Notes under the pieces: generated by a model
What the model was told of the DNA's origin: nothing
Database searches by the model: none
What the model saw: the letters and a program-made list of their open reading frames with translations, nothing else
Position numbers and translations under genes: made by a program
Shown: positions 1 to 64,000 of the stretch, one piece after another
How the letters are laid out: each line of letters opens with the position of its first letter
Numbering within the stretch: the first letter of the stretch is position 1
Assembly: GCF_001465835.2 (NCBI RefSeq)
Contig: NZ_CP013661.2
Location: 1,418,501-1,482,500, forward strand
DNA from: Planococcus kocurii
GTDB taxonomy: Bacteria; Bacillota; Bacilli; Bacillales_A; Planococcaceae
Length of the DNA stretch: 64,000 nt
Direction of reading: 5' to 3'

Positions 1-159
1 ACTCGTCTGCAGATTTTCGTACCGGTTAGATGCAACATTGCTATAGATTTTATCAAACTTCGAATCCTTTTCGGCCGGTTCAATTTCTGCTTCAATTTCT
101 TCCGGTTCTATAGGTTGTGAACGTTCTTCTAGTTCTTTTTCTTTTTTATCCTCCATCAT
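1..159 (-). CDS. Hypothetical acidic protein, N-terminal part
   Basis: The reading frame is open from an ATG at 159 to the window edge, so only the first 53 residues are visible. They are very rich in Glu and Lys (MMEDKKEKELEERSQ at the start) and then become mixed (DKIYSNVASNRYENLQ). A good ribosome site, AAAGGAG, lies 9 bases before the ATG. No signal peptide or known motif is visible and I do not recognise the family. The charged start fits a cytoplasmic protein or the cytosolic tail of a membrane protein whose body lies outside the window. Confidence 0.6.
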   Translation of the reverse strand, partial: MMEDKKEKELEERSQPIEPEEIEAEIEPAEKDSKFDKIYSNVASNRYENLQTS

Positions 160-192
160 CGTCAAGCACTCCTTTTTCTAATCCACTTCAAT

Positions 193-672
193 TTATTTAG
201 CAAAAGAAGCCGGCATTACTACTGCCTTGACCTCGCCTGTTGCACATAGCGTTTCACCTGCGAAGACCTCTATCTTCACCTTAAATTTCTTTGGATGAAT
301 TTCTTCGATTTTGCCAACTGCTTTTAAAACAATTCCTTGAGGTGTCGGTTTTAAATAATCAACCTGTAAAGAAGCTGTAACAAAACGTGGCGGTGCTTCC
401 CCACTTCCTGGCTCAAAACCGTTTTTTCGGTGCAGTGCTAACGACGCCGAACCCGTTCCATGACAATCAACCAACGAAGCAATCAATCCTCCGTAAACAA
501 ATCCAGGAATTGCTGTATGTACTTGTTTGGGTCTATATAAAGTAACAGTTTCTTCGCCGTTCCAGGCTGTACGGAATTGATGACCTTCTGTGTTGAGTCT
601 ACCGCAACCATAACACCAGGCAAAGTCTTCTGCATATTCGTCCTGTATTGCCATTATTGAATGATTCTCCAC
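193..672 (-). CDS. PaaI-family hotdog thioesterase
   Basis: A 159-residue protein of the hotdog fold, expected to hydrolyse an acyl-CoA or similar thioester in the cytoplasm; the substrate cannot be read from sequence. The family core is visible as VYGGLIASLVDCHG near residues 59-72, where a Gly-Gly loop leads into the long hotdog helix and the Asp is the likely catalytic residue. A CYGCG motif sits near residues 20-24, as in many Bacillales members. The start is GTG at 672, with AGGGGG 8 bases upstream; an ATG six codons later is possible. It follows the truncated gene at 1-159 on the same strand with a 33-base gap upstream of that gene's start, so co-transcription is likely. Confidence 0.8.
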   Translation of the reverse strand: MENHSIMAIQDEYAEDFAWCYGCGRLNTEGHQFRTAWNGEETVTLYRPKQVHTAIPGFVYGGLIASLVDCHGTGSASLALHRKNGFEPGSGEAPPRFVTASLQVDYLKPTPQGIVLKAVGKIEEIHPKKFKVKIEVFAGETLCATGEVKAVVMPASFAK

Positions 673-1051
673 GACTAATTCCCCCTATTCCTTTTTTAGC
701 ATTGAACATACCTTACATAAACTTTAACTTTTCAAAAGTCTATACAAATAGCCTACACTAAAAAACTGATATTTCAAAATCCAAAGGAAAAAGCATGATC
801 CTTTTCATCAGATCATGCTTTTTCCTTTTTCCATCCCTCGAAAACCCTGAGGGAGTTTTGCACGCGGAAAATCCTATTAAATTCTTTCTACAAACTGTAC
901 ATCTCTGACGAATACGAAACTCTCGTCATTGCAGTTTAGTTACGCTGACTGTCATTCGCCAATAAGGCAATTGCATTCACATCAATATCTCAGTGAATTT
1001 TTCGGTACTGCAGTCAGGCTTTCAAATGCACTTCCACAAAAAACTTACGGC
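673..1051. other. Intergenic stretch with one terminator
   Basis: About 380 bases without a supported gene. It contains the perfect hairpin at 786-825, listed separately. A weak CCCTC/GAGGG pair lies near 836-854. No reading frame, tRNA or promoter here convinces me. Confidence 0.5.
786..830 (+). terminator. Perfect 15-bp hairpin terminator
   Basis: The arms 786-800 and 811-825 are perfectly complementary around a 10-base loop, followed by five T on the plus strand. No plus-strand gene precedes it in the window, so it may serve a minus-strand transcript from the small frame at 1052-1237, or be the relic of a lost gene. Confidence 0.6.
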
Positions 1052-1237
1052 TTACTGTTTGAAACACTTACCGGATAGAAACCTGAATAACGATGGTCCC
1101 TGACAAGAGTAAATATCGTCAGTAAAGCAAATTTCCCGCCAAGGCTGTGCAATTTCTCGTCCGAAGGCGATTCTGGATCGAATCCAGTCGTATTCTTCTG
1201 ACGGTGATTCCGCCTTGTATTTATATAGTACCACCAT
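1052..1237 (-). CDS. Small uncharacterised ORF, 61 codons
   Basis: An isolated 61-residue frame starting MVVLYKYKAESPSEEYDW and ending in a Cys-Phe-Lys-Gln tail. I do not recognise it. Upstream there is only a weak AGGT 14 bases from the ATG, so translation support is poor. The perfect hairpin at 786-825 lies downstream in its direction. It is Arg- and aromatic-rich in the middle and could be the leftover 3' part of an older gene. It is listed because it fills part of a long gap and does not overlap another gene. Confidence 0.25.
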   Translation of the reverse strand: MVVLYKYKAESPSEEYDWIRSRIAFGREIAQPWREICFTDDIYSCQGPSLFRFLSGKCFKQ

Positions 1238-1292
1238 TAATCTATAAATAAACCTACTTTTTAAAATTTTTTAATAAATTCTGAAATTTATT

Positions 1293-1321
1293 TTTACATT
1301 TTTATATTTGCCGATTATACT
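1293..1321 (+). promoter_or_regulatory. Sigma-A type promoter for the M3 peptidase
   Basis: TTTACA at 1293-1298 and TATACT at 1316-1321 are 17 bases apart and each match the consensus at five of six positions. They lie 43 bases before the gene's ATG. Confidence 0.6.
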
Positions 1322-1363
1322 AGTAATTAGTTCGAAATCCGTAATACATAGAGGAGAGATTAT

Positions 1364-3175
1364 ATGGTTACAAGTTTACCCCCGCGTTCAACTATACCCG
1401 TCGAAGAGACATGGGATTTATCCAGTTTATACAACAGCTCTGACAATTTCAATCTGGCCTTAGAAAGTCTCGAGCAAGAAGCCGAAGATCTAAACCAAAA
1501 ATTCCAAGGGCAAATTGTCAATGCGTCTACTATCATTTTAGTGTTAACAGACTACATGGCTTTTCTAGAAAAGTTAGTATTGTTAAGCACTCATGCAAAT
1601 TTGTCAGCCAGCACAGATCAAACAGACGATAAGGCTCAGCTGCAATCTAGTAAGTTTGGCGCAGCTGCCGCTAAAATTGGCAGCACACTTTCTTTTATTA
1701 CTAGCGAACTTCTCACTTTGCCGAAAGAAACAGTAGAGCAAGCAATAGAAGAATCAGCAGAATTTAACGTATTTCTTAAAAAACTTCTCCGAAAAAAACC
1801 TTATCAACTGCATCCAGAAGCAGAAAAAAGCTTGGCCGCTTACTCATCGACATTTAACGCACCTTATGGCCTTTACAATACAACAAAAATGGTCGATATG
1901 AACTTTGAGGATTTTGAAGTAAACGGTCAACAGTATCCACTTAGCTATGTCTCTTTCGAAGGGGATTGGGAAGCAGAACCGGATACAGAAATTCGTCGTG
2001 CAGCATTTGACGCTTTTTCAAAAAAACTAAAAGACTATCAGCATACGACGGCTAAAACTTACGATATACAATTGCAGACGGAAAAAACAACAGCAGATTT
2101 ACGTGGTTATGACAGTATTTTTGACTACCTTCTTTTTAACCAAGAAGTAAATCGCTCTCTTTATGATCGCCAAATTGATTTAATCACAAAGGAACTTGCA
2201 CCTCATATGCAAAAATACGCCAAACTATTGCAGAAAGTCCATGGACTGGATCGGATGACTTTCGCCGATTTGAAAATTTCGTTAGATCCGAGCTACGAAC
2301 CCGAAATTACGGTTGAAGAATCCAAACAATATATCGATGATGCTCTTGCCATTATGGGTCCGGATTATATTGAAATGGTCGATCGCTCTTATTCTGAAAG
2401 ATGGATCGACTTTGCCCAAAACAAAGGGAAATCTACCGGCGCTTTCTGTTCGAGCCCTTACGGAAATCATCCCTATATTTTAATTTCTTGGACTGGTCGC
2501 ATGAACGAAGTCTTTGTGCTGGCTCACGAACTTGGCCACGCGGGTCACTTCTATAATGCCAACCGAGAGCAGAACATTCTTAATGCCCGGCCGTCTCTTT
2601 ATTTTATCGAAGCACCTTCTACAATGAATGAAATGCTTGTCGCTAATCATTTATTGAAAAATTCGGGAGACCTGAAATTTAAACGCTGGGTAATTTCATC
2701 AATCGTCGCTAGAACCTATTATCATAACTTCGTTACACACTTACTTGAAGCTGCTTATCAGCGCAAAGTGTATGAACGGATTGATGCGGGGCAAAGCGTC
2801 AATGCGGGAATTCTGAATACGATTAAACGCAGTGTTCTGGAAGAATTCTGGGGAGATGCTGTCGACATTACAGATGGCGCTGAATTGACGTGGATGCGTC
2901 AGCCTCACTACTACCTCGGCTTATATCCGTACACTTACAGCGCGGGATTGACCATTTCCACTCAAGTATCCAAGCGAATTCTAAATGAAGGACAACCAGC
3001 CGTAGATGAATGGTTGGAAGTTTTAAAAGCCGGCGGCACTAAATCACCAGTAGAACTTGCACAGATGGCTGGAGTCGATATCACGACAGAACAACCATTA
3101 CGCGACACGATTTCCTATATCGGAGAATTGGTTGACGAACTCGTCCGTCTTACTAACGAAATCGAAGCGGAATAA
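1364..3175 (+). CDS. pepF: M3B family oligoendopeptidase (PepF-like)
   Basis: A 603-residue cytoplasmic zinc peptidase that cleaves short peptides. The zinc site is visible: HELGH at residues 388-392 gives two His ligands and the catalytic Glu, and Glu416 in the following EAPSTMNE segment is the expected third ligand. The length is normal for PepF. There is no signal peptide. The ATG has a GAGGAGAG ribosome site and an upstream promoter at 1293-1321. The gene stands alone; one base after its stop codon a cluster of structured repeats begins. The family assignment is secure; whether it is the main PepF or a paralogue cannot be told from this window. Confidence 0.92.
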   Translation: MVTSLPPRSTIPVEETWDLSSLYNSSDNFNLALESLEQEAEDLNQKFQGQIVNASTIILVLTDYMAFLEKLVLLSTHANLSASTDQTDDKAQLQSSKFGAAAAKIGSTLSFITSELLTLPKETVEQAIEESAEFNVFLKKLLRKKPYQLHPEAEKSLAAYSSTFNAPYGLYNTTKMVDMNFEDFEVNGQQYPLSYVSFEGDWEAEPDTEIRRAAFDAFSKKLKDYQHTTAKTYDIQLQTEKTTADLRGYDSIFDYLLFNQEVNRSLYDRQIDLITKELAPHMQKYAKLLQKVHGLDRMTFADLKISLDPSYEPEITVEESKQYIDDALAIMGPDYIEMVDRSYSERWIDFAQNKGKSTGAFCSSPYGNHPYILISWTGRMNEVFVLAHELGHAGHFYNANREQNILNARPSLYFIEAPSTMNEMLVANHLLKNSGDLKFKRWVISSIVARTYYHNFVTHLLEAAYQRKVYERIDAGQSVNAGILNTIKRSVLEEFWGDAVDITDGAELTWMRQPHYYLGLYPYTYSAGLTISTQVSKRILNEGQPAVDEWLEVLKAGGTKSPVELAQMAGVDITTEQPLRDTISYIGELVDELVRLTNEIEAE

Positions 3176-3176
3176 C

Positions 3177-3295
3177 GAAAAGCGTAAGCGCCCGTGTAGA
3201 TTCGACGGGCATAAGACAAACCGGCGAAGCGGCGCACTTTGCCGCACAGCTGGGTTGGCTTATGTCCCTAGAATCTGGGCGCTGGAGTCTGGACA
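3177..3295 (+). repeat. Nested-hairpin repeat, copy 1 (119 bp)
   Basis: The unit begins GAAAAGCGTAAGCGCC and ends GGCGCTGGAGTCTGGACA. It can fold as three nested stems: an outer stem AGCGCCC (3187-3193) with GGGCGCT (3277-3283); a middle stem GGGCATAAG (3207-3215) with CTTATGTCCC (3259-3268), with one bulged base; and an inner stem GCGGC (3229-3233) with GCCGC (3241-3245). It starts one base after the pepF stop codon, in the same orientation as pepF. It is much richer in GC than its surroundings. Confidence 0.85.
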
Positions 3296-3297
3296 TA

Positions 3298-3418
3298 GAA
3301 AAGCGCAAGCGCCCGTGTAGGTTCGACAAGCGCTGGAAGCTTGGGCAGTCATGGCGTTTTTCAGCCATTAGTGGCCAAGCTGAAGCGACTCGAGGGGCTG
3401 GGCGCTGGAGTCTGGACA
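3298..3418 (+). repeat. Nested-hairpin repeat, copy 2 with a different core
   Basis: The ends match copies 1 and 3 (GAAAAGCGCAAGCGCCC at the start, GGGCGCTGGAGTCTGGACA at the end) but the middle of about 75 bases is unrelated. The replaced middle still forms nested stems: AGCTTGG with CCAAGCT, and ATGGC with GCCAT around a T-rich loop. The overall architecture is kept while the sequence is not. Confidence 0.8.
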
Positions 3419-3422
3419 ATAA

Positions 3423-3541
3423 GAAAAGCGCAAGCGCCCGTGTAGGTTCGACGGGCATAAGACAAACCGGCGAAGCGGCGCACTTTGCCGCACAGCTGGG
3501 TTGGCTTATGACCCTAGAATCTGGGCGCTGGAGTCTGGACA
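3423..3541 (+). repeat. Nested-hairpin repeat, copy 3
   Basis: This unit is nearly identical to copy 1 over 119 bases, with only a few substitutions (for example GTAGG for GTAGA and ATGACC for ATGTCC). The same three nested stems can form. Confidence 0.85.
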
Positions 3542-3542
3542 C

Positions 3543-3560
3543 AAAAAAGCGCAAGCGCCC
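3543..3560 (+). repeat. Truncated fourth copy of the nested-hairpin repeat
   Basis: Only the first part of the unit, AAAAAAGCGCAAGCGCCC, is present before the sequence runs into the shared terminator at 3572-3608. Confidence 0.7.
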
Positions 3561-3571
3561 CAAAGTCTAAA

Positions 3572-3608
3572 AAAGAGCCTTACGCAAAGTAGCTGCGTAA
3601 GGCTCTTT
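3572..3608. terminator. Bidirectional terminator between pepF/repeats and the NCS2 permease
   Basis: A perfect 15-bp stem (3572-3586 with 3594-3608), a 7-base loop, and A and T runs on opposite sides, so it can stop transcription from both convergent genes. Confidence 0.85.
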
Positions 3609-3614
3609 CCATTT

Positions 3615-4895
3615 TCATTTTTTCTGCCACAATAATAGCTGCTCTACAGCAATGGCGATAATGGTACCGGTGATTAAACCATTTGATAACGTAGCTGCCA
3701 CAACAGAAGGCAAGTTCGCCATGCTTTCAGTCGGTACAAACATGATGCCAACACCGCTCATCAGACCAAAAGCTACTACTTTATAAGCACGCTGTTTATT
3801 TGTTTCATATTCTAGTTCAATAAAGGCCATTTCCACCATTTTGGTGAATACTGCAAAAATGACAGCGTACGCTACCGGCGCTGGCAGCGAAGCAAGAATT
3901 GCCATGATATCCGGAAAAAAACTAATCAACACAACAATCACACCGCCAAAGATAAAAGGCTTTAGCGCTGGTGTTTTCGTGGCACTAACAAACCCAGCCG
4001 CTCCAGAAATAGGTACAGGTCCAATTGAAGAAAATAATCCAGCAATAATATGATTGATTCCTGATGCTACGGATGCTTGCTTAATACGATCGGGTACCTC
4101 AATTGAAAAAGAATTCTTCAAAACACTCTCCATCACACGAATTGATGCCATCATATTGGCAATCAGCAAAATCGTCAAAAACAAGGCTGTGACGAACATC
4201 CCACTATCCCAAATCAACGGTCCAAAAACTAACATTTCCGGCATGGAAATTAAGTCACTAGTGGTGTTTTCAGCTTCTGGCAATTTGCCAATCACCCAGA
4301 AAATCAACCAACCTGCAGCAATTGCAAACAAAACAGAATAACGGCTAACCCAAGCTGCTTTGTGATTCATAAAAAAGAAAGTCAATACGATGATCACAAT
4401 ACTGCCTATTAGTACGACCCCATCCACTGGGTCGCCTTCTGAAACGATTCCAAATAGGCCAGTCAAAATCGACTCACTAATTTGAAGCACCAACAATAAT
4501 AAGTAAACAAAAGTAATGGTTGGTGTAAAGAGGACTTTCAGCTTATCAACTAAGCCTGTATAAGCAAACACAATAAACAAAACACCACTGTATAATAAGC
4601 CGCTTTGCAACGCTTGGAGAGATGCTTCCATAGTTGAATATAGTATTCCAACCAAACTCGCATAAACAATGAAAACTCCCCACCATAACCCGGCCGGTCC
4701 TTCATTAATTGGCACTCGGTGCCCGATAAACGCTTGTACTAAACAAGCAATTCCGAGTACGAATATAGTTCGTTGCACAAATAATGCCGCATCTGTCGTG
4801 TCCATACCGAAGATGCCGGTAATTGCGACTGGTGCTGCAATGGAAGAGGCGATCAGGAAAACCGCCCATTGCACTCCACCAAAAATATTTTTCAT
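3615..4895 (-). CDS. NCS2-family purine/pyrimidine permease
   Basis: A 426-residue inner-membrane protein with about 12-14 hydrophobic segments, of the nucleobase:cation symporter-2 family (uracil, xanthine, uric acid and related bases). The family segment VPISGAAGFVSATKT, near two thirds of the chain, corresponds to the substrate-site half-helix region. I place the start at the ATG at 4895 (MKNIFGGVQW), which has GTGGAG 9 bases upstream; a longer frame to 4943 begins with an unsupported GTG. No salvage enzyme is adjacent, so the substrate is unknown. A terminator lies just upstream (4963-4992), so it has its own promoter or reads through. It differs clearly from the xpt-linked permease at 31-32 kb. 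Confidence 0.85.
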   Translation of the reverse strand: MKNIFGGVQWAVFLIASSIAAPVAITGIFGMDTTDAALFVQRTIFVLGIACLVQAFIGHRVPINEGPAGLWWGVFIVYASLVGILYSTMEASLQALQSGLLYSGVLFIVFAYTGLVDKLKVLFTPTITFVYLLLLVLQISESILTGLFGIVSEGDPVDGVVLIGSIVIIVLTFFFMNHKAAWVSRYSVLFAIAAGWLIFWVIGKLPEAENTTSDLISMPEMLVFGPLIWDSGMFVTALFLTILLIANMMASIRVMESVLKNSFSIEVPDRIKQASVASGINHIIAGLFSSIGPVPISGAAGFVSATKTPALKPFIFGGVIVVLISFFPDIMAILASLPAPVAYAVIFAVFTKMVEMAFIELEYETNKQRAYKVVAFGLMSGVGIMFVPTESMANLPSVVAATLSNGLITGTIIAIAVEQLLLWQKK

Positions 4896-4962
4896 AATCA
4901 ATTTCTCCACTTCTTGGCTGTTATCAATGATTACAGTATACACCTATTGAAACATAAAAAAA

Positions 4963-4992
4963 ACGAAGTCCTGACAGTTGTCAGGACTTCGT
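4963..4992 (-). terminator. Terminator after the small membrane protein gene
   Basis: A 14-bp inverted repeat (4963-4976 with 4979-4992), with A and T runs on both sides. It overlaps the stop codon at 4981-4983 of the upstream gene. Confidence 0.75.
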
Positions 4993-5250
4993 TTTTTTAT
5001 GTGCTGCTTTTTTTTCGTTCGCTATGCGTACCGCTTCTTGTGGATCTACGACATCTTGATCTGATTTTCCAGCGTCAAAACCATCTTTATATACTGCCGG
5101 ATAACCTTGTTCTTCCAGTTGTTTCACTTGTTTACGAGAAGCTTTAACTAATAACCGAACAATCAGCACGGACAAAATAAATATAATAACGACAGAAATA
5201 ATCCCAGGGATGTATTCCGATTTGTCTTCAGGAAAATATAAAAAATCCAT
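4981..5250 (-). CDS. Small single-span membrane protein, function unknown
   Basis: An 89-residue protein with one strong hydrophobic helix near residues 14-34 (PGIISVVIIFILSVLIVRLL), then a basic and charged tail ending in Lys-rich sequence (KKAAHKKTKS). This fits a membrane-anchored protein with a cytosolic tail. The ATG at 5250 is preferred because an AGGTGG element lies 11 bases upstream; a GTG at 5265 lies inside that element. I do not recognise a family. Its terminator overlaps its stop codon. Confidence 0.6.
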   Translation of the reverse strand: MDFLYFPEDKSEYIPGIISVVIIFILSVLIVRLLVKASRKQVKQLEEQGYPAVYKDGFDAGKSDQDVVDPQEAVRIANEKKAAHKKTKS

Positions 5251-5376
5251 TGTATTGATTCCCACCTTTAAACCTCAAGTTTCATCTTATTATACATGAT
5301 TCATAAGGCTATTCTTTTACGGAACGTGAACATTTCATGGCAAGTTCTTTTGATCCTCCAAGAGTTTCATACTAAT

Positions 5377-5410
5377 GAAAAAGCCGACTTCACGTGAAAT
5401 CGACTTTTTC
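5377..5410 (-). terminator. Terminator after the NAD(P)-binding gene
   Basis: The stem GAAAAAGCCGA (5377-5387) with TCGACTTTTTC (5400-5410), including one G-T pair, lies seven bases beyond the stop of the gene at 5417-6058. Confidence 0.7.
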
Positions 5411-5416
5411 AGGCTA

Positions 5417-6058
5417 TTAATGATTTTCAGAAACCACAGTAAATCGCTTGTTTTCATGTTCACCGCTTTCGATTTCATCAACTACGGCAATTGCATAGTC
5501 AGCATAGCTAATATAGCTTTTGCCTTTACGGTTAACAATAAACCCATCGTCGCCTTTTTGGTAACGACCTGTACGGCGTCCATCGGGATCGAAAAATGCC
5601 GCGGGACTTAAAAATGTCCACCGAACTCCCTCTGACGCTTCTAAATCGGCTAGATTCTGCGCTTGTCCTCTCGCGATTGATTTAAAAGCTTCAGGAAACT
5701 CAGGGGTTTCAACCAAGCGAGTTGTCCGCGCTTCATCAACGAACAAACTACCGGCGCCTCCCACTACGATCAAACGAGTTCCTTGAGTTTTTTTCAATGC
5801 TTCTATTAAAATTCTTCCAGCTTCAATGTGCTGCTTAGCCTTTTCGGGTGGAACACCAAATGCATTAACTACAACATCGAATGGCGACAAATCTGCTGCC
5901 GTTAAACTGAAGACGTCCTTTTCAATCACTGACACGTCTGGGTTTTCGACTTTCTGTGAATTTCTGACGATGGCTGTTACTTCGTGACGTCTTTTTAACG
6001 TTTCTTTTAAAATCAGATTGCCCGCTTTTCCTGTAGCTCCGATAATTCCTATTTTCAT
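5417..6058 (-). CDS. NAD(P)-binding oxidoreductase, NmrA/YwnB-like
   Basis: A 213-residue Rossmann-fold protein of the atypical SDR group. The nucleotide motif GATGKAG is at residues 8-14. The region around VVVNAFGVPP and LIVVGGAGSLFVDE matches the NAD(P)H-binding proteins often annotated as YwnB-like. The classical SDR Tyr-x-x-x-Lys is not evident, so it could be an enzyme, such as a flavin- or quinone-linked reductase, or a redox sensor. The start has GGAGGAGAGGT just upstream. It is a single gene ending at its own terminator. Confidence 0.8.
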   Translation of the reverse strand: MKIGIIGATGKAGNLILKETLKRRHEVTAIVRNSQKVENPDVSVIEKDVFSLTAADLSPFDVVVNAFGVPPEKAKQHIEAGRILIEALKKTQGTRLIVVGGAGSLFVDEARTTRLVETPEFPEAFKSIARGQAQNLADLEASEGVRWTFLSPAAFFDPDGRRTGRYQKGDDGFIVNRKGKSYISYADYAIAVVDEIESGEHENKRFTVVSENH

Positions 6059-6172
6059 TTACCTCTCCTCCAGTCTCTATTCCCTATATAGAAAACAATA
6101 GAATCCGTTTGCACTGCTTTAGCAGATTTTTGTCAGACTCTTCAACGAGCTATTGAGTGGTTCACTGGAAAT

Positions 6173-7195
6173 TTATACAGTAGCAACAGTAAAGCGATTT
6201 GCGGCTTGTTTGAGAATTTCAAACGAGCGTTTTCTTTTCTCCTGATCGTAGATATAAGAAACCGCAATTACTTCATCGATCTGCAAGTCGGCTACAAACG
6301 TTCCCAAACGCTCGCTTATCGTTTCTTCATCACCTTTGAACGTGTATTGCGACATTCCCCGCACCATCATTTCCTCGCGGTAACTCCATTGTCCGTCCAT
6401 CGTATCAAGTGGCGGCTTCAATAAATTCTTACTACCTCTTACGACATTCAAATAAAATTGATCAGCAGACGTTGATAAAATTTCAGCTTCCTGATTGGAG
6501 TCAGCTCCGATAACGTTGACGCAAACCATCACATACGGTTCAGCCAAGTATTCAGAAGGTTGGAAGCCGTTGCGGTAAATTTGTAAGGCTTGTTCTAGTT
6601 GTTGCGGTGCAAAATGAGCTGCAAATACGTATGGCAGACCAAGACGTGCTGCAAGCTGTGCACTAGAAGTACTAGAACCTAAGATGTAAATCGGTACTCC
6701 CGTTCCTACGCCTGGATGCGCCCGGACAGGATCTTGTTCTTCAAGAGAGTTTAAATAGCTTTGCAATTCGACAACATCTTGCGGAAAAGCAAATGCCGTT
6801 TCTTGCGTCGTTCTGCGGAGCGCATGCGCCGTCTGCATGTCTGTACCTGGTGCTCTGCCAAGACCGAGGTTTAAACGGCCTGGATGCATCGTTTCTAAAG
6901 TTCCAAATTGCTCTGCGACAACCAATGGCGTATGGTTAGGTAGCATAATGCCACCCGAACCTACTTGAATAGATTCGGTGTTTTCAAGCACTTTAGAAAT
7001 CAATATTGCTGTAGCAGAACTTGCTAGTGTAGCTGTATTGTGGTGCTCAGAAAGCCAGAATCTACTGTATCCTAGTTTTTCTACGTACTGGGCAATCGTG
7101 ACCATTTCATCTAATGCATCTTTTGTCGTTCCGCCTTCACGAACTGGAACTAAATCCAGAACGGAAATTGGAACCGAATCTATAGGTTGTGTCAT
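6173..7195 (-). CDS. LLM-class flavin-dependent oxidoreductase
   Basis: A 340-residue luciferase-like monooxygenase of the bacterial TIM-barrel family that uses reduced flavin; the substrate is not known. Visible family segments are [13 protein letters not shown] (near residues 40-52), the [10 protein letters not shown] strand-loop, and [10 protein letters not shown], which is typical of the MsnO8-like subgroup. I place the start at the ATG at 7195 because GAAAGGAAG lies 7 bases upstream; a TTG two codons earlier is less well placed. It stands alone between two unrelated oxidoreductase or hydrolase genes on the same strand. Confidence 0.88.
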
Positions 7196-7293
7196 CGTCA
7201 AACTTCCTTTCAGCTTTCGTATGCTTTAAGGATAGAAGTAAACTAGCTAGCACACAAACTATCTGCCTGCTGCTAGCTTATGTCAGCTGAGAG

Positions 7294-8028
7294 TCAAATC
7301 ATATATTTTTTGCCGATCTTTGCAAACTCAACTTCGCCAGTATAGCTAGACTTAGCCGCTTGCAAAATCTCGGCTAAGTCTCCGTATTGAGGTAAGTGTG
7401 TTAGTAGCAGTTGCTTAACCCCTGCCTGTTCCGCCAACTCTCCTGCTTGTTTGCCACTCAAATGTCCTTGAATGATACCGACGTATTTCTCATAGAGATT
7501 CGATTCAGCAACTAACAGATCAGCTTCTCGAGCAAAATCCAGTAACTCATGCTTCCAGCCGGTATCTGCAGTAAATACAGCTGTCCGACCGTTTGCAGTG
7601 AATTTTATAGCTAGGCAATAAACAGGGTGAACTGTTTCACAAAATGACACTTGCCACGGTCCGAGTTCCATTGTTTCCGAAGCTTGTATCGCACGCCCTT
7701 CTGTCACCCCTTTATAGGAAAGCTTGCTAAATTCTTCTGAATCTTTGTCATGTGCATAAATTAACAAAGGCGTTTGCCATTCCTTTAACTGCATACCTAC
7801 CATAGCCGCATGTTGAAGTACACCAATATCGGCAATGTGATCTGGGTGATAATGGCTAATAATTACAGCATTCAACTCACGTAACTCTGTGTAATTCTGT
7901 ACGGCTGCTATTACTCCACTGCCGCAATCAACCAAACAGCGAAACCCCTCTTGTTCAATCAAAAATGCCGAAGTCGCTTCATTTTTATTGGGGTAGCCTC
8001 CCCAAATTCCAATCGGTATGATCTTCAA
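7294..8028 (-). CDS. yhfI: MBL-fold metallohydrolase, YhfI-like
   Basis: A 244-residue metallo-beta-lactamase-fold hydrolase with the metal motif HYHPDH at residues 59-64 and later TADTGW and LLLTHLP segments that supply the remaining metal ligands. The fold and length match Bacillus YhfI, a RNase Z-like relative without known substrate. The start is a TTG at 8028, with AGGGAG 7 bases upstream; this gives exactly the family's usual N-terminus (MKIIPIGIWGG) and length, whereas the longer frame to 8049 would add seven residues without a ribosome site. It has no signal peptide and is probably cytoplasmic. Confidence 0.85.
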   Translation of the reverse strand: MKIIPIGIWGGYPNKNEATSAFLIEQEGFRCLVDCGSGVIAAVQNYTELRELNAVIISHYHPDHIADIGVLQHAAMVGMQLKEWQTPLLIYAHDKDSEEFSKLSYKGVTEGRAIQASETMELGPWQVSFCETVHPVYCLAIKFTANGRTAVFTADTGWKHELLDFAREADLLVAESNLYEKYVGIIQGHLSGKQAGELAEQAGVKQLLLTHLPQYGDLAEILQAAKSSYTGEVEFAKIGKKYMI

Positions 8029-8086
8029 AAAATCACTCCCTAGCTTCAATTTCTTTCAGTATAACTGATTTGTCACACATCCTTTT

Positions 8087-8112
8087 GTTTAACCCCTCTT
8101 GCATCGTGGTAT
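8087..8112 (+). promoter_or_regulatory. Sigma-B-like promoter of yflT
   Basis: GTTTAA at 8087-8092, a 14-base spacer and TGGTAT at 8107-8112. The -35 is a perfect match and the -10 is five of six to the general stress sigma-B consensus (GTTTAA, GGGTAT). It lies about 40 bases before the TTG start of a general stress family gene. Confidence 0.7.
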
Positions 8113-8150
8113 ATATACTACTAAGTTAGAAATTATTTGGAGGGATTACA

Positions 8151-8480
8151 TTGACAGTAAAAATGACAGTCGAAAACGCACTTCAAGCCAAATCAGAAAT
8201 CGAAAAACTAGAAGCACAGGGATACACACATGAAGATATTTACATCTTTGCGCATGATAAAAAGCGTGGCAAGGACATCTCGAAAGCACTAGACACTGAA
8301 GAAGTCGGCATGAAAGAACAAGGCTTCCTCGACAGCATGAAAAACATGACAATTTCACGAGGCGACGAGCTTCGCGCGAAGATGGCTGCTGCTGGATTAT
8401 CTGATCAAGAAGCAGAACAGTATGAAGAAGAGCTTGATAAAGGGAAATTGGTTATTATTGCAAATAAAGACGTAAAGTAA
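8151..8480 (+). CDS. yflT: General stress protein, YflT/GSP17M domain
   Basis: A 109-residue soluble protein of the YflT (general stress protein 17M) family. The domain begins at once with ENALQAKSEIEKLEAQGYTHEDIYIFAHDK split over residues 8-37, the family's beta-alpha-beta opening. The biochemical role is not known; it is induced by general stress in Bacillus subtilis. It starts at a TTG with GGAGGG 6 bases upstream, and a sigma-B-like promoter precedes it, which agrees with the family's regulation. A strong terminator follows, so it is a single-gene unit. Confidence 0.88.
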   Translation: MTVKMTVENALQAKSEIEKLEAQGYTHEDIYIFAHDKKRGKDISKALDTEEVGMKEQGFLDSMKNMTISRGDELRAKMAAAGLSDQEAEQYEEELDKGKLVIIANKDVK

Positions 8481-8489
8481 TTCACTAGT

Positions 8490-8523
8490 AAAGCATTGCC
8501 GGTCGAATCGGCAATGCTTTTTT
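8490..8523 (+). terminator. Terminator of yflT
   Basis: A 12-bp stem AAAGCATTGCCG (8490-8501) with CGGCAATGCTTT (8509-8520), followed by T residues. Confidence 0.85.
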
Positions 8524-8707
8524 ATGTACCAATTCAACATGTCCACTGATTTTTCCCTCCTATTTAAGTGTTACTAATATAGAGTTAGCCAGCGCTTTAC
8601 CTCTCTTTTTTATTGTATCGGCTTTATTTTTTTGCTATATTTAGATAAGGATTTTCTAATTTTTAAAAAACTTACATCCGTAGCAATCAGCATCAAGGGG
8701 GAACAAC

Positions 8708-9763
8708 ATGAAAAGTTTAAAAATGGGAAGTGCCTTTGTCGGCATTATTGTCGGTGCCGGATTCGCTTCTGGCCAAGAAATTCTTCAGTATTTTACTAGC
8801 TTTGGCTATATGGGAACTATTGCAGCAATCTTAGCAACTGCTTTATTTGCATATTTAGGAATGAGTTTAACTCGACTGGGAAGTCGTATGAAAACAACAT
8901 CACATAAAGAAGCTATTTTTGGGATTAGCGGAAAAATAATTGGTACGATTGTTGATTACATCATCATTCTGACTCTTTTTGGAGTGGGTGTCGTGATGAT
9001 TGCCGGAGCAGGCTCTATTTTCTCTCAGCAATTCAATTTGCCAGCTCCACTTGGTAGTACAGTCATGGCGATTCTAGTCGTCTTGACCATCATGCTGAAT
9101 GTTAAAAAAGTCATTGCTATCATTGGTAGTATTACACCATTTTTAATTATTGCCGTTGTAGTTTTAGCGGTCTATAGTTTACTGACGATGGATGCCACAT
9201 TTGCATCATTAAACCCCATCGCTAATGATCAAGCTTCTGTTCTACCCAACTGGTTCCTGTCCGCTATAAATTACGTATCATTTAATATAGCTGTCGGTGC
9301 TTCAATGGCCATTGTCATGGGTGGTACTGAAAAAGACGAAAAAGTCGCAGCACGTGGGGGACTCATCGGCGGACTTATTTTAGGTGGTCTAATTATTTTG
9401 AGCCATTTGGCGATTTTCTCCAAAGTGGATGTTGTCGGTAGCGCAGAAATGCCTTTACTGCAAATAGCTGATGATTTATCACCAATTCTTGGAGTCTTCA
9501 TGTCATTCATTCTTTTTGGCATGATCTACAACACCGCTGTCAGCATGCTGTTTTCATTCTCAGCGCGCTTTGTTGAAATGGGTACGATGAAATCTCGCAT
9601 GTTCATCATTGCTGTCGGGCTTGTCGCTTATGTATTGAGCTTTGTTGGTTTCACGAAACTTGTTAGTCTGTTTTATCCGACCATCGGTTTTCTCGGTTTG
9701 TTCCTTGTTATCGCTTTGATTGTTGCAGACATTCGACAACCGCATAAAACAAAACTTCAATAA
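8708..9763 (+). CDS. ykvI: YkvI-family membrane transporter
   Basis: A 351-residue integral membrane protein with about ten hydrophobic helices. It opens with VGIIVGAGFASGQEI near residues 11-25, an unwound-helix motif characteristic of the YkvI group (COG3949) and reminiscent of LeuT-fold sodium-coupled amino acid transporters. The substrate is unknown. The ATG has AGGGGG 6 bases upstream. The next gene, ykvR, starts 18 bases after its stop, so the two probably form one transcript. Confidence 0.85.
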   Translation: MKSLKMGSAFVGIIVGAGFASGQEILQYFTSFGYMGTIAAILATALFAYLGMSLTRLGSRMKTTSHKEAIFGISGKIIGTIVDYIIILTLFGVGVVMIAGAGSIFSQQFNLPAPLGSTVMAILVVLTIMLNVKKVIAIIGSITPFLIIAVVVLAVYSLLTMDATFASLNPIANDQASVLPNWFLSAINYVSFNIAVGASMAIVMGGTEKDEKVAARGGLIGGLILGGLIILSHLAIFSKVDVVGSAEMPLLQIADDLSPILGVFMSFILFGMIYNTAVSMLFSFSARFVEMGTMKSRMFIIAVGLVAYVLSFVGFTKLVSLFYPTIGFLGLFLVIALIVADIRQPHKTKLQ

Positions 9764-9781
9764 CTAGAGGTGAAGCGAGTA

Positions 9782-10081
9782 ATGAAAACGATTATTTGGA
9801 TCAACGATACTAAACTAGAAGCTCTTCATTTCAAAGCAGAATTAATGGAGGATTCGAATGTTCACTCAAACAAACGAAAAATTTCTTTTGACTTCAAGGT
9901 AACAAGTGAAGACTATCATGACATTGCAATATTGTTATATCAACTGAATTTGCGAATCCGTATTCCAGCTCAAGAATTGGATTTCAATGCATCGATTATC
10001 GATTACTCAACATCGATTACCGATTTGTACAAACCCAATCAAGTAGCCGATTACCATTTAGAACTGCTGGAACAAGATTAG
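9782..10081 (+). CDS. ykvR: DUF3219 protein, YkvR-like
   Basis: A 99-residue cytoplasmic protein of the DUF3219 family, function unknown. The family core is visible as the strand IIWINDTKLEAL at the start and DFKVTSEDYHDIAILLY in the middle. I choose the ATG at 9782, which has AGAGGTG 9 bases upstream; a GTG at 9770 lies within that ribosome site. It follows the ykvI homologue closely. In Bacillus subtilis the ykvI and ykvR genes belong to the same chromosomal neighbourhood. Confidence 0.85.
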   Translation: MKTIIWINDTKLEALHFKAELMEDSNVHSNKRKISFDFKVTSEDYHDIAILLYQLNLRIRIPAQELDFNASIIDYSTSITDLYKPNQVADYHLELLEQD

Positions 10082-10147
10082 ATAGCTTAAGTAGAAAACC
10101 GTTATAACTTATATACAAGTACAAAGAGGAGCTTGTCCGATAAGCCT

Positions 10148-10414
10148 CTAACATAAAACAGACGGAGAAAAAGCGTTTCTTTTTCTCCGTCTGTTTTTTT
10201 GAATTGCCGCCGAAAATGCAGATAGTAGCTGATGGATACCAGCTACTTCCAAAAAATTGTGAGCCCGTGCGACAATCCTAAAATCGGTGTGTACTTTTTC
10301 GAGTTCCTGAAAGTATAATTTTAGGAAGGACCGATTGCGCTTGACACGACCAAGCACATTTTTTCCATCAATTTTGCGTCTTCTTACAGAAATGAGTGGT
10401 TTTCGTCTCTTTTT
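10148..10414 (-). pseudogene. IS1182-type transposase, C-terminal remnant
   Basis: The open frame encodes RRRKIDGKNVLGRVKRNRSF, then FQELEKVHTDF and VARAHNFLEVAG. This matches the C-terminal end of IS1182-group transposases (the pattern E-x-VFG-x-xK-x-NRxF, then KV-x-x-E/D, then LAHN-x-x-K). The glutamate of the DDE site before VFG is changed to Gly/Lys, and a TAG stop lies in frame at 10415-10417, so nothing upstream survives. It is a decayed fragment, not a working element. The tail runs through a hairpin that also ends with a T run. Confidence 0.7.
10155..10200 (+). terminator. Long hairpin at the transposase remnant end, terminator-like
   Basis: A 19-bp perfect stem (10155-10173 with 10179-10197) with a 5-base loop and a T run on the plus strand. 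It probably stops transcription of ykvI-ykvR, although it originates in the mobile element end. Confidence 0.75.
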
Positions 10415-10581
10415 CTAGAGTCAAAATGGCTGATGGTAATGAAGGACGACGAAAGGCAAAGATATGCTTCTGTAAGATTTGCTAGCTTCGTCGCAATGGA
10501 CATCAGCTTGTTCTTTAGCAGACAAAAGGGGCTGCACCGAAAAAGCCATTGTTTACGACCTTTTAAGACATCCCCTTCTTT
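10415..10581. other. Non-coding stretch next to the transposase remnant
   Basis: About 165 bases without a gene. The part around 10528-10560 (GGGGCTGCACCGAAAAAG) resembles an insertion-sequence end and may be the far edge of the dead element; I cannot identify a matching inverted repeat or a target duplication. Confidence 0.35.
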
Positions 10582-10842
10582 TTACTTTCTTTTGAAACGG
10601 CTTCCTTTTTTTCTCATTCTCAATCGATCCATCAGCTCTTCTGTTTGTTGATTTTTGATAAGAGAGGTTTCTTCATCCAGAATGATAGAAAGTTGTCTGT
10701 TTTCTGCATCAATCGTGAACCAAGAATTAATATGGCTTCCTGCGGGCAAACAATCGAAAGGCAAGATCAATTCAAGTTTTTCTGCTTCTACTAAGATGAC
10801 CGCATATCTACCGTCTTCAATACGGTCCAAAATTCCTTTCAT
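10582..10842 (-). CDS. DUF3006 protein
   Basis: An 86-residue protein of the DUF3006 family, with the conserved start MKGILDRIEDGRYAVIL followed by an acidic-hydrophobic beta-barrel-like segment and a very basic C-terminus (RKKGSRFKRK). Function is unknown. It starts 4 bases after the stop of the MBL lipoprotein gene, and its AGGAGGG ribosome site overlaps that stop codon, so translation is coupled. DUF3006 genes commonly sit beside ComEC-like metallohydrolases, and this pair fits that. Confidence 0.85.
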   Translation of the reverse strand: MKGILDRIEDGRYAVILVEAEKLELILPFDCLPAGSHINSWFTIDAENRQLSIILDEETSLIKNQQTEELMDRLRMRKKGSRFKRK

Positions 10843-10846
10843 CGCA

Positions 10847-11977
10847 TTACCCTCCTATGCAAGCCAGGCCCTGTTCCTGAATAACCTCCAGCGTCCCTTG
10901 CCCAATTCCTTTAATATCAATTAATTCTTCCACGCTTTCAAACGGTCGTTGCTCGATAATTGCCTTTGCATAAGCATCGCCAATTCCCGATATCTCCTGC
11001 AATTCCGCTGAAGAAGCAATATTCAAATCGATACACCGATTTTCTCCTTCAGTGGGAACGCCTTTCTTCTGCGTTTTCACACGATAGGATTTACCGTCTG
11101 TTTCCACCACAATCGTGCCGTTGACATCTGTCCCGTAGACTTCTGCTCCCGCATTTTCTACAGCTGCAATTACTTCTGCATGCGGATGTCCATAAGAGTT
11201 ATCGGCTCCTGCACTATAAATTGCAACGTCAGGATTAACTGCCTTCAAAAAAGCCGCACTGGTTGATGTATTGGAACCGTGGTGTCCTAAACGCAAAATT
11301 TCCGCATTTAACTCGATACCACTGTCAATCATTTGTTGTTCTTCTGTAATGCCCGCATCTCCTGTAAAAACAAAATCGACATCCCCATAGGTGATTCTTA
11401 ATGAAATGGATTCCTCGTTTGCTGCACCGGTAAGTTCTTTTGGATGTAGCACTTCAATTTGCAAAGAGCCCACATCAAAAATGTCACCTGTTTTCGGCTC
11501 ATCATACGCTGTATCACTTGCTTCAATAGCTTGCAGCGCATTTGTAAATGTATTAGAGCTACTCGTATTACCGGACATCCACACTTCTCCAACCTCAAAT
11601 TCTCCGATTACTTGTGCCAGTTGACCAATATGATCGGCATCCGGATGAGTACCCACCACAATATCAATTTCTTTGATGCCTTGCTGCTTCAAGTAATCTA
11701 CTACTTGGGTTGATTTCCAATGGCCCGCGTCAATCAACATCAAAAACCCTTCAAATTCTACTAGTGTGGCATCGCCTTGGCCAACATCTATATAATGTAC
11801 ACTCAAGGTTTCTGCAACATCTTCGTTTAGGACAGGCTGTTCTACTTTATCTTTATCGTTCTCTTGCTGCTCCTCATTATTCACTGCTTCGTCTTTTGGT
11901 TGCTCAGCTGCTTTGTTGCAAGCTGACAGCAACAGTAACATTAAAATTACTAGGAAGGACACTACTGTTTTTTTCAA
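10847..11977 (-). CDS. ComEC-type MBL-fold lipoprotein with HhH domain
   Basis: A 376-residue exported protein. A signal sequence ends in the lipobox LLSAC near residue 20, so it is lipid-anchored outside the membrane. A Glu/Asp-rich linker follows. The middle is the metallo-beta-lactamase domain seen at the end of ComEC, with GTHPDADHIGQ as the metal motif, FTGDAG and HHGSNTSTS. The last 65 residues (CIDLNIASSAELQEISGIG and KGIGQGTLEVI) are a ComEA-like double helix-hairpin-helix, which binds DNA. It may be a surface nuclease or phosphodiesterase; it lacks ComEC's channel helices. The TTG start at 11977 has AGGAGTGAG 4-8 bases upstream; a GTG at 11998 is weaker. Confidence 0.85.
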   Translation of the reverse strand: MKKTVVSFLVILMLLLLSACNKAAEQPKDEAVNNEEQQENDKDKVEQPVLNEDVAETLSVHYIDVGQGDATLVEFEGFLMLIDAGHWKSTQVVDYLKQQGIKEIDIVVGTHPDADHIGQLAQVIGEFEVGEVWMSGNTSSSNTFTNALQAIEASDTAYDEPKTGDIFDVGSLQIEVLHPKELTGAANEESISLRITYGDVDFVFTGDAGITEEQQMIDSGIELNAEILRLGHHGSNTSTSAAFLKAVNPDVAIYSAGADNSYGHPHAEVIAAVENAGAEVYGTDVNGTIVVETDGKSYRVKTQKKGVPTEGENRCIDLNIASSAELQEISGIGDAYAKAIIEQRPFESVEELIDIKGIGQGTLEVIQEQGLACIGG

Positions 11978-12028
11978 AAACTCACTCCTGTTCTCCACTA
12001 AATTTTAGCATATGAAAACAGAAATGAA

Positions 12029-12062
12029 AAAGCAGGACAAGAAACGTCTCTTGCCCTGCTTT
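12029..12062 (-). terminator. Terminator of the glycogen-SDR operon
   Basis: AAAGCAGG (12029-12036) pairs with CCTGCTTT (12055-12062), extended by CAAG/CTTG after one mismatch, with a T-rich run on the minus strand. Confidence 0.7.
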
Positions 12063-12069
12063 CTTCTAT

Positions 12070-12879
12070 TTACGTAGACATATAGTCGCCACCATTCATA
12101 TGCAAAAATTGACCTGTCATATATGAATTTTGCGGATCTGCCAAAAAAACATAGGCCTTCACCAATTCGTACGGCTGCCCTGGACGTCCAGCTGGAACAT
12201 CTTCACCAAAATCATCAGCGACATTTGGATTTAAATCACCGAAAGTTTTTGTAATTAGCGGTGTCCAGATGGGCCCTGGTGCGATGCCATTCACTGCAAT
12301 TTCTTCGCGCACTAACCGTCTTGCCAGCGACCGCGTCATCGCAACCATCGCGCCATTTGCTCCTGCATAATCAATCAAATCCGAATGTCCCCGGTAAGCG
12401 TTGATGGATGCGGTATTGATAATTCGTGAACCTCTTTTTAAATGCGGAAGCGCCGCTCTCGTCAAATAAAACATAGCAAAGGCTTTGATTTCAAAAGTTT
12501 TAAGTAGTTGTTCATCTGTAATATCAAGTGGTGAAGTTTGAGGATATTGGTAACCTGCGTTATTGACCACTATATCCACTTGGCCAAATTCCGCTAAAGT
12601 AAACTGGACCAACTCATCACAATTCGCTGATTTCCCTAAATCACCGCTTAACGCTTTCACTTTGCCCCCATAACTTTCAATTAATGTGATGGTTTTTTGA
12701 GCACCTTCATCGTCTCCTAGATAACCGATAACCACCTTAGCGCCTTCCTTGGCGTAAGCGATTGCTACTGCTTGACCGATACCACTACTGCCACCTGTAA
12801 CAATTGCAACTTTTCCAACGAGTGCTCCACTGGCCTTATAGTCTTTTAAATCAGTGTTATCAAAATGATGATCTGCCAT
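12070..12879 (-). CDS. SDR-family oxidoreductase with altered active site
   Basis: A 269-residue short-chain dehydrogenase/reductase close to the YdaD/YhxC group of general stress SDRs. The cofactor motif TGGSSGIG is near residues 28-35, NNAG near 106-109, the catalytic Ser is S158 (TASINAY) and the catalytic Tyr is Y171. The usual Lys four residues after Tyr is replaced by Asn175 (YAGAN; codon AAT). That Lys normally lowers the Tyr pKa, so activity may be reduced or changed. It starts 19 bases after the glgP stop with AAAGGGTGG upstream, and no promoter or terminator is seen between, so it is probably the last gene of the glycogen operon. Confidence 0.88.
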   Translation of the reverse strand: MADHHFDNTDLKDYKASGALVGKVAIVTGGSSGIGQAVAIAYAKEGAKVVIGYLGDDEGAQKTITLIESYGGKVKALSGDLGKSANCDELVQFTLAEFGQVDIVVNNAGYQYPQTSPLDITDEQLLKTFEIKAFAMFYLTRAALPHLKRGSRIINTASINAYRGHSDLIDYAGANGAMVAMTRSLARRLVREEIAVNGIAPGPIWTPLITKTFGDLNPNVADDFGEDVPAGRPGQPYELVKAYVFLADPQNSYMTGQFLHMNGGDYMST

Positions 12880-12898
12880 ATTTCCACCCTTTCACCGA

Positions 12899-15289
12899 CT
12901 AATATACGCTAGGAATTTTTGTTAAATGCCAAACATCATTCGAATATTGCTGAATGGTACGGTCGCTTGAGAAAATACCGGAAGCAGCGATATTTTTGAC
13001 GCACATTTCAGCCCATTTTACTGGATTCGCATAAGCTGCCAAAATTCGTTCATGTGCATTTGAGTAGCTGTGAATGTCTTTCAAAACAAAATAAGGGTCC
13101 CTATCTTCTAACAGCTGCCCCACAATAAAATCAACATTCTCTTTTCCTTCTGTCCATTCTCCATCAACCAACTGCTTCATCATTTTTTTAATTTCAGGAT
13201 CTGAATTGATTATTTCTTTCGGATCATAGGATTGTTCTTTTTCATACTGCATAACCTCTTCAGCACGCATCCCGAAGACAAACGCATTTTCTTGACCAGC
13301 TTGCTCGAATATTTCGACGTTCGCACCGTCCAAGGTACCAATCGTCAATGCCCCATTCATCATCAACTTCATATTGCCCGTACCGGAAGCTTCTTTAGAA
13401 GCGGTAGATATTTGCTCGCTCACATCAGCTGCTGGAATTAAGTATTCAGCTTGCGTGACATTGTAATTTTCGACAAAGACAATGTACAGGTGTTTTCTTA
13501 GCAGTGGATCATTATTCACTTTCACTGCCACCGTATTAATCATTTTAATTACTTGTTTGGCAAAATGATAACTCGGCGCCGCCTTTCCTCCAAAAAAGAA
13601 AGTTCGTGGATGTGGCCGGTACGTTGAATCTTGTTTAATTCGATCGCAAAGCATTTGAATATGCATGATGTTCATTAGCTGTCGCTTATAGCCATGAACA
13701 CGTTTAATGTGGATATCAAAAATAGAAGCTGAATCTACAATTATATTTTCATTTCGTTGAAGATGATAAAGTAATTGTTCTTTTTTCAAGGTTTTAATCG
13801 CTTGAAAATCTTGAAGAAAGGAATGATTTTGAGCAAAATAATGCAATTCGTTTAAACGTTCAGGCTCTTCAATCCACCGAGGTCCAATTGTTTCAGTAAT
13901 TAGTCCAGATAACTCTTGGTTGGCTTTAACGAGCCACCTTCGATGTGCGATGCCATTGGTTTTATTGTGAAACTTGTTCGGAAACTGTTCGTTCAGTTCT
14001 TTCATTTCTCGTTTTTTCAAAATTTCTGTGTGCAGTTTGGCCACACCATTTACTTTATAGCTTCCTACTACTGCTAATACGGCCATTTTAATCACACCAT
14101 TTTCAATAATTGACAGCTTTCGAAATGTTTCTTCGTCTATAGTTTGTGTCTCTAGACTTTCTTTGAAACGCTTGTCGATTTCTTCGATAATCGTATAGAC
14201 TCTTGGCAGTAAAGATTGAATCAGCCGACTGTCCCATTTTTCCATCGCTTCTTCCAAAATCGTATGATTTGTATAGGAAATAGTGCGCGTCGTAATATCC
14301 CAAGCTTGTTCCCAAGTGAGGTGATGATCATCAATCAATAAGCGCATCAATTCTGGAACGGCCAAAGCTGGATGTGTATCATTGATTTGAATGGCGACAT
14401 TTTCTGGAAGTTTCTCCATAGAAAAGCTGCGATTGTTCAAGATATCTTGGAGTGATGCACTACAGAGAAAGTATTGTTGCTTCAAACGGAGGATTTTGCC
14501 AGATTCTAGAGAATCATCAGGATAAAGTCGGTCGGTGATCTTGGCGGTTTCTTGTTCATAAACCAAGTAATCTTTATCTCCGGGAAACGGGAGATTTGAA
14601 ACTTCTGCCTGCCACAACCGAAGTGTATTAACTGTCCCCCCATTTGCTCCGACAATCGGCATATCATAAGGTACTGCTTTGACCCATTCCGAATTTTCTA
14701 CCTTCATCTTTAGTCCGTCTATCCCCATGACTAATTGAACGTCTCCATAATAAGGAATGTCTATTGCTAGGTCTTCACGACGAGCATCTGCGTTGTGCTC
14801 TTCTTGTATCCATTCCGTAGGTTGTTCTGTCTGATAGCCATTGACGAAATGCTGAGTGAATAGCCCCCCTTTATAGCGCAGCCCATAGCCATGTCCCGGT
14901 AATTGAAGAGAAGCCAGCGAATCCATAAAACAAGCTGCCAATCTTCCTAACCCGCCATTACCAAGACCCGGCTCTACTTCAAGTTCTTCTACTTCAGAAA
15001 GTTGAAAGCCCAGTTCATCAAGACCTTCTTTAACGATGTGGTAAGCATTTATATTCATAAGGTTTTGTCCTAAAACACGACCAATCAGAAATTCGATAGA
15101 GAAATAGTACAATTGTTTTTCATCATTTTCTTTATACAGCCCGTTTGTTCGATCCCAACTCTCTTTGATCCACTCACAAGTCATTTCCCACAGTATCTCA
15201 TAAGCTAGCTCCGTCGTTTTTCTCATATCTTTAGATTCGATTCGTGTGATAAAGCTTTTTTTGAACTCTTCTTTAGAAGAAAACATCAT
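12899..15289 (-). CDS. glgP: Glycogen phosphorylase
   Basis: A 796-residue enzyme that releases glucose 1-phosphate from glycogen or maltodextrin ends, using pyridoxal phosphate. The PLP lysine lies in SGTGNMKLMMNG near the C-terminal third, followed by GTLDGANVEI, both hallmark motifs. EPGLGNGGLGRLAACFMDS near residues 107-125 is the phosphorylase signature (shown here in part only). The length is normal. The ATG at 15289 has AAAGGGG 7 bases upstream, better than a GTG two codons earlier. It is 12 bases behind glgA, the fifth gene of glgBCDAP. Confidence 0.96.
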   Translation of the reverse strand: MMFSSKEEFKKSFITRIESKDMRKTTELAYEILWEMTCEWIKESWDRTNGLYKENDEKQLYYFSIEFLIGRVLGQNLMNINAYHIVKEGLDELGFQLSEVEELEVEPGLGNGGLGRLAACFMDSLASLQLPGHGYGLRYKGGLFTQHFVNGYQTEQPTEWIQEEHNADARREDLAIDIPYYGDVQLVMGIDGLKMKVENSEWVKAVPYDMPIVGANGGTVNTLRLWQAEVSNLPFPGDKDYLVYEQETAKITDRLYPDDSLESGKILRLKQQYFLCSASLQDILNNRSFSMEKLPENVAIQINDTHPALAVPELMRLLIDDHHLTWEQAWDITTRTISYTNHTILEEAMEKWDSRLIQSLLPRVYTIIEEIDKRFKESLETQTIDEETFRKLSIIENGVIKMAVLAVVGSYKVNGVAKLHTEILKKREMKELNEQFPNKFHNKTNGIAHRRWLVKANQELSGLITETIGPRWIEEPERLNELHYFAQNHSFLQDFQAIKTLKKEQLLYHLQRNENIIVDSASIFDIHIKRVHGYKRQLMNIMHIQMLCDRIKQDSTYRPHPRTFFFGGKAAPSYHFAKQVIKMINTVAVKVNNDPLLRKHLYIVFVENYNVTQAEYLIPAADVSEQISTASKEASGTGNMKLMMNGALTIGTLDGANVEIFEQAGQENAFVFGMRAEEVMQYEKEQSYDPKEIINSDPEIKKMMKQLVDGEWTEGKENVDFIVGQLLEDRDPYFVLKDIHSYSNAHERILAAYANPVKWAEMCVKNIAASGIFSSDRTIQQYSNDVWHLTKIPSVY

Positions 15290-15301
15290 TGGCACGCCCC
15301 T

Positions 15302-16729
15302 TTAGATTAGCTTTTCATAAAGTTTGGCGTATTCTGTCGCAGAACGCGACCATGAATAATTGCCTTCCATGCCATTTTTCTTGATTGTTTCCCAATGCTT
15401 AGGCTGTTGGTAAAAATCTAAACATCGTTGGAGGGCAAGATCAAAGGGCTTGTCCTGTGAAAAATCGCTCAAGAATCCATTACCGGTCTTTAAATTTTCA
15501 TCGTATTCAATGACTGTGTCTTTCAATCCGCCTGTTCTATTGGCTACAGGGACTGTTCCGTATTGCATTGAGATCAATTGACTCAAACCACAAGGCTCGA
15601 AATGAGAAGGCATGAGGAAAATATCCGCTCCTGCGTATAGTAGATGTGCAAAGGCCTCATCAAAGCCAATATGAATATAAACCTTATCTGGAAAATCAGC
15701 TGCTAACTTCTGGAAAAACTGCTCGTACTTTTCCTCTCCTGAACCCAATAAAGCAAACTGAACATCTTCTTTTTCCAACAAATTAGGCAATACTTCTTGC
15801 AAGACGTCAACTCCCTTTTGTCCTGCTAGCCTCGAAATCATTGTTAGTAACGGAACATCTCCACGTTCAGGAAGACCTGCCTTTGATTGGATTTCACGCT
15901 TATTGACTTGCTTTCCTTCCATGCTCATTGCATCAAATTCCCGTACGATGGCAAGATCCGTCGCTGGATTATAGACTTCTGTATCAATGCCATTTAAAAT
16001 ACCGACTAAATCTTGTTGCTTTTCTTGTAGAAGACTATTTAGTTTCTCTCCATAGAAATCTGTCAAAATTTCGTCTCGATAAGTCGGACTCACAGTCGTT
16101 ATTTTATCCACGTAGGAAATGCCTGTTTTTAAAGAGTTGAAGCTACCGCGCCATTCTACAATTCCCTCGTCATAGTAACGCTCATTCATTTCAAAATTCT
16201 CCAGAAACTTTTCTTTTGAAAATTTACCTTGAAATTGCAGGTTGTGAATGGTCAAAACGGTCTTAATTGCTTGAATCGAAGCATATCGCTGATCCTCCTT
16301 TAGGAGGAACGGGATCATAGCCGTATGCCAGTCGTGCACATGAATTACATCTGCTTGCTGCTCTTGAAGTTGGACAATTTCTAGCACGGATCGGTTGAAA
16401 AAAGCGTATCGTTCAGAGTCATCTTTTTGTCCGTAAATTTGTTCTCTTTTAAAATAATCATCATTTTCTACAAACAAGTAGGTTACTCCGGCTTGTTTGT
16501 ATTCAAAAAGTCTAAAAGGAAGTTGCCGTCCTTTAAAATGCACTTCGATAGATTCTTTCAAGATAAATTTCGATGCGTACTGTTCTGAGATCAAGCTATA
16601 TTTTGGTATAATGACCGTAATATCATGGCCTAATCTGCTAAGTTCTTTCGGTAAGGCTCCGATTACATCTGCTAATCCTCCAGCTTTTGCAAAAGGTGCA
16701 CATTCTGCTGCTGCCATAATGACTTTCAT
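15302..16729 (-). CDS. glgA: Glycogen synthase (ADP-glucose)
   Basis: A 475-residue GT5 glycosyltransferase that adds glucose from ADP-glucose to the growing alpha-1,4 chain. The ADP-glucose motif KAGGLADV is at residues 15-22, and the C-terminal EPCGLSQL with the later GGLKDTV marks the retaining GT-B active site. Two ATG codons lie side by side; the second, at 16729, overlaps the glgD stop codon (TGATG) and sits 7 bases from AAGGAGG, so I prefer it. This is translational coupling in the glgBCDAP operon. Confidence 0.95.
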   Translation of the reverse strand: MKVIMAAAECAPFAKAGGLADVIGALPKELSRLGHDITVIIPKYSLISEQYASKFILKESIEVHFKGRQLPFRLFEYKQAGVTYLFVENDDYFKREQIYGQKDDSERYAFFNRSVLEIVQLQEQQADVIHVHDWHTAMIPFLLKEDQRYASIQAIKTVLTIHNLQFQGKFSKEKFLENFEMNERYYDEGIVEWRGSFNSLKTGISYVDKITTVSPTYRDEILTDFYGEKLNSLLQEKQQDLVGILNGIDTEVYNPATDLAIVREFDAMSMEGKQVNKREIQSKAGLPERGDVPLLTMISRLAGQKGVDVLQEVLPNLLEKEDVQFALLGSGEEKYEQFFQKLAADFPDKVYIHIGFDEAFAHLLYAGADIFLMPSHFEPCGLSQLISMQYGTVPVANRTGGLKDTVIEYDENLKTGNGFLSDFSQDKPFDLALQRCLDFYQQPKHWETIKKNGMEGNYSWSRSATEYAKLYEKLI

Positions 16730-17748
16730 CATAAATCCTCCTTCGTGACGATTGCTCCTTTACGTAAAACAATCGGCTGTTCTGCAGTTCCACGTAAAAC
16801 GACTCCTTCACCGATATGAACTTCTTTGTCTGCAATTACATACGACAAATCACAATTTTCTTCGATTACACATTTCTGCATAATCACGCATTTTTCTAAT
16901 TGTGTATTTTTCTTAATGCAAACTCCCCGACTAATGATACTATCCATCACACTCCCCATAATGGTGCCGCCATTGGCTACCAAAGCTCGCTTAACATGGG
17001 CCCCGTGGATATAGCGCGTTGGAGGCTCATCTTTGACTTTTGTATAAATTGGACGATCTGGTAGGAATAACTGCTTCCTATTTTCTTCATCTAACAAAGC
17101 CAACGACGCTTGGAAATAACTTTGAATCGAATCAATAATTGCAAAATATCCGCTGTATTCATAGTCATTAAACGTATAAGGACTTTTCTTTAAATTGACG
17201 ACATCTTCGACACTTACTACTTTTTTATCACGGTGCGTTTGAATCAGTTCAATTAACAACTCTTTAGACAGAATATAGGTTTTCAAAGAAACTCCGCTAC
17301 TAACCGCTTCTGTAAGATCAGCACCTGATTTGATATGCTGCTTCAGCATGTCTTTAAAGTCTAATTGAGTAACAACAAAGCTATTAATGACGACAACGTA
17401 AGGTTGAATACTTTTTGTAAAAAATTGCATATGCTCTTCTAATGCTGCAAATGGGCCAACGGTTGATAATCCACCATTTCGCTGCGTAACCGGCAGAAAA
17501 AACAAGCCGTTTTTTCTTCGGTCTAAGTCCCAACTTTTCCCTCCACCAATATGATCTAGCAGAGAAGAAAAGGGATTCGATGGAAATACGCCAACCGTAT
17601 TGACTCCCGAATTGACGAGATTCGATAATGGAAAATCAATTAATCGGTAACGCCCCGCAAAGGGTACTGAAGAAACAGTTCGTTGCATCGTCAAATCTTG
17701 TAATCCTTCTTTATTAACAGAGGCGTCTACTACAGCGAGTAAGTTCAT
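16729..17748 (-). CDS. glgD: Glucose-1-phosphate adenylyltransferase regulatory subunit
   Basis: A 339-residue GlgC-like subunit. It keeps the [11 protein letters not shown] segment and the left-handed beta-helix end, but its N-terminus ([16 protein letters not shown]) lacks the GGxGxRL nucleotide loop of the catalytic subunit, as expected for GlgD. In Bacillus the GlgC and GlgD subunits form a mixed tetramer in which GlgD raises activity. The start overlaps the glgC stop by four bases (ATGA), and its own end overlaps glgA, so equal translation is likely. Confidence 0.93.
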
Positions 17749-18893
17749 TTTCCCTCACGCTCCTTCCATTCATCCAATTGCTCTTGAATCAGAAGAACCA
17801 CTTCATCCTGCTGATCATGGATTTCAAATCCTTCCGGCACCTCTAAATTCGGCGGTACAATTACCCGATGAAGCTTGGCACCTTTTTTTATCGTGGAGCC
17901 ACTCATGATGACACTTTCAGAAACGGCAGCTCCTTCTTCAATCGTTACCTTCTGAAAAACAACCGACTTTGAAACGTCTCCAGAAATTACGCAGCCTTCG
18001 TTAACCATAGAGCTTTGAACATTACCTGTTTTATTAATCACCTGTGGTGGTAATTGTGGATTTGAAGAAAAAATACGCCAAGCAGAGTCATGAAGATTTA
18101 AGCCAGAGTTCAAATCAAGCAAGTCCATATTGGCTTCCCATAGACTTTCAACCGTTCCGACGTCTTTCCAGTATCCTTTAAATGGATAAGCAATCATTTT
18201 TTCGCCTTTTTCTAGCATAGCCGGTAGGATATCCATACCAAAATCATGAGAAGACTCTTTATTTAAATTGTCTATTTCTAAATATTCTTTTAGCTTTTTC
18301 CATTTAAATACATAGACACCCATAGAAGCTAAATTACTTTTTGGATTTTCTGGTTTTTCATCAAATTCTTTAATGATCATGCTGTCATCGACGTTAATAA
18401 CACCAAACCTGCTTGCTTCTTCCCACGGAACTTCTAGCACCGAAATGGTGACATCCGCTTCACGTTCTTTGTGATAGTCGATTAGTACTTCGTAATCCAT
18501 TTTATAAATATGATCTCCTGATAGAATCAAAACATACTCGGGATCACATGATGTAAGGTAATTGATATTTTGATAAATGGCACTGGCTGTACCTGCATAC
18601 CATTTAACCCCTTCTATTTCGGTATAAGGTGGTAGCATCGTGACTCCCCCGTGACGTCGATCTAAATCCCACGGAGTTCCCAGTCCGATATATTCATGAA
18701 GGACATGCGGCTGGTATTGTGTCAGCACGCCAACGGTATTGATTCCTGAATTGGTGCAATTGGACAACGGGAAATCGATGATTCGGTATTTTCCGCCAAA
18801 CGGCAATGCGGGTTTTGCTATTGTATACGTTAATGATTTTAATCTGCTCCCTTGTCCGCCGGCTAACAACATTGCAACGACTTTATCGTTCAT
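17745..18893 (-). CDS. glgC: Glucose-1-phosphate adenylyltransferase, catalytic subunit
   Basis: A 382-residue enzyme making ADP-glucose from ATP and glucose 1-phosphate, the committed step of glycogen synthesis. The loop [14 protein letters not shown] is at residues 10-23, [15 protein letters not shown] follows, and [11 protein letters not shown] holds the metal-binding Asp region. The C-terminal part is a left-handed beta-helix of hexapeptide repeats. It overlaps glgB by 11 bases and glgD by 4, so the genes are tightly coupled. Confidence 0.96.
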
Positions 18894-20751
18894 GTTGATT
18901 CCCTCCCATTCTCTTTAGTTTCCAGACAATCAATGTAAATGCTGGCAAATCGATTGAAATGGCATACATCAAGCCCTCACCTGCATGATTTGTCGCACCA
19001 ACCGCTATTTCTGAAGGTTTGCTTTCTGACGTAAAAACTTTTTCATAGGTATTGTTTTCAGGAACCTCCAATTCAAAATCCGTATAATGTTGGTCTGAAA
19101 AATTACACACCACAATACACTCATCCTGCGGCAAATGGCCCCTACGAATAAAGGCAGCTACACTTTGTTGGTGGTTGTCCGCATCGATCCAAGTAAAACC
19201 GTCCGGATGATCATCTAATTCAAAAAAAGCTTTTTCAGTTTTATAAAAAGACAGTAATTCTTTTGTAAAATTAGCCATTTCTTCATGTTCTTCGGTTCCT
19301 AAGGAATGCCAATCCAATTCTGATGTGAAATTCCATTCTTCAAAATGACCAAACTCTTGACCCATGAAAAGCAATTTTTTCCCTGGGTGAGCAATCCAAA
19401 AACTGAGGAGTAGTCTGAGTTGAGCAAAACGATCACTCAAGGTCCCTGGAAGTTTGTTCAGCAAAGAACCTTGGCCATTTACTACTTCATCGTGGGAAAG
19501 TGCAAGAAGATAACGCTCTTCATACTGATACACGAGAGAGAAGTTCATTTTTTTATGCACCTCAGAACGCTTTGATGGCTGAGTTTCCATATAATCCAGC
19601 GTGTCACGCATCCAGCCAAAATTCCATTTATAATGAAAGCCGACTCCTCCTTCTGCTGTATCGTGTGTCACTTTTGGATAGTTCCACGCGTCTTCTGCAA
19701 TTAACAAAACTTCTGGATGATGCTCTTTTAAACTGTTTGTCAACTTCTTTAGAAAAGCCGCACCTTCTTCGTTAGGTATAGCCTCTTCACGGTTTGGTAC
19801 AAATAGCAAACAAATTAGAGCGTCCATACGAAAACCATCAAACTTAAATTCGCTTAGCCAATAGTGACTGCTCGATAGTAAAAAGCTAGCGACTTCTCCC
19901 TTTCGAATATCGAAATTCAACGTTCCCCAGTCTGGGTTGGCACGCCGGTCCTCCTGCTCGTATTCATATAAATAGCCACCGTTAAAGTTTGCCAGTGCAT
20001 GTTCATCGACGCAGAAATGACCCGGTACCCAATCTAAAATTAAGCCAACTTTTTTTTCTGCGCATTTAGCAATAAAATACTTCAAATCATCAGCAGTTCC
20101 GTATCGGCTCGTTGGCGCAAAATAACCAGTCGTCTGATAACCCCAAGATTCATCTAACGGATGTTCTGTGATGGGCAGAATTTCTATATGCGTAAAACCC
20201 ATCTCCAAAACATATGGAATCAACTCATCTGCCAATTCACGATAATTTAAAAAACCCCCTTGTGCATTACGTTTCCATGTCCCAATATGCAATTCGTAAA
20301 TTGCTATCGGTTTTTCACCGTGCTTATTATTTAAAACTTTCTTTTGATGCAATACAGTTTTTGACCAAGTGTGTTTAGAAGAAGCTGCTACTATAGATTT
20401 GGTTTCTGGTCTCATTTCGCTCATTTGAGCGTACGGATCAGATTTCCTTACTACTTCTCCAGTTAGTGTTTCAAAGATATACTCATAAGCGTATCCAGTT
20501 AATCTCCGGGGAATTCTCACTTGCCAAATGGTTTCATCAAGAACGTGCTGTTCCATTTGAAAAAATTCTTCCACGAGACTTTCAGGATGTGTACAGGCTA
20601 CCACTACTTTAGTCACACCTGGAACCCATAGAGTAAATGTTGTTTCATTTGTAGCGGTATGCGCTCCAAAATAAAGATAAGCGTCTTTCATCAGACCTGC
20701 ATGGAAAGCTTCCAACTTGTCTGGAGTAAGATGGCTTTGAAGATCATTCAT
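18883..20751 (-). CDS. glgB: 1,4-alpha-glucan branching enzyme
   Basis: A 622-residue GH13 enzyme that makes the alpha-1,6 branches of glycogen. It has an N-terminal carbohydrate-binding beta-sandwich (about residues 25-110), the barrel motifs DWVPGHF, GFRMDA with the nucleophile Asp, LIAEDAW with the acid Glu, and LSHDEVV, and a C-terminal beta domain. The length matches the shorter Bacillus type. The ATG has GGAGGTG 5 bases upstream. It is the first gene of glgBCDAP-SDR. A perfect TTGACA lies at 20820-20825 upstream, but the only TAGAAT downstream of it is 20 bases away, so the promoter is uncertain. Confidence 0.95.
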
Positions 20752-20961
20752 TTTTGCACCTCCAATAGTTCAATGGTTCCATGTCTCTTTTTAATTCTAC
20801 GTAAGACTCGTAAATACCTTGTCAAGATACAAAATTATTCAAAAATTTAGATAAATATAGGAATTCAGAAGGATATCTGTTCGAAATGTCTACACATTTC
20901 TTTTCCTTTGTGCCCTTGTTTGACAGCATAATTTCCACTACGCTTAGGAGGATATCTGTTA

Positions 20962-21561
20962 TTGAAAGAGAGGCTGACATTTTTGAGAAAATATAGAGGA
21001 CTATTACTAGCAGTTTTCTTCAGCATTTTTCTGGCTGCCTGCAACCAAGGCGTTGAAGATCCACTTGAGTGGGAAATAGAAGATTTTACTTTTACTAATC
21101 ACAACAACGAAGATTTCGGCTTAGCTGACTTAGAAGGTGACGTCTGGCTTGCTGATTTTGTTTTTACTAACTGCACAACCGTTTGCCTGCCAATGATGGC
21201 CAACATGACAGACTTGCAAGAACAGTTAAAAGAAGAAGGATTGGCTGTTGAAACGGTTTCTTTCAGTGTAGACCCTTCGTTTGACAAGCCTGAAGTCTTG
21301 AAATCTTATGCAGAAAATTACGGAGCTGATTTAGCTAGTTGGAATCTGCTGACCGGTTATACCTCCCAAGAAATTGATGACTTTGCTATGGATAATTTCC
21401 GAACTTTAGCCAGAAAACCTGAAAATGATGATCAAGTTCTTCATGGCACTTCTTTTTACTTAGTCAATAAAGAAGGAATCATTATGAAGGCGTATGATGG
21501 GTTGAATCCACCGGTAGAGGATATTTTAGCGGATGCAAAAATTCTATTAACGGAGGAATAA
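20962..21561 (+). CDS. SCO1/SenC-family copper chaperone lipoprotein
   Basis: A 199-residue thioredoxin-fold lipoprotein that in this family delivers copper to the CuA centre of cytochrome c oxidase or acts as a thiol reductant. The signal ends in LAAC (Cys27). The copper site is complete: Cys71 and Cys75 in FTNCTTVCLP and His161 in VLHGTSF. Related to Bacillus YpmQ/ScoI. It starts at a TTG with AGGAGG 10 bases upstream. The next gene begins 3 bases later with its ribosome site overlapping the end of this one, so the two are coupled. Confidence 0.9.
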   Translation: MKERLTFLRKYRGLLLAVFFSIFLAACNQGVEDPLEWEIEDFTFTNHNNEDFGLADLEGDVWLADFVFTNCTTVCLPMMANMTDLQEQLKEEGLAVETVSFSVDPSFDKPEVLKSYAENYGADLASWNLLTGYTSQEIDDFAMDNFRTLARKPENDDQVLHGTSFYLVNKEGIIMKAYDGLNPPVEDILADAKILLTEE

Positions 21562-21564
21562 TAA

Positions 21565-21894
21565 ATGCAGCAGAAAAAAATATGGATGAGCGTGTTGTTT
21601 CTCGTTGCCCTGCTATTGCTACTGCTTTTCTTTATCCCGAGAGAAAACGTGCCAGCGCCAGAAACTCGTGTGATCTTGGAACATTCGTTTAGAACATATA
21701 TTGCACCTTCTTGCTTTGAAGAGGCGGACGCCACCAACTTTTTAGAAGAAGAAACTCTGGAGAAGGCTCTTGAACTAAATTATCCTCCGCACTCTTCGTG
21801 TACAGAAAAAGCATTTGAAGGCAATCGAGACAGTGGTTTTATACGACTTTTGAAAGAACTGGACATTGTCGAAAAAAAATCAAAAGATTGGTAA
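21565..21894 (+). CDS. Membrane-anchored protein coupled to Sco, unknown
   Basis: A 109-residue protein with one N-terminal hydrophobic helix (about residues 6-24) and an extracytoplasmic, acidic remainder containing two Cys (in PSCFEEAD and HSSCTEK), about 30 residues apart. They could form a disulphide or bind metal. GGAGG precedes the ATG by 8 bases and spans the end of the sco gene. I do not recognise the family. Its coupling to a copper chaperone suggests, but does not show, a role in oxidase assembly or extracellular thiol chemistry. Confidence 0.7.
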   Translation: MQQKKIWMSVLFLVALLLLLLFFIPRENVPAPETRVILEHSFRTYIAPSCFEEADATNFLEEETLEKALELNYPPHSSCTEKAFEGNRDSGFIRLLKELDIVEKKSKDW

Positions 21895-21931
21895 GAAAAA
21901 AAGACGGAGACACTCTCCGTCTTTTTTTCTT
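21893..21931. terminator. Bidirectional terminator between the Sco pair and the lactonase
   Basis: An 18-bp A/T-flanked stem (21893-21910 with 21914-21931) with the core AGACGGAGA/TCTCCGTCT. Confidence 0.9.
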
Positions 21932-22970
21932 ATTTGATCACTTTTACACATACAGGCGCTGTCGTTTGGACAATATTCTCAACGATACAAGGCATGCCTG
22001 AACAACTCATTTTCAGCGTAGCAAGTGTGTGGGAGTTTTCATTCGCTACTACTAGCCACTCATTTCCTGGAATCAAAGCAAAATGTCTCGGTCCTTCTCC
22101 TCCGGACTCTGTCAATCCGAGCGTTTCTAACGTTCCATTTTCCTGGATAGCAAAAGAGGCAATACTATCGTAACCACGGTTTGACGCATAGACAAAACAG
22201 CCATCGCTTGAAACTGCAATTTCTGCACTGGTATTTTCTCCCTCATAGCTATCTGGCACTAAAGGCAATAGCTGTAAAAAATCCAGTTTGCCTTCTTGAC
22301 TGACTTTGTAGACCATCAACGTGGAATTTATTTCGTTTACTGAATAGACAAAAGCTTTTGAGGGATGGAAACTTAAATGACGAGGTCCTGCTCCCGCCTC
22401 TGTTTGTACAGCATATTTAAACGTTAAGGCACCGGTTCCGGCATCTAGTTTATAAGTAGAGATTGTGTCGGTGCCCAAGTCCGATACCAAGAACAGATTT
22501 TTTCCTGGGATTTGAATAATTGAATGAGGATGAGCGGCGTCTTGCCGATTTTTGTTAGGCCCTCCTCCTTCATGCTTTACAGAAGCTGCCAAATCTCCAA
22601 TTGCTCCGTCTGCATAAAGCGGATGGACATTAACTGTAGCTCCTGAATAAGTAACGGATAATAGCCATTGACCCGTTTCATCAATTGTCACGTGAGCTGG
22701 ATGATCACCATTCGAAGATTGGCGATTGATTTCGACTATTTTTTTTGTAGTTGGATGGACCCAGTAACTAACTAGTTGGCCGTCCCCGACTTCACTCGTA
22801 GCGACAAAACTTGTACCCGTTGGATGAACAGCAATAAAAGAAGGGCGTTCAATCCCTCCTATACCCATCAGTTCCGTCAATTCGCCGGTCATGCCTTCAA
22901 GTTCCCAGAGCTTAATGCCCTGTTCTTTTTCTGATGCATACGAACCTGTCAGCAAATAGGTAGATGTCAT
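21930..22970 (-). CDS. pgl: Lactonase-family protein, 6-phosphogluconolactonase-like
   Basis: A 346-residue seven-bladed beta-propeller of the YbhE/YkgB lactonase family. In Bacillus subtilis YkgB acts as 6-phosphogluconolactonase of the pentose phosphate pathway. Repeated blade motifs are visible, such as PAHVTIDETGQWLL, AHPHSI, AGPRHLSFHPS and EGPRHFALIPG, with the conserved His and Arg residues of the active-site face. There is no signal peptide. The ATG has AAGGAGG 6 bases upstream. It stands alone and diverges from the shikimate kinase gene. Confidence 0.85.
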   Translation of the reverse strand: MTSTYLLTGSYASEKEQGIKLWELEGMTGELTELMGIGGIERPSFIAVHPTGTSFVATSEVGDGQLVSYWVHPTTKKIVEINRQSSNGDHPAHVTIDETGQWLLSVTYSGATVNVHPLYADGAIGDLAASVKHEGGGPNKNRQDAAHPHSIIQIPGKNLFLVSDLGTDTISTYKLDAGTGALTFKYAVQTEAGAGPRHLSFHPSKAFVYSVNEINSTLMVYKVSQEGKLDFLQLLPLVPDSYEGENTSAEIAVSSDGCFVYASNRGYDSIASFAIQENGTLETLGLTESGGEGPRHFALIPGNEWLVVANENSHTLATLKMSCSGMPCIVENIVQTTAPVCVKVIK

Positions 22971-23035
22971 GAAATTCCTCCTTGAAGCTAGATGTCATAA
23001 AACTCGAAATTGATTTTCTGATTCAAATTAGTTAA

Positions 23036-23063
23036 TTGACAATTCTTATGAATTTTCTATACA
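23036..23063 (+). promoter_or_regulatory. Sigma-A type promoter for shikimate kinase
   Basis: A perfect TTGACA at 23036-23041, a 16-base spacer and TATACA at 23058-23063, about 60 bases before the ATG. Confidence 0.5.
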
Positions 23064-23122
23064 GATAAGGTAAAGTAAGCTATGAACCCGACTAAGCTAT
23101 TAAAAGAGAAAGAAGGTTGCTC

Positions 23123-23683
23123 ATGAGAAATTTCGGTTTGTCCATTCGCGAAAAAAGTATTGTCTGCATCGGATTTATGGGAGTGGGAAAAACCACTGTT
23201 GGCAAACTGTTAGCTCAAAAACTCTATCGTAGCTTTGTTGATATCGATGAGGAAATCGAGAAGTTTTATACAATGCCAATTCCGAAAATATTCGAAATCC
23301 ATGGCGAACAGGCCTTCCGGGCTAAAGAGAAAGAGTTGATTGTAAAGTATAGCCAGCGCCCTCTCAATATCATTTCCGTTGGTGGCGGTGCCTTTTTGCA
23401 AAAGGAGATTCAGGATATTTGTATGGCCAATTGCATCGTTCTATTTCTCGATATTTCCTGGGAATCATGGAAAGAACGTATTCATATTCTCGCTGACAAC
23501 CGTCCTTTGTTACAGGGACGTTCTCTTGAAGATATCGAAATGCTATTTCTAGAACGGCAACGTATTTACTCATTAAATCATTCTAAATTTCAAGTAGATC
23601 ATTTTGAGGCAGAAGAAGCCGCTGATTACTTGGCAGATGCTTTGAAGTTATCATGGGAAATTAATGCGCCCCAACCGAAATAA
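23123..23683 (+). CDS. aroK: Shikimate kinase
   Basis: A 186-residue P-loop kinase that phosphorylates shikimate in the chorismate pathway. The Walker A loop GFMGVGKTT is at residues 17-25, the shikimate-binding VDID at 39-42 and Arg66 (FRAKE), GGG at 87-89, and the lid segment DNRPLL later. I choose the ATG at 23123, with AGAAGG 6 bases upstream, over a TTG two codons earlier. Some 20 extra residues at the C-terminus are not family-specific. It is a single gene with its own terminator; no other aro gene is near. Confidence 0.88.
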   Translation: MRNFGLSIREKSIVCIGFMGVGKTTVGKLLAQKLYRSFVDIDEEIEKFYTMPIPKIFEIHGEQAFRAKEKELIVKYSQRPLNIISVGGGAFLQKEIQDICMANCIVLFLDISWESWKERIHILADNRPLLQGRSLEDIEMLFLERQRIYSLNHSKFQVDHFEAEEAADYLADALKLSWEINAPQPK

Positions 23684-23692
23684 TACCAGAAG

Positions 23693-23717
23693 CCGCCATA
23701 TAGACTTGGCGGTTTTT
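23693..23717 (+). terminator. Short terminator of shikimate kinase
   Basis: CCGCCA (23693-23698) with TGGCGG (23707-23712), followed by five T. Confidence 0.65.
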
Positions 23718-23722
23718 CATAT

Positions 23723-23790
23723 GGCAAAAAGCGCCGCTTCGTCAGACCGTCTTATACCTGTCAGAGCTCTACAGGCACTTCCGCTTTTCT
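23723..23790 (-). repeat. Truncated nested-hairpin repeat, second locus
   Basis: A 68-base unit identical to 23844-23911. On the minus strand it starts AGAAAAGCGGAAGTGCC and stops inside the inner hairpin (GCGGCGCTTTTTGCC), so the second half of the element is missing. Confidence 0.85.
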
Positions 23791-23911
23791 TTGTCCAGAC
23801 TCCAGTGCCTAGCTCTTCGGGATATAAGCCTTTCTGACTGTGCGGCAAAAAGCGCCGCTTCGTCAGACCGTCTTATACCTGTCAGAGCTCTACAGGCACT
23901 TCCGCTTTTCT
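23791..23911 (-). repeat. Full nested-hairpin repeat, second locus (121 bp)
   Basis: On the minus strand it begins AGAAAAGCGGAAGTGCC, overlapping the TAG stop of the formamidase gene by two bases, and ends CACTGGAGTCTGGACAA. The fold is the same as at 3.2 kb, with changed but still paired bases: outer AGTGCCT (23900-23894) with AGGCACT (23810-23804), middle GGTATAAG with CTTATATCC, inner GCGGC with GCCGC. Confidence 0.85.
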
Positions 23912-25229
23912 AGGAGTACTGTGCTTTTACTGTGTTTAACAACCCTGCTTTTTCTAAATAATGTTCGGGTGCGAGGAACGTGATTGTTACGACTCCTGGG
24001 TGTCGACCAATTTCAATTGACCCCGTTATGGTAGCTCGGTTCATGATTTCTGGAACTGTAACGTTAAACAGATCGGCTGCGCGTTGCAGTCCATTTTCTG
24101 TAGCATCATTCAAAGTTGGTCCTGTACCGACAAAAGAAACCGGCAGCGACTCTTCTAGCTTGTCAATATTCCATTTTTTTGCAAGCTGTTGAGCCGTCTG
24201 TCTTTCTTGTTCTGTAAAAGGTTTAGCCGTATAAGGTAGGTCTTCGACATTCGGCAAGAGAATAGGTCCCGCATTATTTAATCCTTTAACGACATGAACT
24301 TCAAGATGAACAATACCGGCAACGTCCGATGTATGTCCAGCAATTTCTCCGTCCCCTTGCATGGCATGCATATCCCCTAGATAAATCCCACCACCTGGTA
24401 CTTTCACTGGACAAATCAATACGGCTCCAGCCCGAACACGGCTGATGTCCATATGACCATCTGTCCGATGAGTTTCCAATTCTTCCTGTGTACTTGCGTA
24501 TTCGTGCGGAGCTCCGACAAGAAAAGAACCAAAATCTCCTGCATTATGTGAGTCCGGTGTCGGACGAGAAGGCGTTGTTCCGAGTTGACCTAAAAACGGC
24601 CGCATGCGTGCAATGGTTCCAACTAAATCGTGCGGTGCAAAAGTGACAATTGGATTTTGTACAGAGTTCTCAGGCGTTTTCATGTAACCCCGGCCATTTT
24701 CCGCAATTGTTTCGGCTGCTTCTTTGGATAGCGTGATTCCTACGTCGCCCTTTTCTCCAAAAAACATCGTATAGCCGTTAGTAAAAACAAATGGTGTCAC
24801 ATCCGCATCGCACTTAGCGCAGCGAATAGCTTCTTGTCCAACACCTCTAATAATGGTATCTGGATACATCGTTCCACAGCCTGGGCATTTTACCGCGATA
24901 AAAGGGTCTCCAAGAAAACGACCTTCAACAGGACTGTCATTTCCTGAGGAAGTGGCATGGGATGTTACTTCGACTGATTTAATTTTAATAACGATGCCAT
25001 CTCCCGGTTCTGCACCTTCGACATAGACGGGCAGCGTCACTTCATGCCCCCCTCGAATACAAGGCGTAATCATCGGCCCCCAACAACCTGGAGCTGTGTG
25101 GGCAATAATATGACCTCCATCTTTTATAGGACCCAACATTTCTTTTCCGGGATCTAACACGCCATCAATATACCGGTTAACTAGTAAAGTCTCGACCGCT
25201 GTTTTTTTAGCAAGTATTTTTTTATTCAT
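23910..25229 (-). CDS. Acetamidase/formamidase family protein
   Basis: A 439-residue enzyme of the FmdA/AmdA family, which hydrolyses formamide, acetamide or similar short amides to ammonia and an organic acid in the cytoplasm. Family segments include HTAPGCWGP, SHNAGDFG, LGDMHAMQGDGE and the C-terminal GRHPGVVTITF. An inserted zinc-ribbon-like pair, CPGC at 115-118 and CAKC at 137-140, is visible. A G-rich ribosome site (GGGGGTAGGGAA) precedes the ATG. The transporter gene lies 132 bases upstream on the same strand, with a terminator between. A structured repeat starts at the stop codon. Confidence 0.9.
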   Translation of the reverse strand: MNKKILAKKTAVETLLVNRYIDGVLDPGKEMLGPIKDGGHIIAHTAPGCWGPMITPCIRGGHEVTLPVYVEGAEPGDGIVIKIKSVEVTSHATSSGNDSPVEGRFLGDPFIAVKCPGCGTMYPDTIIRGVGQEAIRCAKCDADVTPFVFTNGYTMFFGEKGDVGITLSKEAAETIAENGRGYMKTPENSVQNPIVTFAPHDLVGTIARMRPFLGQLGTTPSRPTPDSHNAGDFGSFLVGAPHEYASTQEELETHRTDGHMDISRVRAGAVLICPVKVPGGGIYLGDMHAMQGDGEIAGHTSDVAGIVHLEVHVVKGLNNAGPILLPNVEDLPYTAKPFTEQERQTAQQLAKKWNIDKLEESLPVSFVGTGPTLNDATENGLQRAADLFNVTVPEIMNRATITGSIEIGRHPGVVTITFLAPEHYLEKAGLLNTVKAQYS

Positions 25230-25319
25230 TTCCCTACCCCCAAGTTTTAATATTCAGTTATTTCAAATTATACGCCATGTTCCTCTGCCTTACAATTTTA
25301 GGTCTTCTGAATAAAAAAT

Positions 25320-25351
25320 ACACATAAAAGTCTTTAGAGACTCCTATGTGT
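25320..25351 (-). terminator. Terminator after the 470-residue membrane protein gene
   Basis: ACACAT and AGTCT pair with AGACT and ATGTGT in a nested stem at 25320-25351, followed on the minus strand by a TATTTTTTATT run. Confidence 0.65.
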
Positions 25352-25361
25352 ATTGAAAATT

Positions 25362-26774
25362 TCAGTATAGATAGATAGCTGTTTGGATAAACAATTGGAC
25401 CATCATGTAAAAAGCAATTGCAAATTTCAAATTAAATTGCAAGCCATTGCGAATTCCACTTAAGCCATTTACGCTACTTAATATAATTACAGGCATAACA
25501 AAAGGTGACAAAATGATAGAAATGACACTTCCAGAAGTAACGGCTAATACAACCAATTCAGGTGGGTACGGAAATTGCACAGCCTCCAGAACCCCTGTCA
25601 CCAAAACGATTACTGGCAACGGCCCCAATCCAATAAAACCTAGCAGGATCACAATGAATGGAATTAAGAACAATATATTTAACAGTGGAATGATTCCTGT
25701 TAAAAAATTCATCCCGTTAATAACGTAGTCACCAACATTCGATTGATTTAGCGCATAAATCAATAATCCAGCAGCTACTAAAATGCTAAATTGCTGGGCT
25801 TGTTTCGCAATACCTACGGAAAAATAATACCGAATTTCCACAACAAAGTTAGACAATCTCTTTTTACATCCAAAATAAAGGAAAGTCCACACTAAAATGA
25901 CCAGTGGTATGGTCAGCAAAAATTCCAATCCCGTCGTTTCGTGTACAAAGAAAATCGTTCCAAAAAGAGACACAAATAAAAAGACAAACTCCGCTACGTC
26001 TTTATTCCATTTTCCTTGATTGCGTGAATTTCGCATGGCTTTTTCAATTTCTTGTTTCAAAACAAAAGAAAAATCCATCCCGTATTTCTGTTCTTGATAA
26101 TACGAAAAAATTACTGATAAGACGGTCCCGGCCAAAGCAAAAATAAAGCCGAGCACCATCGATTTCCAAAGAGTTGCTTCTAATGCTTCTACCGCAAAAA
26201 TGAAACTTGGAATACTGATAACCCACATTGTAGAAAGTCCAAAGCCACGTAAAATAGCTGTTCCTTTGAAATTTTCCCATGCCTCTCCTTTATGATCTTT
26301 TAAAAAACGATCAATAAAGTGGTACATCATCGGTACGACACCAAATAACAGAAAATGCGAAATCACTTGAGTCATTGCCATTAATCCAAAATAGAACTTC
26401 TGGCTCTTATTTAAAAAGTTGTGAGCATAACTCATAATTTCTTCTATGTAAGGCTCTTCCTTCAAAACCCAGCTAATCATTGGCACGATCAGCAACAACC
26501 CAATCAAATTTCTCATTTGCTGCAATCCCAAAATTAAATCGTCTAAGAAAGAATCACTCGTGAAAAACAGTACAGCTAAAGCTGCAATCACTAGAAACAG
26601 TTGCAACTGAATTTTCTTGAGAGGTAATAAGAACGCAGCTGACAATAACATGAATACTCCTAAAACAGAAAGTATTAACGTTAACCAGGCACTTTCGTAA
26701 AAGTAAGTGATAAAATGCAGCAAGGCATATACTGAACTTGAAATCATAAAACTCACAGCTGCTTTTCGATTCAT
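25362..26774 (-). CDS. Polytopic membrane protein, putative transporter
   Basis: A 470-residue protein with about 11-13 hydrophobic helices and no soluble domain of note. Segments such as ILLGFIGLGPLPVIVLVTGV followed by a Ser-rich SGSVISIILSPFVMPVIILSS region resemble the paired half-hairpins of ion-transporter superfamily permeases, but I cannot name the family. AGGAGG precedes the ATG. It lies directly upstream of the formamidase gene on the same strand, which suggests amide or organic acid transport; the intervening terminator weakens that link. Confidence 0.7.
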   Translation of the reverse strand: MNRKAAVSFMISSSVYALLHFITYFYESAWLTLILSVLGVFMLLSAAFLLPLKKIQLQLFLVIAALAVLFFTSDSFLDDLILGLQQMRNLIGLLLIVPMISWVLKEEPYIEEIMSYAHNFLNKSQKFYFGLMAMTQVISHFLLFGVVPMMYHFIDRFLKDHKGEAWENFKGTAILRGFGLSTMWVISIPSFIFAVEALEATLWKSMVLGFIFALAGTVLSVIFSYYQEQKYGMDFSFVLKQEIEKAMRNSRNQGKWNKDVAEFVFLFVSLFGTIFFVHETTGLEFLLTIPLVILVWTFLYFGCKKRLSNFVVEIRYYFSVGIAKQAQQFSILVAAGLLIYALNQSNVGDYVINGMNFLTGIIPLLNILFLIPFIVILLGFIGLGPLPVIVLVTGVLEAVQFPYPPELVVLAVTSGSVISIILSPFVMPVIILSSVNGLSGIRNGLQFNLKFAIAFYMMVQLFIQTAIYLY

Positions 26775-26799
26775 GATAAATCCTCCTCACTTTTAACAA

Positions 26800-27156
26800 C
26801 TACTTTTTCCATTCTACACTTATTTTACAGCTTCACAGTTAAAACCTAGTGCATTGTTAAGCCTGCCTATTCCTTAATGCACGTCCCTGCGGCAGACGGA
26901 TGTATTCTCTACTCATCATGGGAGCATTGACATGCTAATTTTTTTAATCAACCAACTAAACAAAAGCGTGACTGTCTACAGCATCTATCTACGCTAAGAT
27001 TTTTTGTTTTCAGTTAATATGTGATATGCTCTGAGGTAATAATGGATTATACAGCAACTTCCTCCGGAAATTAGACTGTATTTCATTGAGCAGGGGATTT
27101 CCTGTTCTAAAGCTTGGCTATCGACGAAGTGTTTTAACAGTATAGGAGGAATTAAA
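26800..27156. other. Non-coding spacer before proline dehydrogenase
   Basis: About 360 bases between divergent genes. I see no supported gene, RNA or repeat. It should contain the promoters of both neighbours, but I could not find a -35/-10 pair with good spacing. Confidence 0.4.
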
Positions 27157-28065
27157 GTGGGTGTAACAAAAAATTTCTTTATCGGGTTGTCCAAAAACCA
27201 AGCGTTAAATAGTGCCGCTAAAAAATGGGGATTGAAATTAGGCGCAGGAAAAGTCGTCGCTGGGACTGATATCAAGAGCATGATGCAGTCTGTAAAGGAA
27301 CTGAATGCCAATGGAATTAGTGCCACAATCGATAGCTTAGGTGAATTTGTCCACACAGAAGAAGAAGCCACAAAAGCGAAAGAAGCCATATTAAAAACAC
27401 TTGAAGCCATACAGATTTATGGCGTTAATGCACATATGTCTGTTAAATTAACACAAATCGGTTTGGACATTGACACGGCCTTTTGCCTAAAAAATATTCA
27501 GGAAATTGTAGCAGCTGCAGCTAGTTATGATATTTTTATCAACTTAGATATGGAAGATTATGATCACTTGCAACAAACGCTTGATATTCTCAAAACGCTG
27601 CTCCAGGAATACGAAAATGTAGGTACCGTTATTCAAGCCTATCTGTTCCGTTCCGAAAAAGATGTGGAAAACTTGCAAAATGTACGACTTCGTCTCGTAA
27701 AAGGTGCTTACAAAGAAAGCGCAGAAGTTTCCTACCAAGAAAAGAAAGAGATTGATGAAAATTATTTAAAACTTATCAAAATCCATCTTCAAGCTCCTGG
27801 ATATACGTCCATTGCGACTCATGACCACCATATCATTGAACAGGTAAAAGCATTTGTAAAAGAAAAAAATATTTCTCTAGACCGCTTTGAGTTCCAGATG
27901 TTATACGGATTCCGCTCAGAAATGCAAAAAGATTTGGCAAAAGAAGGATTTTCTTTCACCACTTACGTTCCTTTTGGTAAAGACTGGTATGCGTACTATA
28001 TGAGAAGGTTAGCCGAAAGACCTCAAAACATTAATTTGGCCTTAAAAAGTATGATTTCTAAATAA
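27157..28065 (+). CDS. putB: Proline dehydrogenase
   Basis: A 302-residue monofunctional FAD enzyme that oxidises proline to pyrroline-5-carboxylate, the first step of proline breakdown. The family motifs are clear: RLVKGAYKES around residue 180, the FEFQMLYGFR strand near 245, and YYMRRLAERPQN near 280, whose Arg pair binds the proline carboxylate. It starts at GTG with GGAGG 7 bases upstream. The pyrroline-5-carboxylate dehydrogenase gene that completes the route is not adjacent. It is a single-gene unit with a strong terminator. Confidence 0.92.
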   Translation: MGVTKNFFIGLSKNQALNSAAKKWGLKLGAGKVVAGTDIKSMMQSVKELNANGISATIDSLGEFVHTEEEATKAKEAILKTLEAIQIYGVNAHMSVKLTQIGLDIDTAFCLKNIQEIVAAAASYDIFINLDMEDYDHLQQTLDILKTLLQEYENVGTVIQAYLFRSEKDVENLQNVRLRLVKGAYKESAEVSYQEKKEIDENYLKLIKIHLQAPGYTSIATHDHHIIEQVKAFVKEKNISLDRFEFQMLYGFRSEMQKDLAKEGFSFTTYVPFGKDWYAYYMRRLAERPQNINLALKSMISK

Positions 28066-28066
28066 C

Positions 28067-28107
28067 AACAAGAAGCACCTTCGAATTTTCCGAAGGTGCT
28101 TCTTGTT
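28067..28107. terminator. Terminator after proline dehydrogenase
   Basis: A perfect 17-bp stem (28067-28083 with 28091-28107) with a 7-base loop, placed 2 bases after the putB stop. Confidence 0.85.
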
Positions 28108-28140
28108 ATCTAGCTTCTACTTTTAGGTGCTCACATGTTT

Positions 28141-29088
28141 TTACTTTTTTGATTTTAGATTTCTTACTCTAATAGGCGGCAGATTACGCTGAATATTTTT
28201 TCGATGTGTTTCGTACTGCTCGGGCAGCATTAACGCTTCGCCAAGGGATTCTTGGGGTTCGTCTATCGCAAATCCTGGTGGGTCCGTAGCGATTTCAAAC
28301 AAAATGTCCCCGTATTCGCGGAAATAGATCGCGTTAAAATACTGTCGATCTTGAACAGGTGTTACGCCCAGCCCATAAGTTTCTATCTGCTCTTTCCAGT
28401 CTAGTTGATCTGCATCGTCTTTTGCACGCCAAGCAATGTGGTGGACAGTTCCAACGCCCATTTGTCCTGTACCTACTGGAGATAATTTCACATCAATGAT
28501 ATTACCGAGATCATTTGCTGCACGGAAACGCAATAAATCGTGTTCTTCTCCTATTTTTTCGAGTCCTAAAACGGTTTCTAACAATTCAGCTGTTTTTTCA
28601 GCATTAGCTGTATATAAAGTTGCACCTCCAAAACCTTTAATAGCCACATCTTCTGTCACTTCTTGAGTTTCCCAATTATTCAGTTGCCCGGATTGTCTTT
28701 CCACCAGTTCTAAATGAAGGCCATGTGGATCATCAAATGCTAAATAACGCTCTTCAAAGCGTGTTGTTTTTGAAAATGGAATCTCGAATTTTTGCAGTCT
28801 TTTTTCCCAGAAAGCTAAAGCTCCAGTCGGTACTGCGTAAGTAGTAACGCCGACTTGTCCATCTCCGATTTTCCCTTTGTACGCATTGCCCCATGGAAAA
28901 AAGGTGATGATGGTACCTGGTTTGGCGGTTTTATCACCGAAATACAGATGGTACGTATCAGGATCATCAAAATTCACTGTTTTTTTTACTAAACGCAAGC
29001 CTAATACACCCGCATAAAAATCCACATTTTCCTGAGGATCTCCCACAATAGCGGTAATGTGATGAATTCCCATTGATTTTTTTGTCAT
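28141..29088 (-). CDS. VOC-family ring-cleaving dioxygenase, Mhq type
   Basis: A 315-residue protein made of two glyoxalase/extradiol-dioxygenase (VOC) modules. The first begins IHHITAIVGDPQENVDFY near residues 8-25, with a metal His at 9 or 10; the second holds VHHIAWRAKDD near residue 215, and a late Glu in ILFEIATDPPGF completes the expected 2-His-1-Glu site. It resembles MhqO/MhqA-type proteins that clear catechol or hydroquinone stress compounds. AAAGGAG lies 8-9 bases before the ATG. No MhqR-like regulator is nearby. Confidence 0.88.
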   Translation of the reverse strand: MTKKSMGIHHITAIVGDPQENVDFYAGVLGLRLVKKTVNFDDPDTYHLYFGDKTAKPGTIITFFPWGNAYKGKIGDGQVGVTTYAVPTGALAFWEKRLQKFEIPFSKTTRFEERYLAFDDPHGLHLELVERQSGQLNNWETQEVTEDVAIKGFGGATLYTANAEKTAELLETVLGLEKIGEEHDLLRFRAANDLGNIIDVKLSPVGTGQMGVGTVHHIAWRAKDDADQLDWKEQIETYGLGVTPVQDRQYFNAIYFREYGDILFEIATDPPGFAIDEPQESLGEALMLPEQYETHRKNIQRNLPPIRVRNLKSKK

Positions 29089-29174
29089 TCCGTAGCACTC
29101 CTTTAGTTAGTAACTCTATCTACTCATCTTACCATTTCACTATCTCGAATTAAAGATAGCTAGTGACCTGTCAC

Positions 29175-29936
29175 TTATTCGGTTTCTTTTTCAGTATCTT
29201 GCTCCGGCATGTTGTCTTTAAATTCTTTTATTTGTTCTTTCTTTTGCTTTTTGACTTTCTTCAACGCTTCTTTGTCTTCTTGTTTGTCTTCTTCGATTTC
29301 TTGTTTCATTTCTTTTTCTTCAGATTTGGTAATATTCGAATTTTCCTGTTCTTCTTCTACTTGATCTTTTAAGTGTTCTTTAACTTCTTCAATTTTCTCT
29401 GAATCCTCTTTGTATTGCTCTTCTACTTCTGAAGTAGAAGGCAGAAAAGGTTCGTCATTGTAATCCGTTCTTTTACCATAACGCAGCATTTCATAAATAA
29501 TCAGACCGTTGTTCGGCATACCATTAGCCGTTTTCATTGGTACGGCATCAAATAATACGTAGTAAAACGCATAAAAGACAAACCGATTCCAAAACGTTGC
29601 TTGCTCTTCAAACAGGCCATTCGCTATCATGGCGTTTAATGACACCGCTACTATTACATTGACTAAAATAGGACCTGTATAAAGTGCTATATAGGCAAAC
29701 TTGCCTTCACGTTTTAGTGAATCGTACGAATACCAACTATACAAATGATAATATTTTCGTACGTCGAACATCCCTATTTTGAAAATTCTTGGTCCTGAAC
29801 CAATTGTCATCCTCGGGTTTTTCACTCCCAAAATCAAGCTCATCAGCAAATAACCTGATTCTCTCAAAAAGACAACGACGGGCAATATAATAAATGCAGA
29901 AATAATTAATGCAATTAAATCAGCTAATCCAAACAT
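29175..29936 (-). CDS. M50-like membrane protein with lost metal motif
   Basis: A 253-residue protein. Residues 1-35, 80-105 and 115-135 are hydrophobic, and residues 165-253 form a highly charged Glu/Lys tail likely to be coiled coil. The arrangement matches site-2 protease (M50) relatives: FLRESGY at 23-29 stands where those enzymes have F-x-HExxH, and FDAVPMKTANGMPNNG at 129-144 where they have the NxxPxxxxDG segment. Both metal His are absent, so it is probably not a peptidase. The ATG at 29936 has AAAGGAG 7 bases upstream; the frame extends to 30032 without support. Confidence 0.65.
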   Translation of the reverse strand: MFGLADLIALIISAFIILPVVVFLRESGYLLMSLILGVKNPRMTIGSGPRIFKIGMFDVRKYYHLYSWYSYDSLKREGKFAYIALYTGPILVNVIVAVSLNAMIANGLFEEQATFWNRFVFYAFYYVLFDAVPMKTANGMPNNGLIIYEMLRYGKRTDYNDEPFLPSTSEVEEQYKEDSEKIEEVKEHLKDQVEEEQENSNITKSEEKEMKQEIEEDKQEDKEALKKVKKQKKEQIKEFKDNMPEQDTEKETE

Positions 29937-30203
29937 TCGCCCACTCCTTTCGGAAGCTTTAAAAGCCTCACCTCTTAATCTACCCGCCTTATGTTGCGTT
30001 CTGGCATAAACATGATGACAAATACATTTCATTTTGATGAACTTAATTCTTTGGTCGCTATCTTTTTTCTGTTAGCATAGCTATTATATAGAGAAGTTGG
30101 ACATAATTGGAATTGACGCATAGGACTTATTTAATCTATACCCAAATAGATAGCTATTCAATATAGGCCATTCAGTGAAAATTCAGTTTAAAGGAGAGCT
30201 ATC

Positions 30204-31199
30204 GTGAGAGTAAAAATGGAACGCTTAACGCTAAAAAAATGGATTGTTTCTACTTTATTTATTACTCTTTTATTTGTTATGGTCATTTTTGAAGAAGTCA
30301 CTGCTCCACCTGATGCTTTAGCGTCCATACAAATTACAGGTTCTGCTGCATTTAGCTCTCCACCTACTATTCATGAAATCACCGAACGAGTCACTCGTGT
30401 TAAAAACTTATCCTATAATTCTTCTGAAAATAGCTTGTTGGATATTTATTATCCCGAAAATGCACCTGCATCAATGCCAGTCATTTTATGGATACATGGC
30501 GGAGGGTACATTGGTGGCTCTAAAGACAGTCGCCAGGATTATGCCATGGCTCTTGCAGATGCGGGCTACGTCGTGGCGAACATTGATTATGCGCTAGCTC
30601 CTGAATCGCTTTATCCCGGGCCTGTAGTGCAAGCAAATCAAGCGCTTGCTTATATGCAACTTCATGCTGCTGAATACGGTGGTAATATGAACCGAGTCTT
30701 TATCGGGGGTGACTCAGCAGGGGCTCAGATTGCTAGCCAAGTTGCTGCGCTTATTTCCAATACTGAATTGGCTGAAAAGATGACCATTCAGCCGGCTATT
30801 TCTAATAGCCAGCTTCAAGGAGCCGTGTTGCTATGCGGCTTGTACAACTTAGATACAGTGAGAGCGACCGCTTTTCCAAACATTGATAAGTATTTAGCAG
30901 CTTATACAGGTGTGGAGCCTTTTGAATCGTTCTCAAAAATTGATGAACTTTCCACCGTTCAACATGTCAGTTCTAATTTCCCGCCTGTGTTCATTACAGT
31001 TGGCGATGCAGATCCTTTTGTATCTCAGTCAACCGAACTCGTTGACGTTTTGCAATCTCATGATATTCCAGTAAACTCTGTCTTTTTCGAAGGTACTCAA
31101 AAAAACCTGAAGCATGAATATCAATACGATTTAAGTATGGAAGATGCTCAAGAAACACTGCAAAAAACGATTCAATTTCTTTCTGTTCAGGGTGAATAA
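30204..31199 (+). CDS. Membrane-anchored alpha/beta hydrolase (esterase)
   Basis: A 331-residue esterase or lipase of the hormone-sensitive-lipase-like group. An N-terminal basic stretch and hydrophobic helix (about residues 11-28) act as a signal anchor or signal peptide, so the enzyme faces outside. The oxyanion motif HGGGYIGG lies near residues 98-105, the nucleophile elbow GGDSAG near 168-173, the acid Asp in VGDADPF and the catalytic His probably in LKHEYQYD. The natural substrate is unknown. The GTG start has AAAGGAGAG 5 bases upstream. It is a single gene. Confidence 0.87.
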   Translation: MRVKMERLTLKKWIVSTLFITLLFVMVIFEEVTAPPDALASIQITGSAAFSSPPTIHEITERVTRVKNLSYNSSENSLLDIYYPENAPASMPVILWIHGGGYIGGSKDSRQDYAMALADAGYVVANIDYALAPESLYPGPVVQANQALAYMQLHAAEYGGNMNRVFIGGDSAGAQIASQVAALISNTELAEKMTIQPAISNSQLQGAVLLCGLYNLDTVRATAFPNIDKYLAAYTGVEPFESFSKIDELSTVQHVSSNFPPVFITVGDADPFVSQSTELVDVLQSHDIPVNSVFFEGTQKNLKHEYQYDLSMEDAQETLQKTIQFLSVQGE

Positions 31200-31239
31200 A
31201 AAATGAGCAAGTCGCGAACTCGCGACTTGCTCATTTTTT
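31200..31239. terminator. Bidirectional terminator between the esterase and pbuX
   Basis: A 19-bp stem (31200-31218 with 31221-31239), core GAGCAAGTCGCGA, with A and T runs on either side. Confidence 0.9.
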
Positions 31240-31243
31240 AAAT

Positions 31244-33243
<2,000 letters not shown>

Positions 33244-33305
33244 GAATTCGAAAGGAAACAACAAGAATAGACACCTAAAAAGGCCCAATCCTTCTGTTTC
33301 GTTGC

Positions 33306-33377
33306 TTCTCATAGTCAGTTTATTTAAGGTAAACTGGTAGAAACTTGCGAGCCATATTCTCGCTGTTATATGAGTGA
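33306..33377 (-). promoter_or_regulatory. Purine riboswitch aptamer, guanine/xanthine operon type
   Basis: On the minus strand the segment reads CACTCATATAA, a P2 arm with ATATGGC, CAAGTTTCTACC, a P3 hairpin closed by GTTTA/TAAAC, then GACTATGAG. This matches the purine riboswitch consensus at the core positions. P1 is CTCAT/ATGAG. The discriminating base is C (GACTATG rather than GATTATG), which specifies guanine. It controls xpt-pbuX. Confidence 0.92.
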
Positions 33378-33396
33378 ATCGTATTTGAATGGTCTT

Positions 33397-33424
33397 ATTA
33401 TAGCACGCTACTGTAGCTTTTCAA
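33397..33424 (-). promoter_or_regulatory. Sigma-A promoter of xpt-pbuX
   Basis: On the minus strand TTGAAA (33424-33419), a 16-base spacer and a perfect TATAAT (33402-33397), about 20 bases before the riboswitch. Confidence 0.8.
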
Positions 33425-33550
33425 GCGAGCCTCGATTTAAAAAAGTATTCCATTTTTTCAGATAAAAACAGTATCTAGTGTTGATAAATAGTTATCTAGT
33501 TCCTAGTAAATCATTTCTGGATTTTTTGGGATACTTCACTTTTATAACTA

Positions 33551-33586
33551 GAAAAAGATGGCTGTTGAGTTAGCAGCCATCTTTTC
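33551..33586 (-). terminator. Terminator after yvbH
   Basis: GAAAAGATGGCTG pairs with CAGCCATCTTTTC; a T run follows on the minus strand, 4 bases beyond the yvbH stop. Confidence 0.8.
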
Positions 33587-33590
33587 TCTA

Positions 33591-34205
33591 TTAATTATTA
33601 ATATACTTCTCAAACACATCTCCGAAATCTTTCACGTGGTATTGGTTGCGAACGGAAGTCATCCACGTAAAACCAAAATCAGTAAGCTTCGAATATTCGT
33701 CTCCTAACGCAACTTCACCCACTCGCGAGTTTTGTAAAATGGTAACGGCCTTGTTCAAGCTGTCATTTGCCATATTGATAATAATTTCGTTTTCGTGTGT
33801 GCTTTCAGCAATTCTCAATAACGATTTGTAAAGGTCCGTTAACCGATTTGCCTGTTGTTTTTGAACATCAATTTTAAAAGGCAGCGTTCCTACAGCAAAG
33901 GCAAGTTCAATATCCAAGTCGATTTTCCCAGCAGTTTCGAGAACAACATTTGAAATGGTGTGCTGAGAATAAGGGAAACGTCTTAATGTTCGTTTAGACG
34001 ACATTGCACTTTCACCATCAACGTGAATGATTGCGAGATTTGTAAAGCAATATTCATCCGCCTTGGTCTTAATTAGAAAATAGATTTTCTCTCCGTCTTC
34101 GTGCATCACGTAGTCGTCAGAATCCGTTTTATCGAAATCTTGCGGGTCAATTATTTTTCCTATGTCCGATAAGCCAAGTGCTTCTGAAGCCATTTTTTTA
34201 AACAT
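33591..34205 (-). CDS. yvbH: Bacterial PH-domain protein, YvbH-like
   Basis: A 204-residue cytoplasmic protein with a bacterial pleckstrin-homology domain in the first two thirds (YFLIKTKADEYCFTNLAIIHV, split around residues 42-62, and SSKRTLRRFPYSQHTISNVVLE fragments around 69-90). A helical C-terminal extension (about 140-204) corresponds to the YvbH oligomerisation segment. The length equals that of Bacillus YvbH. Function is unknown; the related domains form rings or bind protein partners rather than lipids. AAAGGGG lies 10 bases before the ATG. It is a single gene. Confidence 0.82.
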   Translation of the reverse strand: MFKKMASEALGLSDIGKIIDPQDFDKTDSDDYVMHEDGEKIYFLIKTKADEYCFTNLAIIHVDGESAMSSKRTLRRFPYSQHTISNVVLETAGKIDLDIELAFAVGTLPFKIDVQKQQANRLTDLYKSLLRIAESTHENEIIINMANDSLNKAVTILQNSRVGEVALGDEYSKLTDFGFTWMTSVRNQYHVKDFGDVFEKYINN

Positions 34206-34427
34206 TTTACTCGTTCCCCTTTGCCTGTAAAGTAATAGTCGTTCGAGTTGATTTTATCAAAAAAACGAGCAGAGCGACATAATTATCCAGCTCTTCTTTT
34301 AGCTGGTTTCTTGAAAAAAAGGTTCTATATCGGTCGAACTAAAGGAATAGTTTTACCACATTGCGTAAGAAATCATCAAACTATAGAGCACAATGGAATC
34401 ACTGGTTCTATTTACTATCGTTCACAT

Positions 34428-35729
34428 TTATTGAATTTGTTCTTCAGTTCTTCTGTCCACTTTATAAGTGAACTCTACCTCTACTTTTTTACCTGCAGCT
34501 AGATGTACACGAAATTCCAGTTTATTGGACTGCTTTAATTCGTAATCATGACTAGACGATTCCATCTGCCAGATCTGTTCGAAAACCTGATGAGTCACTT
34601 CGATTCGTACAGATTCCGATTTTTTATTTTGCAACTCGTACACATAAGTCACGTAGTCAAAATGTCCACTTCTGCTGCGTTTTTTCTCCCGGCTTTCACT
34701 ACTGATATCAAAAGCTTTTCCGATAGCTAACGATACTTTTTGCTGATTCGTTTTGTGGGTCATGGCATCTTCTCCGATGAACTCCATTTCGTCATTACTG
34801 TCTTGCTCATATACTTTAACTATTCCTTTAGGTAGCGGAACACCTAGCTTGTTGTCCACGTTATTGTAAAACTCCACACGAACTTCTGCCTGCTGACTAC
34901 CCGATTCAACTTTATAGACCTTTCGGAAATCTACTCCTTGTATTTTCATCAATCTGATTTGCTTTGTTTGATCCTGTAAAATGGTCACGGGGCGGGCCAT
35001 ACTATACATGTGGTAATCCTCGAAAGTGTGCTCTTCAAAAAAAGACTCCTGTTCCTCTGTAGCTGCAAATAGCCGCGCTTGTGCATGCAACGGGTGTGCC
35101 TCTTTGTATCGATTTACGTTTCCTGAAGTCAACTTGAGTCGGCTTTCGAAAAAATCGATCCCACTATCATTAGAAAGTTGAATCCAACTCGTGAGATTTA
35201 AATAAGATCCACGGATTTCCGCGACGTAGTTTGCTTGCCATTTTAATCCTTTTGTTAAATAAGAAATCCCCACTTCAGTAGCCGTTTCAACTGCCACGAT
35301 CTTACATACTAACGTCGGTCTCATCAAAAGCCCCTCCGGCAGCGAAGGTAGGATCAACTGTCCAATCGGATCAATAGTGATTTCTCCGGTATCGAGTTGT
35401 TCCACAATAATGTTACCTGACGTGCTCAATAAACGAACTTTTATCGCTTCACCCAATTCTGCATTGTTTACAGTAATAACCTGACCGATATACCAGTCTA
35501 AGAGTTTTTCTTTGCTAATGAAGTTGGTACTATACGTTTTTTCTAGTACTTGGAGCCCTTCGATCAATACGGAATCTGCTTCAATCTCTGAAGCGACATC
35601 CAAAAATTGAATGTCAGTCACTGCTTTGTTTTCTGGAACCATCCGCTTTTCTTTGACCATTCCAAATCCATCGTTATAAACAGTCAAACCTGAAGACGTC
35701 ACTTGTTGGCGTGTTGATTGAAATTTCAT
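34428..35729 (-). CDS. DUF4139-domain protein
   Basis: A 433-residue protein whose beta-rich sequence follows the DUF4139 (COG5316) pattern: an opening YNDGFGMVKEKR strand pair, KGLKWQANYVAEI in the middle (the conserved W-x-x-x-Y), then a C-terminal domain with VRVEFYNNVDNKLGVPLPKG and YEL-type strands ending in LEFRVHLAAGKKVEVEFTYKV. Many relatives are exported, but this one has no signal peptide. Function is unknown. The start at 35729 has AGGGGAG 6 bases upstream. It follows a 73-residue gene by 29 bases and is probably co-transcribed with it. Confidence 0.78.
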   Translation of the reverse strand: MKFQSTRQQVTSSGLTVYNDGFGMVKEKRMVPENKAVTDIQFLDVASEIEADSVLIEGLQVLEKTYSTNFISKEKLLDWYIGQVITVNNAELGEAIKVRLLSTSGNIIVEQLDTGEITIDPIGQLILPSLPEGLLMRPTLVCKIVAVETATEVGISYLTKGLKWQANYVAEIRGSYLNLTSWIQLSNDSGIDFFESRLKLTSGNVNRYKEAHPLHAQARLFAATEEQESFFEEHTFEDYHMYSMARPVTILQDQTKQIRLMKIQGVDFRKVYKVESGSQQAEVRVEFYNNVDNKLGVPLPKGIVKVYEQDSNDEMEFIGEDAMTHKTNQQKVSLAIGKAFDISSESREKKRSRSGHFDYVTYVYELQNKKSESVRIEVTHQVFEQIWQMESSSHDYELKQSNKLEFRVHLAAGKKVEVEFTYKVDRRTEEQIQ

Positions 35730-35758
35730 CCAAATCTCCCCTTCCAAATCCAACTTGT

Positions 35759-35980
35759 CTAGCGGTTAAAATACGCTCTTACATAAGCAATGGTTCCCAA
35801 TCGACATTGTTCTGTCAGAGGAGATTTTTTCGGATGCACGAGTTCTCCATACAGCAATTCTCCTAAAAATCTCAACTCTTCTTGGTACCACTGGTTTTTT
35901 TGGTGATCATAGACATCTATTTTGACATAAATCGCTGTTTCTCGTTCCACAAAATCGGTAACAGTAATTTGGCAGTCCAT
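35759..35980 (-). CDS. Small protein paired with the DUF4139 gene
   Basis: A 73-residue acidic-to-neutral protein (MDCQITVTDFVERETAIYVK at the start) that looks like alternating beta strands and a short helix (RFLGELLYGELVHP). It has an excellent GGGAGGA ribosome site. I do not recognise a family. It is the first gene of a likely two-gene unit with the DUF4139 protein, so it may be its partner. Confidence 0.65.
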   Translation of the reverse strand: MDCQITVTDFVERETAIYVKIDVYDHQKNQWYQEELRFLGELLYGELVHPKKSPLTEQCRLGTIAYVRAYFNR

Positions 35981-36081
35981 GTTGGTTCCTCCCGTTTTTT
36001 ACTCTTCACTTTCCTTGTATTCTACCACCTCTCTCGATGATTGGCTTTTCATTTTTAATGATTGAATTTTTCTCCATCAAA

Positions 36082-36110
36082 AAAGACTCAGAGCTTTCAC
36101 TCGAGTCTTT
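36082..36110 (-). terminator. Terminator of fhs
   Basis: AAAGACTC (36082-36089) with GAGTCTTT (36103-36110), followed by T residues on the minus strand, a few bases past the fhs stop. Confidence 0.7.
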
Positions 36111-36114
36111 GTTC

Positions 36115-37779
36115 TTAAAATAAACCAGTCGCTTTGCCATCATTTGTTACATCCATCTTCAAAGCAGCAGGTTTTTTTGGTAAACCTGGCATTGTCATAA
36201 TGTCGCCTGTTAGGCACACTAAAAATCCTGCGCCCAGTTTCGGCATAATTTCTCGTATAGTAATCGTAAAGCCTTCAGGACGACCTAATAATTTAGGTTG
36301 ATCTGATAATGAGTATTGCGTTTTTGCCATACAAATCGGCAATGAATCCCAGCCGAATTTTTTCAATTCAACTAACTGCTTTTGCGCAACATCAGACAAC
36401 TGAATGCCTGCGCCTCCGTAAACCTTTTGAACAATCGCACGAAGTTTGTCTTCAAATAGATCTTCTTCTTTATAAAGATAATGAAAGTCTGTTGGACGCT
36501 GCAATTCTTGTTTGACTAGCCTGGCTAAAGTAATTCCACCTTGCCCGCCCTTTTCCCATACTTCCGTCAGTGCAATGGCAACGCCTTCGATTTTTGCCCA
36601 GTCTAACACGACAGCTAACTCTGATTCGCCATCTCCAGCAAAGCGATTGAGTGCTACGACGGGTTCAATTCCGAATTGACGGATTGTGTCTACATGCTTC
36701 GCCAAATTGACCATACCGCGCTTGACGGCATCTGCATTTTCTTCTGACAACAGATCCTTTGTCACACCACCGTGCATTTTAAGCGCACGAACAGTTGCTA
36801 CAATTACAACCGCATCCGGATGAAATCCACCTTTTCTGGATTTAATGTGCATGAATTTCTCAGCACCTAAATCTGCACCAAACCCTGCTTCTGTCACTAC
36901 GATGTCCGCTATTCTTCTAGCTGTGTTCGTTGCAATGAGCGAGTTGCAGCCATGTGCAATATTGGCGAATGGTCCGCCATGTATAATAGCGGGCGTCCCT
37001 TCAATTGTCTGAACCAAGTTGGGTTTAAAGGCATCTTTCAACAATAAAGTTAACGCTCCTTCAACTTCAAGGTCTCTGACAGTTACCGGCTCTCTATCGT
37101 AAGTATACCCAATCACCATTTGTGCGAGTCGCTCTTTCAAATTCTCTAGCGAAGTCGCTAAACACAAAACCGCCATAATTTCTGAGGCTACAGTGATGTC
37201 AAAGCCATCTTGACGTGGCACGCCTTGTCCAGGTCCACCAAGACCAATCGTTACTTGGCGTAGCGCGCGGTCATTGATGTCCAATGCTCTCTTCCACGTA
37301 ATGCGACGCGGATCAATATTGAGGGTATTGCCTTGGTGTAAGTGATTATCAAGAAACGCAGCTAATGAATTATTGGCTGACGTGATGGCATGGATATCTC
37401 CCGTAAAATGCAAGTTTATATCTTCCATCGGTAGCACTTGTGCAAAGCCACCACCCGTTGCACCACCTTTTACACCCATGACCGGACCTAAAGATGGTTC
37501 ACGGAGAGCTACTGCCACTGATTCATCCAATTGTTTAAAAGCATCCGCCAAACCTACCGTTACAGTAGACTTCCCTTCTCCAGCAGGTGTCGGACTAATT
37601 GCCGTTACTAGTACGACTTTCCCTAATTTTTCAACAGGTGGCAACTGATCTACATTGATTTTCGCTTTAAAATTCCCGTATAATTCCAAGGCTTCTTTAG
37701 AAATGCCCGCTTGTTCGGCAATTTCCAAAATCGGCAGTATAGTCGCTTTGCTCGCAATCGATAAATCAGTAAACGCCAT
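36115..37779 (-). CDS. fhs: Formate-tetrahydrofolate ligase
   Basis: A 554-residue enzyme that makes 10-formyltetrahydrofolate from formate, ATP and tetrahydrofolate, feeding one-carbon units into purine and Met-tRNA formylation. The ATP loop [14 protein letters not shown] is near residues 65-78, [19 protein letters not shown] (trimmed here) near 95-115, and the C-terminal [12 protein letters not shown] region is also typical. The ATG at 37779 has only a weak GGGA before it, but it gives the usual N-terminus; the frame to 37800 begins at an unsupported TTG. It is monocistronic. Confidence 0.95.
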
Positions 37780-37843
37780 GAATAAAATCCCAACTTTCAA
37801 TTTTTTTATTTAGTATAACCTGTTTTTCAATAAAACAAAAAAT

Positions 37844-37874
37844 AACCGCTTTTCTATCTTTCAGAAAAGCGGTT
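37844..37874 (-). terminator. Terminator between the repeat protein and fhs
   Basis: A perfect 12-bp stem AACCGCTTTTCT/AGAAAAGCGGTT with a 7-base loop; on the minus strand a T-rich run follows. Confidence 0.75.
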
Positions 37875-37965
37875 GATATGTACCGGTAAACAGAGAAGAA
37901 TCCTTTAGTCTCTAAGATTTACAGACAGTTAAAATGTTGACTTTTTTTAAAAAGTAAATCTTGCA

Positions 37966-38928
37966 TCAAAATCGCAAATCTCCGATAATGGCCAGTTCCG
38001 GAAAGTCTTCCTCCATTATTGCCAATAAACTATTTTCCTCTAGCTGATCATATAGCTCTTCTTCATCAGCTTTTTGGATTGTTTCCAAGCCTTCTGTTAG
38101 ATCATGAAATTTCAGAATGTATTTTCTCTGATCGTCTTTAGTCAATACATAGACATCAAACGGCTTGTATTTTTTCACTTCACCCACATCTTGATGTTCC
38201 ACGATTGATGCCGCGTCTAATTTATCGAAATGACTATAAAGAAAAGCTTCAGAACGTTTTTCTTCGGCTGAGATAAAACTCATCTTTGCGTAATGCCGGT
38301 TGATAAAGCGTTCCGACAAGCGTTGGTGGAACGAAATGGTTTCCCATTCCACATCGTTGCTGTACTTTTCAATAAAACGTTCCGATAAGACTTGGTGACG
38401 TGTAACGAGTAGCCAATCTACTTGATTTGCATGTCGATGAATTAACGGCATCGGCAAGTACTGATAGCGGCTCAGTTCATGCCACGCTAATTTGTTCTGA
38501 TGCCTCTCCATAAACGCCGGCGACAAGCCCTTGGAATTCGCCAATTGTTGCTTCATGGAGACAAACTTCCAGTAGTCTCCAGCATCAAACGGTTTCCCTT
38601 CTTTTTCAACTAGCTTTTGCTGTTTTTTGCTGAGTTGTTCTACATTAATCGGCTGCCATTTCTTTTTAGTCCCATAATTTTCGATAAAACGTTCCGACAG
38701 TTTTTGCGCTTTAATAATATCTTCCCAAAACAAGCGACTTCTATACTTCTGTATGAAACTCTCGGATAATTCTTGATAGCGTGAAATCAGCTGCCAGTTA
38801 ACTTGATCTAAATTTTCTTTAATAAAGTTCTCTGACAAGGATTCTTCTTGGCAAATTTGACTCCATGGAATCGAGCGTTTATCTTTCAAGTTTTTTGCTT
38901 CCATTAGTTCTACTAAAGAATTAAACAT
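37966..38928 (-). CDS. Protein of 23-residue 'W...LSE.FI' repeats
   Basis: A 320-residue cytoplasmic protein dominated by a repeat with the pattern W-x-x-I-S-x-x-Q-x-L-S-E-x-F-I-x-x-Y/H followed by eight or nine residues. The leading aromatic falls at residues 22, 45, 68, 91, 120, 149, 172, 195 and 218 (F): steps of 23, with two 29-residue units (91-120 and 120-149). Each unit looks like a helix pair, so a solenoid is likely. The last 100 residues are acidic and not repeated. I recall similar LSE-type repeats in giant-virus and bacterial proteins of unknown function. The start at 38928 has GAGAGAG 8 bases upstream. Confidence 0.75.
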   Translation of the reverse strand: MFNSLVELMEAKNLKDKRSIPWSQICQEESLSENFIKENLDQVNWQLISRYQELSESFIQKYRSRLFWEDIIKAQKLSERFIENYGTKKKWQPINVEQLSKKQQKLVEKEGKPFDAGDYWKFVSMKQQLANSKGLSPAFMERHQNKLAWHELSRYQYLPMPLIHRHANQVDWLLVTRHQVLSERFIEKYSNDVEWETISFHQRLSERFINRHYAKMSFISAEEKRSEAFLYSHFDKLDAASIVEHQDVGEVKKYKPFDVYVLTKDDQRKYILKFHDLTEGLETIQKADEEELYDQLEENSLLAIMEEDFPELAIIGDLRF

Positions 38929-39002
38929 AGTAACCACTCTCTCTTTACAGTTTGTTACTGTCCATACTAACATGCCTTTCCGCGAAAAACTCACAATAGA
39001 CA

Positions 39003-39047
39003 TAGCAAAACCCTTGCCTCTAGAAATAGAGGCAAGAGTTTTGCTAT
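39003..39047 (-). terminator. Terminator after the acyl-CoA ligase-thioesterase pair
   Basis: TAGCAAAA and TTGCCTCT pair with AGAGGCAA and TTTTGCTA in a long interrupted stem. Confidence 0.7.
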
Positions 39048-39060
39048 ACGTCCTTATTCA

Positions 39061-39456
39061 CTACTTTTTCATTTTAGCAATTGCTACAGTACATCTCGAA
39101 ATACAAATCAATTTTTCATCTTCATCAACGATTTTAATATCCCAAACCATAGTTGTGCGTCCTTTATGGAGTGGCGTACCGATGGCGGTTACTATTCCGT
39201 CCTGCTTACCGCGCAGATGGTTGGCATTGATTTCTAACCCTACAGCGATTTCCGTTTCCTGATCGATTAAATTCCACGTTCCCATACTCGCAACCGTTTC
39301 AGCCAATACTACGGATGCACCTCCATGCAATAGCCCAAAAGGTTGATGAGTCGCTGCATGGACAGGCATCGTCGCTATGACTTTTTCTGGAGTAACCTCG
39401 GTTACTTCAATTCCTAATGCACCTAAAATAGTTTCTTTCATTGATTTCATTTGCAC
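39061..39456 (-). CDS. Hotdog-fold thioesterase, MenI/YuxO-like
   Basis: A 131-residue single-domain hotdog thioesterase. The motif LLHGGASVVLAETVASMG near residues 42-59 holds the catalytic Glu (E53) with the HGG loop, as in the PaaI/MenI group; relatives hydrolyse acyl-CoA or 1,4-dihydroxynaphthoyl-CoA. It starts at GTG with AAGGAG 9 bases upstream and lies 44 bases behind the acyl-CoA ligase gene on the same strand. That context suggests a fatty or aryl acyl-CoA substrate rather than the menaquinone intermediate, but the sequence alone cannot decide. Confidence 0.85.
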   Translation of the reverse strand: MQMKSMKETILGALGIEVTEVTPEKVIATMPVHAATHQPFGLLHGGASVVLAETVASMGTWNLIDQETEIAVGLEINANHLRGKQDGIVTAIGTPLHKGRTTMVWDIKIVDEDEKLICISRCTVAIAKMKK

Positions 39457-39500
39457 GTTAACATTCTCCTTGTCTGTATATCCCCTAGTTATTGTTATCC

Positions 39501-41057
39501 CTATTTATCGTCTTTGGCATAAAGTTCACGCAACAGAAATTTCTGTATTTTACCGCTGGCATTTCGTGGCAGTTCATCGACAAACTGGTAAGATCTGGGC
39601 CGCTTAAAGCGTGCAAGGTTGTTGTTATCGAGGCAATACTCTTCCAATTTCTCTTCAGTGAGTGATGTGTCTTTTGCAACAATAAATGCCATCACTGCTT
39701 CGCCCCATTTTTCATCGGGAATCCCTAAAACCGCAACATCTTGAACCATGTCGTGTTCATGAAGAGCATCTTCCACTTCACGCGGATAAATATTTTCTCC
39801 ACCGCTAATAATCATGTCGTCAACTCGATCGGACACAAACAAATAGCCATCTTCATCCATATACCCTAAATCACTCGTATGGTACCACCCTTTATATAGC
39901 ACACGGGCCGTTGCCTGCGGACGATGGAAATAACCACCCATCATGCTCGGTCCACGAACAATAATCTCTCCCACCTCAAATGCTGCTAATTTGTCATCGG
40001 GTTCAGAAGAACCTTGTTCTTGTGTCCGAACGATTCGAATTTCGTGGTTAAAAGCCGGTTTTCCAGCTGAGCCTGCTTTTGTCAACTGTTCATCTTCAGC
40101 AAGAAAGGTAATCGCTGGTCCCATTTCCGTTTGACCATAAGCTTGGATCAATGCAATTCCCAGTACTTCTTTAACTCGCTTTACGAGTACAGGCGCCATC
40201 GGAGCTGCTCCATACAGCCCGCGCTGCAAAGTTTTCACTTTAGATGCGGCTCCTTCTAATTCGGTCATCATGCTCCACATTGTCGGCACAGCAAACATAA
40301 CCGTAACTCTTTCGTTTTCAATGGTCTCGATTGCCGTCTGCGGATTAAATTGATGCATGATAATACTTGAAGCGCCGGCCTGAACGCGTGGAATAACGCA
40401 GCAATGTAATTCTGCACAATGAAACATGGGTGCGACGACTAACCCCACATCATTCTTCGTATACTTTAACATTGCAATGCACGTCATACTTTGTTCCGCC
40501 ATGTTGCGGTGGTAGTGAATTACTCCTTTTGGTCGTCCTGTTGTGCCACTTGTATACATAATCGCGTAAATATCCATTTCATCTACTTCTACAAGCGGAT
40601 CTGTTGCAGACGCCGCATTGACTTGTTCCCGATAACTTATTGCGTAAGTAGGAACCGTATCGTCTATAAACCAAAATTGAATACTCGGAAACTGGGAAGC
40701 TATTTTCTCAACTGTATCTTTTAAAGCTTCTTCAAAAAGAACAATTTCTGGTGTCGCGTCATTTAGAATATAGGCTAACTCTTCGGGCTTCAAACGAAAA
40801 TTAATGGGGTTGAAAACGGCTCCTATTTTTGCACAAGCAAATAAAGCAGTAGGCAATTCACTATTATTGAAAAGAAAACTTGAAACACGATCCCCTTTAC
40901 AGACACCTGCAGCAATTAGCGCATTTGCTAAACGATGAACTTCATCACTCCACTGTGAATAGGTCCATCTTTTCTCTCTTCTCATATCTACCAGCGCTTC
41001 TTTATTTGGATACATGCTTACTGTCTGATCGAATACTCTGCCAAGTGTTGCATACAT
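39501..41057 (-). CDS. Long-chain fatty acid CoA ligase family (AMP-binding)
   Basis: A 518-residue adenylate-forming enzyme that activates a fatty or other carboxylic acid to its CoA thioester. The P-loop-like A3 motif YTSGTTGRPKG is near residue 167, GAAPM and YGQTEMGP in the middle, the hinge region GWYHTSDLGYMDEDGYLFVSDR is recognisable in parts near 395, and the A10 lysine lies in PRNASGKIQK near the end. AAGGAGGAG precedes the ATG. It is co-transcribed with the thioesterase gene. The chain length preference is not known. Confidence 0.9.
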   Translation of the reverse strand: MYATLGRVFDQTVSMYPNKEALVDMRREKRWTYSQWSDEVHRLANALIAAGVCKGDRVSSFLFNNSELPTALFACAKIGAVFNPINFRLKPEELAYILNDATPEIVLFEEALKDTVEKIASQFPSIQFWFIDDTVPTYAISYREQVNAASATDPLVEVDEMDIYAIMYTSGTTGRPKGVIHYHRNMAEQSMTCIAMLKYTKNDVGLVVAPMFHCAELHCCVIPRVQAGASSIIMHQFNPQTAIETIENERVTVMFAVPTMWSMMTELEGAASKVKTLQRGLYGAAPMAPVLVKRVKEVLGIALIQAYGQTEMGPAITFLAEDEQLTKAGSAGKPAFNHEIRIVRTQEQGSSEPDDKLAAFEVGEIIVRGPSMMGGYFHRPQATARVLYKGWYHTSDLGYMDEDGYLFVSDRVDDMIISGGENIYPREVEDALHEHDMVQDVAVLGIPDEKWGEAVMAFIVAKDTSLTEEKLEEYCLDNNNLARFKRPRSYQFVDELPRNASGKIQKFLLRELYAKDDK

Positions 41058-41374
41058 TTTGTGCTCCTCCTTTTGATGAAACCATTTGTTCTATCAAATT
41101 AACTATATGATGTCAGAAAAAAACCAATATTGCAACAACTCTAAATCTATCTTAAATCAAGGCATTAACTGGACGATGTTTATATCACCTGTCGCTATTG
41201 CAAACGATTAATTTAATATGTTTTTTTGCAATAAACAATCATTTAACAAGAGCTATTAACTTTTATTAAAACTGACCGATATTATTTTGTGTAGGACCTC
41301 CGTCTGCCTGTAATTCTTCAACTAAACATTCCTTATTTAAAGATTTAAAGTCAAATTATCATTACTTTTATTTT
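41058..41374. other. AT-rich divergent spacer, left part
   Basis: No gene seen. TTGCAAACGATTAAT at 41198-41212 partly resembles a CcpA cre site (the CG core with flanking A/T), which would suit catabolite control of the acyl-CoA ligase, but its right half is poor. The right part of this spacer holds the WalR-like box and the promoter of the LysM gene, listed separately. Confidence 0.3.
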
Positions 41375-41391
41375 TGTAACACAAATGTAAT
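41375..41391 (+). promoter_or_regulatory. WalR (YycF) box
   Basis: TGTAAC-ACAAA-TGTAAT is a perfect match to the WalR tandem consensus TGTWAH-N5-TGTWAH. It lies just upstream of the promoter of a LysM-NlpC/P60 cell wall hydrolase, the kind of gene WalR controls. Confidence 0.7.
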
Positions 41392-41402
41392 ATTGATTCT
41401 TA

Positions 41403-41431
41403 TTGCCTATATTGAATTAATTATATAGAAT
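41403..41431 (+). promoter_or_regulatory. Sigma-A type promoter of the LysM hydrolase
   Basis: TTGCCT at 41403-41408, a 17-base spacer and TAGAAT at 41426-41431. The -35 is weak, as expected for an activator-dependent promoter with a WalR box just upstream. Confidence 0.5.
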
Positions 41432-41489
41432 TAAGAAAATTACAAAAACAATAGACTAAATAAATAAGATTAGAAAAAGGGGCTTGAGA

Positions 41490-42503
41490 ATGAGAAGAGT
41501 TATTTTTACTTTAGTTGCTGCTACTGCATTATCGATGGCGATTGGGGCTTCCAACACAGAAGCAAGCACATATACCGTTAAACCAGGAGACACATTATGG
41601 AAGATCGCTTCTAGTAATAAGGTTTCAGTTGATCAGCTGTTATCGTGGAATAAGCTACCATCTACTTCGATTCATCCAAATCAGACCATCAAAGTCGCAG
41701 CTACTTCGGCTACCGCTCCACCAAAAAATACCGGAACTAAAGCACCAGTAATCTCTACTAGTATATATACAGTCAAAGCCGGGGACACTTTGTCACAGAT
41801 AGCTCGAATTCACAGTACCAACGTGAGCTCTATTCAAAAATTGAATCAGCTACCTGATAGCAATATACGTCCCGGCCAAAAGCTAACAGTCAGCGGCAAG
41901 GCACAAGCTAATACACCAACAGTTACTAAACCCAATACATACCGCGTAACGAGTGGAGACACATTAACAACTATTGCAAAGCGGCACGGTGTTTCCGTTT
42001 CGCAATTAATGAGTTCTAACAGCTTAAAAACAAGTTCGATTCGTCTGGGCCAAGTTTTGATAATTGATGGCAGTTCAGCCACTGGTCAACTGGTCACTGT
42101 TTCGAAACCAACTACTACTGCACCTAGTTCTGGAGCCATTTCTACAGTTATTGCTATAGCCAACTCTTCATTAGGTACCCCTTATAAATGGGGAGGAGCT
42201 GCACCAGGTGGATTTGATTGTAGCGGCTTTATTTATTACGCATACAATCAGGCAGGATTCAACGTTCCGAGAACTAGTACAACAGGCTTTGACGCAATTT
42301 CTTCTCCTGTGAGTTCTCCACAAATTGGCGATTTAGTCTTCTTTAAAAATACGTATCGGGCCGGAATTTCACATATGGGTATTTTTATTGGGAACAATAG
42401 CTTTATTCACGCAGGTGGCGATCGTGTTCAAGTGACAAGTCTCAATGACAGCTACTGGGGTTCACACTTCGATAGCTTCCAACGCCTAAATGTTACGAAA
42501 TAA
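41490..42503 (+). CDS. LysM-NlpC/P60 peptidoglycan endopeptidase
   Basis: A 337-residue secreted cell wall hydrolase of the LytE/CwlS type. A signal peptide (about residues 1-26) precedes three LysM repeats at roughly 27-70, 92-135 and 149-193, joined by Thr/Pro/Ser-rich linkers. The NlpC/P60 domain (about 218-337) has the catalytic Cys244 in DCSG and His295 in SHMGIF; His307 is the likely third residue. It should cut D-Glu to meso-diaminopimelate bonds in stem peptides. The ATG at 41490 has AGGGG 7 bases upstream. A WalR box upstream suggests control by WalKR. Confidence 0.93.
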   Translation: MRRVIFTLVAATALSMAIGASNTEASTYTVKPGDTLWKIASSNKVSVDQLLSWNKLPSTSIHPNQTIKVAATSATAPPKNTGTKAPVISTSIYTVKAGDTLSQIARIHSTNVSSIQKLNQLPDSNIRPGQKLTVSGKAQANTPTVTKPNTYRVTSGDTLTTIAKRHGVSVSQLMSSNSLKTSSIRLGQVLIIDGSSATGQLVTVSKPTTTAPSSGAISTVIAIANSSLGTPYKWGGAAPGGFDCSGFIYYAYNQAGFNVPRTSTTGFDAISSPVSSPQIGDLVFFKNTYRAGISHMGIFIGNNSFIHAGGDRVQVTSLNDSYWGSHFDSFQRLNVTK

Positions 42504-42510
42504 AAATAGA

Positions 42511-42542
42511 AACAGTACCGGTCCAACCGGTACTGTTTTTTT
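42511..42542 (+). terminator. Terminator of the LysM hydrolase
   Basis: AACAGTACCGG (42511-42521) with CCGGTACTGTT (42527-42537), followed by T residues. Confidence 0.85.
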
Positions 42543-42581
42543 GCACACATTCAACGGCTCATTAGAATAGAAACTCCTTAA

Positions 42582-42596
42582 TTATAGTTATTATCA
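42582..42596 (+). promoter_or_regulatory. PerR box upstream of katA
   Basis: TTATAGTTATTATCA matches the PerR operator TTATAATNATTATAA at all but two positions. It sits directly before the katA -35 region, where a peroxide-sensing repressor would act. Confidence 0.65.
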
Positions 42597-42603
42597 TTTA
42601 GTA

Positions 42604-42631
42604 TTGATTTTAATTTAAAGGGTGATATGAT
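42604..42631 (+). promoter_or_regulatory. Sigma-A type promoter of katA
   Basis: TTGATT at 42604-42609, a 16-base spacer and TATGAT at 42626-42631, about 45 bases before the ATG. Confidence 0.55.
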
Positions 42632-42678
42632 TAGAAGTATAGTGTTTATATTAAAATAGAAAATGAGGTGTTCGATTT

Positions 42679-44145
42679 ATGACTACGAACAAAACAGGTT
42701 TAACAACTAGCTGGGGGGCTCCAGTAGGAGACAACCAAAATTCTCAAACCGCCGGACAACGCGGTCCCATTCTTTTGCAGGACGTTCATCTTCTTGAAAA
42801 GCTTGCACATTTCAACAGAGAACGTATTCCTGAGCGTGTAGTTCATGCAAAAGGAACAGGCGCACACGGTTATTTCGAAGTAACTCAAGACGTTTCAACA
42901 TATACGAAAGCGGCTTTTTTATCGGAAGTTGGTAAGAAAACAGAGATGTTTGCACGCTTTTCAACTGTTGCTGGTGAACTAGGCTCAGCGGATACAGTTC
43001 GCGACCCACGCGGCTTTTCTTTAAAGTTCTACACAGAAGAAGGAAACTATGATTTAGTCGGTAATAATACGCCAATCTTCTTTATCCAAGACGCGATTAA
43101 ATTTCCAGACTTTATCCACACACAAAAGCGCGATCCACGTACTCACTTGAAAAACCCTAACGCAGTGTGGGACTTTTGGTCATTGTCACCAGAATCATTG
43201 CACCAAGTAACTTATTTGATGGGTGACCGCGGAATTCCCGCTACACTTCGTCATATGCACGGTTTTGGAAGCCATACATTCAAATGGACCAACGCTGAAG
43301 GTGAGTCGGTTTGGGTCAAATACCATATGTTAACTGAACAAGGCATTCAAAACATCACACAAGAAGTTGCTGACAAAATCGCTGGCGAAAATCCTGATTT
43401 CCATACAGAAGACCTTTTCAATTCAATTGAAGAAGGCGACTTCCCTGCTTGGAAAATGTATGTACAAGTTATGCCTTTAGAAGATGCCAACACATACCGC
43501 TTTGATCCATTCGATGTGACTAAAACATGGTCTCATAAAGACTATCCACTAATGGAAGTTGGCCGCATGGTACTTAACCGCAACCCCGAAAATTATTTTG
43601 CTGAAGTTGAGCAAGCTACTTTCTCTCCAGGCACTTTGGTTCCGGGTATCGACGTATCTCCAGACAAAATGCTTCAAGGCCGTTTGTTCGCATACCACGA
43701 TGCACATCGCTACCGTGTAGGCGCTAATCACCAAATGCTGCCAATTAATGCAGCGAAAAACCAAGTGAATAATTACCAACGCGACGGCCAAATGAACTTT
43801 GGCAACAACGGTGGTGGTTCTGTCTACTATGAGCCGAATAGTTATGGGGGTCCTACTGAAACTGCAGCTGCTAAACCAGCTCCACTTGAAGTATCTGGGG
43901 TAACTGATTCGGTGCCTTATTACAAAGAGGATTATTACACACAGCCAGGCGATCTTTACCGCTTGCAAAGTGCTGAAGAACAACAACGTCTTGTTGCAAC
44001 TTTCGTCGGCGGCTTAAATGCTGTTGACAAAGAAGACATTAAACTTCGTCAAATCAGCCATTTGTATAAAGCAGATGCTGAATTTGGGACACGCGTTGCT
44101 GAAGGTCTTGGTCTTGCGGTTCCAAATCTTACAGAAATAAAATAA
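42679..44145 (+). CDS. katA: Catalase (monofunctional haem type)
   Basis: A 488-residue clade 3 small-subunit catalase that breaks down hydrogen peroxide. The distal His lies in [16 protein letters not shown] near residues 54-70, the Asn in VGNNTPIFF, and the proximal haem Tyr in [15 protein letters not shown] near 335-350. The length is typical. GAGGTG precedes the ATG, and a PerR box and promoter lie upstream, so peroxide induction is expected. It is monocistronic with a terminator at 44179-44212. Confidence 0.96.
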
Positions 44146-44178
44146 GTACTTGATAATATCGTTTCTATTTTCTCAATT

Positions 44179-44212
44179 AGCCGTTTATCCAAAATGTGGA
44201 TAAACGGCTTTT
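44179..44212 (+). terminator. Terminator of katA
   Basis: AGCCGTTTATCC (44179-44190) with GGATAAACGGCT (44198-44209), followed by T residues. Confidence 0.85.
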
Positions 44213-44229
44213 TATTGTTTTTAAACCTA

Positions 44230-44255
44230 AAAAAAGACCATTGCTGGCCTTTTTT
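44230..44255 (-). terminator. Terminator of cgoX
   Basis: On the minus strand AAAAAAGGCCA pairs with TGGTCTTTTTT around GCAA, ending at the stop codon of cgoX. Confidence 0.6.
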
Positions 44256-45659
44256 CTACTCTTCAATTTGATCGGCTAGATTATTAGCGATAATTTCTGC
44301 CAAATCAGAGCCATTTTGAATACATGCTCCGATTCCGACACCAAAATAAGAGGAACCTGCTAATTTAATACCCGGCACCAATTCTTCCATTTTCAATTCT
44401 AACGCACTAAGAGCTGTTTTATGGCCCATGTGATAATTTGGCATTAAGTTTTTCCAACCAGTCACTTCGACAGCCAAAGGTACATCTTCAATTCCTAAGC
44501 TTTTGCGGACATCTTCCATCGCTACCGCTGTCAATTCTTCTTTTGTTAAACTCTTTAACCTACCGTAAGATGGGTGTGAACTCTTGTAAAATAGGCGCAC
44601 GAGTAATTTATGGTTTGTGGACGTATGACGCCACTTCCGACTCGTCCACGTACAAGCATTGCACTGCAAATCACTTTCCTGCGACACAATGAATCCCGTC
44701 CCATCTTCAGGCAGTCGATCATCTGGAATATCAAATCCAAGATAGACACTAATCAAGGACGAATTCAGAAACTCATCAAATTCCGTGTCCAGCTCCGCTA
44801 TTTCTAAAAGTTGCTGCGCTACTTGATGAGGCGTTGCTAAAATTACATAATCTGCTTCTATTGTCTCGCCGTCTTCAAGCTCTATTCGGTAGTGTGCTGC
44901 TTCTTTTTTGACGGCTTTGGTTCCAACTCCCTTAATTATACGGGCATGGTGTAACTTATTTTCCAATTCGTCGATTAACACCTGCATACCGCCATCAAAT
45001 GAGATAAATTTTTTATTGGCCGCACCTTGGAAAAATTCTTTATTGGCTTCGAATCCTTTTATGATACTGCCATACTTATTTTTGTAATCAACCAAATAAG
45101 GTAATGTCGATGCCAAGGTCAATTCATGAAGGTTTCCAGAATAGACTCCCGATAACACAGGCGCAATCTGATTTTCAACCAATTCTTTCCCTAAGAAAGC
45201 TTCGAGAAAATCCCCAATTGAGCTATCCCGCGTAAAGCTTTCGTTCATACTATCTAAATCTTCTAACGCTCTCTTTTTGCCGTCGTCAGAAACAAGCGTT
45301 GAACTAAACAAAGCCTCTTTACTCATCGGAATACCAAAAACAGTATCTTTCGGAATAGCATGCAGGACATTATTGGCATATAAATATGAAATTCCTGTGC
45401 CGTTGTAAACCATCCGTTTTTCCAAGCCTAACTCTTCTATTAGTGGCAGAACACTGGCATGACGTGCAACGATAGAATCTGCCCCGACTTCCATTACAAA
45501 TTCCGAGTCTTTAACCGTTTTGATCTTCCCGCCTAATTGTTCCTTTTCTTCAATCAGTACTAACTCCATATCGAGATGTTCTTTCAGGTTTAGTTTTTGT
45601 AAATAATACATTGCGGAAAGACCCGTAATTCCCCCGCCGACTACAACAATTTTTTTCAA
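44256..45659 (-). CDS. cgoX: Coproporphyrinogen III oxidase (HemY/CgoX)
   Basis: A 467-residue FAD enzyme of the coproporphyrin-dependent haem pathway of Gram-positive bacteria, oxidising coproporphyrinogen III to coproporphyrin III. The FAD loop VVGGGITGLSA is at residues 5-15, ELVLIEEKEQLGGKI follows, and the C-terminal GSSYFGVGIGACIQNG closes the FAD site. It starts at TTG with AAGGAG 9 bases upstream. In Bacillus it lies in hemEHY; here it stands alone, next to catalase, a haem enzyme. Confidence 0.92.
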   Translation of the reverse strand: MKKIVVVGGGITGLSAMYYLQKLNLKEHLDMELVLIEEKEQLGGKIKTVKDSEFVMEVGADSIVARHASVLPLIEELGLEKRMVYNGTGISYLYANNVLHAIPKDTVFGIPMSKEALFSSTLVSDDGKKRALEDLDSMNESFTRDSSIGDFLEAFLGKELVENQIAPVLSGVYSGNLHELTLASTLPYLVDYKNKYGSIIKGFEANKEFFQGAANKKFISFDGGMQVLIDELENKLHHARIIKGVGTKAVKKEAAHYRIELEDGETIEADYVILATPHQVAQQLLEIAELDTEFDEFLNSSLISVYLGFDIPDDRLPEDGTGFIVSQESDLQCNACTWTSRKWRHTSTNHKLLVRLFYKSSHPSYGRLKSLTKEELTAVAMEDVRKSLGIEDVPLAVEVTGWKNLMPNYHMGHKTALSALELKMEELVPGIKLAGSSYFGVGIGACIQNGSDLAEIIANNLADQIEE

Positions 45660-45810
45660 CTCAATCCACTCCTTGCCTATACTTATATTCTACCAACACT
45701 TTCAGTTGTCAGCCTAATTGTTCATGTCTTTTTTGATACACTTTTAATCTCTCTGCGTGTTAGGATAAAGAATAGATAACCGCATTTTTTGCGAAAGGGA
45801 GAGACGTTTA

Positions 45811-46371
45811 ATGATGAACGCTATTGATCAGAATATCATAGAAAGACGCTCCATCAAGAAATTTAAGGATGATGCGATCAACGTGGAAGAAATTATCGAA
45901 CTGCTGAATGTCGCCAAATGGGCGCCTAACCATAAAGTTAATGAGCCGTGGCGCTTTCAATTGTATACAGCTGCTGGGAAAGAAAAATTCGTTGAAGCTT
46001 TTATGGAAGCCATGCGAACGCCAGAAGGTGAAATTCCACCAAAAGCACTAAACAAAGCCGACTACTTCCGGAGTATTCCACTTCATTTGGTTGTCGTTAT
46101 GCCTGAAGATCCAAGGCAACGAAGATGGGACGAAGACTACGGTGCAGTTTCATCGATGCTTCAAAATTTCCAACTGGCTGCATGGCAACGCGGCATTGGT
46201 ATGATTTGGCGTTCTAACGACTGGATCTACAACCCTATATTCCGTGAAGCCCTTGGTGTAAAACCAGGCGAAAAAATTATCGCTACTATGATGATTGGGT
46301 ACCCTGCTCATATTCCGGCAAAACAACAACGCACTGATATCCGTGAAAAACTGACAATTATTAGTGAATAG
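45811..46371 (+). CDS. Nitroreductase-family protein
   Basis: A 186-residue FMN-dependent nitroreductase-fold protein. The phosphate-binding ERRSIKKF is at residues 11-18, KWAPNHKVNEPW near 36-47, and GVKPGEKIIATMMIGYP near 150-166, the characteristic C-terminal strand. It probably reduces nitro or quinone compounds with NAD(P)H. AAGGGAG lies 9 bases before the first of two ATG codons. It has its own terminator. Confidence 0.88.
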   Translation: MMNAIDQNIIERRSIKKFKDDAINVEEIIELLNVAKWAPNHKVNEPWRFQLYTAAGKEKFVEAFMEAMRTPEGEIPPKALNKADYFRSIPLHLVVVMPEDPRQRRWDEDYGAVSSMLQNFQLAAWQRGIGMIWRSNDWIYNPIFREALGVKPGEKIIATMMIGYPAHIPAKQQRTDIREKLTIISE

Positions 46372-46487
46372 CATCGTTAAGCTTGTTTTCTAAAACTTCT
46401 CCAATTATTGGGTAGTTCACTTTTTTAATATTGAAAAGTATATTTTTTATGAATAATGGTAAGTTAGCCACTTATTTAACCCGATAT

Positions 46488-46521
46488 AAAAGAGATGCTG
46501 CAGCCTGCAACATCTCTTTTT
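46488..46521 (+). terminator. Terminator downstream of the nitroreductase
   Basis: AAAAGAGATG with CATCTCTTTT, extended by TGCAG/CTGCA after a mismatch, then a T run. It lies about 115 bases after the nitroreductase stop. Confidence 0.7.
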
Positions 46522-46652
46522 ATTTGCAACAACTCGGACACGATCAATAAAATTAAAATTCCTACTACTATTTACTAATTAGTGGAACTATTTCAATTAG
46601 TAACGGTCTTATAGAGAAAGAGCGTAGAGTCTAAAAAAAGGGTGAAGGTATT

Positions 46653-48083
46653 ATGAAAGCTGCATGGATAATCCTTATCTACCTATCTGTTTTCGGTTTG
46701 TCTATTTATTTATATGCCACACAACTAAACGGCCCTGCAACTGAACTACATCAACGACTTTTACCTGTCGAGATCAAAACAGTCCGGTCAGGTACGACTG
46801 ACGATGAGCTTCAGAAAATTGTTCGAGAAGCAAAGAAAACTGAAGAGGTTCTCTCAATCGCAGGCATGCAACATAGCCAAGGCGGACAGACAGTTTATCC
46901 GAACGGTATCATGATGGATATGAAGCCCTACAACCAAATAGTCAACGTTGATAAAGCAACAAAAACGGTGACTGTGCAAAGTGGAGCAACGTGGGCAGAC
47001 ATTCAAGAAGCCATCAATCCTTATGGCTTTTCACTAAAGGTAAGTCAATCGCAAAACATCTTCACAGTTGGTGGTTCGCTGAGCGTGAATGCACATGGCT
47101 TGGACATTCGAAATGGTGGATTGACTGATACGGTTTCTTCAATGCGTCTAATAGATGCTAACGGGGACATTATCAAACTAAGCCCTACTGAAAATAGCGA
47201 GTTGTTTTATGCGGTTCTTGGTGGCTATGGTTTGTTTGGTATTATTCTAGACGTCACACTACAGCTGACTGATGATGAGTTGTATGAAACCGATACGGCA
47301 AGCATGTCCTATCGCGATTACCCATCTTATTTCAAGCAACACGTACACAACGATCCCGATGCCAAAATGCACCTAGCTCGAATTTCAATTGCTCCAGAAT
47401 CTTTTATGGAAGACATGTACACCATTACGTACAAGTCAGCTCAAGATCAACAAAAGCTTGCTCAATACCAAAAGCTGAAAACCGAAAACCTAGTAGCAGT
47501 ACCGAAATTTTTCTTAGGGCTGTCACGTATTAATGATGCTGGAAAAGACAGCTTTTGGAATGCACAAAAAACCTACACACAACAAATCGATGGCAATCTC
47601 GTATCGCGAAACAATGTTATGCGATCCGATTCTGAGTTCATGGAGTACGACAATAGCCGAAGAACCGAAATTTTACAGGAGTATTTTGTTCCTGTAGATC
47701 AATTTGAAAACTATATTCCGGCATTAAAAGCAGTGCTTGAAAACAGTCCTGACTTTAATTTAGTAAATGTCACGATCCGTTATGTGGAGAAAAATGAGGA
47801 TGCCGTTTTATCTTATGCAAAAGAAGACATGTTTTCACTGGTGCTACTCATTAACCAAGGAACCGATCCAAAAAGTGTAAAAGAAACAGAAAAGGTCGTT
47901 CAGGATATGATTGATGTGACACTCGCACACGACGGTAGTTATTATTTACCTTATTTCGGCTACCCAACAAAATCTCAAATGCAAGAAGCTTATCCGAGAA
48001 CCAAGGAATTCTTTGAGTTGAAAGACCAGTTTGATCCGGATCACCGCTTTATGAATCTCTTTTATGAGGAGTATCGGCCATGA
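46653..48083 (+). CDS. Membrane-anchored FAD-linked oxidase
   Basis: A 476-residue protein with an N-terminal hydrophobic helix (about residues 4-22), probably an anchor with the body outside the cytoplasm or a signal peptide. The FAD_binding_4 (vanillyl-alcohol oxidase type) domain follows: SIAGMQHSQGGQ near 69-80, SGATWADIQEAI near 110, GGSLSVNAHGLD near 145 and GGYGLFGIILDVTL near 190. Relatives include sugar lactone (arabinono-lactone type) oxidases. The substrate is unknown. It overlaps the next gene by four bases (ATGA), so the two are coupled. Confidence 0.82.
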   Translation: MKAAWIILIYLSVFGLSIYLYATQLNGPATELHQRLLPVEIKTVRSGTTDDELQKIVREAKKTEEVLSIAGMQHSQGGQTVYPNGIMMDMKPYNQIVNVDKATKTVTVQSGATWADIQEAINPYGFSLKVSQSQNIFTVGGSLSVNAHGLDIRNGGLTDTVSSMRLIDANGDIIKLSPTENSELFYAVLGGYGLFGIILDVTLQLTDDELYETDTASMSYRDYPSYFKQHVHNDPDAKMHLARISIAPESFMEDMYTITYKSAQDQQKLAQYQKLKTENLVAVPKFFLGLSRINDAGKDSFWNAQKTYTQQIDGNLVSRNNVMRSDSEFMEYDNSRRTEILQEYFVPVDQFENYIPALKAVLENSPDFNLVNVTIRYVEKNEDAVLSYAKEDMFSLVLLINQGTDPKSVKETEKVVQDMIDVTLAHDGSYYLPYFGYPTKSQMQEAYPRTKEFFELKDQFDPDHRFMNLFYEEYRP

Positions 48084-48625
48084 ACTATAAACGTTTTATT
48101 TATTATCAAGGCACAATCGGTATGGCGTCCAGTATGATTTTCCCTTTCTACATTTTACTGATTCGTAATGTTGGCGACAGCTATGCTCAGTTTGGCTGGG
48201 CATATGGCTTGTTCGCGTTGACGGCTGCTCTTTGTTATCCGCTGATTGGGAAATACGCTGACCAAGTTGGCGATAAAACGTTACTTTTTGTTTATTCTTG
48301 GGGAATGGCGATTCTTTTGCTATTTTTCCCACTAGCTTCTGAAGTTTGGCACGTGTATATTCTACAAGTTCTCATGGGGATGCTGGGTGCTGTCCAGAAA
48401 AACTCTGAAAAAACGGTCTTAGCACGCTATGTTACAAAAGAAATGGCTGGCACGCAAATCGGCCACTATCATGTCTGGACTTCTGTCGCTGCAGCTGTTG
48501 CTATTATTGCTACGGGTTATCTCGTTGATTTTCTAACGATTGCCAGTATTTTTTATGTAGCATCCGTCATCTTTGCCTGGAGCGGTTTAATGCTAATGAA
48601 ATTAAAGTCTGTCGAGGTATCATAA
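48080..48625 (+). CDS. Half-size MFS-like membrane protein
   Basis: A 181-residue protein with about six hydrophobic helices. It resembles one half of a major facilitator: helix 2-3 loop GKYADQVGDKTLL matches the MFS loop motif (G-x-x-x-D-x-x-G-x-K/R). Full MFS proteins have about 400 residues and 12 helices, so this is either a natural half protein that dimerises or a truncated gene; the reading frame and its strong terminator give no sign of recent damage. It overlaps the FAD oxidase gene by four bases. Confidence 0.75.
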   Translation: MNYKRFIYYQGTIGMASSMIFPFYILLIRNVGDSYAQFGWAYGLFALTAALCYPLIGKYADQVGDKTLLFVYSWGMAILLLFFPLASEVWHVYILQVLMGMLGAVQKNSEKTVLARYVTKEMAGTQIGHYHVWTSVAAAVAIIATGYLVDFLTIASIFYVASVIFAWSGLMLMKLKSVEVS

Positions 48626-48642
48626 TGTAACATCGCCAAACT

Positions 48643-48690
48643 AAAAGACGTCTATGCACCCATCTTGATGGCTGCATAGACGTCTTTTTA
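48643..48690. terminator. Bidirectional terminator between the MFS-like gene and coaW
   Basis: A perfect 16-bp stem AAAAGACGTCTATGCA (48643-48658) with its complement at 48673-48688, then T residues. Confidence 0.9.
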
Positions 48691-48698
48691 ACAGGTAA

Positions 48699-49514
48699 CT
48701 AACCCCTTTTTTTAGCTAACGAAGACATCGCTCCCATCGCTCCTGAAAATTCCCCATTATCGAGAAATACAGGAACAGAGCCGCGCAAAATCGTATAGCT
48801 TGTCACTACTTCTTTCAGTAACGGATTGTCGATAAAAGAAGAGCCGATATAAACGATGGTCGAGCTTCTACATTGTCGAGCCGCTTGTACACTCACTGTG
48901 CTGACTGTTTCACCAACTAGACCAATAACCGTCGCTAATAGCTCTTCTTTCGTCAAATCTTTTGAAATGGCAAACAAGTTTTGTCCAAAGTTACTAGCTG
49001 TCAGCTCTCCTGAGATAGGAGGCTCTTTGCCTTCATAGATATGCTTAACTTTCAAATCGATTCGTTCACGGGAACCTTGTCTGGCTAGAGAAACAATTTC
49101 GTCGTAGCGGGTAACACCGGTCAACAAATGGCTCAAGCCAATCAACGTTCCTCCACCAACACCCGTGCCGCCCAAACGTTCATGGACATTATCTTGAATG
49201 CAGTGGATAGAAGTGCCGGTTCCAACATTCGTCACCAAATAAGCATCTTCTAAACGACCCATCTCTTTGAGAAGAACTTGTACACCTAGATGAGTAGCTT
49301 CAAACTCGACCATTTCCTGTGCTGGTTGGTTGAGCAAAGAAACCAGTACGCCCGACCTTCCACCTGTTACACAAACTTCACTGTCACCAAGGCCGTTTAC
49401 CCAGTCGGCAACTTGCTCAATTTCAGCAATTGGGTGTTTTTCAAAATGGATTTCCCCTTTGTTGGTATACGCCACTTTGATTAACGTACCGCCTGCATCT
49501 ATTCCAACAATCAT
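48699..49514 (-). CDS. coaW: Type II pantothenate kinase
   Basis: A 271-residue ASKHA-fold kinase that phosphorylates pantothenate, the first step of coenzyme A synthesis, of the type found in Staphylococcus and relatives. The ATP phosphate loop GIDAGGTLIKVAY is at residues 4-16, NVGTGTSIH near 114-122, and GGTGVGGGTLIGLS near 136-149. I choose the ATG at 49514, with AGGTG 5 bases upstream, over a longer frame to 49538. Type II enzymes are generally not inhibited by CoA. It is monocistronic. Confidence 0.93.
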   Translation of the reverse strand: MIVGIDAGGTLIKVAYTNKGEIHFEKHPIAEIEQVADWVNGLGDSEVCVTGGRSGVLVSLLNQPAQEMVEFEATHLGVQVLLKEMGRLEDAYLVTNVGTGTSIHCIQDNVHERLGGTGVGGGTLIGLSHLLTGVTRYDEIVSLARQGSRERIDLKVKHIYEGKEPPISGELTASNFGQNLFAISKDLTKEELLATVIGLVGETVSTVSVQAARQCRSSTIVYIGSSFIDNPLLKEVVTSYTILRGSVPVFLDNGEFSGAMGAMSSLAKKRG

Positions 49515-49662
49515 TTCCGCACCTGCTCTTTCTCGCATCTCCCTAGAAAAATGCCAGATAATATTATAGACATATGATGAAATTCTACCATACTCATTTA
49601 TATTATGGGAAAGGTTTCAAATGCGCTCTAGAAATGAAGATTCTTTTCTTCTATAATAGGAT

Positions 49663-49688
49663 GTTAATCACTGAAGTTTAACGGGTAT
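49663..49688 (+). promoter_or_regulatory. Possible sigma-B promoter of the DUF948 gene
   Basis: A perfect -10 GGGTAT at 49683-49688 lies 14 bases after GTTAAT at 49663-49668, which matches only four of six -35 positions. The Bacillus DUF948 gene ytxG is in the general stress regulon, which supports it. A TATAAT upstream near 49652 may be an alternative sigma-A promoter. Confidence 0.4.
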
Positions 49689-49728
49689 AACATACTCAAG
49701 ACATGAATGGAATAGAGGAGGAAAAAAG

Positions 49729-50205
49729 ATGGACTATGCACTGTGGCTTTACATAGCACTCGCAATCTTTGTCGTGGCACTGATCATCGCAATTATTGGT
49801 GTGGTTATGCTGATAGTAGGCATGAAAGAACCGCTGAAAAAGATGAAAGGTTCCGCCAACAATCTGAAAGATCGAATGGGCAAACTTCAACTCGAAACAA
49901 CAAGTCTGTCGCATAATGCCAACGAGCTGAAAGAAGATATGCAAATGAAATCCGAAAAAATCACTGCTTTGATGGATGCCGGAAAAGGTACCGTGAACTC
50001 AGTTATCGACTTAAATGCTTCAGTGCGGGCAATTACAGGGAATATTGCATCACGCGTAGACCATAATCGAGACAATATTGCGGAAGTTAACCAGTGGAGC
50101 AACGGGGCGATGAAGCTACTCGTTGCATTGGAAAACCGCAATATAACCAAAAGAAGCGATGTTACTCATTCTTCAACTTCCTTCTCTGATACTAAACACT
50201 ATTAG
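49729..50205 (+). CDS. DUF948 membrane protein, YtxG-like
   Basis: A 158-residue protein with one N-terminal transmembrane helix (about residues 6-31), then a helical, polar domain of the DUF948 type (KEPLKKMKGSANNLKDRM and so on) likely to form coiled coil, ending in a Ser/Thr-rich tail. The family includes general stress protein YtxG of Bacillus subtilis; its job is unknown. GAGGAGG lies 7 bases before the ATG. YtxH-like and YtxJ-like partners, usual in Bacillus, are not next to it here. Confidence 0.8.
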   Translation: MDYALWLYIALAIFVVALIIAIIGVVMLIVGMKEPLKKMKGSANNLKDRMGKLQLETTSLSHNANELKEDMQMKSEKITALMDAGKGTVNSVIDLNASVRAITGNIASRVDHNRDNIAEVNQWSNGAMKLLVALENRNITKRSDVTHSSTSFSDTKHY

Positions 50206-50224
50206 TAAATAAGTAATCGGACGT

Positions 50225-50253
50225 AAAAAGGCAGCCATTTTGGCTGCCTTTTT
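50225..50253 (+). terminator. Terminator of the DUF948 gene
   Basis: AAAAAGGCAGCCA (50225-50237) with TGGCTGCCTTTTT (50241-50253). Confidence 0.85.
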
Positions 50254-50399
50254 CACTACCTCAAAACTGTTTTTATCGCTTTTTTTATTTCTGTTTATAT
50301 CGGTTGAACTAGTGATTTCCAGTTGCTAAGGATTTGTGCCATATCTTCTCGTTCACAACGGAAAAATAGACAATACCTTCTTACTCAACAAGTTACTTA

Positions 50400-50466
50400 G
50401 CGCCGGCGCGTCCACGGGCGGGGGTTCTTGCTGGAGCTGTGCCCAAGCGACCGAAGCGGGGGTTCT
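50400..50466. repeat. GC-rich mini-element with 11-bp direct repeats
   Basis: This 67-base patch is far richer in GC than the spacer around it. It begins with the palindrome GCGCCGGCGC (50400-50409) and holds two copies of GCGGGGGTTCT (50418-50428 and 50456-50466). I do not recognise it as a known element, and it is not an obvious copy of the nested-hairpin repeat. Confidence 0.5.
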
Positions 50467-50487
50467 ATTGTTCAACTTATACTGTAG

Positions 50488-51336
50488 TTAACTTTCTAAA
50501 GCCCCACCATTTTTTTGGATATTTACTTGATGAGGAAATGGAATTTCAATACCGTTTGTATCCAACGCCTCTTTAATAGCTTTACGCAAATGGCGCTCTA
50601 CCGCCCACTGCTCGCCGTTTTTTGCTTTTGCAATAACGCGTAAAGTCACGTCCGACGCACCAAATGCCTGTACCCCAATAACATCAGGTCCTTCAACGAT
50701 TCCTACGTCTTCGGTTGCCACATGCGTGCAAGCCGCTTGTATGACTGCCATCGCTTCGTCAATGTTTTCATCGTAGGAGATACCAATATCGACTAACGCT
50801 CGCATATTGCCACGCGAATGATTGCTGACTGTCATAATGTCCCGGTTCGGAATATAGTTCAAGGTGCCATCGAAACTGCGGATCTTTGTCGTTCTTAGTC
50901 CGACTGCTTCCACAATGCCATCGATACTCCCAACCGTTACGTAATCATTAACATCCAGTTGTTTTTCGAGCAATAAAAAGAACCCTGTAACCACGTCACT
51001 AACAAGTCCCTGCGCTCCGAAACCTATCGCCAGTCCAATAATCCCCGCGCCCGCAATGAGACTTGCAACAGACAAACCGAATATATTGAATACGGTAGTC
51101 ACCAATACAAAAATTAAAATGTAAGAGAAAATATTTTCAGATAAGCTCTGAAGCGTTAACGCACGACCTTTTGTAACGTCCCCTTTTACTAACAGCTTAT
51201 CGAAGAAACGATCTATTAGTTTTTTCCCAATCGCTCTTACTAAAACAAAAGCAACTAAAATCCCAATAATTTGAGCTGCAATTACTCCTGCGCCAAAAAG
51301 AAGCGCTTCCCAATCAAAATTCTTAACATCTAACAA
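50488..51336 (-). CDS. Small-conductance mechanosensitive channel (MscS family)
   Basis: A 282-residue membrane channel that opens under membrane tension to release solutes after osmotic downshock. Three N-terminal hydrophobic helices are followed by the pore-lining helix with its Gly/Ala pattern (LIAGAGIIGLAIGFGAQGLV) and the DVVTGFFLLLEKQ segment, then the soluble beta and alpha-beta vestibule domains with IPNRDIMTVSNHSRG. The TTG start at 51336 has AAGGG 8 bases upstream; a TTG 16 codons earlier lacks a ribosome site. The size matches Bacillus YkuT. Confidence 0.9.
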   Translation of the reverse strand: MLDVKNFDWEALLFGAGVIAAQIIGILVAFVLVRAIGKKLIDRFFDKLLVKGDVTKGRALTLQSLSENIFSYILIFVLVTTVFNIFGLSVASLIAGAGIIGLAIGFGAQGLVSDVVTGFFLLLEKQLDVNDYVTVGSIDGIVEAVGLRTTKIRSFDGTLNYIPNRDIMTVSNHSRGNMRALVDIGISYDENIDEAMAVIQAACTHVATEDVGIVEGPDVIGVQAFGASDVTLRVIAKAKNGEQWAVERHLRKAIKEALDTNGIEIPFPHQVNIQKNGGALES

Positions 51337-51432
51337 AAAATCATCCCTTCTTTTTTGTGGTAAAGCACTATCTTTATACCACAATCGTATTCCATACTCA
51401 TATTCCTTTATAACATAGATGGAGAGTTGATT

Positions 51433-51555
51433 TCATTTCTGGGTAATGTTTTTTGGTTTCTTTTCTTTTGCAAACTCTTCACTTACCGTATCTTCAGTAA
51501 TATATTGTGAGAAGTTTAGTTTGTCTCCTAAAATGAGAGTTTCAATCTTATACAT
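51433..51555 (-). CDS. Short ORF with a ribosome site, 40 residues
   Basis: A 40-codon frame, MYKIETLILGDKLNF then SQYITEDTVSEEFAKEKKPK, with GAGGT 5 bases before the ATG. Its codon use and charged tail look protein-like, and it does not overlap another gene. I do not recognise it. It could be a real microprotein or a chance frame in a long AT-rich gap. Confidence 0.3.
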   Translation of the reverse strand: MYKIETLILGDKLNFSQYITEDTVSEEFAKEKKPKNITQK

Positions 51556-52112
51556 AAGCTACCTCAAACAAGATAACAGATAGAGTATCAACTTGCACTT
51601 CTTGAAATGAATAGTATCTTACAAATTGGCGACTACTGACATATGTGTCGATTATCTTTGAACACTGAAATTGTTGATACACCCCTAATCAATCAACAAT
51701 TAATCCACTGAACAAGCTTAAAACAGTTCTTTTGACCTTTTTTTACATGCAAAAAAAAATAAAAAAATCTTCTTTTACTTTAAATCGGGATTATTCGATT
51801 TCAATATTCATAAGGAAATCATATATCGCAAAAAAATACCTATTTCAAATTAGGTATAAGACTCATATAATTAGTTACTAATACCGAATACAATAAGTAT
51901 ATGTATTCACTCTACCTATACTATAATTATTAAATTTCTTTGAAAACTTCAATTAGATAGATGCAAGTCTCTTTCAATAGTGACAAAAGAATTGCACCTA
52001 TTTTAATGATTACAACTATCCATTCCCTTAGCTGTATTTACGTTATTTGAAAGTCTTTAGCAATGTTTTTAACACATTAAAGTAAATTTGAGATTGGTGG
52101 GTATGATTACGT
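51556..52112. other. Long AT-rich spacer before the PAS-GGDEF-EAL gene
   Basis: About 550 bases with no supported gene. It contains many A/T runs and several weak -10-like sequences but no convincing promoter pair, tRNA or riboswitch. An imperfect TTGTTGAT/ATCAACAA pair near 51670-51705 is the only inverted repeat noted. Confidence 0.4.
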
Positions 52113-54137
52113 ATGCAAAATACAGAGTTACAACTATACAAATCAACCGAAATACTAGGAGACTTCATCATTATCCTTAGTAGTGATGGCATCATTGTCC
52201 ATTCCAGTCAAAATTGGAAAAAATATTGTCAGAAGCATCAAACGGAAAATGCTCTTTGGGAAGTTGGAGAAAACTACTTTAATAGCTTAGAAAAATCGAA
52301 TAAATTTAACGAACTTCAGTGTTTAAAAGATGTCTTAACTGGAGTCGAAGAAGAAAAATTTCAGTTATCCTTATTTTATACACAGGAAAAAATAGATTAT
52401 TTATCTGTGCATTATCAACAGTTTTTATTCACTAATAATTCAAAGGGAATTATTTTGCATAAACAATTGGTAACGAATAAACCCGCAACCCCTTCTTTAG
52501 ACACAGAAGTTATTCTTGAAAATATGACGGATGCCTTTTTTCTTCTAGACGATCAAATGAAGTTTTACTTTTTAAATTCAGAGTCAGAAAAGGTTTTTCA
52601 ATGCAAAAAAGAAGACATGATTGGTCGTACCCTTTGGAATTGCTTTCCTGCAGCTGTAGGAACTGAATTTTATTCAAAATGTAATCATGCTATGGAAAAA
52701 CGAGTTACTGTTCAGTTTAAAGATTTCTATGCTCCGTTAAATAATTGGTTCAATGTCAAAGCATCCCCGGTTAAAGATGGTGGGTTGGCTGTATATTTCC
52801 AAAAAAATAATAGTGACTATAACATAGAAGCCGAACGCCAAAAGATTCCCTATACCGATTATTTAACTAATTGGCCGACTCGTACAAAGTTTGAGGAGGA
52901 ACTAGAAAAAATTCTATATGAAAAGAAAGCTTTTTCTCTCTTTTATATCAACTTAGATAACTTCAAATACATCAATACACTTTATAACCATCGAACAGGT
53001 GACGAAATCATCAAAAGCATAGCGAAAAATTTGGAGAAACTACTTGATCAGAAAGATTTAGTTGGACGCCTCGACGGTGACGAACTAGTCTTTCTTCACT
53101 TGCATCGAGGAGACGAAAACATTATACACTTTGCAGAAAAGGTTAGAGAACTCTTTACCCATCCTATCGTTCTAGAAGATCTCCGCTCAATTACGGTGAA
53201 CGCGAGTATTGGTGTCTATTCTTATTTACAAGGTAGCTATAGTGTTGAAAATCTAATTTCTTTCTCAGAGACCGCTATGCGTGCTGCTAAAAAGCAAAAC
53301 GGTTCTTCTTGCTGCTTTTTCCAGCCAAGTATGAGAGTTGATTTGAACCGACGACTAGTAATTGAAAAGAGCTTGTCAGGAAATGTAAAAGAACTTGGTT
53401 TCTACTTTGTCGTTCAACCGCAAATTAATTGTGATACCGGTGAACTTGTCGGTGTTGAAGTACTGTCAAGATGGAATCACCCAACACTCGGACCTATTTC
53501 CCCAATTGAATTCATTACGATCGCAGAAGAAACAGGTACTATTTCAAATTTAACAAACTGTCTGCTGAAGGATGTCTTTTCTTTTATTAATTGCACAAAA
53601 AATCAGGGTGACATTTTCCCTAAAACTGCTATTAATGTGACAGCATCCTTACTTTCAAGTAAAACATTCTTTAAAGAGTTGTTTCTACTTATGGAGCAAA
53701 ATCAGATATCCTCTGAACAAATTGAAATTGAAATTACCGAAAGTGTAGAATTGACCTATTCGGAAATCACTCTGGCTAACTTGATAACTTGTCAGTCAAA
53801 AGGTATATCAATTGCTTTAGACGATTTTGGCACTGGCTTTTCGATGCTATCGTATTTAATGGACTATCCAATCGATAAAATTAAACTAGATAAATCATTT
53901 GTTAGCAAGATTGGTCAGGATGAAAAATCCGAAGCTGTTCTCAAATCTCTTATTCAATTTGTAAAAGGGGTTGGCTGTACATTACTAGCAGAAGGCGTAG
54001 AAACACAAGAAGAATCTCTATTTTTACAAGCGAATGGATGCCCTATTCACCAAGGCTACTTTCACGATAAGCCTTTGCTGCCAAAAGATTTCTTAACAAA
54101 ATATATAGGTGTTTCGAATCAAAAAAAGGGGGAATAG
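52113..54137 (+). CDS. PAS-GGDEF-EAL protein, probable c-di-GMP phosphodiesterase
   Basis: A 674-residue cytosolic sensor. A divergent PAS region (residues 1-120) and a clearer PAS domain (about 135-235, ENMTDAFFLLDDQMKFYFLN) lead into a GGDEF domain whose signature is degenerate, LDGDEL in place of RxGGDEF, so synthesis of c-di-GMP is unlikely. The EAL domain opens GVEVLSRWNHP (EVL for EAL) and keeps the metal and catalytic residues: Asn in INVTAS, Glu in EITESVE, DDFGTGFS, KLDKSF, LAEGVET and GCPIHQGYF. It should break down c-di-GMP. A GGTGGG element precedes the ATG. A diguanylate cyclase gene follows 42 bases later. Confidence 0.9.
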   Translation: MQNTELQLYKSTEILGDFIIILSSDGIIVHSSQNWKKYCQKHQTENALWEVGENYFNSLEKSNKFNELQCLKDVLTGVEEEKFQLSLFYTQEKIDYLSVHYQQFLFTNNSKGIILHKQLVTNKPATPSLDTEVILENMTDAFFLLDDQMKFYFLNSESEKVFQCKKEDMIGRTLWNCFPAAVGTEFYSKCNHAMEKRVTVQFKDFYAPLNNWFNVKASPVKDGGLAVYFQKNNSDYNIEAERQKIPYTDYLTNWPTRTKFEEELEKILYEKKAFSLFYINLDNFKYINTLYNHRTGDEIIKSIAKNLEKLLDQKDLVGRLDGDELVFLHLHRGDENIIHFAEKVRELFTHPIVLEDLRSITVNASIGVYSYLQGSYSVENLISFSETAMRAAKKQNGSSCCFFQPSMRVDLNRRLVIEKSLSGNVKELGFYFVVQPQINCDTGELVGVEVLSRWNHPTLGPISPIEFITIAEETGTISNLTNCLLKDVFSFINCTKNQGDIFPKTAINVTASLLSSKTFFKELFLLMEQNQISSEQIEIEITESVELTYSEITLANLITCQSKGISIALDDFGTGFSMLSYLMDYPIDKIKLDKSFVSKIGQDEKSEAVLKSLIQFVKGVGCTLLAEGVETQEESLFLQANGCPIHQGYFHDKPLLPKDFLTKYIGVSNQKKGE

Positions 54138-54179
54138 TGTGTAGGGAATATCACACAAACTTATCGCTTATATAGAAAG

Positions 54180-55097
54180 ATGCTGATTGTATTGGAAACG
54201 CAAGTTAATACTTTTCTGTCAATTGACCCAAAAATAAATGATTCTATCCTGAATTCTTTAAAGGATCAAATCTGTTTGATCGATTTGAATGGGACCATCT
54301 GCTTTACAAACAAAGAATGGAATCGATTTGCCGTAACAAACGGCGGTACTTTATCGAACTGTGGTATTGGCATAAATTATCTACAGCATTGCACAGAAGA
54401 ACCTGCTGTATTTCAAGGGTTGCAGGCGATCTTAACAGGAAACGCAGATTGCTTCAATTTTGAATATCCTTGTCATTCTTCTTCAACAAAAAGATGGTTT
54501 TCGATGCAAGCTACCCCTCTTCAAGCAAATGAAATTGCGATTGAAGGGATAGTCATTCGTCATGTAGACATTACAAAACAAAAGCTTCTTGAACTCCAAT
54601 TGAAAGAATATGCAGAGAAGGATTCACTGACTGCACTTTTTAATCGACGTTATTTCCAAGAGCAACTCACAAAAGAAGCAAATCTGGCTCTTCAAAACAA
54701 GACGCCGATATCTTTGTTGTACATTGACACGGACGATTTCAAAGGCATTAATGACACGCACGGTCATCCCGTCGGTGACAAAGTTTTAAAAAAGTTGGCG
54801 CTTCAGATTACAAATTCCGTAAGACTCTCTGATATTACAGCACGTATAGGTGGAGATGAGTTTGCGATACTGTTACCAAACACCAACAAAGTAGAATTAG
54901 AAATGATAGCGAACAGACTAAACCAAGAAATTCAGCAACTAAAAATCCAAGGACAGAATTGCCAAATCAACGTCACCGTATCAATAGGCGGTAAAAGTTT
55001 TGCTAACGATTTCTCACTTAATTCCATGGTTGAATGGGTAGACGATGCGTTATATAGAGCAAAAGATAAAGGCAAAAACCAAGTAGTTATCGTTTAA
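54180..55097 (+). CDS. PAS-GGDEF diguanylate cyclase
   Basis: A 305-residue cytosolic protein. A PAS-type sensor domain (about residues 15-135, DLNGTICFTNKEWNRFA and the HVDITKQK end) leads into a complete GGDEF domain with RIGGDEF near residue 224, preceded by the product-inhibition I-site RLSD exactly five residues before GGDEF. It should make cyclic di-GMP from GTP and be feedback inhibited. The ATG at 54180 has only AGAAAG immediately upstream, so the start is uncertain; a TTG four codons later is possible. It is paired with the opposing phosphodiesterase gene. Confidence 0.9.
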   Translation: MLIVLETQVNTFLSIDPKINDSILNSLKDQICLIDLNGTICFTNKEWNRFAVTNGGTLSNCGIGINYLQHCTEEPAVFQGLQAILTGNADCFNFEYPCHSSSTKRWFSMQATPLQANEIAIEGIVIRHVDITKQKLLELQLKEYAEKDSLTALFNRRYFQEQLTKEANLALQNKTPISLLYIDTDDFKGINDTHGHPVGDKVLKKLALQITNSVRLSDITARIGGDEFAILLPNTNKVELEMIANRLNQEIQQLKIQGQNCQINVTVSIGGKSFANDFSLNSMVEWVDDALYRAKDKGKNQVVIV

Positions 55098-55107
55098 CTA
55101 CTCATGC

Positions 55108-55146
55108 AAAAAGCCAAGCGCCTGATAATAGGCGCTTGGCTTTTTT
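55108..55146. terminator. Bidirectional terminator between the c-di-GMP genes and the M42 peptidase
   Basis: A perfect 15-bp stem (55108-55122 with 55131-55145), core GCCAAGCGCC, flanked by A and T runs. Confidence 0.9.
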
Positions 55147-55148
55147 AT

Positions 55149-56228
55149 TCACGTGTCTAAAAAATCCTTTCCGACTAGTCTCTTTGAAGCAAAAATGAAC
55201 GCTTCTACTAATCGAACTGTATTCTCTAAATCATCCAAATCAACAATTTCAATAGGTGTGTGCGTATAGCGCGAAGGAATAGATACTACGCCTGACGAAA
55301 CTCCGGTCGACGTCATATGAATAGCTCCGGCATCCGTGCCAATACCCATAAAAATTTCATGTTGATGCGGAATGCTCTGTTCTACTGCGACTTTTTCTAA
55401 AAGTGCTGTAACCAGCGGATGTGATATCAATGACTTGTCAGCGATTTTAATACAAGGACCACTCCCGAGCAGTCGCGTTCCTGTCATTAAAACATCGTAC
55501 GTATCACTAGTCGGTGTCGTATCGATTGCTAACGCAAAATCCGGTTTGAGATTCGGTGATAATACAGAAGCCCCCCTTAACCCCACTTCTTCTTGGACCG
55601 TAAAGACACAGTAAATGTCTCCGTGCTTGTCTTTTTTGTTCGCTTGAATCTTATTGATTAGTCCGATCAATACAGCACATCCTGCGCGGTCATCAAGTGC
55701 TTTGCCAACTACGCGATTGCGTTTTTTATCTCCAACTAACTTCAAGCCGCTGCCATAGCTAATTGGCTGGCCAACTTTAATGCCCATTTCAAGAACTTCT
55801 TCGGCCGTAGATGCACCGACGTCGATGTACAAATCACGATGAGAAGTAATCCGGTTCGGGTTGTCCCACTTCACATAATGGACAGATAAAGTGCCAATTA
55901 CCCCTTCAATATACCCATTCGCACCTTTAATCGTTACAGACTGCGCTAACAGCACACGGTTATCGAATCCACCGAGTTGTTCAAAACGCAAGGTCCCATT
56001 CGCTTCAATTTTTTTGACGATAAAACCAATTTCATCTGCATGTGCTACCAATAGAATAGATGGCAACTGAGAATCTGTCGCTTTTATTGTCGCAATTAAG
56101 TTACCTAGCGCATCGACTTGCAACCTATCTACTTTGTGCTGTATTTCCTCCTTGATAAAGCGCTGAACATCTTGTTCAAAACCACTTGGTCCTACTAATT
56201 CACATAGATTTTTCAGCAATTCGTACAA
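55149..56228 (-). CDS. M42-family aminopeptidase
   Basis: A 359-residue cytoplasmic metalloaminopeptidase of the glutamyl/deblocking type (YsdC, FrvX, PepA group), which forms hollow tetrahedral dodecamers that trim peptides. The metal ligands are visible: His in VAHADEIGF near residues 64-72, Asp in ALDDRAGC near 179, the Glu pair in VQEEVGLRG near 212-219, Asp in AIDTTPT and His in the last SRYTHTP segment. It starts at a TTG with GGGAG 10 bases upstream. It is 16 bases behind the peptide-binding lipoprotein gene, so the two are probably one operon for peptide use. Confidence 0.9.
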   Translation of the reverse strand: MYELLKNLCELVGPSGFEQDVQRFIKEEIQHKVDRLQVDALGNLIATIKATDSQLPSILLVAHADEIGFIVKKIEANGTLRFEQLGGFDNRVLLAQSVTIKGANGYIEGVIGTLSVHYVKWDNPNRITSHRDLYIDVGASTAEEVLEMGIKVGQPISYGSGLKLVGDKKRNRVVGKALDDRAGCAVLIGLINKIQANKKDKHGDIYCVFTVQEEVGLRGASVLSPNLKPDFALAIDTTPTSDTYDVLMTGTRLLGSGPCIKIADKSLISHPLVTALLEKVAVEQSIPHQHEIFMGIGTDAGAIHMTSTGVSSGVVSIPSRYTHTPIEIVDLDDLENTVRLVEAFIFASKRLVGKDFLDT

Positions 56229-56244
56229 AAATCATCCACTCCCA

Positions 56245-57885
56245 TTATTGATTTGATAAATAGACATCCGTCATTAAATCATTACTCATCGGATGCGGTT
56301 TATAATCTTCGACATAGTCGCTTTGTGCGAGCGGTGGAGTCGTATAAGCGAGCATTACCCACGGTGCATCTTCTTGGAACAATGCTTGCGCTTCTTTATA
56401 AAGCTCAGTCCGCTTGTCTTGATCAATGGTTTCACGAGCTTCTGTAATTAATCCAGTAAATTCATCGCTCTTATAGAAGGCGATATTCTGTGCCGGCACT
56501 TGTGCATTGGTTTTACTTAAGTTGGGATACAAGAAATTATCAGGATCTGCCATGACACCCGTCCAACCGTACATAGCCATACTATGCTTGCCATTTTTCG
56601 TGTCTTCTAAATAAGTTGCCCATTCCATCGAGACGATTTCAGCTGTAATTCCAATCTCAGCCAAATCTGACTGGATTGCTTCAGCAATTTTCATTGGTTC
56701 CGGCAAATAAGGACGCGGATTGCTCATTGTGTACAATTCCGTTTTAAAACCATCTGCGAATCCTGCTTCAGCTAATAGCTTTTTCGCTTCTTCGACATTG
56801 TAATCGTATTTTTTCAACGTATCATCATGACTCCATAGTGAAGGAGGCAATGGACTCGTTGCAGTGTCCGCTAACCCATTATAGAATGCATCTACAATTT
56901 CTTCTTTATTGATTGCCATATTGATTGCTTTTCGGACTAATGGATCATCAAACGGTTCTTTTTCCATATTGAAGGCCATGTAGCCGATATTGAAGCTTGG
57001 ACGCTTCTGCAGCTCTAGCCCTTCTGTTTCTTCTACAATATTCGTATCACCCGCGTTCATTCCATCTAAGACATCAATTTCTCCCGTTTGCAGAGCGTTC
57101 AATCGTGCTGCATTTTCAGGGATTACTTGATAGATAAGTTTATCCAAATAAGGTTTTCCATCCATCCAGTACTCCGGATTTTTCGCTAAGGTAATGGTAC
57201 TGTTACGGCTCCACTCTTCAAACTGGAACGGTCCAGTGCCTACCGGATGCTCGTACAATTTGTCACCATACTGCTCAATAGCAGCTGGACTTGCAATCCC
57301 GAACATCGAAATAGCTAAATAACTAAGGAATGGGGCAGTTTTGCGTGTCAATTTGATTTCGAGTTCATGCTCCTTTGTTGCTTTGACAGACTCGATTAAG
57401 TGGTTTTCATCTCCTTTAAATCCGCCGTAGAGGAATGGATAATAAGCGAAATCTCCTTGGTGGTAAGGATTTTCAGGGTCCATCCATCGTTCAAAGTTAA
57501 AGACTACAGCGTCTGCATTAAAGTCAGTTCCATCGTGGAATTTGACGCCTTCACGCAATTGGAATGTCCAAGTCAACCCATCTTCACTCGAACTATACTC
57601 AGTTGCCAATTTCGGCTGCAATTCTAAATTTTGATCGTATTCCAACAACGTTTCGAAAACATTGTGAGTGACTCGGATGGACTCACCATCTGTTACATTG
57701 ATTGGATCCAATCCGACAGAGTCAGCTCCGCGACCATAAATCAATGTGCCACCTTGCTTATCTTCTTCTGTCATTTCTTTTCCATCATTTTCTGAACTTG
57801 TGGTTTCCGTTTGTCCAGAACAAGCCGTAAGCAATAAAACCAACATCAGTAAAAGATACATGGATCGATGCGTTTTTTTCTTCAC
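56245..57885 (-). CDS. Peptide-binding lipoprotein of an ABC importer (SBP family 5)
   Basis: A 546-residue extracytoplasmic solute-binding protein. The signal peptide ends at the lipobox LLTAC near residue 22. The family 5 (OppA/DppA) signature is EGLTWTFQLREGVKFHDG (trimmed) near residues 85-105, with NFERWMDPENPYHQG after it and KNPEYWMDGKPYLD in the middle. It should capture peptides, or possibly nickel or sugars as some relatives do. The GTG start at 57885 has GAGGAGG 7 bases upstream. No permease or ATPase genes are adjacent; the M42 aminopeptidase directly downstream favours peptides. Confidence 0.9.
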   Translation of the reverse strand: MKKKTHRSMYLLLMLVLLLTACSGQTETTSSENDGKEMTEEDKQGGTLIYGRGADSVGLDPINVTDGESIRVTHNVFETLLEYDQNLELQPKLATEYSSSEDGLTWTFQLREGVKFHDGTDFNADAVVFNFERWMDPENPYHQGDFAYYPFLYGGFKGDENHLIESVKATKEHELEIKLTRKTAPFLSYLAISMFGIASPAAIEQYGDKLYEHPVGTGPFQFEEWSRNSTITLAKNPEYWMDGKPYLDKLIYQVIPENAARLNALQTGEIDVLDGMNAGDTNIVEETEGLELQKRPSFNIGYMAFNMEKEPFDDPLVRKAINMAINKEEIVDAFYNGLADTATSPLPPSLWSHDDTLKKYDYNVEEAKKLLAEAGFADGFKTELYTMSNPRPYLPEPMKIAEAIQSDLAEIGITAEIVSMEWATYLEDTKNGKHSMAMYGWTGVMADPDNFLYPNLSKTNAQVPAQNIAFYKSDEFTGLITEARETIDQDKRTELYKEAQALFQEDAPWVMLAYTTPPLAQSDYVEDYKPHPMSNDLMTDVYLSNQ

Positions 57886-58094
57886 TCTTTTTCCTCCTCG
57901 ACTGTTTTTAGCGTCTTTCTTCTGCATAACGGAACTTAATCTAGTCAATTCACAGACAAAAAGAAGATATTTAAAGTATAATCATTTAAAAACGAATTAT
58001 CAAATTAATATTTATTTATTCTGTTTATTAAGTTTTTAAGAGATACGTTCGTGAAGCTCTTCGTTTAACGCGCTCATTTAATTTTTAGCATAAA

Positions 58095-58128
58095 AAAGCC
58101 ATCCGCGCGTCTTGACTGGGATGGCTTT
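58095..58128 (-). terminator. Terminator of the intracellular subtilisin
   Basis: AAAGCCATCC (58095-58104) with GGATGGCTTT (58119-58128), then six T on the minus strand. Confidence 0.75.
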
Positions 58129-58133
58129 GCTCA

Positions 58134-59138
58134 TTATAACTTTCTTGGATCTGTTTTTTCATTTGCACGATACGATTTGTTCATCACTTTAAACAATTGC
58201 TCGATTTTATTCAAAATATCCAATGACAACAAGCCATTTCCTTCTGCCGTTTTTGGATAGCCAAGCGGTATCGTGCGTCGAACTAGTTGAGCGTATAATT
58301 CAGCTTCTGTCAGTTCACGGGCAAATTCTTTTTCTGCAATATTTTTAATTAAGGCTAAAGCGCCGGACACATGCGGTGTCGCCATTGAAGTGCCTGACAA
58401 ACTGGCGTATTTTCCTCCTGGGAAGGTTGAATAGATATCGACACCTGGAGCTACCAAATCGATTTCATCATTCGTATTACTGAAATTCGCAATCTTGCGC
58501 TGAAAATTCACTGCTCCTACTTGAATTACTTCTCCGTATGCTCCTGGATAAGCAAATTCGTTCGTATCGTATGCGTCATCTCCTTCATTGCCTGCCGCAC
58601 AGACAACGGGTATTCCTGCACCTACAGAACGCTTGATTACGTCATGAAGTTCAACTACATCTTCTGGACCACCGAGCGACATCGAAATGACTGTTACTGC
58701 CTCTCCGTTTGGCCCTCTCCAATCAATCGCAAATTGAATGCCGTCGATAATTCCTTGGTATTCTCCGCCACCTTCACCCGCCAACACTTTGATTATCAGC
58801 AACTGAGCAGATGGTGCCACTCCCGCTATTCCCCCTTCTTTTCTATAGGAAGCTGCGACTGTTCCGGCTACATGTGTGCCATGACCATTATTATCATCAA
58901 AATTCGATGCATCTCCATTAAAATCTGGTGTAAAATTCTTTCCACCAATGATTCGGTCTTGCAAGTCAGGATGATCCTTTTGACAGCCTGTATCTAAAAT
59001 GGCAATGATTGTTCCCTGTCCTTTTTCTGCCGCTTCCCAAACTTCTGGAGCTTCAATCATGCATACTCCTTCTGGAATTTGCGGGGGTCTTTCAGTTACT
59101 TCTTCTACGCGGTAAGGAATTAAATGTAACTTCGCCAT
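58134..59138 (-). CDS. isp: Intracellular subtilisin-type serine protease
   Basis: A 334-residue S8 peptidase without a signal peptide. The catalytic triad is complete: Asp49 (AILDTG), His86 (NGHGTHV) and Ser251 (GTSMATPH), with the oxyanion Asn in AAGNEGD near 184. The short N-terminal LIPYRV (residues 6-11) is the inhibitory pro-sequence of Bacillus intracellular subtilisins, which folds over the active site until removed. It is the main cytosolic serine protease of related bacilli, used in protein turnover on nutrient limitation. AAGGGAG lies 8-9 bases before the ATG. Monocistronic. Confidence 0.93.
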   Translation of the reverse strand: MAKLHLIPYRVEEVTERPPQIPEGVCMIEAPEVWEAAEKGQGTIIAILDTGCQKDHPDLQDRIIGGKNFTPDFNGDASNFDDNNGHGTHVAGTVAASYRKEGGIAGVAPSAQLLIIKVLAGEGGGEYQGIIDGIQFAIDWRGPNGEAVTVISMSLGGPEDVVELHDVIKRSVGAGIPVVCAAGNEGDDAYDTNEFAYPGAYGEVIQVGAVNFQRKIANFSNTNDEIDLVAPGVDIYSTFPGGKYASLSGTSMATPHVSGALALIKNIAEKEFARELTEAELYAQLVRRTIPLGYPKTAEGNGLLSLDILNKIEQLFKVMNKSYRANEKTDPRKL

Positions 59139-59221
59139 TTATGTCACTCCCTTAACTTCCGATTTTTTTCTTACTGTCCTAATTCGTCGCAGTCTTTCTA
59201 AATCCTTTATTATTCACAAAA

Positions 59222-59250
59222 AAATCGATGCCCGTTAAGGCATCGATTTC
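59222..59250 (-). terminator. Terminator of the DUF485-symporter operon
   Basis: AAATCGATGCC (59222-59232) with GGCATCGATTT (59239-59249), then a T run on the minus strand. Confidence 0.8.
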
Positions 59251-59257
59251 CCTTTTT

Positions 59258-60793
59258 TTATAATTGTCTAAAGCCGCCGGTATTTGCACGGACATTGACC
59301 TCGGAGTATTTCTTGAGATCGCGTTCTTTTGATAGCATCGTTCCGACCCAACCGCCGATAAATCCAAGCGGCACAGAGAACAAAGCAGGATTGGTTAATG
59401 GGAAGATCGGATCACCGACAAAAATTGCTGCTCCCGCTTCAGGACTCATTACGCTTGGGCTGAGTGATACGAGCACCAAAGCCGAAATTAAGCCCGTTAA
59501 AATCGCTGATACCGCACCGGTTGTATTAAAGCGTTTCCAGAAAATCGTGTAAATGATAACCGGTAGATTAGCGCTAGCTGCAATACAAAATGCTAGCGAT
59601 ACTAGGAATGCAACGTTCAAACTTTGTGCAAAAATCGCTAGCAGGATAGAAAACGCCGATACGCCAAGAGAGGCATAACGAGCAGCCAACATTTGCTGAT
59701 GTTCGGTTGCTTGGCCTTTTTTGATAATTTGACCATAAATATCATGAGCAAACGCTGATGCACCTGTCAAAACTAGTCCTGCTACTACTGCAAGAATCGT
59801 TGCGAATGCCACTGCTGAAATGAACGACATCAATACGTCGCCACCTAGCGCTTGGGCAAGAAGCGGTGCTGCCATATTTCCGGCTGGGTTTGTCGCAGTA
59901 ATCAAATCAGATCCGACAAAAGCGGCTGCCCCAAAACCAAGGAAGATGGTCATGACATAGAAAATCCCAACAATCCATGTAGCCCACATCACTGAGCTTC
60001 TTGCCGTTTTGGCGTCTTTAACAGTAAAGAAACGCATCAGAATGTGCGGCAGCCCTGCAGTTCCCAAGACCAAAGCCAGCATTAATGAAATGGTATCTAG
60101 TGGAATTTTGTATTTTACACCAGGACTTAAATAAGCTTCTCCGTGCGGCGTTGCCGTCTTCATTTGCGTAAACATTTCTAAAATATTGAAGTTGAAATTC
60201 TTCAGTACGAGGAAAGACAAGATAACCGTACCAATCATCAACAGCACTGCCTTGATAATCTGCACCCAACTTGTGGCTGTCATCCCACCGAACAATACAT
60301 AAATAGTCATCATAATGCCAACAAGCAGAACAGCCCATATGTAATCAATGCCAAACAGCAATTGAATCAATGCCCCCGCCCCAACCAATTGGGCAATCAT
60401 GTAGAAAATAACGATGGTAATGGAACTTAACGCTGCTGCTCCGCGAACTTTTTTCGCATTAAAGCGTGCGTTAATCATGTCTGCAAGCGTATACTTCCCT
60501 AAATTACGGAGCGGTTCAGCCACGATGAAAAGAACGACCAAATACGCTACCAAATAACCGATAGAAAACAAGAACCCATCAAAACCAAACAAAGCGATGG
60601 CTCCGGCAATTCCTAGAAAAGAGGCTGCTGACAAATAGTCCCCAGCAATAGCTAGTCCATTTTGCCAACCAGTTAACCCGCCTCCTGCTGTGTAGAAATC
60701 ACTAGCAGAATTCGTTCGTTTCGCTGCAAAATAAGTAATAACAAGCGTAATCCCAACAATAAAAACGAAAATGGCTATAACCGTAACATTCAT
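59258..60793 (-). CDS. Cation/acetate symporter (SSS family)
   Basis: A 511-residue sodium:solute symporter with 13 or so helices, closest to the ActP/YwcA group that imports acetate or other short monocarboxylates. Typical segments are FYTAGGGLTGWQNGLAIAGD near residues 32-51, AASFLGIAGA, and GLPHILMRFFTVKDAKTARSS (trimmed to its first part) near 250. It overlaps the DUF485 gene by four bases (ATGA). The DUF485 protein plus symporter pair is the standard ActP arrangement (YjcH-ActP in Escherichia coli), which supports acetate as substrate. Confidence 0.9.
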   Translation of the reverse strand: MNVTVIAIFVFIVGITLVITYFAAKRTNSASDFYTAGGGLTGWQNGLAIAGDYLSAASFLGIAGAIALFGFDGFLFSIGYLVAYLVVLFIVAEPLRNLGKYTLADMINARFNAKKVRGAAALSSITIVIFYMIAQLVGAGALIQLLFGIDYIWAVLLVGIMMTIYVLFGGMTATSWVQIIKAVLLMIGTVILSFLVLKNFNFNILEMFTQMKTATPHGEAYLSPGVKYKIPLDTISLMLALVLGTAGLPHILMRFFTVKDAKTARSSVMWATWIVGIFYVMTIFLGFGAAAFVGSDLITATNPAGNMAAPLLAQALGGDVLMSFISAVAFATILAVVAGLVLTGASAFAHDIYGQIIKKGQATEHQQMLAARYASLGVSAFSILLAIFAQSLNVAFLVSLAFCIAASANLPVIIYTIFWKRFNTTGAVSAILTGLISALVLVSLSPSVMSPEAGAAIFVGDPIFPLTNPALFSVPLGFIGGWVGTMLSKERDLKKYSEVNVRANTGGFRQL

Positions 60794-61182
60794 TTAGGTT
60801 CCTCCTCGTCATAGTCAAATTCCTTCAACGTGGCTTTAGCCATTTCATCGAACTTCGCCGCACGTCTCATATAAACAGTTACAAGAATCCACGTCATTGC
60901 AAACAATCCGAAAGCAAAAACCCATACCCATGTGATATCTCCAATAAAAGTTGCGTTCAACCAAGTTGTATACGAAATAACAATATTAAACAAAAGATAA
61001 AGTCCTAAAAACAGAATTGTTGTCGGAATCAAAAAGCGCTTTTTTCTGCTCATTAATTCCCTGAAACTTGATGAATTTTCTATCTTTTCGAAATCAGGCA
61101 TGCCACCAGACTGTCTGGCACGCACGTGCTCTTCGTCGTTTTTTTTACTATGGGTTTCACTTCCTGCAATTTCCTTCGTCAA
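60790..61182 (-). CDS. DUF485 membrane protein
   Basis: A 130-residue protein with a charged N-terminal third (residues 1-50) and two transmembrane helices near 52-75 and 85-108, the DUF485 pattern (YwcB/YjcH group). These proteins are always found next to SSS-family carboxylate symporters and may help their assembly or activity. The start is a TTG at 61182, with AAGGAG 8 bases upstream; a GTG three codons earlier lies inside that ribosome site. It overlaps the symporter gene. Confidence 0.88.
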   Translation of the reverse strand: MTKEIAGSETHSKKNDEEHVRARQSGGMPDFEKIENSSSFRELMSRKKRFLIPTTILFLGLYLLFNIVISYTTWLNATFIGDITWVWVFAFGLFAMTWILVTVYMRRAAKFDEMAKATLKEFDYDEEEPK

Positions 61183-61437
61183 ATCTCTCACTCCTTTTTA
61201 TTTTTCTGAATACATAAATAATTAAAGCACCCCTCATTTTTATAGTCAATAATTATTTCTAAAAAATGTAAATATATCACTTATTCTTTTCAGCTTTTAT
61301 GCTTCGTCATTAACATACAAATTCATTTTGCAAACAGTTTGTTGCCCTCTATTAATGCGATCAGTACAACTGAACAAAGGATTTCTTTAGGTTTTCCAGA
61401 ATACCTATAGAGGAGCTAAAAGTAAGGAGCCGATGAA

Positions 61438-62499
61438 ATGAAAAAATGGATGATTTACGGGGCAAATGGCTACACAGGTGAGTTGATTGCTAGAGAAGCG
61501 GTAAGGAGAGGTATGTCTCCTGTACTTGGAGGGCGTAGTGCCAAAAAAATTCAGGCCTTAGCAGAAGAATTATCATTAAATTTCCAAGCTTTTCCATTAG
61601 ATGAACACGCAGCAGAGCAACTAGAAGAAATTGATTTGGTTCTTCACTGTGCCGGTCCGTTTCAACTAACGAGTGAACCGATGATTCAAGCTTGTCTATC
61701 TTCAAAAACACATTACTTAGACATTACAGGCGAGGTTTCTGTCTTTGAACATACTCATTTCTTACACACTCAAGCTGTCGAAAGAGCCATCATTTTATGT
61801 TCAGGTGTCGGCTTTGACATCGTGCCAACAGACTGCATTGCCTTGAAATTAAAAGAAGAGTTACCGGATGCAGTTAACCTAGCACTCGGCTTTGATTCAG
61901 ATTCTGGCGTTTCACCGGGAACATTTAAAACCATGATTCAAGGCTTGGGTTCTGGTAGCATGCATAGAAAAGAAGGTATCTTGGAAACCGTCCCGCTCGG
62001 CAAACAACAGCGGACCATCGATTTTGGTCGAGGTTCCCGCTCCGCTATGGGCATTCCTTGGGGCGATGTCTCGACTGCTTTCTACACAACAGGCATTCCG
62101 AACATCTCTACTTGGATTCCACTGCCCAAGTCACAAATCTATAGCGCCCGTCTAGTAGGTTCAACAGGACAGCTACTCGCGACAGACTGGGTGAAGCAAA
62201 AACTGCAAAAGCTAGTAGAGCAAAAAGTGACAGGTCCTGATCACAAAAATCGCGCCAGTTCTCCTGCTTACATTTGGGGAGAAGCGATCAATCATGAAGG
62301 CGTTAAAAAAGTTGCACGAATTCAAACGGCCAACGTCTATGATTTAACGATCTACAGTTCACTGGAAATTGTACGCCGCTTGCTAATCGAAAAAATTGAA
62401 GGCGGCTATTACACTCCAGCGGGTCTTTTCGGTTCAAGCCTTATCGAAGGATTGCCTGGTTCTGGATCTTTTGAACTCGATACGTTTTACCCTTCATAA
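61438..62499 (+). CDS. Saccharopine dehydrogenase-like NAD(P) protein
   Basis: A 353-residue protein with an N-terminal Rossmann domain: YGANGYTGELIAREA at residues 8-22 and VLGGRSAKKIQALAEE near 29-44, then LDLVLHCAGPF-type motifs. It belongs to the saccharopine dehydrogenase NADP-binding family, which includes trans-acting enoyl reductases and other uncharacterised oxidoreductases; true lysine-pathway activity is not implied. AAGGAG lies 8 bases before the ATG. It is a single gene between the acetate symporter operon and the fetAB-like genes, converging with the latter. Confidence 0.85.
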   Translation: MKKWMIYGANGYTGELIAREAVRRGMSPVLGGRSAKKIQALAEELSLNFQAFPLDEHAAEQLEEIDLVLHCAGPFQLTSEPMIQACLSSKTHYLDITGEVSVFEHTHFLHTQAVERAIILCSGVGFDIVPTDCIALKLKEELPDAVNLALGFDSDSGVSPGTFKTMIQGLGSGSMHRKEGILETVPLGKQQRTIDFGRGSRSAMGIPWGDVSTAFYTTGIPNISTWIPLPKSQIYSARLVGSTGQLLATDWVKQKLQKLVEQKVTGPDHKNRASSPAYIWGEAINHEGVKKVARIQTANVYDLTIYSSLEIVRRLLIEKIEGGYYTPAGLFGSSLIEGLPGSGSFELDTFYPS

Positions 62500-62534
62500 G
62501 AAAAGGCACATTCGGTAATCGAATGTGCCTTTTC
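62500..62534. terminator. Bidirectional terminator between the saccharopine-like gene and fetB
   Basis: A perfect 14-bp stem GAAAAGGCACATTC (62500-62513) with its complement at 62521-62534. Confidence 0.9.
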
Positions 62535-62546
62535 TCTGAATCAAAA

Positions 62547-63296
62547 TCATTTTTTTATTAACTGCATGCGTTGGTTAAAAAGCGTCGGATACGACAAGAA
62601 ACCAAGCATAACACTCGTTACAGCAGCGGTTGTCAGCAATAAGAACATGATGAGCAATTGGAATTGAACGGCTTGAATTGGATCTGCCCCTGCAATAATT
62701 TGTCCACTCATCATTCCTGGTAGCTGAACGAGTCCTACCGTTTTCTGGCTTTCAATTGTCGGAATCATGCTAGCCTTTATGGCTGTGATCAATTGTCTAT
62801 GGATTGCCTGTTTCGGCGTTCCACCAAGAGACAAAATTAGCTCTGTTTGGTCTTGATTTGACTCGACTTCTGCTGTAAAACGATTCAGGAACAAAATCGA
62901 CAACACCATGGAATTTCCGATAACCATTCCGCTAATGGGAATAATGTATTGGGCCGTAGCCGGTGTAATGGCAAAGCCAAGTAAAATACTTTGCGTCAAT
63001 ACTTCTACAGATAGTAAGGTGACGGCTACTTTTATCGTAATGCCTCGAATCGCCGATCCTTTTTTCTGGGCGTTATGTGTAGCTGCTACAATCATTAAGC
63101 CAACCATCAAGAAAATATAGATGAGGCTTTCCGAATCAAAAACGAATTTCAAGACGTAACCGACTGCTAACAACTGCACAATCGAACGTAAAGTTGCGAT
63201 AATTGTATCTTTTTCTAAGCCGAGGTTTAAGGTCTTGGACAATAAGAGAGGAATCGCTACAAAAATGAGGGTAATGGATAAAGTTAAGTAACTCAT
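62547..63296 (-). CDS. fetB: Iron-export ABC transporter permease, FetB-like
   Basis: A 249-residue membrane protein with about seven helices of the UPF0014/YbbM family. Conserved segments are RSIVQLLAVGYVLKFVF near residues 37-53, ISGMVIGNSMV near 120-130, LSLGGTPKQA near 153 and VGLVQLPGMMSGQIIAGADP near 187-206. Together with FetA it is thought to export iron and protect against oxidative stress in Escherichia coli. Its start overlaps the end of the ATPase gene by four bases. Confidence 0.9.
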   Translation of the reverse strand: MSYLTLSITLIFVAIPLLLSKTLNLGLEKDTIIATLRSIVQLLAVGYVLKFVFDSESLIYIFLMVGLMIVAATHNAQKKGSAIRGITIKVAVTLLSVEVLTQSILLGFAITPATAQYIIPISGMVIGNSMVLSILFLNRFTAEVESNQDQTELILSLGGTPKQAIHRQLITAIKASMIPTIESQKTVGLVQLPGMMSGQIIAGADPIQAVQFQLLIMFLLLTTAAVTSVMLGFLSYPTLFNQRMQLIKK

Positions 63297-64000
63297 TCTG
63301 CCTCCCCCTTAACAAACTGCCGAACTCTGTCATTGACAGGATCATTGAGTAAATCACTTTCTCCTGTTTCCACGACTTCACCATCCATCATTACCCACGT
63401 ATAATCCCCAATTTCAAGCGCTTGTTGAAGATTATGCGTAATCCAGATGATGGTCGTGCCGTATTTCCGGTTAATTTTGACGATCAGTTCTTCAATTTCC
63501 CGTAAGGACGTCCGATCTAAAGAAGAAGTGATTTCGTCAAGCAGTAAAACTGTCGGTTTGTTGACGAGTGTTCTCGCAATTGAAACCTTTTGGCGTTGAC
63601 CACCGGACAAGTCTTTCACTTTCCTGTCCATCAACTCTTCTTCTAGTCCAACGTCATGCAATAATTCAATTGCTTCCTCTTTAGATAAAGAGTTGCCTTG
63701 TAATTCTAGCGGCAAGCTTAAATTCTCATAGACACTGCCGGTTATCATCGGTGCACTTTGAAGCGCTATTCCGACTAAGCGACGCAGTTTGACGGGCTCA
63801 TAGCTTTCAATCGGCCGGTCTTTTATATAAACTTCTCCCGATTGAGTCGACAATAAGCCGTTGCACAATTTTAAAAGCGTTGTCTTTCCTGCCCCCGATG
63901 GACCGACCAGCGTCGTAATTTTTCCTTCTGGAAAAGAGCCGGTAATCTCTTTTAACACAGGAGTTTTTGCAAATGAAAAATCAACGTGATTGAAATGAAT
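63293..64000 (-). CDS. fetA: Iron-export ABC ATPase, FetA-like (N-terminus cut off)
   Basis: An ABC ATPase of which about 235 residues are visible. The frame stays open past the GTG at 63958 to the window edge (IHFNHVDFSFAKTP before it), the normal start of such domains, so the true start lies outside. Walker A GPSGAGKTT, the signature LSGGQRQK, Walker B VLLLDEITSSLD and the switch His in ITHNLQQ are all intact. The Q-loop reads ALQSAPM. Coupling to the UPF0014 permease identifies it as FetA/YbbL-like. Confidence 0.9.
   Translation of the reverse strand: MHFNHVDFSFAKTPVLKEITGSFPEGKITTLVGPSGAGKTTLLKLCNGLLSTQSGEVYIKDRPIESYEPVKLRRLVGIALQSAPMITGSVYENLSLPLELQGNSLSKEEAIELLHDVGLEEELMDRKVKDLSGGQRQKVSIARTLVNKPTVLLLDEITSSLDRTSLREIEELIVKINRKYGTTIIWITHNLQQALEIGDYTWVMMDGEVVETGESDLLNDPVNDRVRQFVKGEAE

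Follow-up and report, generated by a model that had tools for sequence, protein, structure and literature searches.

Hairpin repeats at stop codons: a dispersed, structured repeat family in Planococcus kocurii and related bacteria

Two arrays of a repeated hairpin were found in the window, a 64,000-nucleotide stretch of Planococcus kocurii DNA (contig NZ_CP013661.2), and they belong to a much larger family. The unit folds on its sense strand, its arrays are concentrated at stop codons, and the presence of arrays differs between orthologous sites. We propose that the unit, a hairpin about 118 nt long whose internal loops are fixed, represents a new family of non-autonomous, dispersed repeats of the REP/bcr kind, that its RNA hairpins would be carried mostly in 3′ UTRs, and that they probably affect the decay or processing of mRNA 3′ ends. 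We put the probability of this reading at a little under one half (about 0.48).

Architecture of the arrays

The array that follows the formamidase gene extends from 23912 to 23723 on the minus strand and consists of a TAG stop codon and a full unit followed, after 3 nt of linker, by a partial copy. The stop codon (23910–23912) ends a gene of the acetamidase/formamidase family (23910–25229, minus strand; Pfam PF03069, 158 bits, above cut-off; NCBIfam FmdA, 43.7 bits, under its cut-off of 500), and its G doubles as the base preceding the AAAAGC with which the unit begins. The full unit, running for 118 nt from AAAAGC to GACA (23792–23909, minus strand), scored 118.6 bits (E = 1e-32) with R1, a covariance model built on 38 non-redundant units of the genome holding the window (G000). 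Its fold had a z-score of −5.4, and none of 200 shuffles was equally good. The 3′-truncated copy (23723–23788, minus strand) is identical to the first 66 nt of the unit and gave a weak R1 match of 15.9 bits over 23677–23788; compared over 68 nt each, the two copies at this locus were 100% identical. Sequence and model together thus confirmed the claim, originally made from the letters alone, that a full and a truncated copy start at the formamidase stop codon on the minus strand. A convergent gene of the shikimate kinase family lies on the plus strand (23117–23683; Pfam PF01202, 142.9 bits; NCBIfam shikimate kinase models under their cut-offs). On its strand, an intrinsic-terminator-like hairpin with a T-run occupies 23692–23717; the segment 23691–23722 folds at −12.9 kcal/mol and is followed by TTTTT.

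The second array in the window lies on the plus strand behind the gene for oligoendopeptidase F (pepF, 1364–3175; TIGR00181, 617 bits, above cut-off). Unit 1 (3178–3295; R1, 130.2 bits) begins 2 nt past the TAA stop codon. Unit 2 (3299–3418; R1, 65.9 bits) has the same outer stem and another core, as read from the sequence, and unit 3 (3424–3541) scored 129.4 bits. A 3′-truncated copy, read from the sequence as a 16-nt match (3545–3560), closes the array. An intrinsic-terminator-like hairpin was read at 3575–3608 on the plus strand, and a convergent purine/pyrimidine permease gene occupies 3615–4943 on the minus strand (NF037981, 632 bits, above cut-off). Two open frames cross this array, 3153–3563 on the minus strand and 3262–3570 on the plus strand (136 and 102 aa), and are likely spurious products of the repeat. 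Elsewhere in the window, a purine riboswitch aptamer (RF00167, 80 bits) was found at 33292–33393 on the minus strand; the ORFs downstream of it are presumably a purine phosphoribosyltransferase-like gene and a permease-like gene.

A search of G000 with R1, in which 150 of 672 candidates were scored, yielded at least 80 sense copies with scores from 48 bits upwards, and at least 108 rows at E ≤ 0.1 when antisense echoes and weak matches were included. We tabulated 41 arrays, leaving out weak matches in L193, L194, L195 and one in L192 and including two arrays composed of partial units only (L125, L139). Full units in G000 are 114–121 nt long and start with AAAAGC or AAAAGT. In 29 of the 41 arrays (31 under a looser rule) the last element is a partial unit, 10 nt or longer, that restarts at this motif. 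Under a strict rule for unit starts, the linker suffix held in common was 6.2 nt within arrays (40 arrays) compared to 2.1 nt between arrays. Likewise, the sequence just ahead of the first unit matched the array's own first linker over 3.06 nt compared to 1.90 nt for other linkers (p = 0.0002, 66 arrays), a match that is accounted for equally well by tandem duplication as by target-site duplication. We infer that arrays are remodelled by duplication and exchange; multi-unit arrays and their partial copies would arise via local duplication and unequal exchange.

Several variant units were also observed. In core-swapped units (3299–3418 of the window; L130, 3340–3459; L235, 2686–2804; L239, 2415–2533) the array-specific outer stem or junction is retained and the inner hairpin is entirely different. 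Mini units of about 47 nt, comprising the outer stem without the core, are present at L194 (2153–2199), L234 (2515–2561) and upstream of the array at L139. Locus L214 (1901–2506), from a genome of another family (G382), carries a tandem array of four units, each about 147 nt long, in which the ends are the same and the core is different.

The fold and the strand on which it is maintained

Ninety-two unit starts were collected, 55 of them with a recognised end; units of 112–125 nt were kept and 7 were added by hand. Dropping near-identical units of the same locus and five core-variant or deleted units left 39, of which 38 form alignment A1, one near-duplicate having been omitted by hand. The consensus fold of these 38 units contains 36 pairs, 26 of them with two-sided changes. 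In A1, which was aligned on sequence only, 97.2% of the cells paired compared to 85.6% in shuffles, and two-sided changes in kept pairs occupied 179 cells. The corresponding count averaged 51 in shuffles and did not exceed 27 with slid partners. The sequence-only reading had named compensated changes at two pairs of the outer stem and one pair of the middle stem, and all three are present in this alignment. The formamidase unit has U-A instead of C-G at pairs 12-108 and 16-104, and the change of CATAAG/CTTATG to TATAAG/CTTATA places a U-A at pair 34-90, a state found in 2 of the 38 units.

Covariation was tested with a script of our own, similar to R-scape and not R-scape itself, that uses an APC-corrected G statistic. 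The null was simulated column by column on a FastTree tree, matching the number of changes, and recombination is absent from it. Thirteen of the 36 pairs covaried at E < 0.05 against this phylogenetic null in the 38 units, with all five helices represented. One of the significant pairs, 43-81, was non-standard in 11 of the 38 units, and three extra significant pairs fell inside or beside helices. A second alignment, A2, was obtained by aligning 150 of 165 matches from several genomes to the model, and 93 units were left after rows more than 93% alike had been dropped. In this model-fitted alignment 20 of the 36 pairs were significant, and helix 1, of 2 bp, contributed none. Five other pairs were also significant, among them 31-97 in a conserved internal loop; the covariation of these two non-helical columns suggests a non-canonical contact.

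Six pairs of units from matching genes were compared, and standard double changes were found in two of them. In the formamidase comparison, of G000 with G176, two pairs (35-89 and 48-76) show A-U to G-C double changes, and one pepF comparison, of unit 2 with unit 1 and of uncertain orthology, yielded three double changes. The other four pairs had no standard double change, with one broken pair each in L137/L233 and G188/G189. Among one-sided changes in matched units, 9 of 11 kept a standard pair. From the covarying pairs in every helix of the 38 units and the double changes between the G000 and G176 formamidase units, we conclude that the fold is kept by selection, as had been argued from the three compensated pairs.

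Covariation of this kind could instead reflect the exchange of whole hairpins between arrays by gene conversion, with pairing itself under no selection. Units of the same array do swap cores and keep their array-specific outer stems or junctions (L126, L235, L117). However, the relatedness null, itself free of recombination, was exceeded in all helices, the orthologous G000 and G176 units differ by double changes at two pairs, and exchange moves existing paired variants rather than creating them. We consider it quite improbable that hairpin exchange explains the result.

The strand was indicated by the balance of tolerated pairs. G-U outnumbered A-C by 86 to 4 in A1 (38 units) and by 168 to 11 in A2 (93 units), or by 50 to 4 once three doubtful pairs were excluded; as the structure was chosen on the sense strand, these counts carry a slight bias towards G-U. 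In addition, the sense strand folded better than the antisense strand in 37 of the 38 units. Because the proportions of G-U and A-C would be reversed on the opposite strand, the large excess of G-U indicates that pairing is maintained on the sense strand. This argues for folding as RNA or as single-stranded DNA of that strand, and hairpins in such DNA could give the same bias.

Placement relative to genes

In G000, 23 of the 41 arrays begin 0–6 nt past a same-strand stop codon, compared to 2.2% expected for the same 0–6 nt span if intergenic position and strand were random (p = 1e-27). The array at L129 begins 2 nt inside the stop codon and was excluded from these 23, bringing the stop-adjacent arrays considered below to 24. 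Similar placement was seen for 12 of 16 arrays in G044 (p = 1e-16) and for 5 of 12 in G382 (p = 6e-6), with expectations of 2.2–2.5%; the arrays of these two genomes, like those of G039 and G118, were taken from the best-scoring matches among all. Gene calls were mechanical, so small genes may be missed. These data establish that placement at stop codons is non-random.

A terminator-like hairpin followed 14 of the 24 stop-adjacent arrays within 170 nt and was found behind 51 of 132 other genes, a difference that was not significant (p = 0.058). At the other genes this hairpin starts a median of 12 nt past the stop codon. As terminators start near the stop, anything placed ahead of them must be close to the stop codon too, which in part explains where arrays lie and speaks against a special stop-codon signal. 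On its sense strand the unit lacks a T-run, as judged by eye, and is therefore not itself a sense terminator.

The sequence-only reading had further noted that the element follows a stop codon directly and faces a convergent gene. This holds at both loci of the window but not as a general rule, since a convergent gene faces 14 of the 24 stop-adjacent arrays, compared to a baseline of 70 of 214 (p = 0.013). Such neighbours raise the question of a barrier to antisense or convergent transcription: the opposite strand reads as a GC-rich hairpin followed by TTTTCT, which resembles a terminator, the complement of AAAAGC closing the hairpin with a T-run. The mild enrichment of convergent genes is consistent with such a barrier. 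However, base changes protect the sense fold and not the antisense one, 10 of the 24 stop-adjacent arrays face no convergent gene, and arrays also lie between 23S and 5S rRNA. An antisense terminator as the selected function was rejected on the asymmetry between G-U and A-C, and we regard the barrier explanation as unlikely.

The same 10 stop-adjacent arrays precede a same-strand gene, some within 28–50 nt, and those with close same-strand genes may sit inside operons. The remaining 17 of the 41 arrays have no adjoining called same-strand stop codon, and an opposite-strand ORF lies upstream of 13 of them. At four of the 17 (L119, L123, L125, L135) a same-strand open frame of 26–80 codons ends within 6 nt. 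Of the G000 arrays with no called stop codon, one begins 9 nt past tRNA-Sec. Another lies 30 nt past a T-box leader and 73 nt before the next same-strand gene, a position in a 5′ leader and not in a 3′ UTR. The same-strand genes that follow arrays and the T-box case fit poorly with a pure 3′-UTR rule.

Arrays were also observed in the rRNA operons of genus g3, where in three genomes they lie directly behind 23S rRNA, mostly ahead of 5S (L225–L231 in G039, L310 and L312 in G164, L165 in G110). The distance from 23S was 4–6 nt in the five loci at which it was checked (L229, L231, L310, L312 and L165), and the other G039 copies have the same 23S flank. Counting 5S matches above cut-off, arrays precede 6 of 7 5S genes in G039, 2 of 6 in G164, 1 of 7 in G110 and 0 of 8 in G021.

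Our preferred explanation is that the element spreads to, and is retained at, the 3′ edge of transcribed features, mostly directly behind stop codons, so that it would come to lie in the 3′ UTR. By analogy with REP and bcr repeats, hairpins in the mRNA would most likely hinder 3′-to-5′ decay or provide a double-strand processing site just past the last codon. A different account is that the element moves at the level of RNA and lands at the 3′ edges of mature RNAs, an RNA, possibly circular or multimeric, being copied onto transcript 3′ ends and then back into DNA. Copying of this kind would explain why the left end is sharp and the right end ragged, why several units stand in one array, and why arrays lie behind stop codons, a tRNA, a T-box leader and 23S rRNA, yet we give this account little chance of being correct.

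Spread across genomes and relation to known repeats

Judged by its formamidase, G000 has its closest named relatives in Planococcus. The element was found in 70 of 121 genomes of the host's bacterial family, representing 13 of 19 genera. It was present in 176 of 250 genomes drawn from the order, all from the host's family among the matches listed, and in 38 of 299 genomes (20 of 118 genera) of the class. A blastn search of a plasmid collection with one unit-containing query gave no match.

Presence differed at orthologous sites. The formamidase gene is present in 35 of 46 genomes of the genus, and 5 of 30 fetched loci had model matches at E ≤ 0.001. The array lay behind the gene in three of the 30, and in two it was on the other strand, starting (by eye) at the stop codon of the convergent kinase gene; 25 had no match at this threshold. 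All 46 genomes contain pepF, and 6 of 30 fetched pepF loci had matches at E ≤ 0.001. Among the loci listed, many of the empty ones, but not all, have a short spacer between stop and terminator; at L255 the reading towards the stop codon appears to be out of frame. At 11 loci (10 shared by G000 and G044, one by G000 and G118) arrays sit at matching positions in both species; these loci were chosen since both genomes carry arrays there, and unit number or cores differ between the two. As orthologous sites differ in the presence of an array, the element spreads, behaving as a mobile element in the manner of a bcr1-like MITE.

These observations bear on the main rival to the 3′-UTR reading, a selfish single-stranded-DNA element: a recombinase would recognise folded single-stranded DNA of one strand, and insertions would survive best just behind genes, as the least harmful sites. 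The uneven occupation of orthologous loci, the array-specific junctions, the partial units that end most arrays, and the antisense orientation of some copies to the nearest ORFs are all in keeping with it. On the other hand, 11 loci, picked for carrying arrays in both genomes, hold them at matching positions in two species, and the tolerance of G-U and the conserved internal loops would suit RNA better than DNA. Moreover, no trans-acting gene was found among Y1 transposases, the sole family sought. We consider selfish DNA a real possibility, though not the probable one.

The Y1 search addressed the REP/RAYT system, in which the genome's Y1 (RAYT) transposase would move the element. G000 encodes two RAYT-like Y1_Tnp proteins (PF01797) of about 201 aa (L031 and L032; C2:2588014-2588349 and C2:2531546-2531878), which speaks for this explanation, but no array lies within 50 kb of either gene. 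Across 121 genomes there was no co-occurrence of element and Y1 (both in 44, element only in 26, Y1 only in 31, neither in 20; p = 0.85), counting Y1 matches that may include IS200-type proteins other than RAYT. Furthermore, three genomes of the same genus as G000 that lack a Y1 match (G044, G058, G112) carry at least 30 copies each, and a fourth (G007) carries 6. The co-occurrence result largely refutes a REP/RAYT transposase as the mover, which we rejected and consider very improbable.

The element nevertheless invites comparison with REP. According to PMC12306157, REP sequences of Escherichia coli are extragenic palindromes, and some of them lie no further than 15 nt from a stop codon: 446 of 4,072 in that paper's own set and 260 of 496 in an earlier one, which it cites as acting in translational regulation. 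The same paper reports that REP near the termination codon leads to ribosome stalling and mRNA cleavage. The likeness lies in extragenic hairpins near stop codons. In contrast to REP palindromes, given as 20–40 bp in part of PMC3733652, the unit described here is about 118 nt, its arrays consist of tandem units plus a partial one, and no Y1/RAYT association was seen. Nor was the GTAG/CGTC end tag of REP/BIME visible by eye at unit ends, which begin AAAAGC or AAAAGT; GTAG is internal to many units and missing from others (e.g. L119, L137).

A second comparison is with bcr1–bcr18 of the Bacillus cereus group, described in an excerpt of PMC3446304 as dispersed intergenic repeats, of which about half of the copies are transcribed, often in UTRs. 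There, the presence of bcr3 was correlated with mRNA decay rate (3.6 and 2.5 in a table row there). Both families are dispersed intergenic repeats; the bacteria differ, and the likeness drawn here is one of description. The element would resemble REP and bcr repeats in its working but falls outside REP in size, end tag and RAYT association, and for that reason we file it as a new, REP/bcr-like form of dispersed structured repeat.

Known RNA families were compared as well. The window units had no Rfam match at gathering thresholds, and 23690–23930 had none at E ≤ 10. Six other array loci gave ten Rfam matches, none covering a unit. A known Rfam family was therefore rejected for the units tested, those of the window and the six loci. 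Bacillaceae-1 RNA (RF01690) is a structured RNA of related bacteria, as described in part of PMC2864571; the window units and the six array loci gave no match to its 67-nt model, and the RF01690 copies in L221 and L224 lie apart from arrays. At L313 (1323–1495) an RF01690 copy (1363–1429) is nested in the apical part of a unit, as if one repeat had inserted into another. Integron attC was set aside; its core-site motif was not visible by eye at unit ends. No account of this repeat was found in titles and the openings of abstracts, in a literature sample mostly without subscription papers.

If the 3′-UTR reading is true, a large group of RNA structures is present in the host family and here and there in its class. 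Many species would have dozens of copies in each genome, with covariation that is strong and strand-specific, and no Rfam model matched them. It would also provide a natural replicate experiment, with one hairpin standing after numerous unrelated genes and with sister species that have or lack it at the same gene. The role of REP-like repeats, and their arrival behind genes, would then become directly testable by RNA 3′-end mapping.
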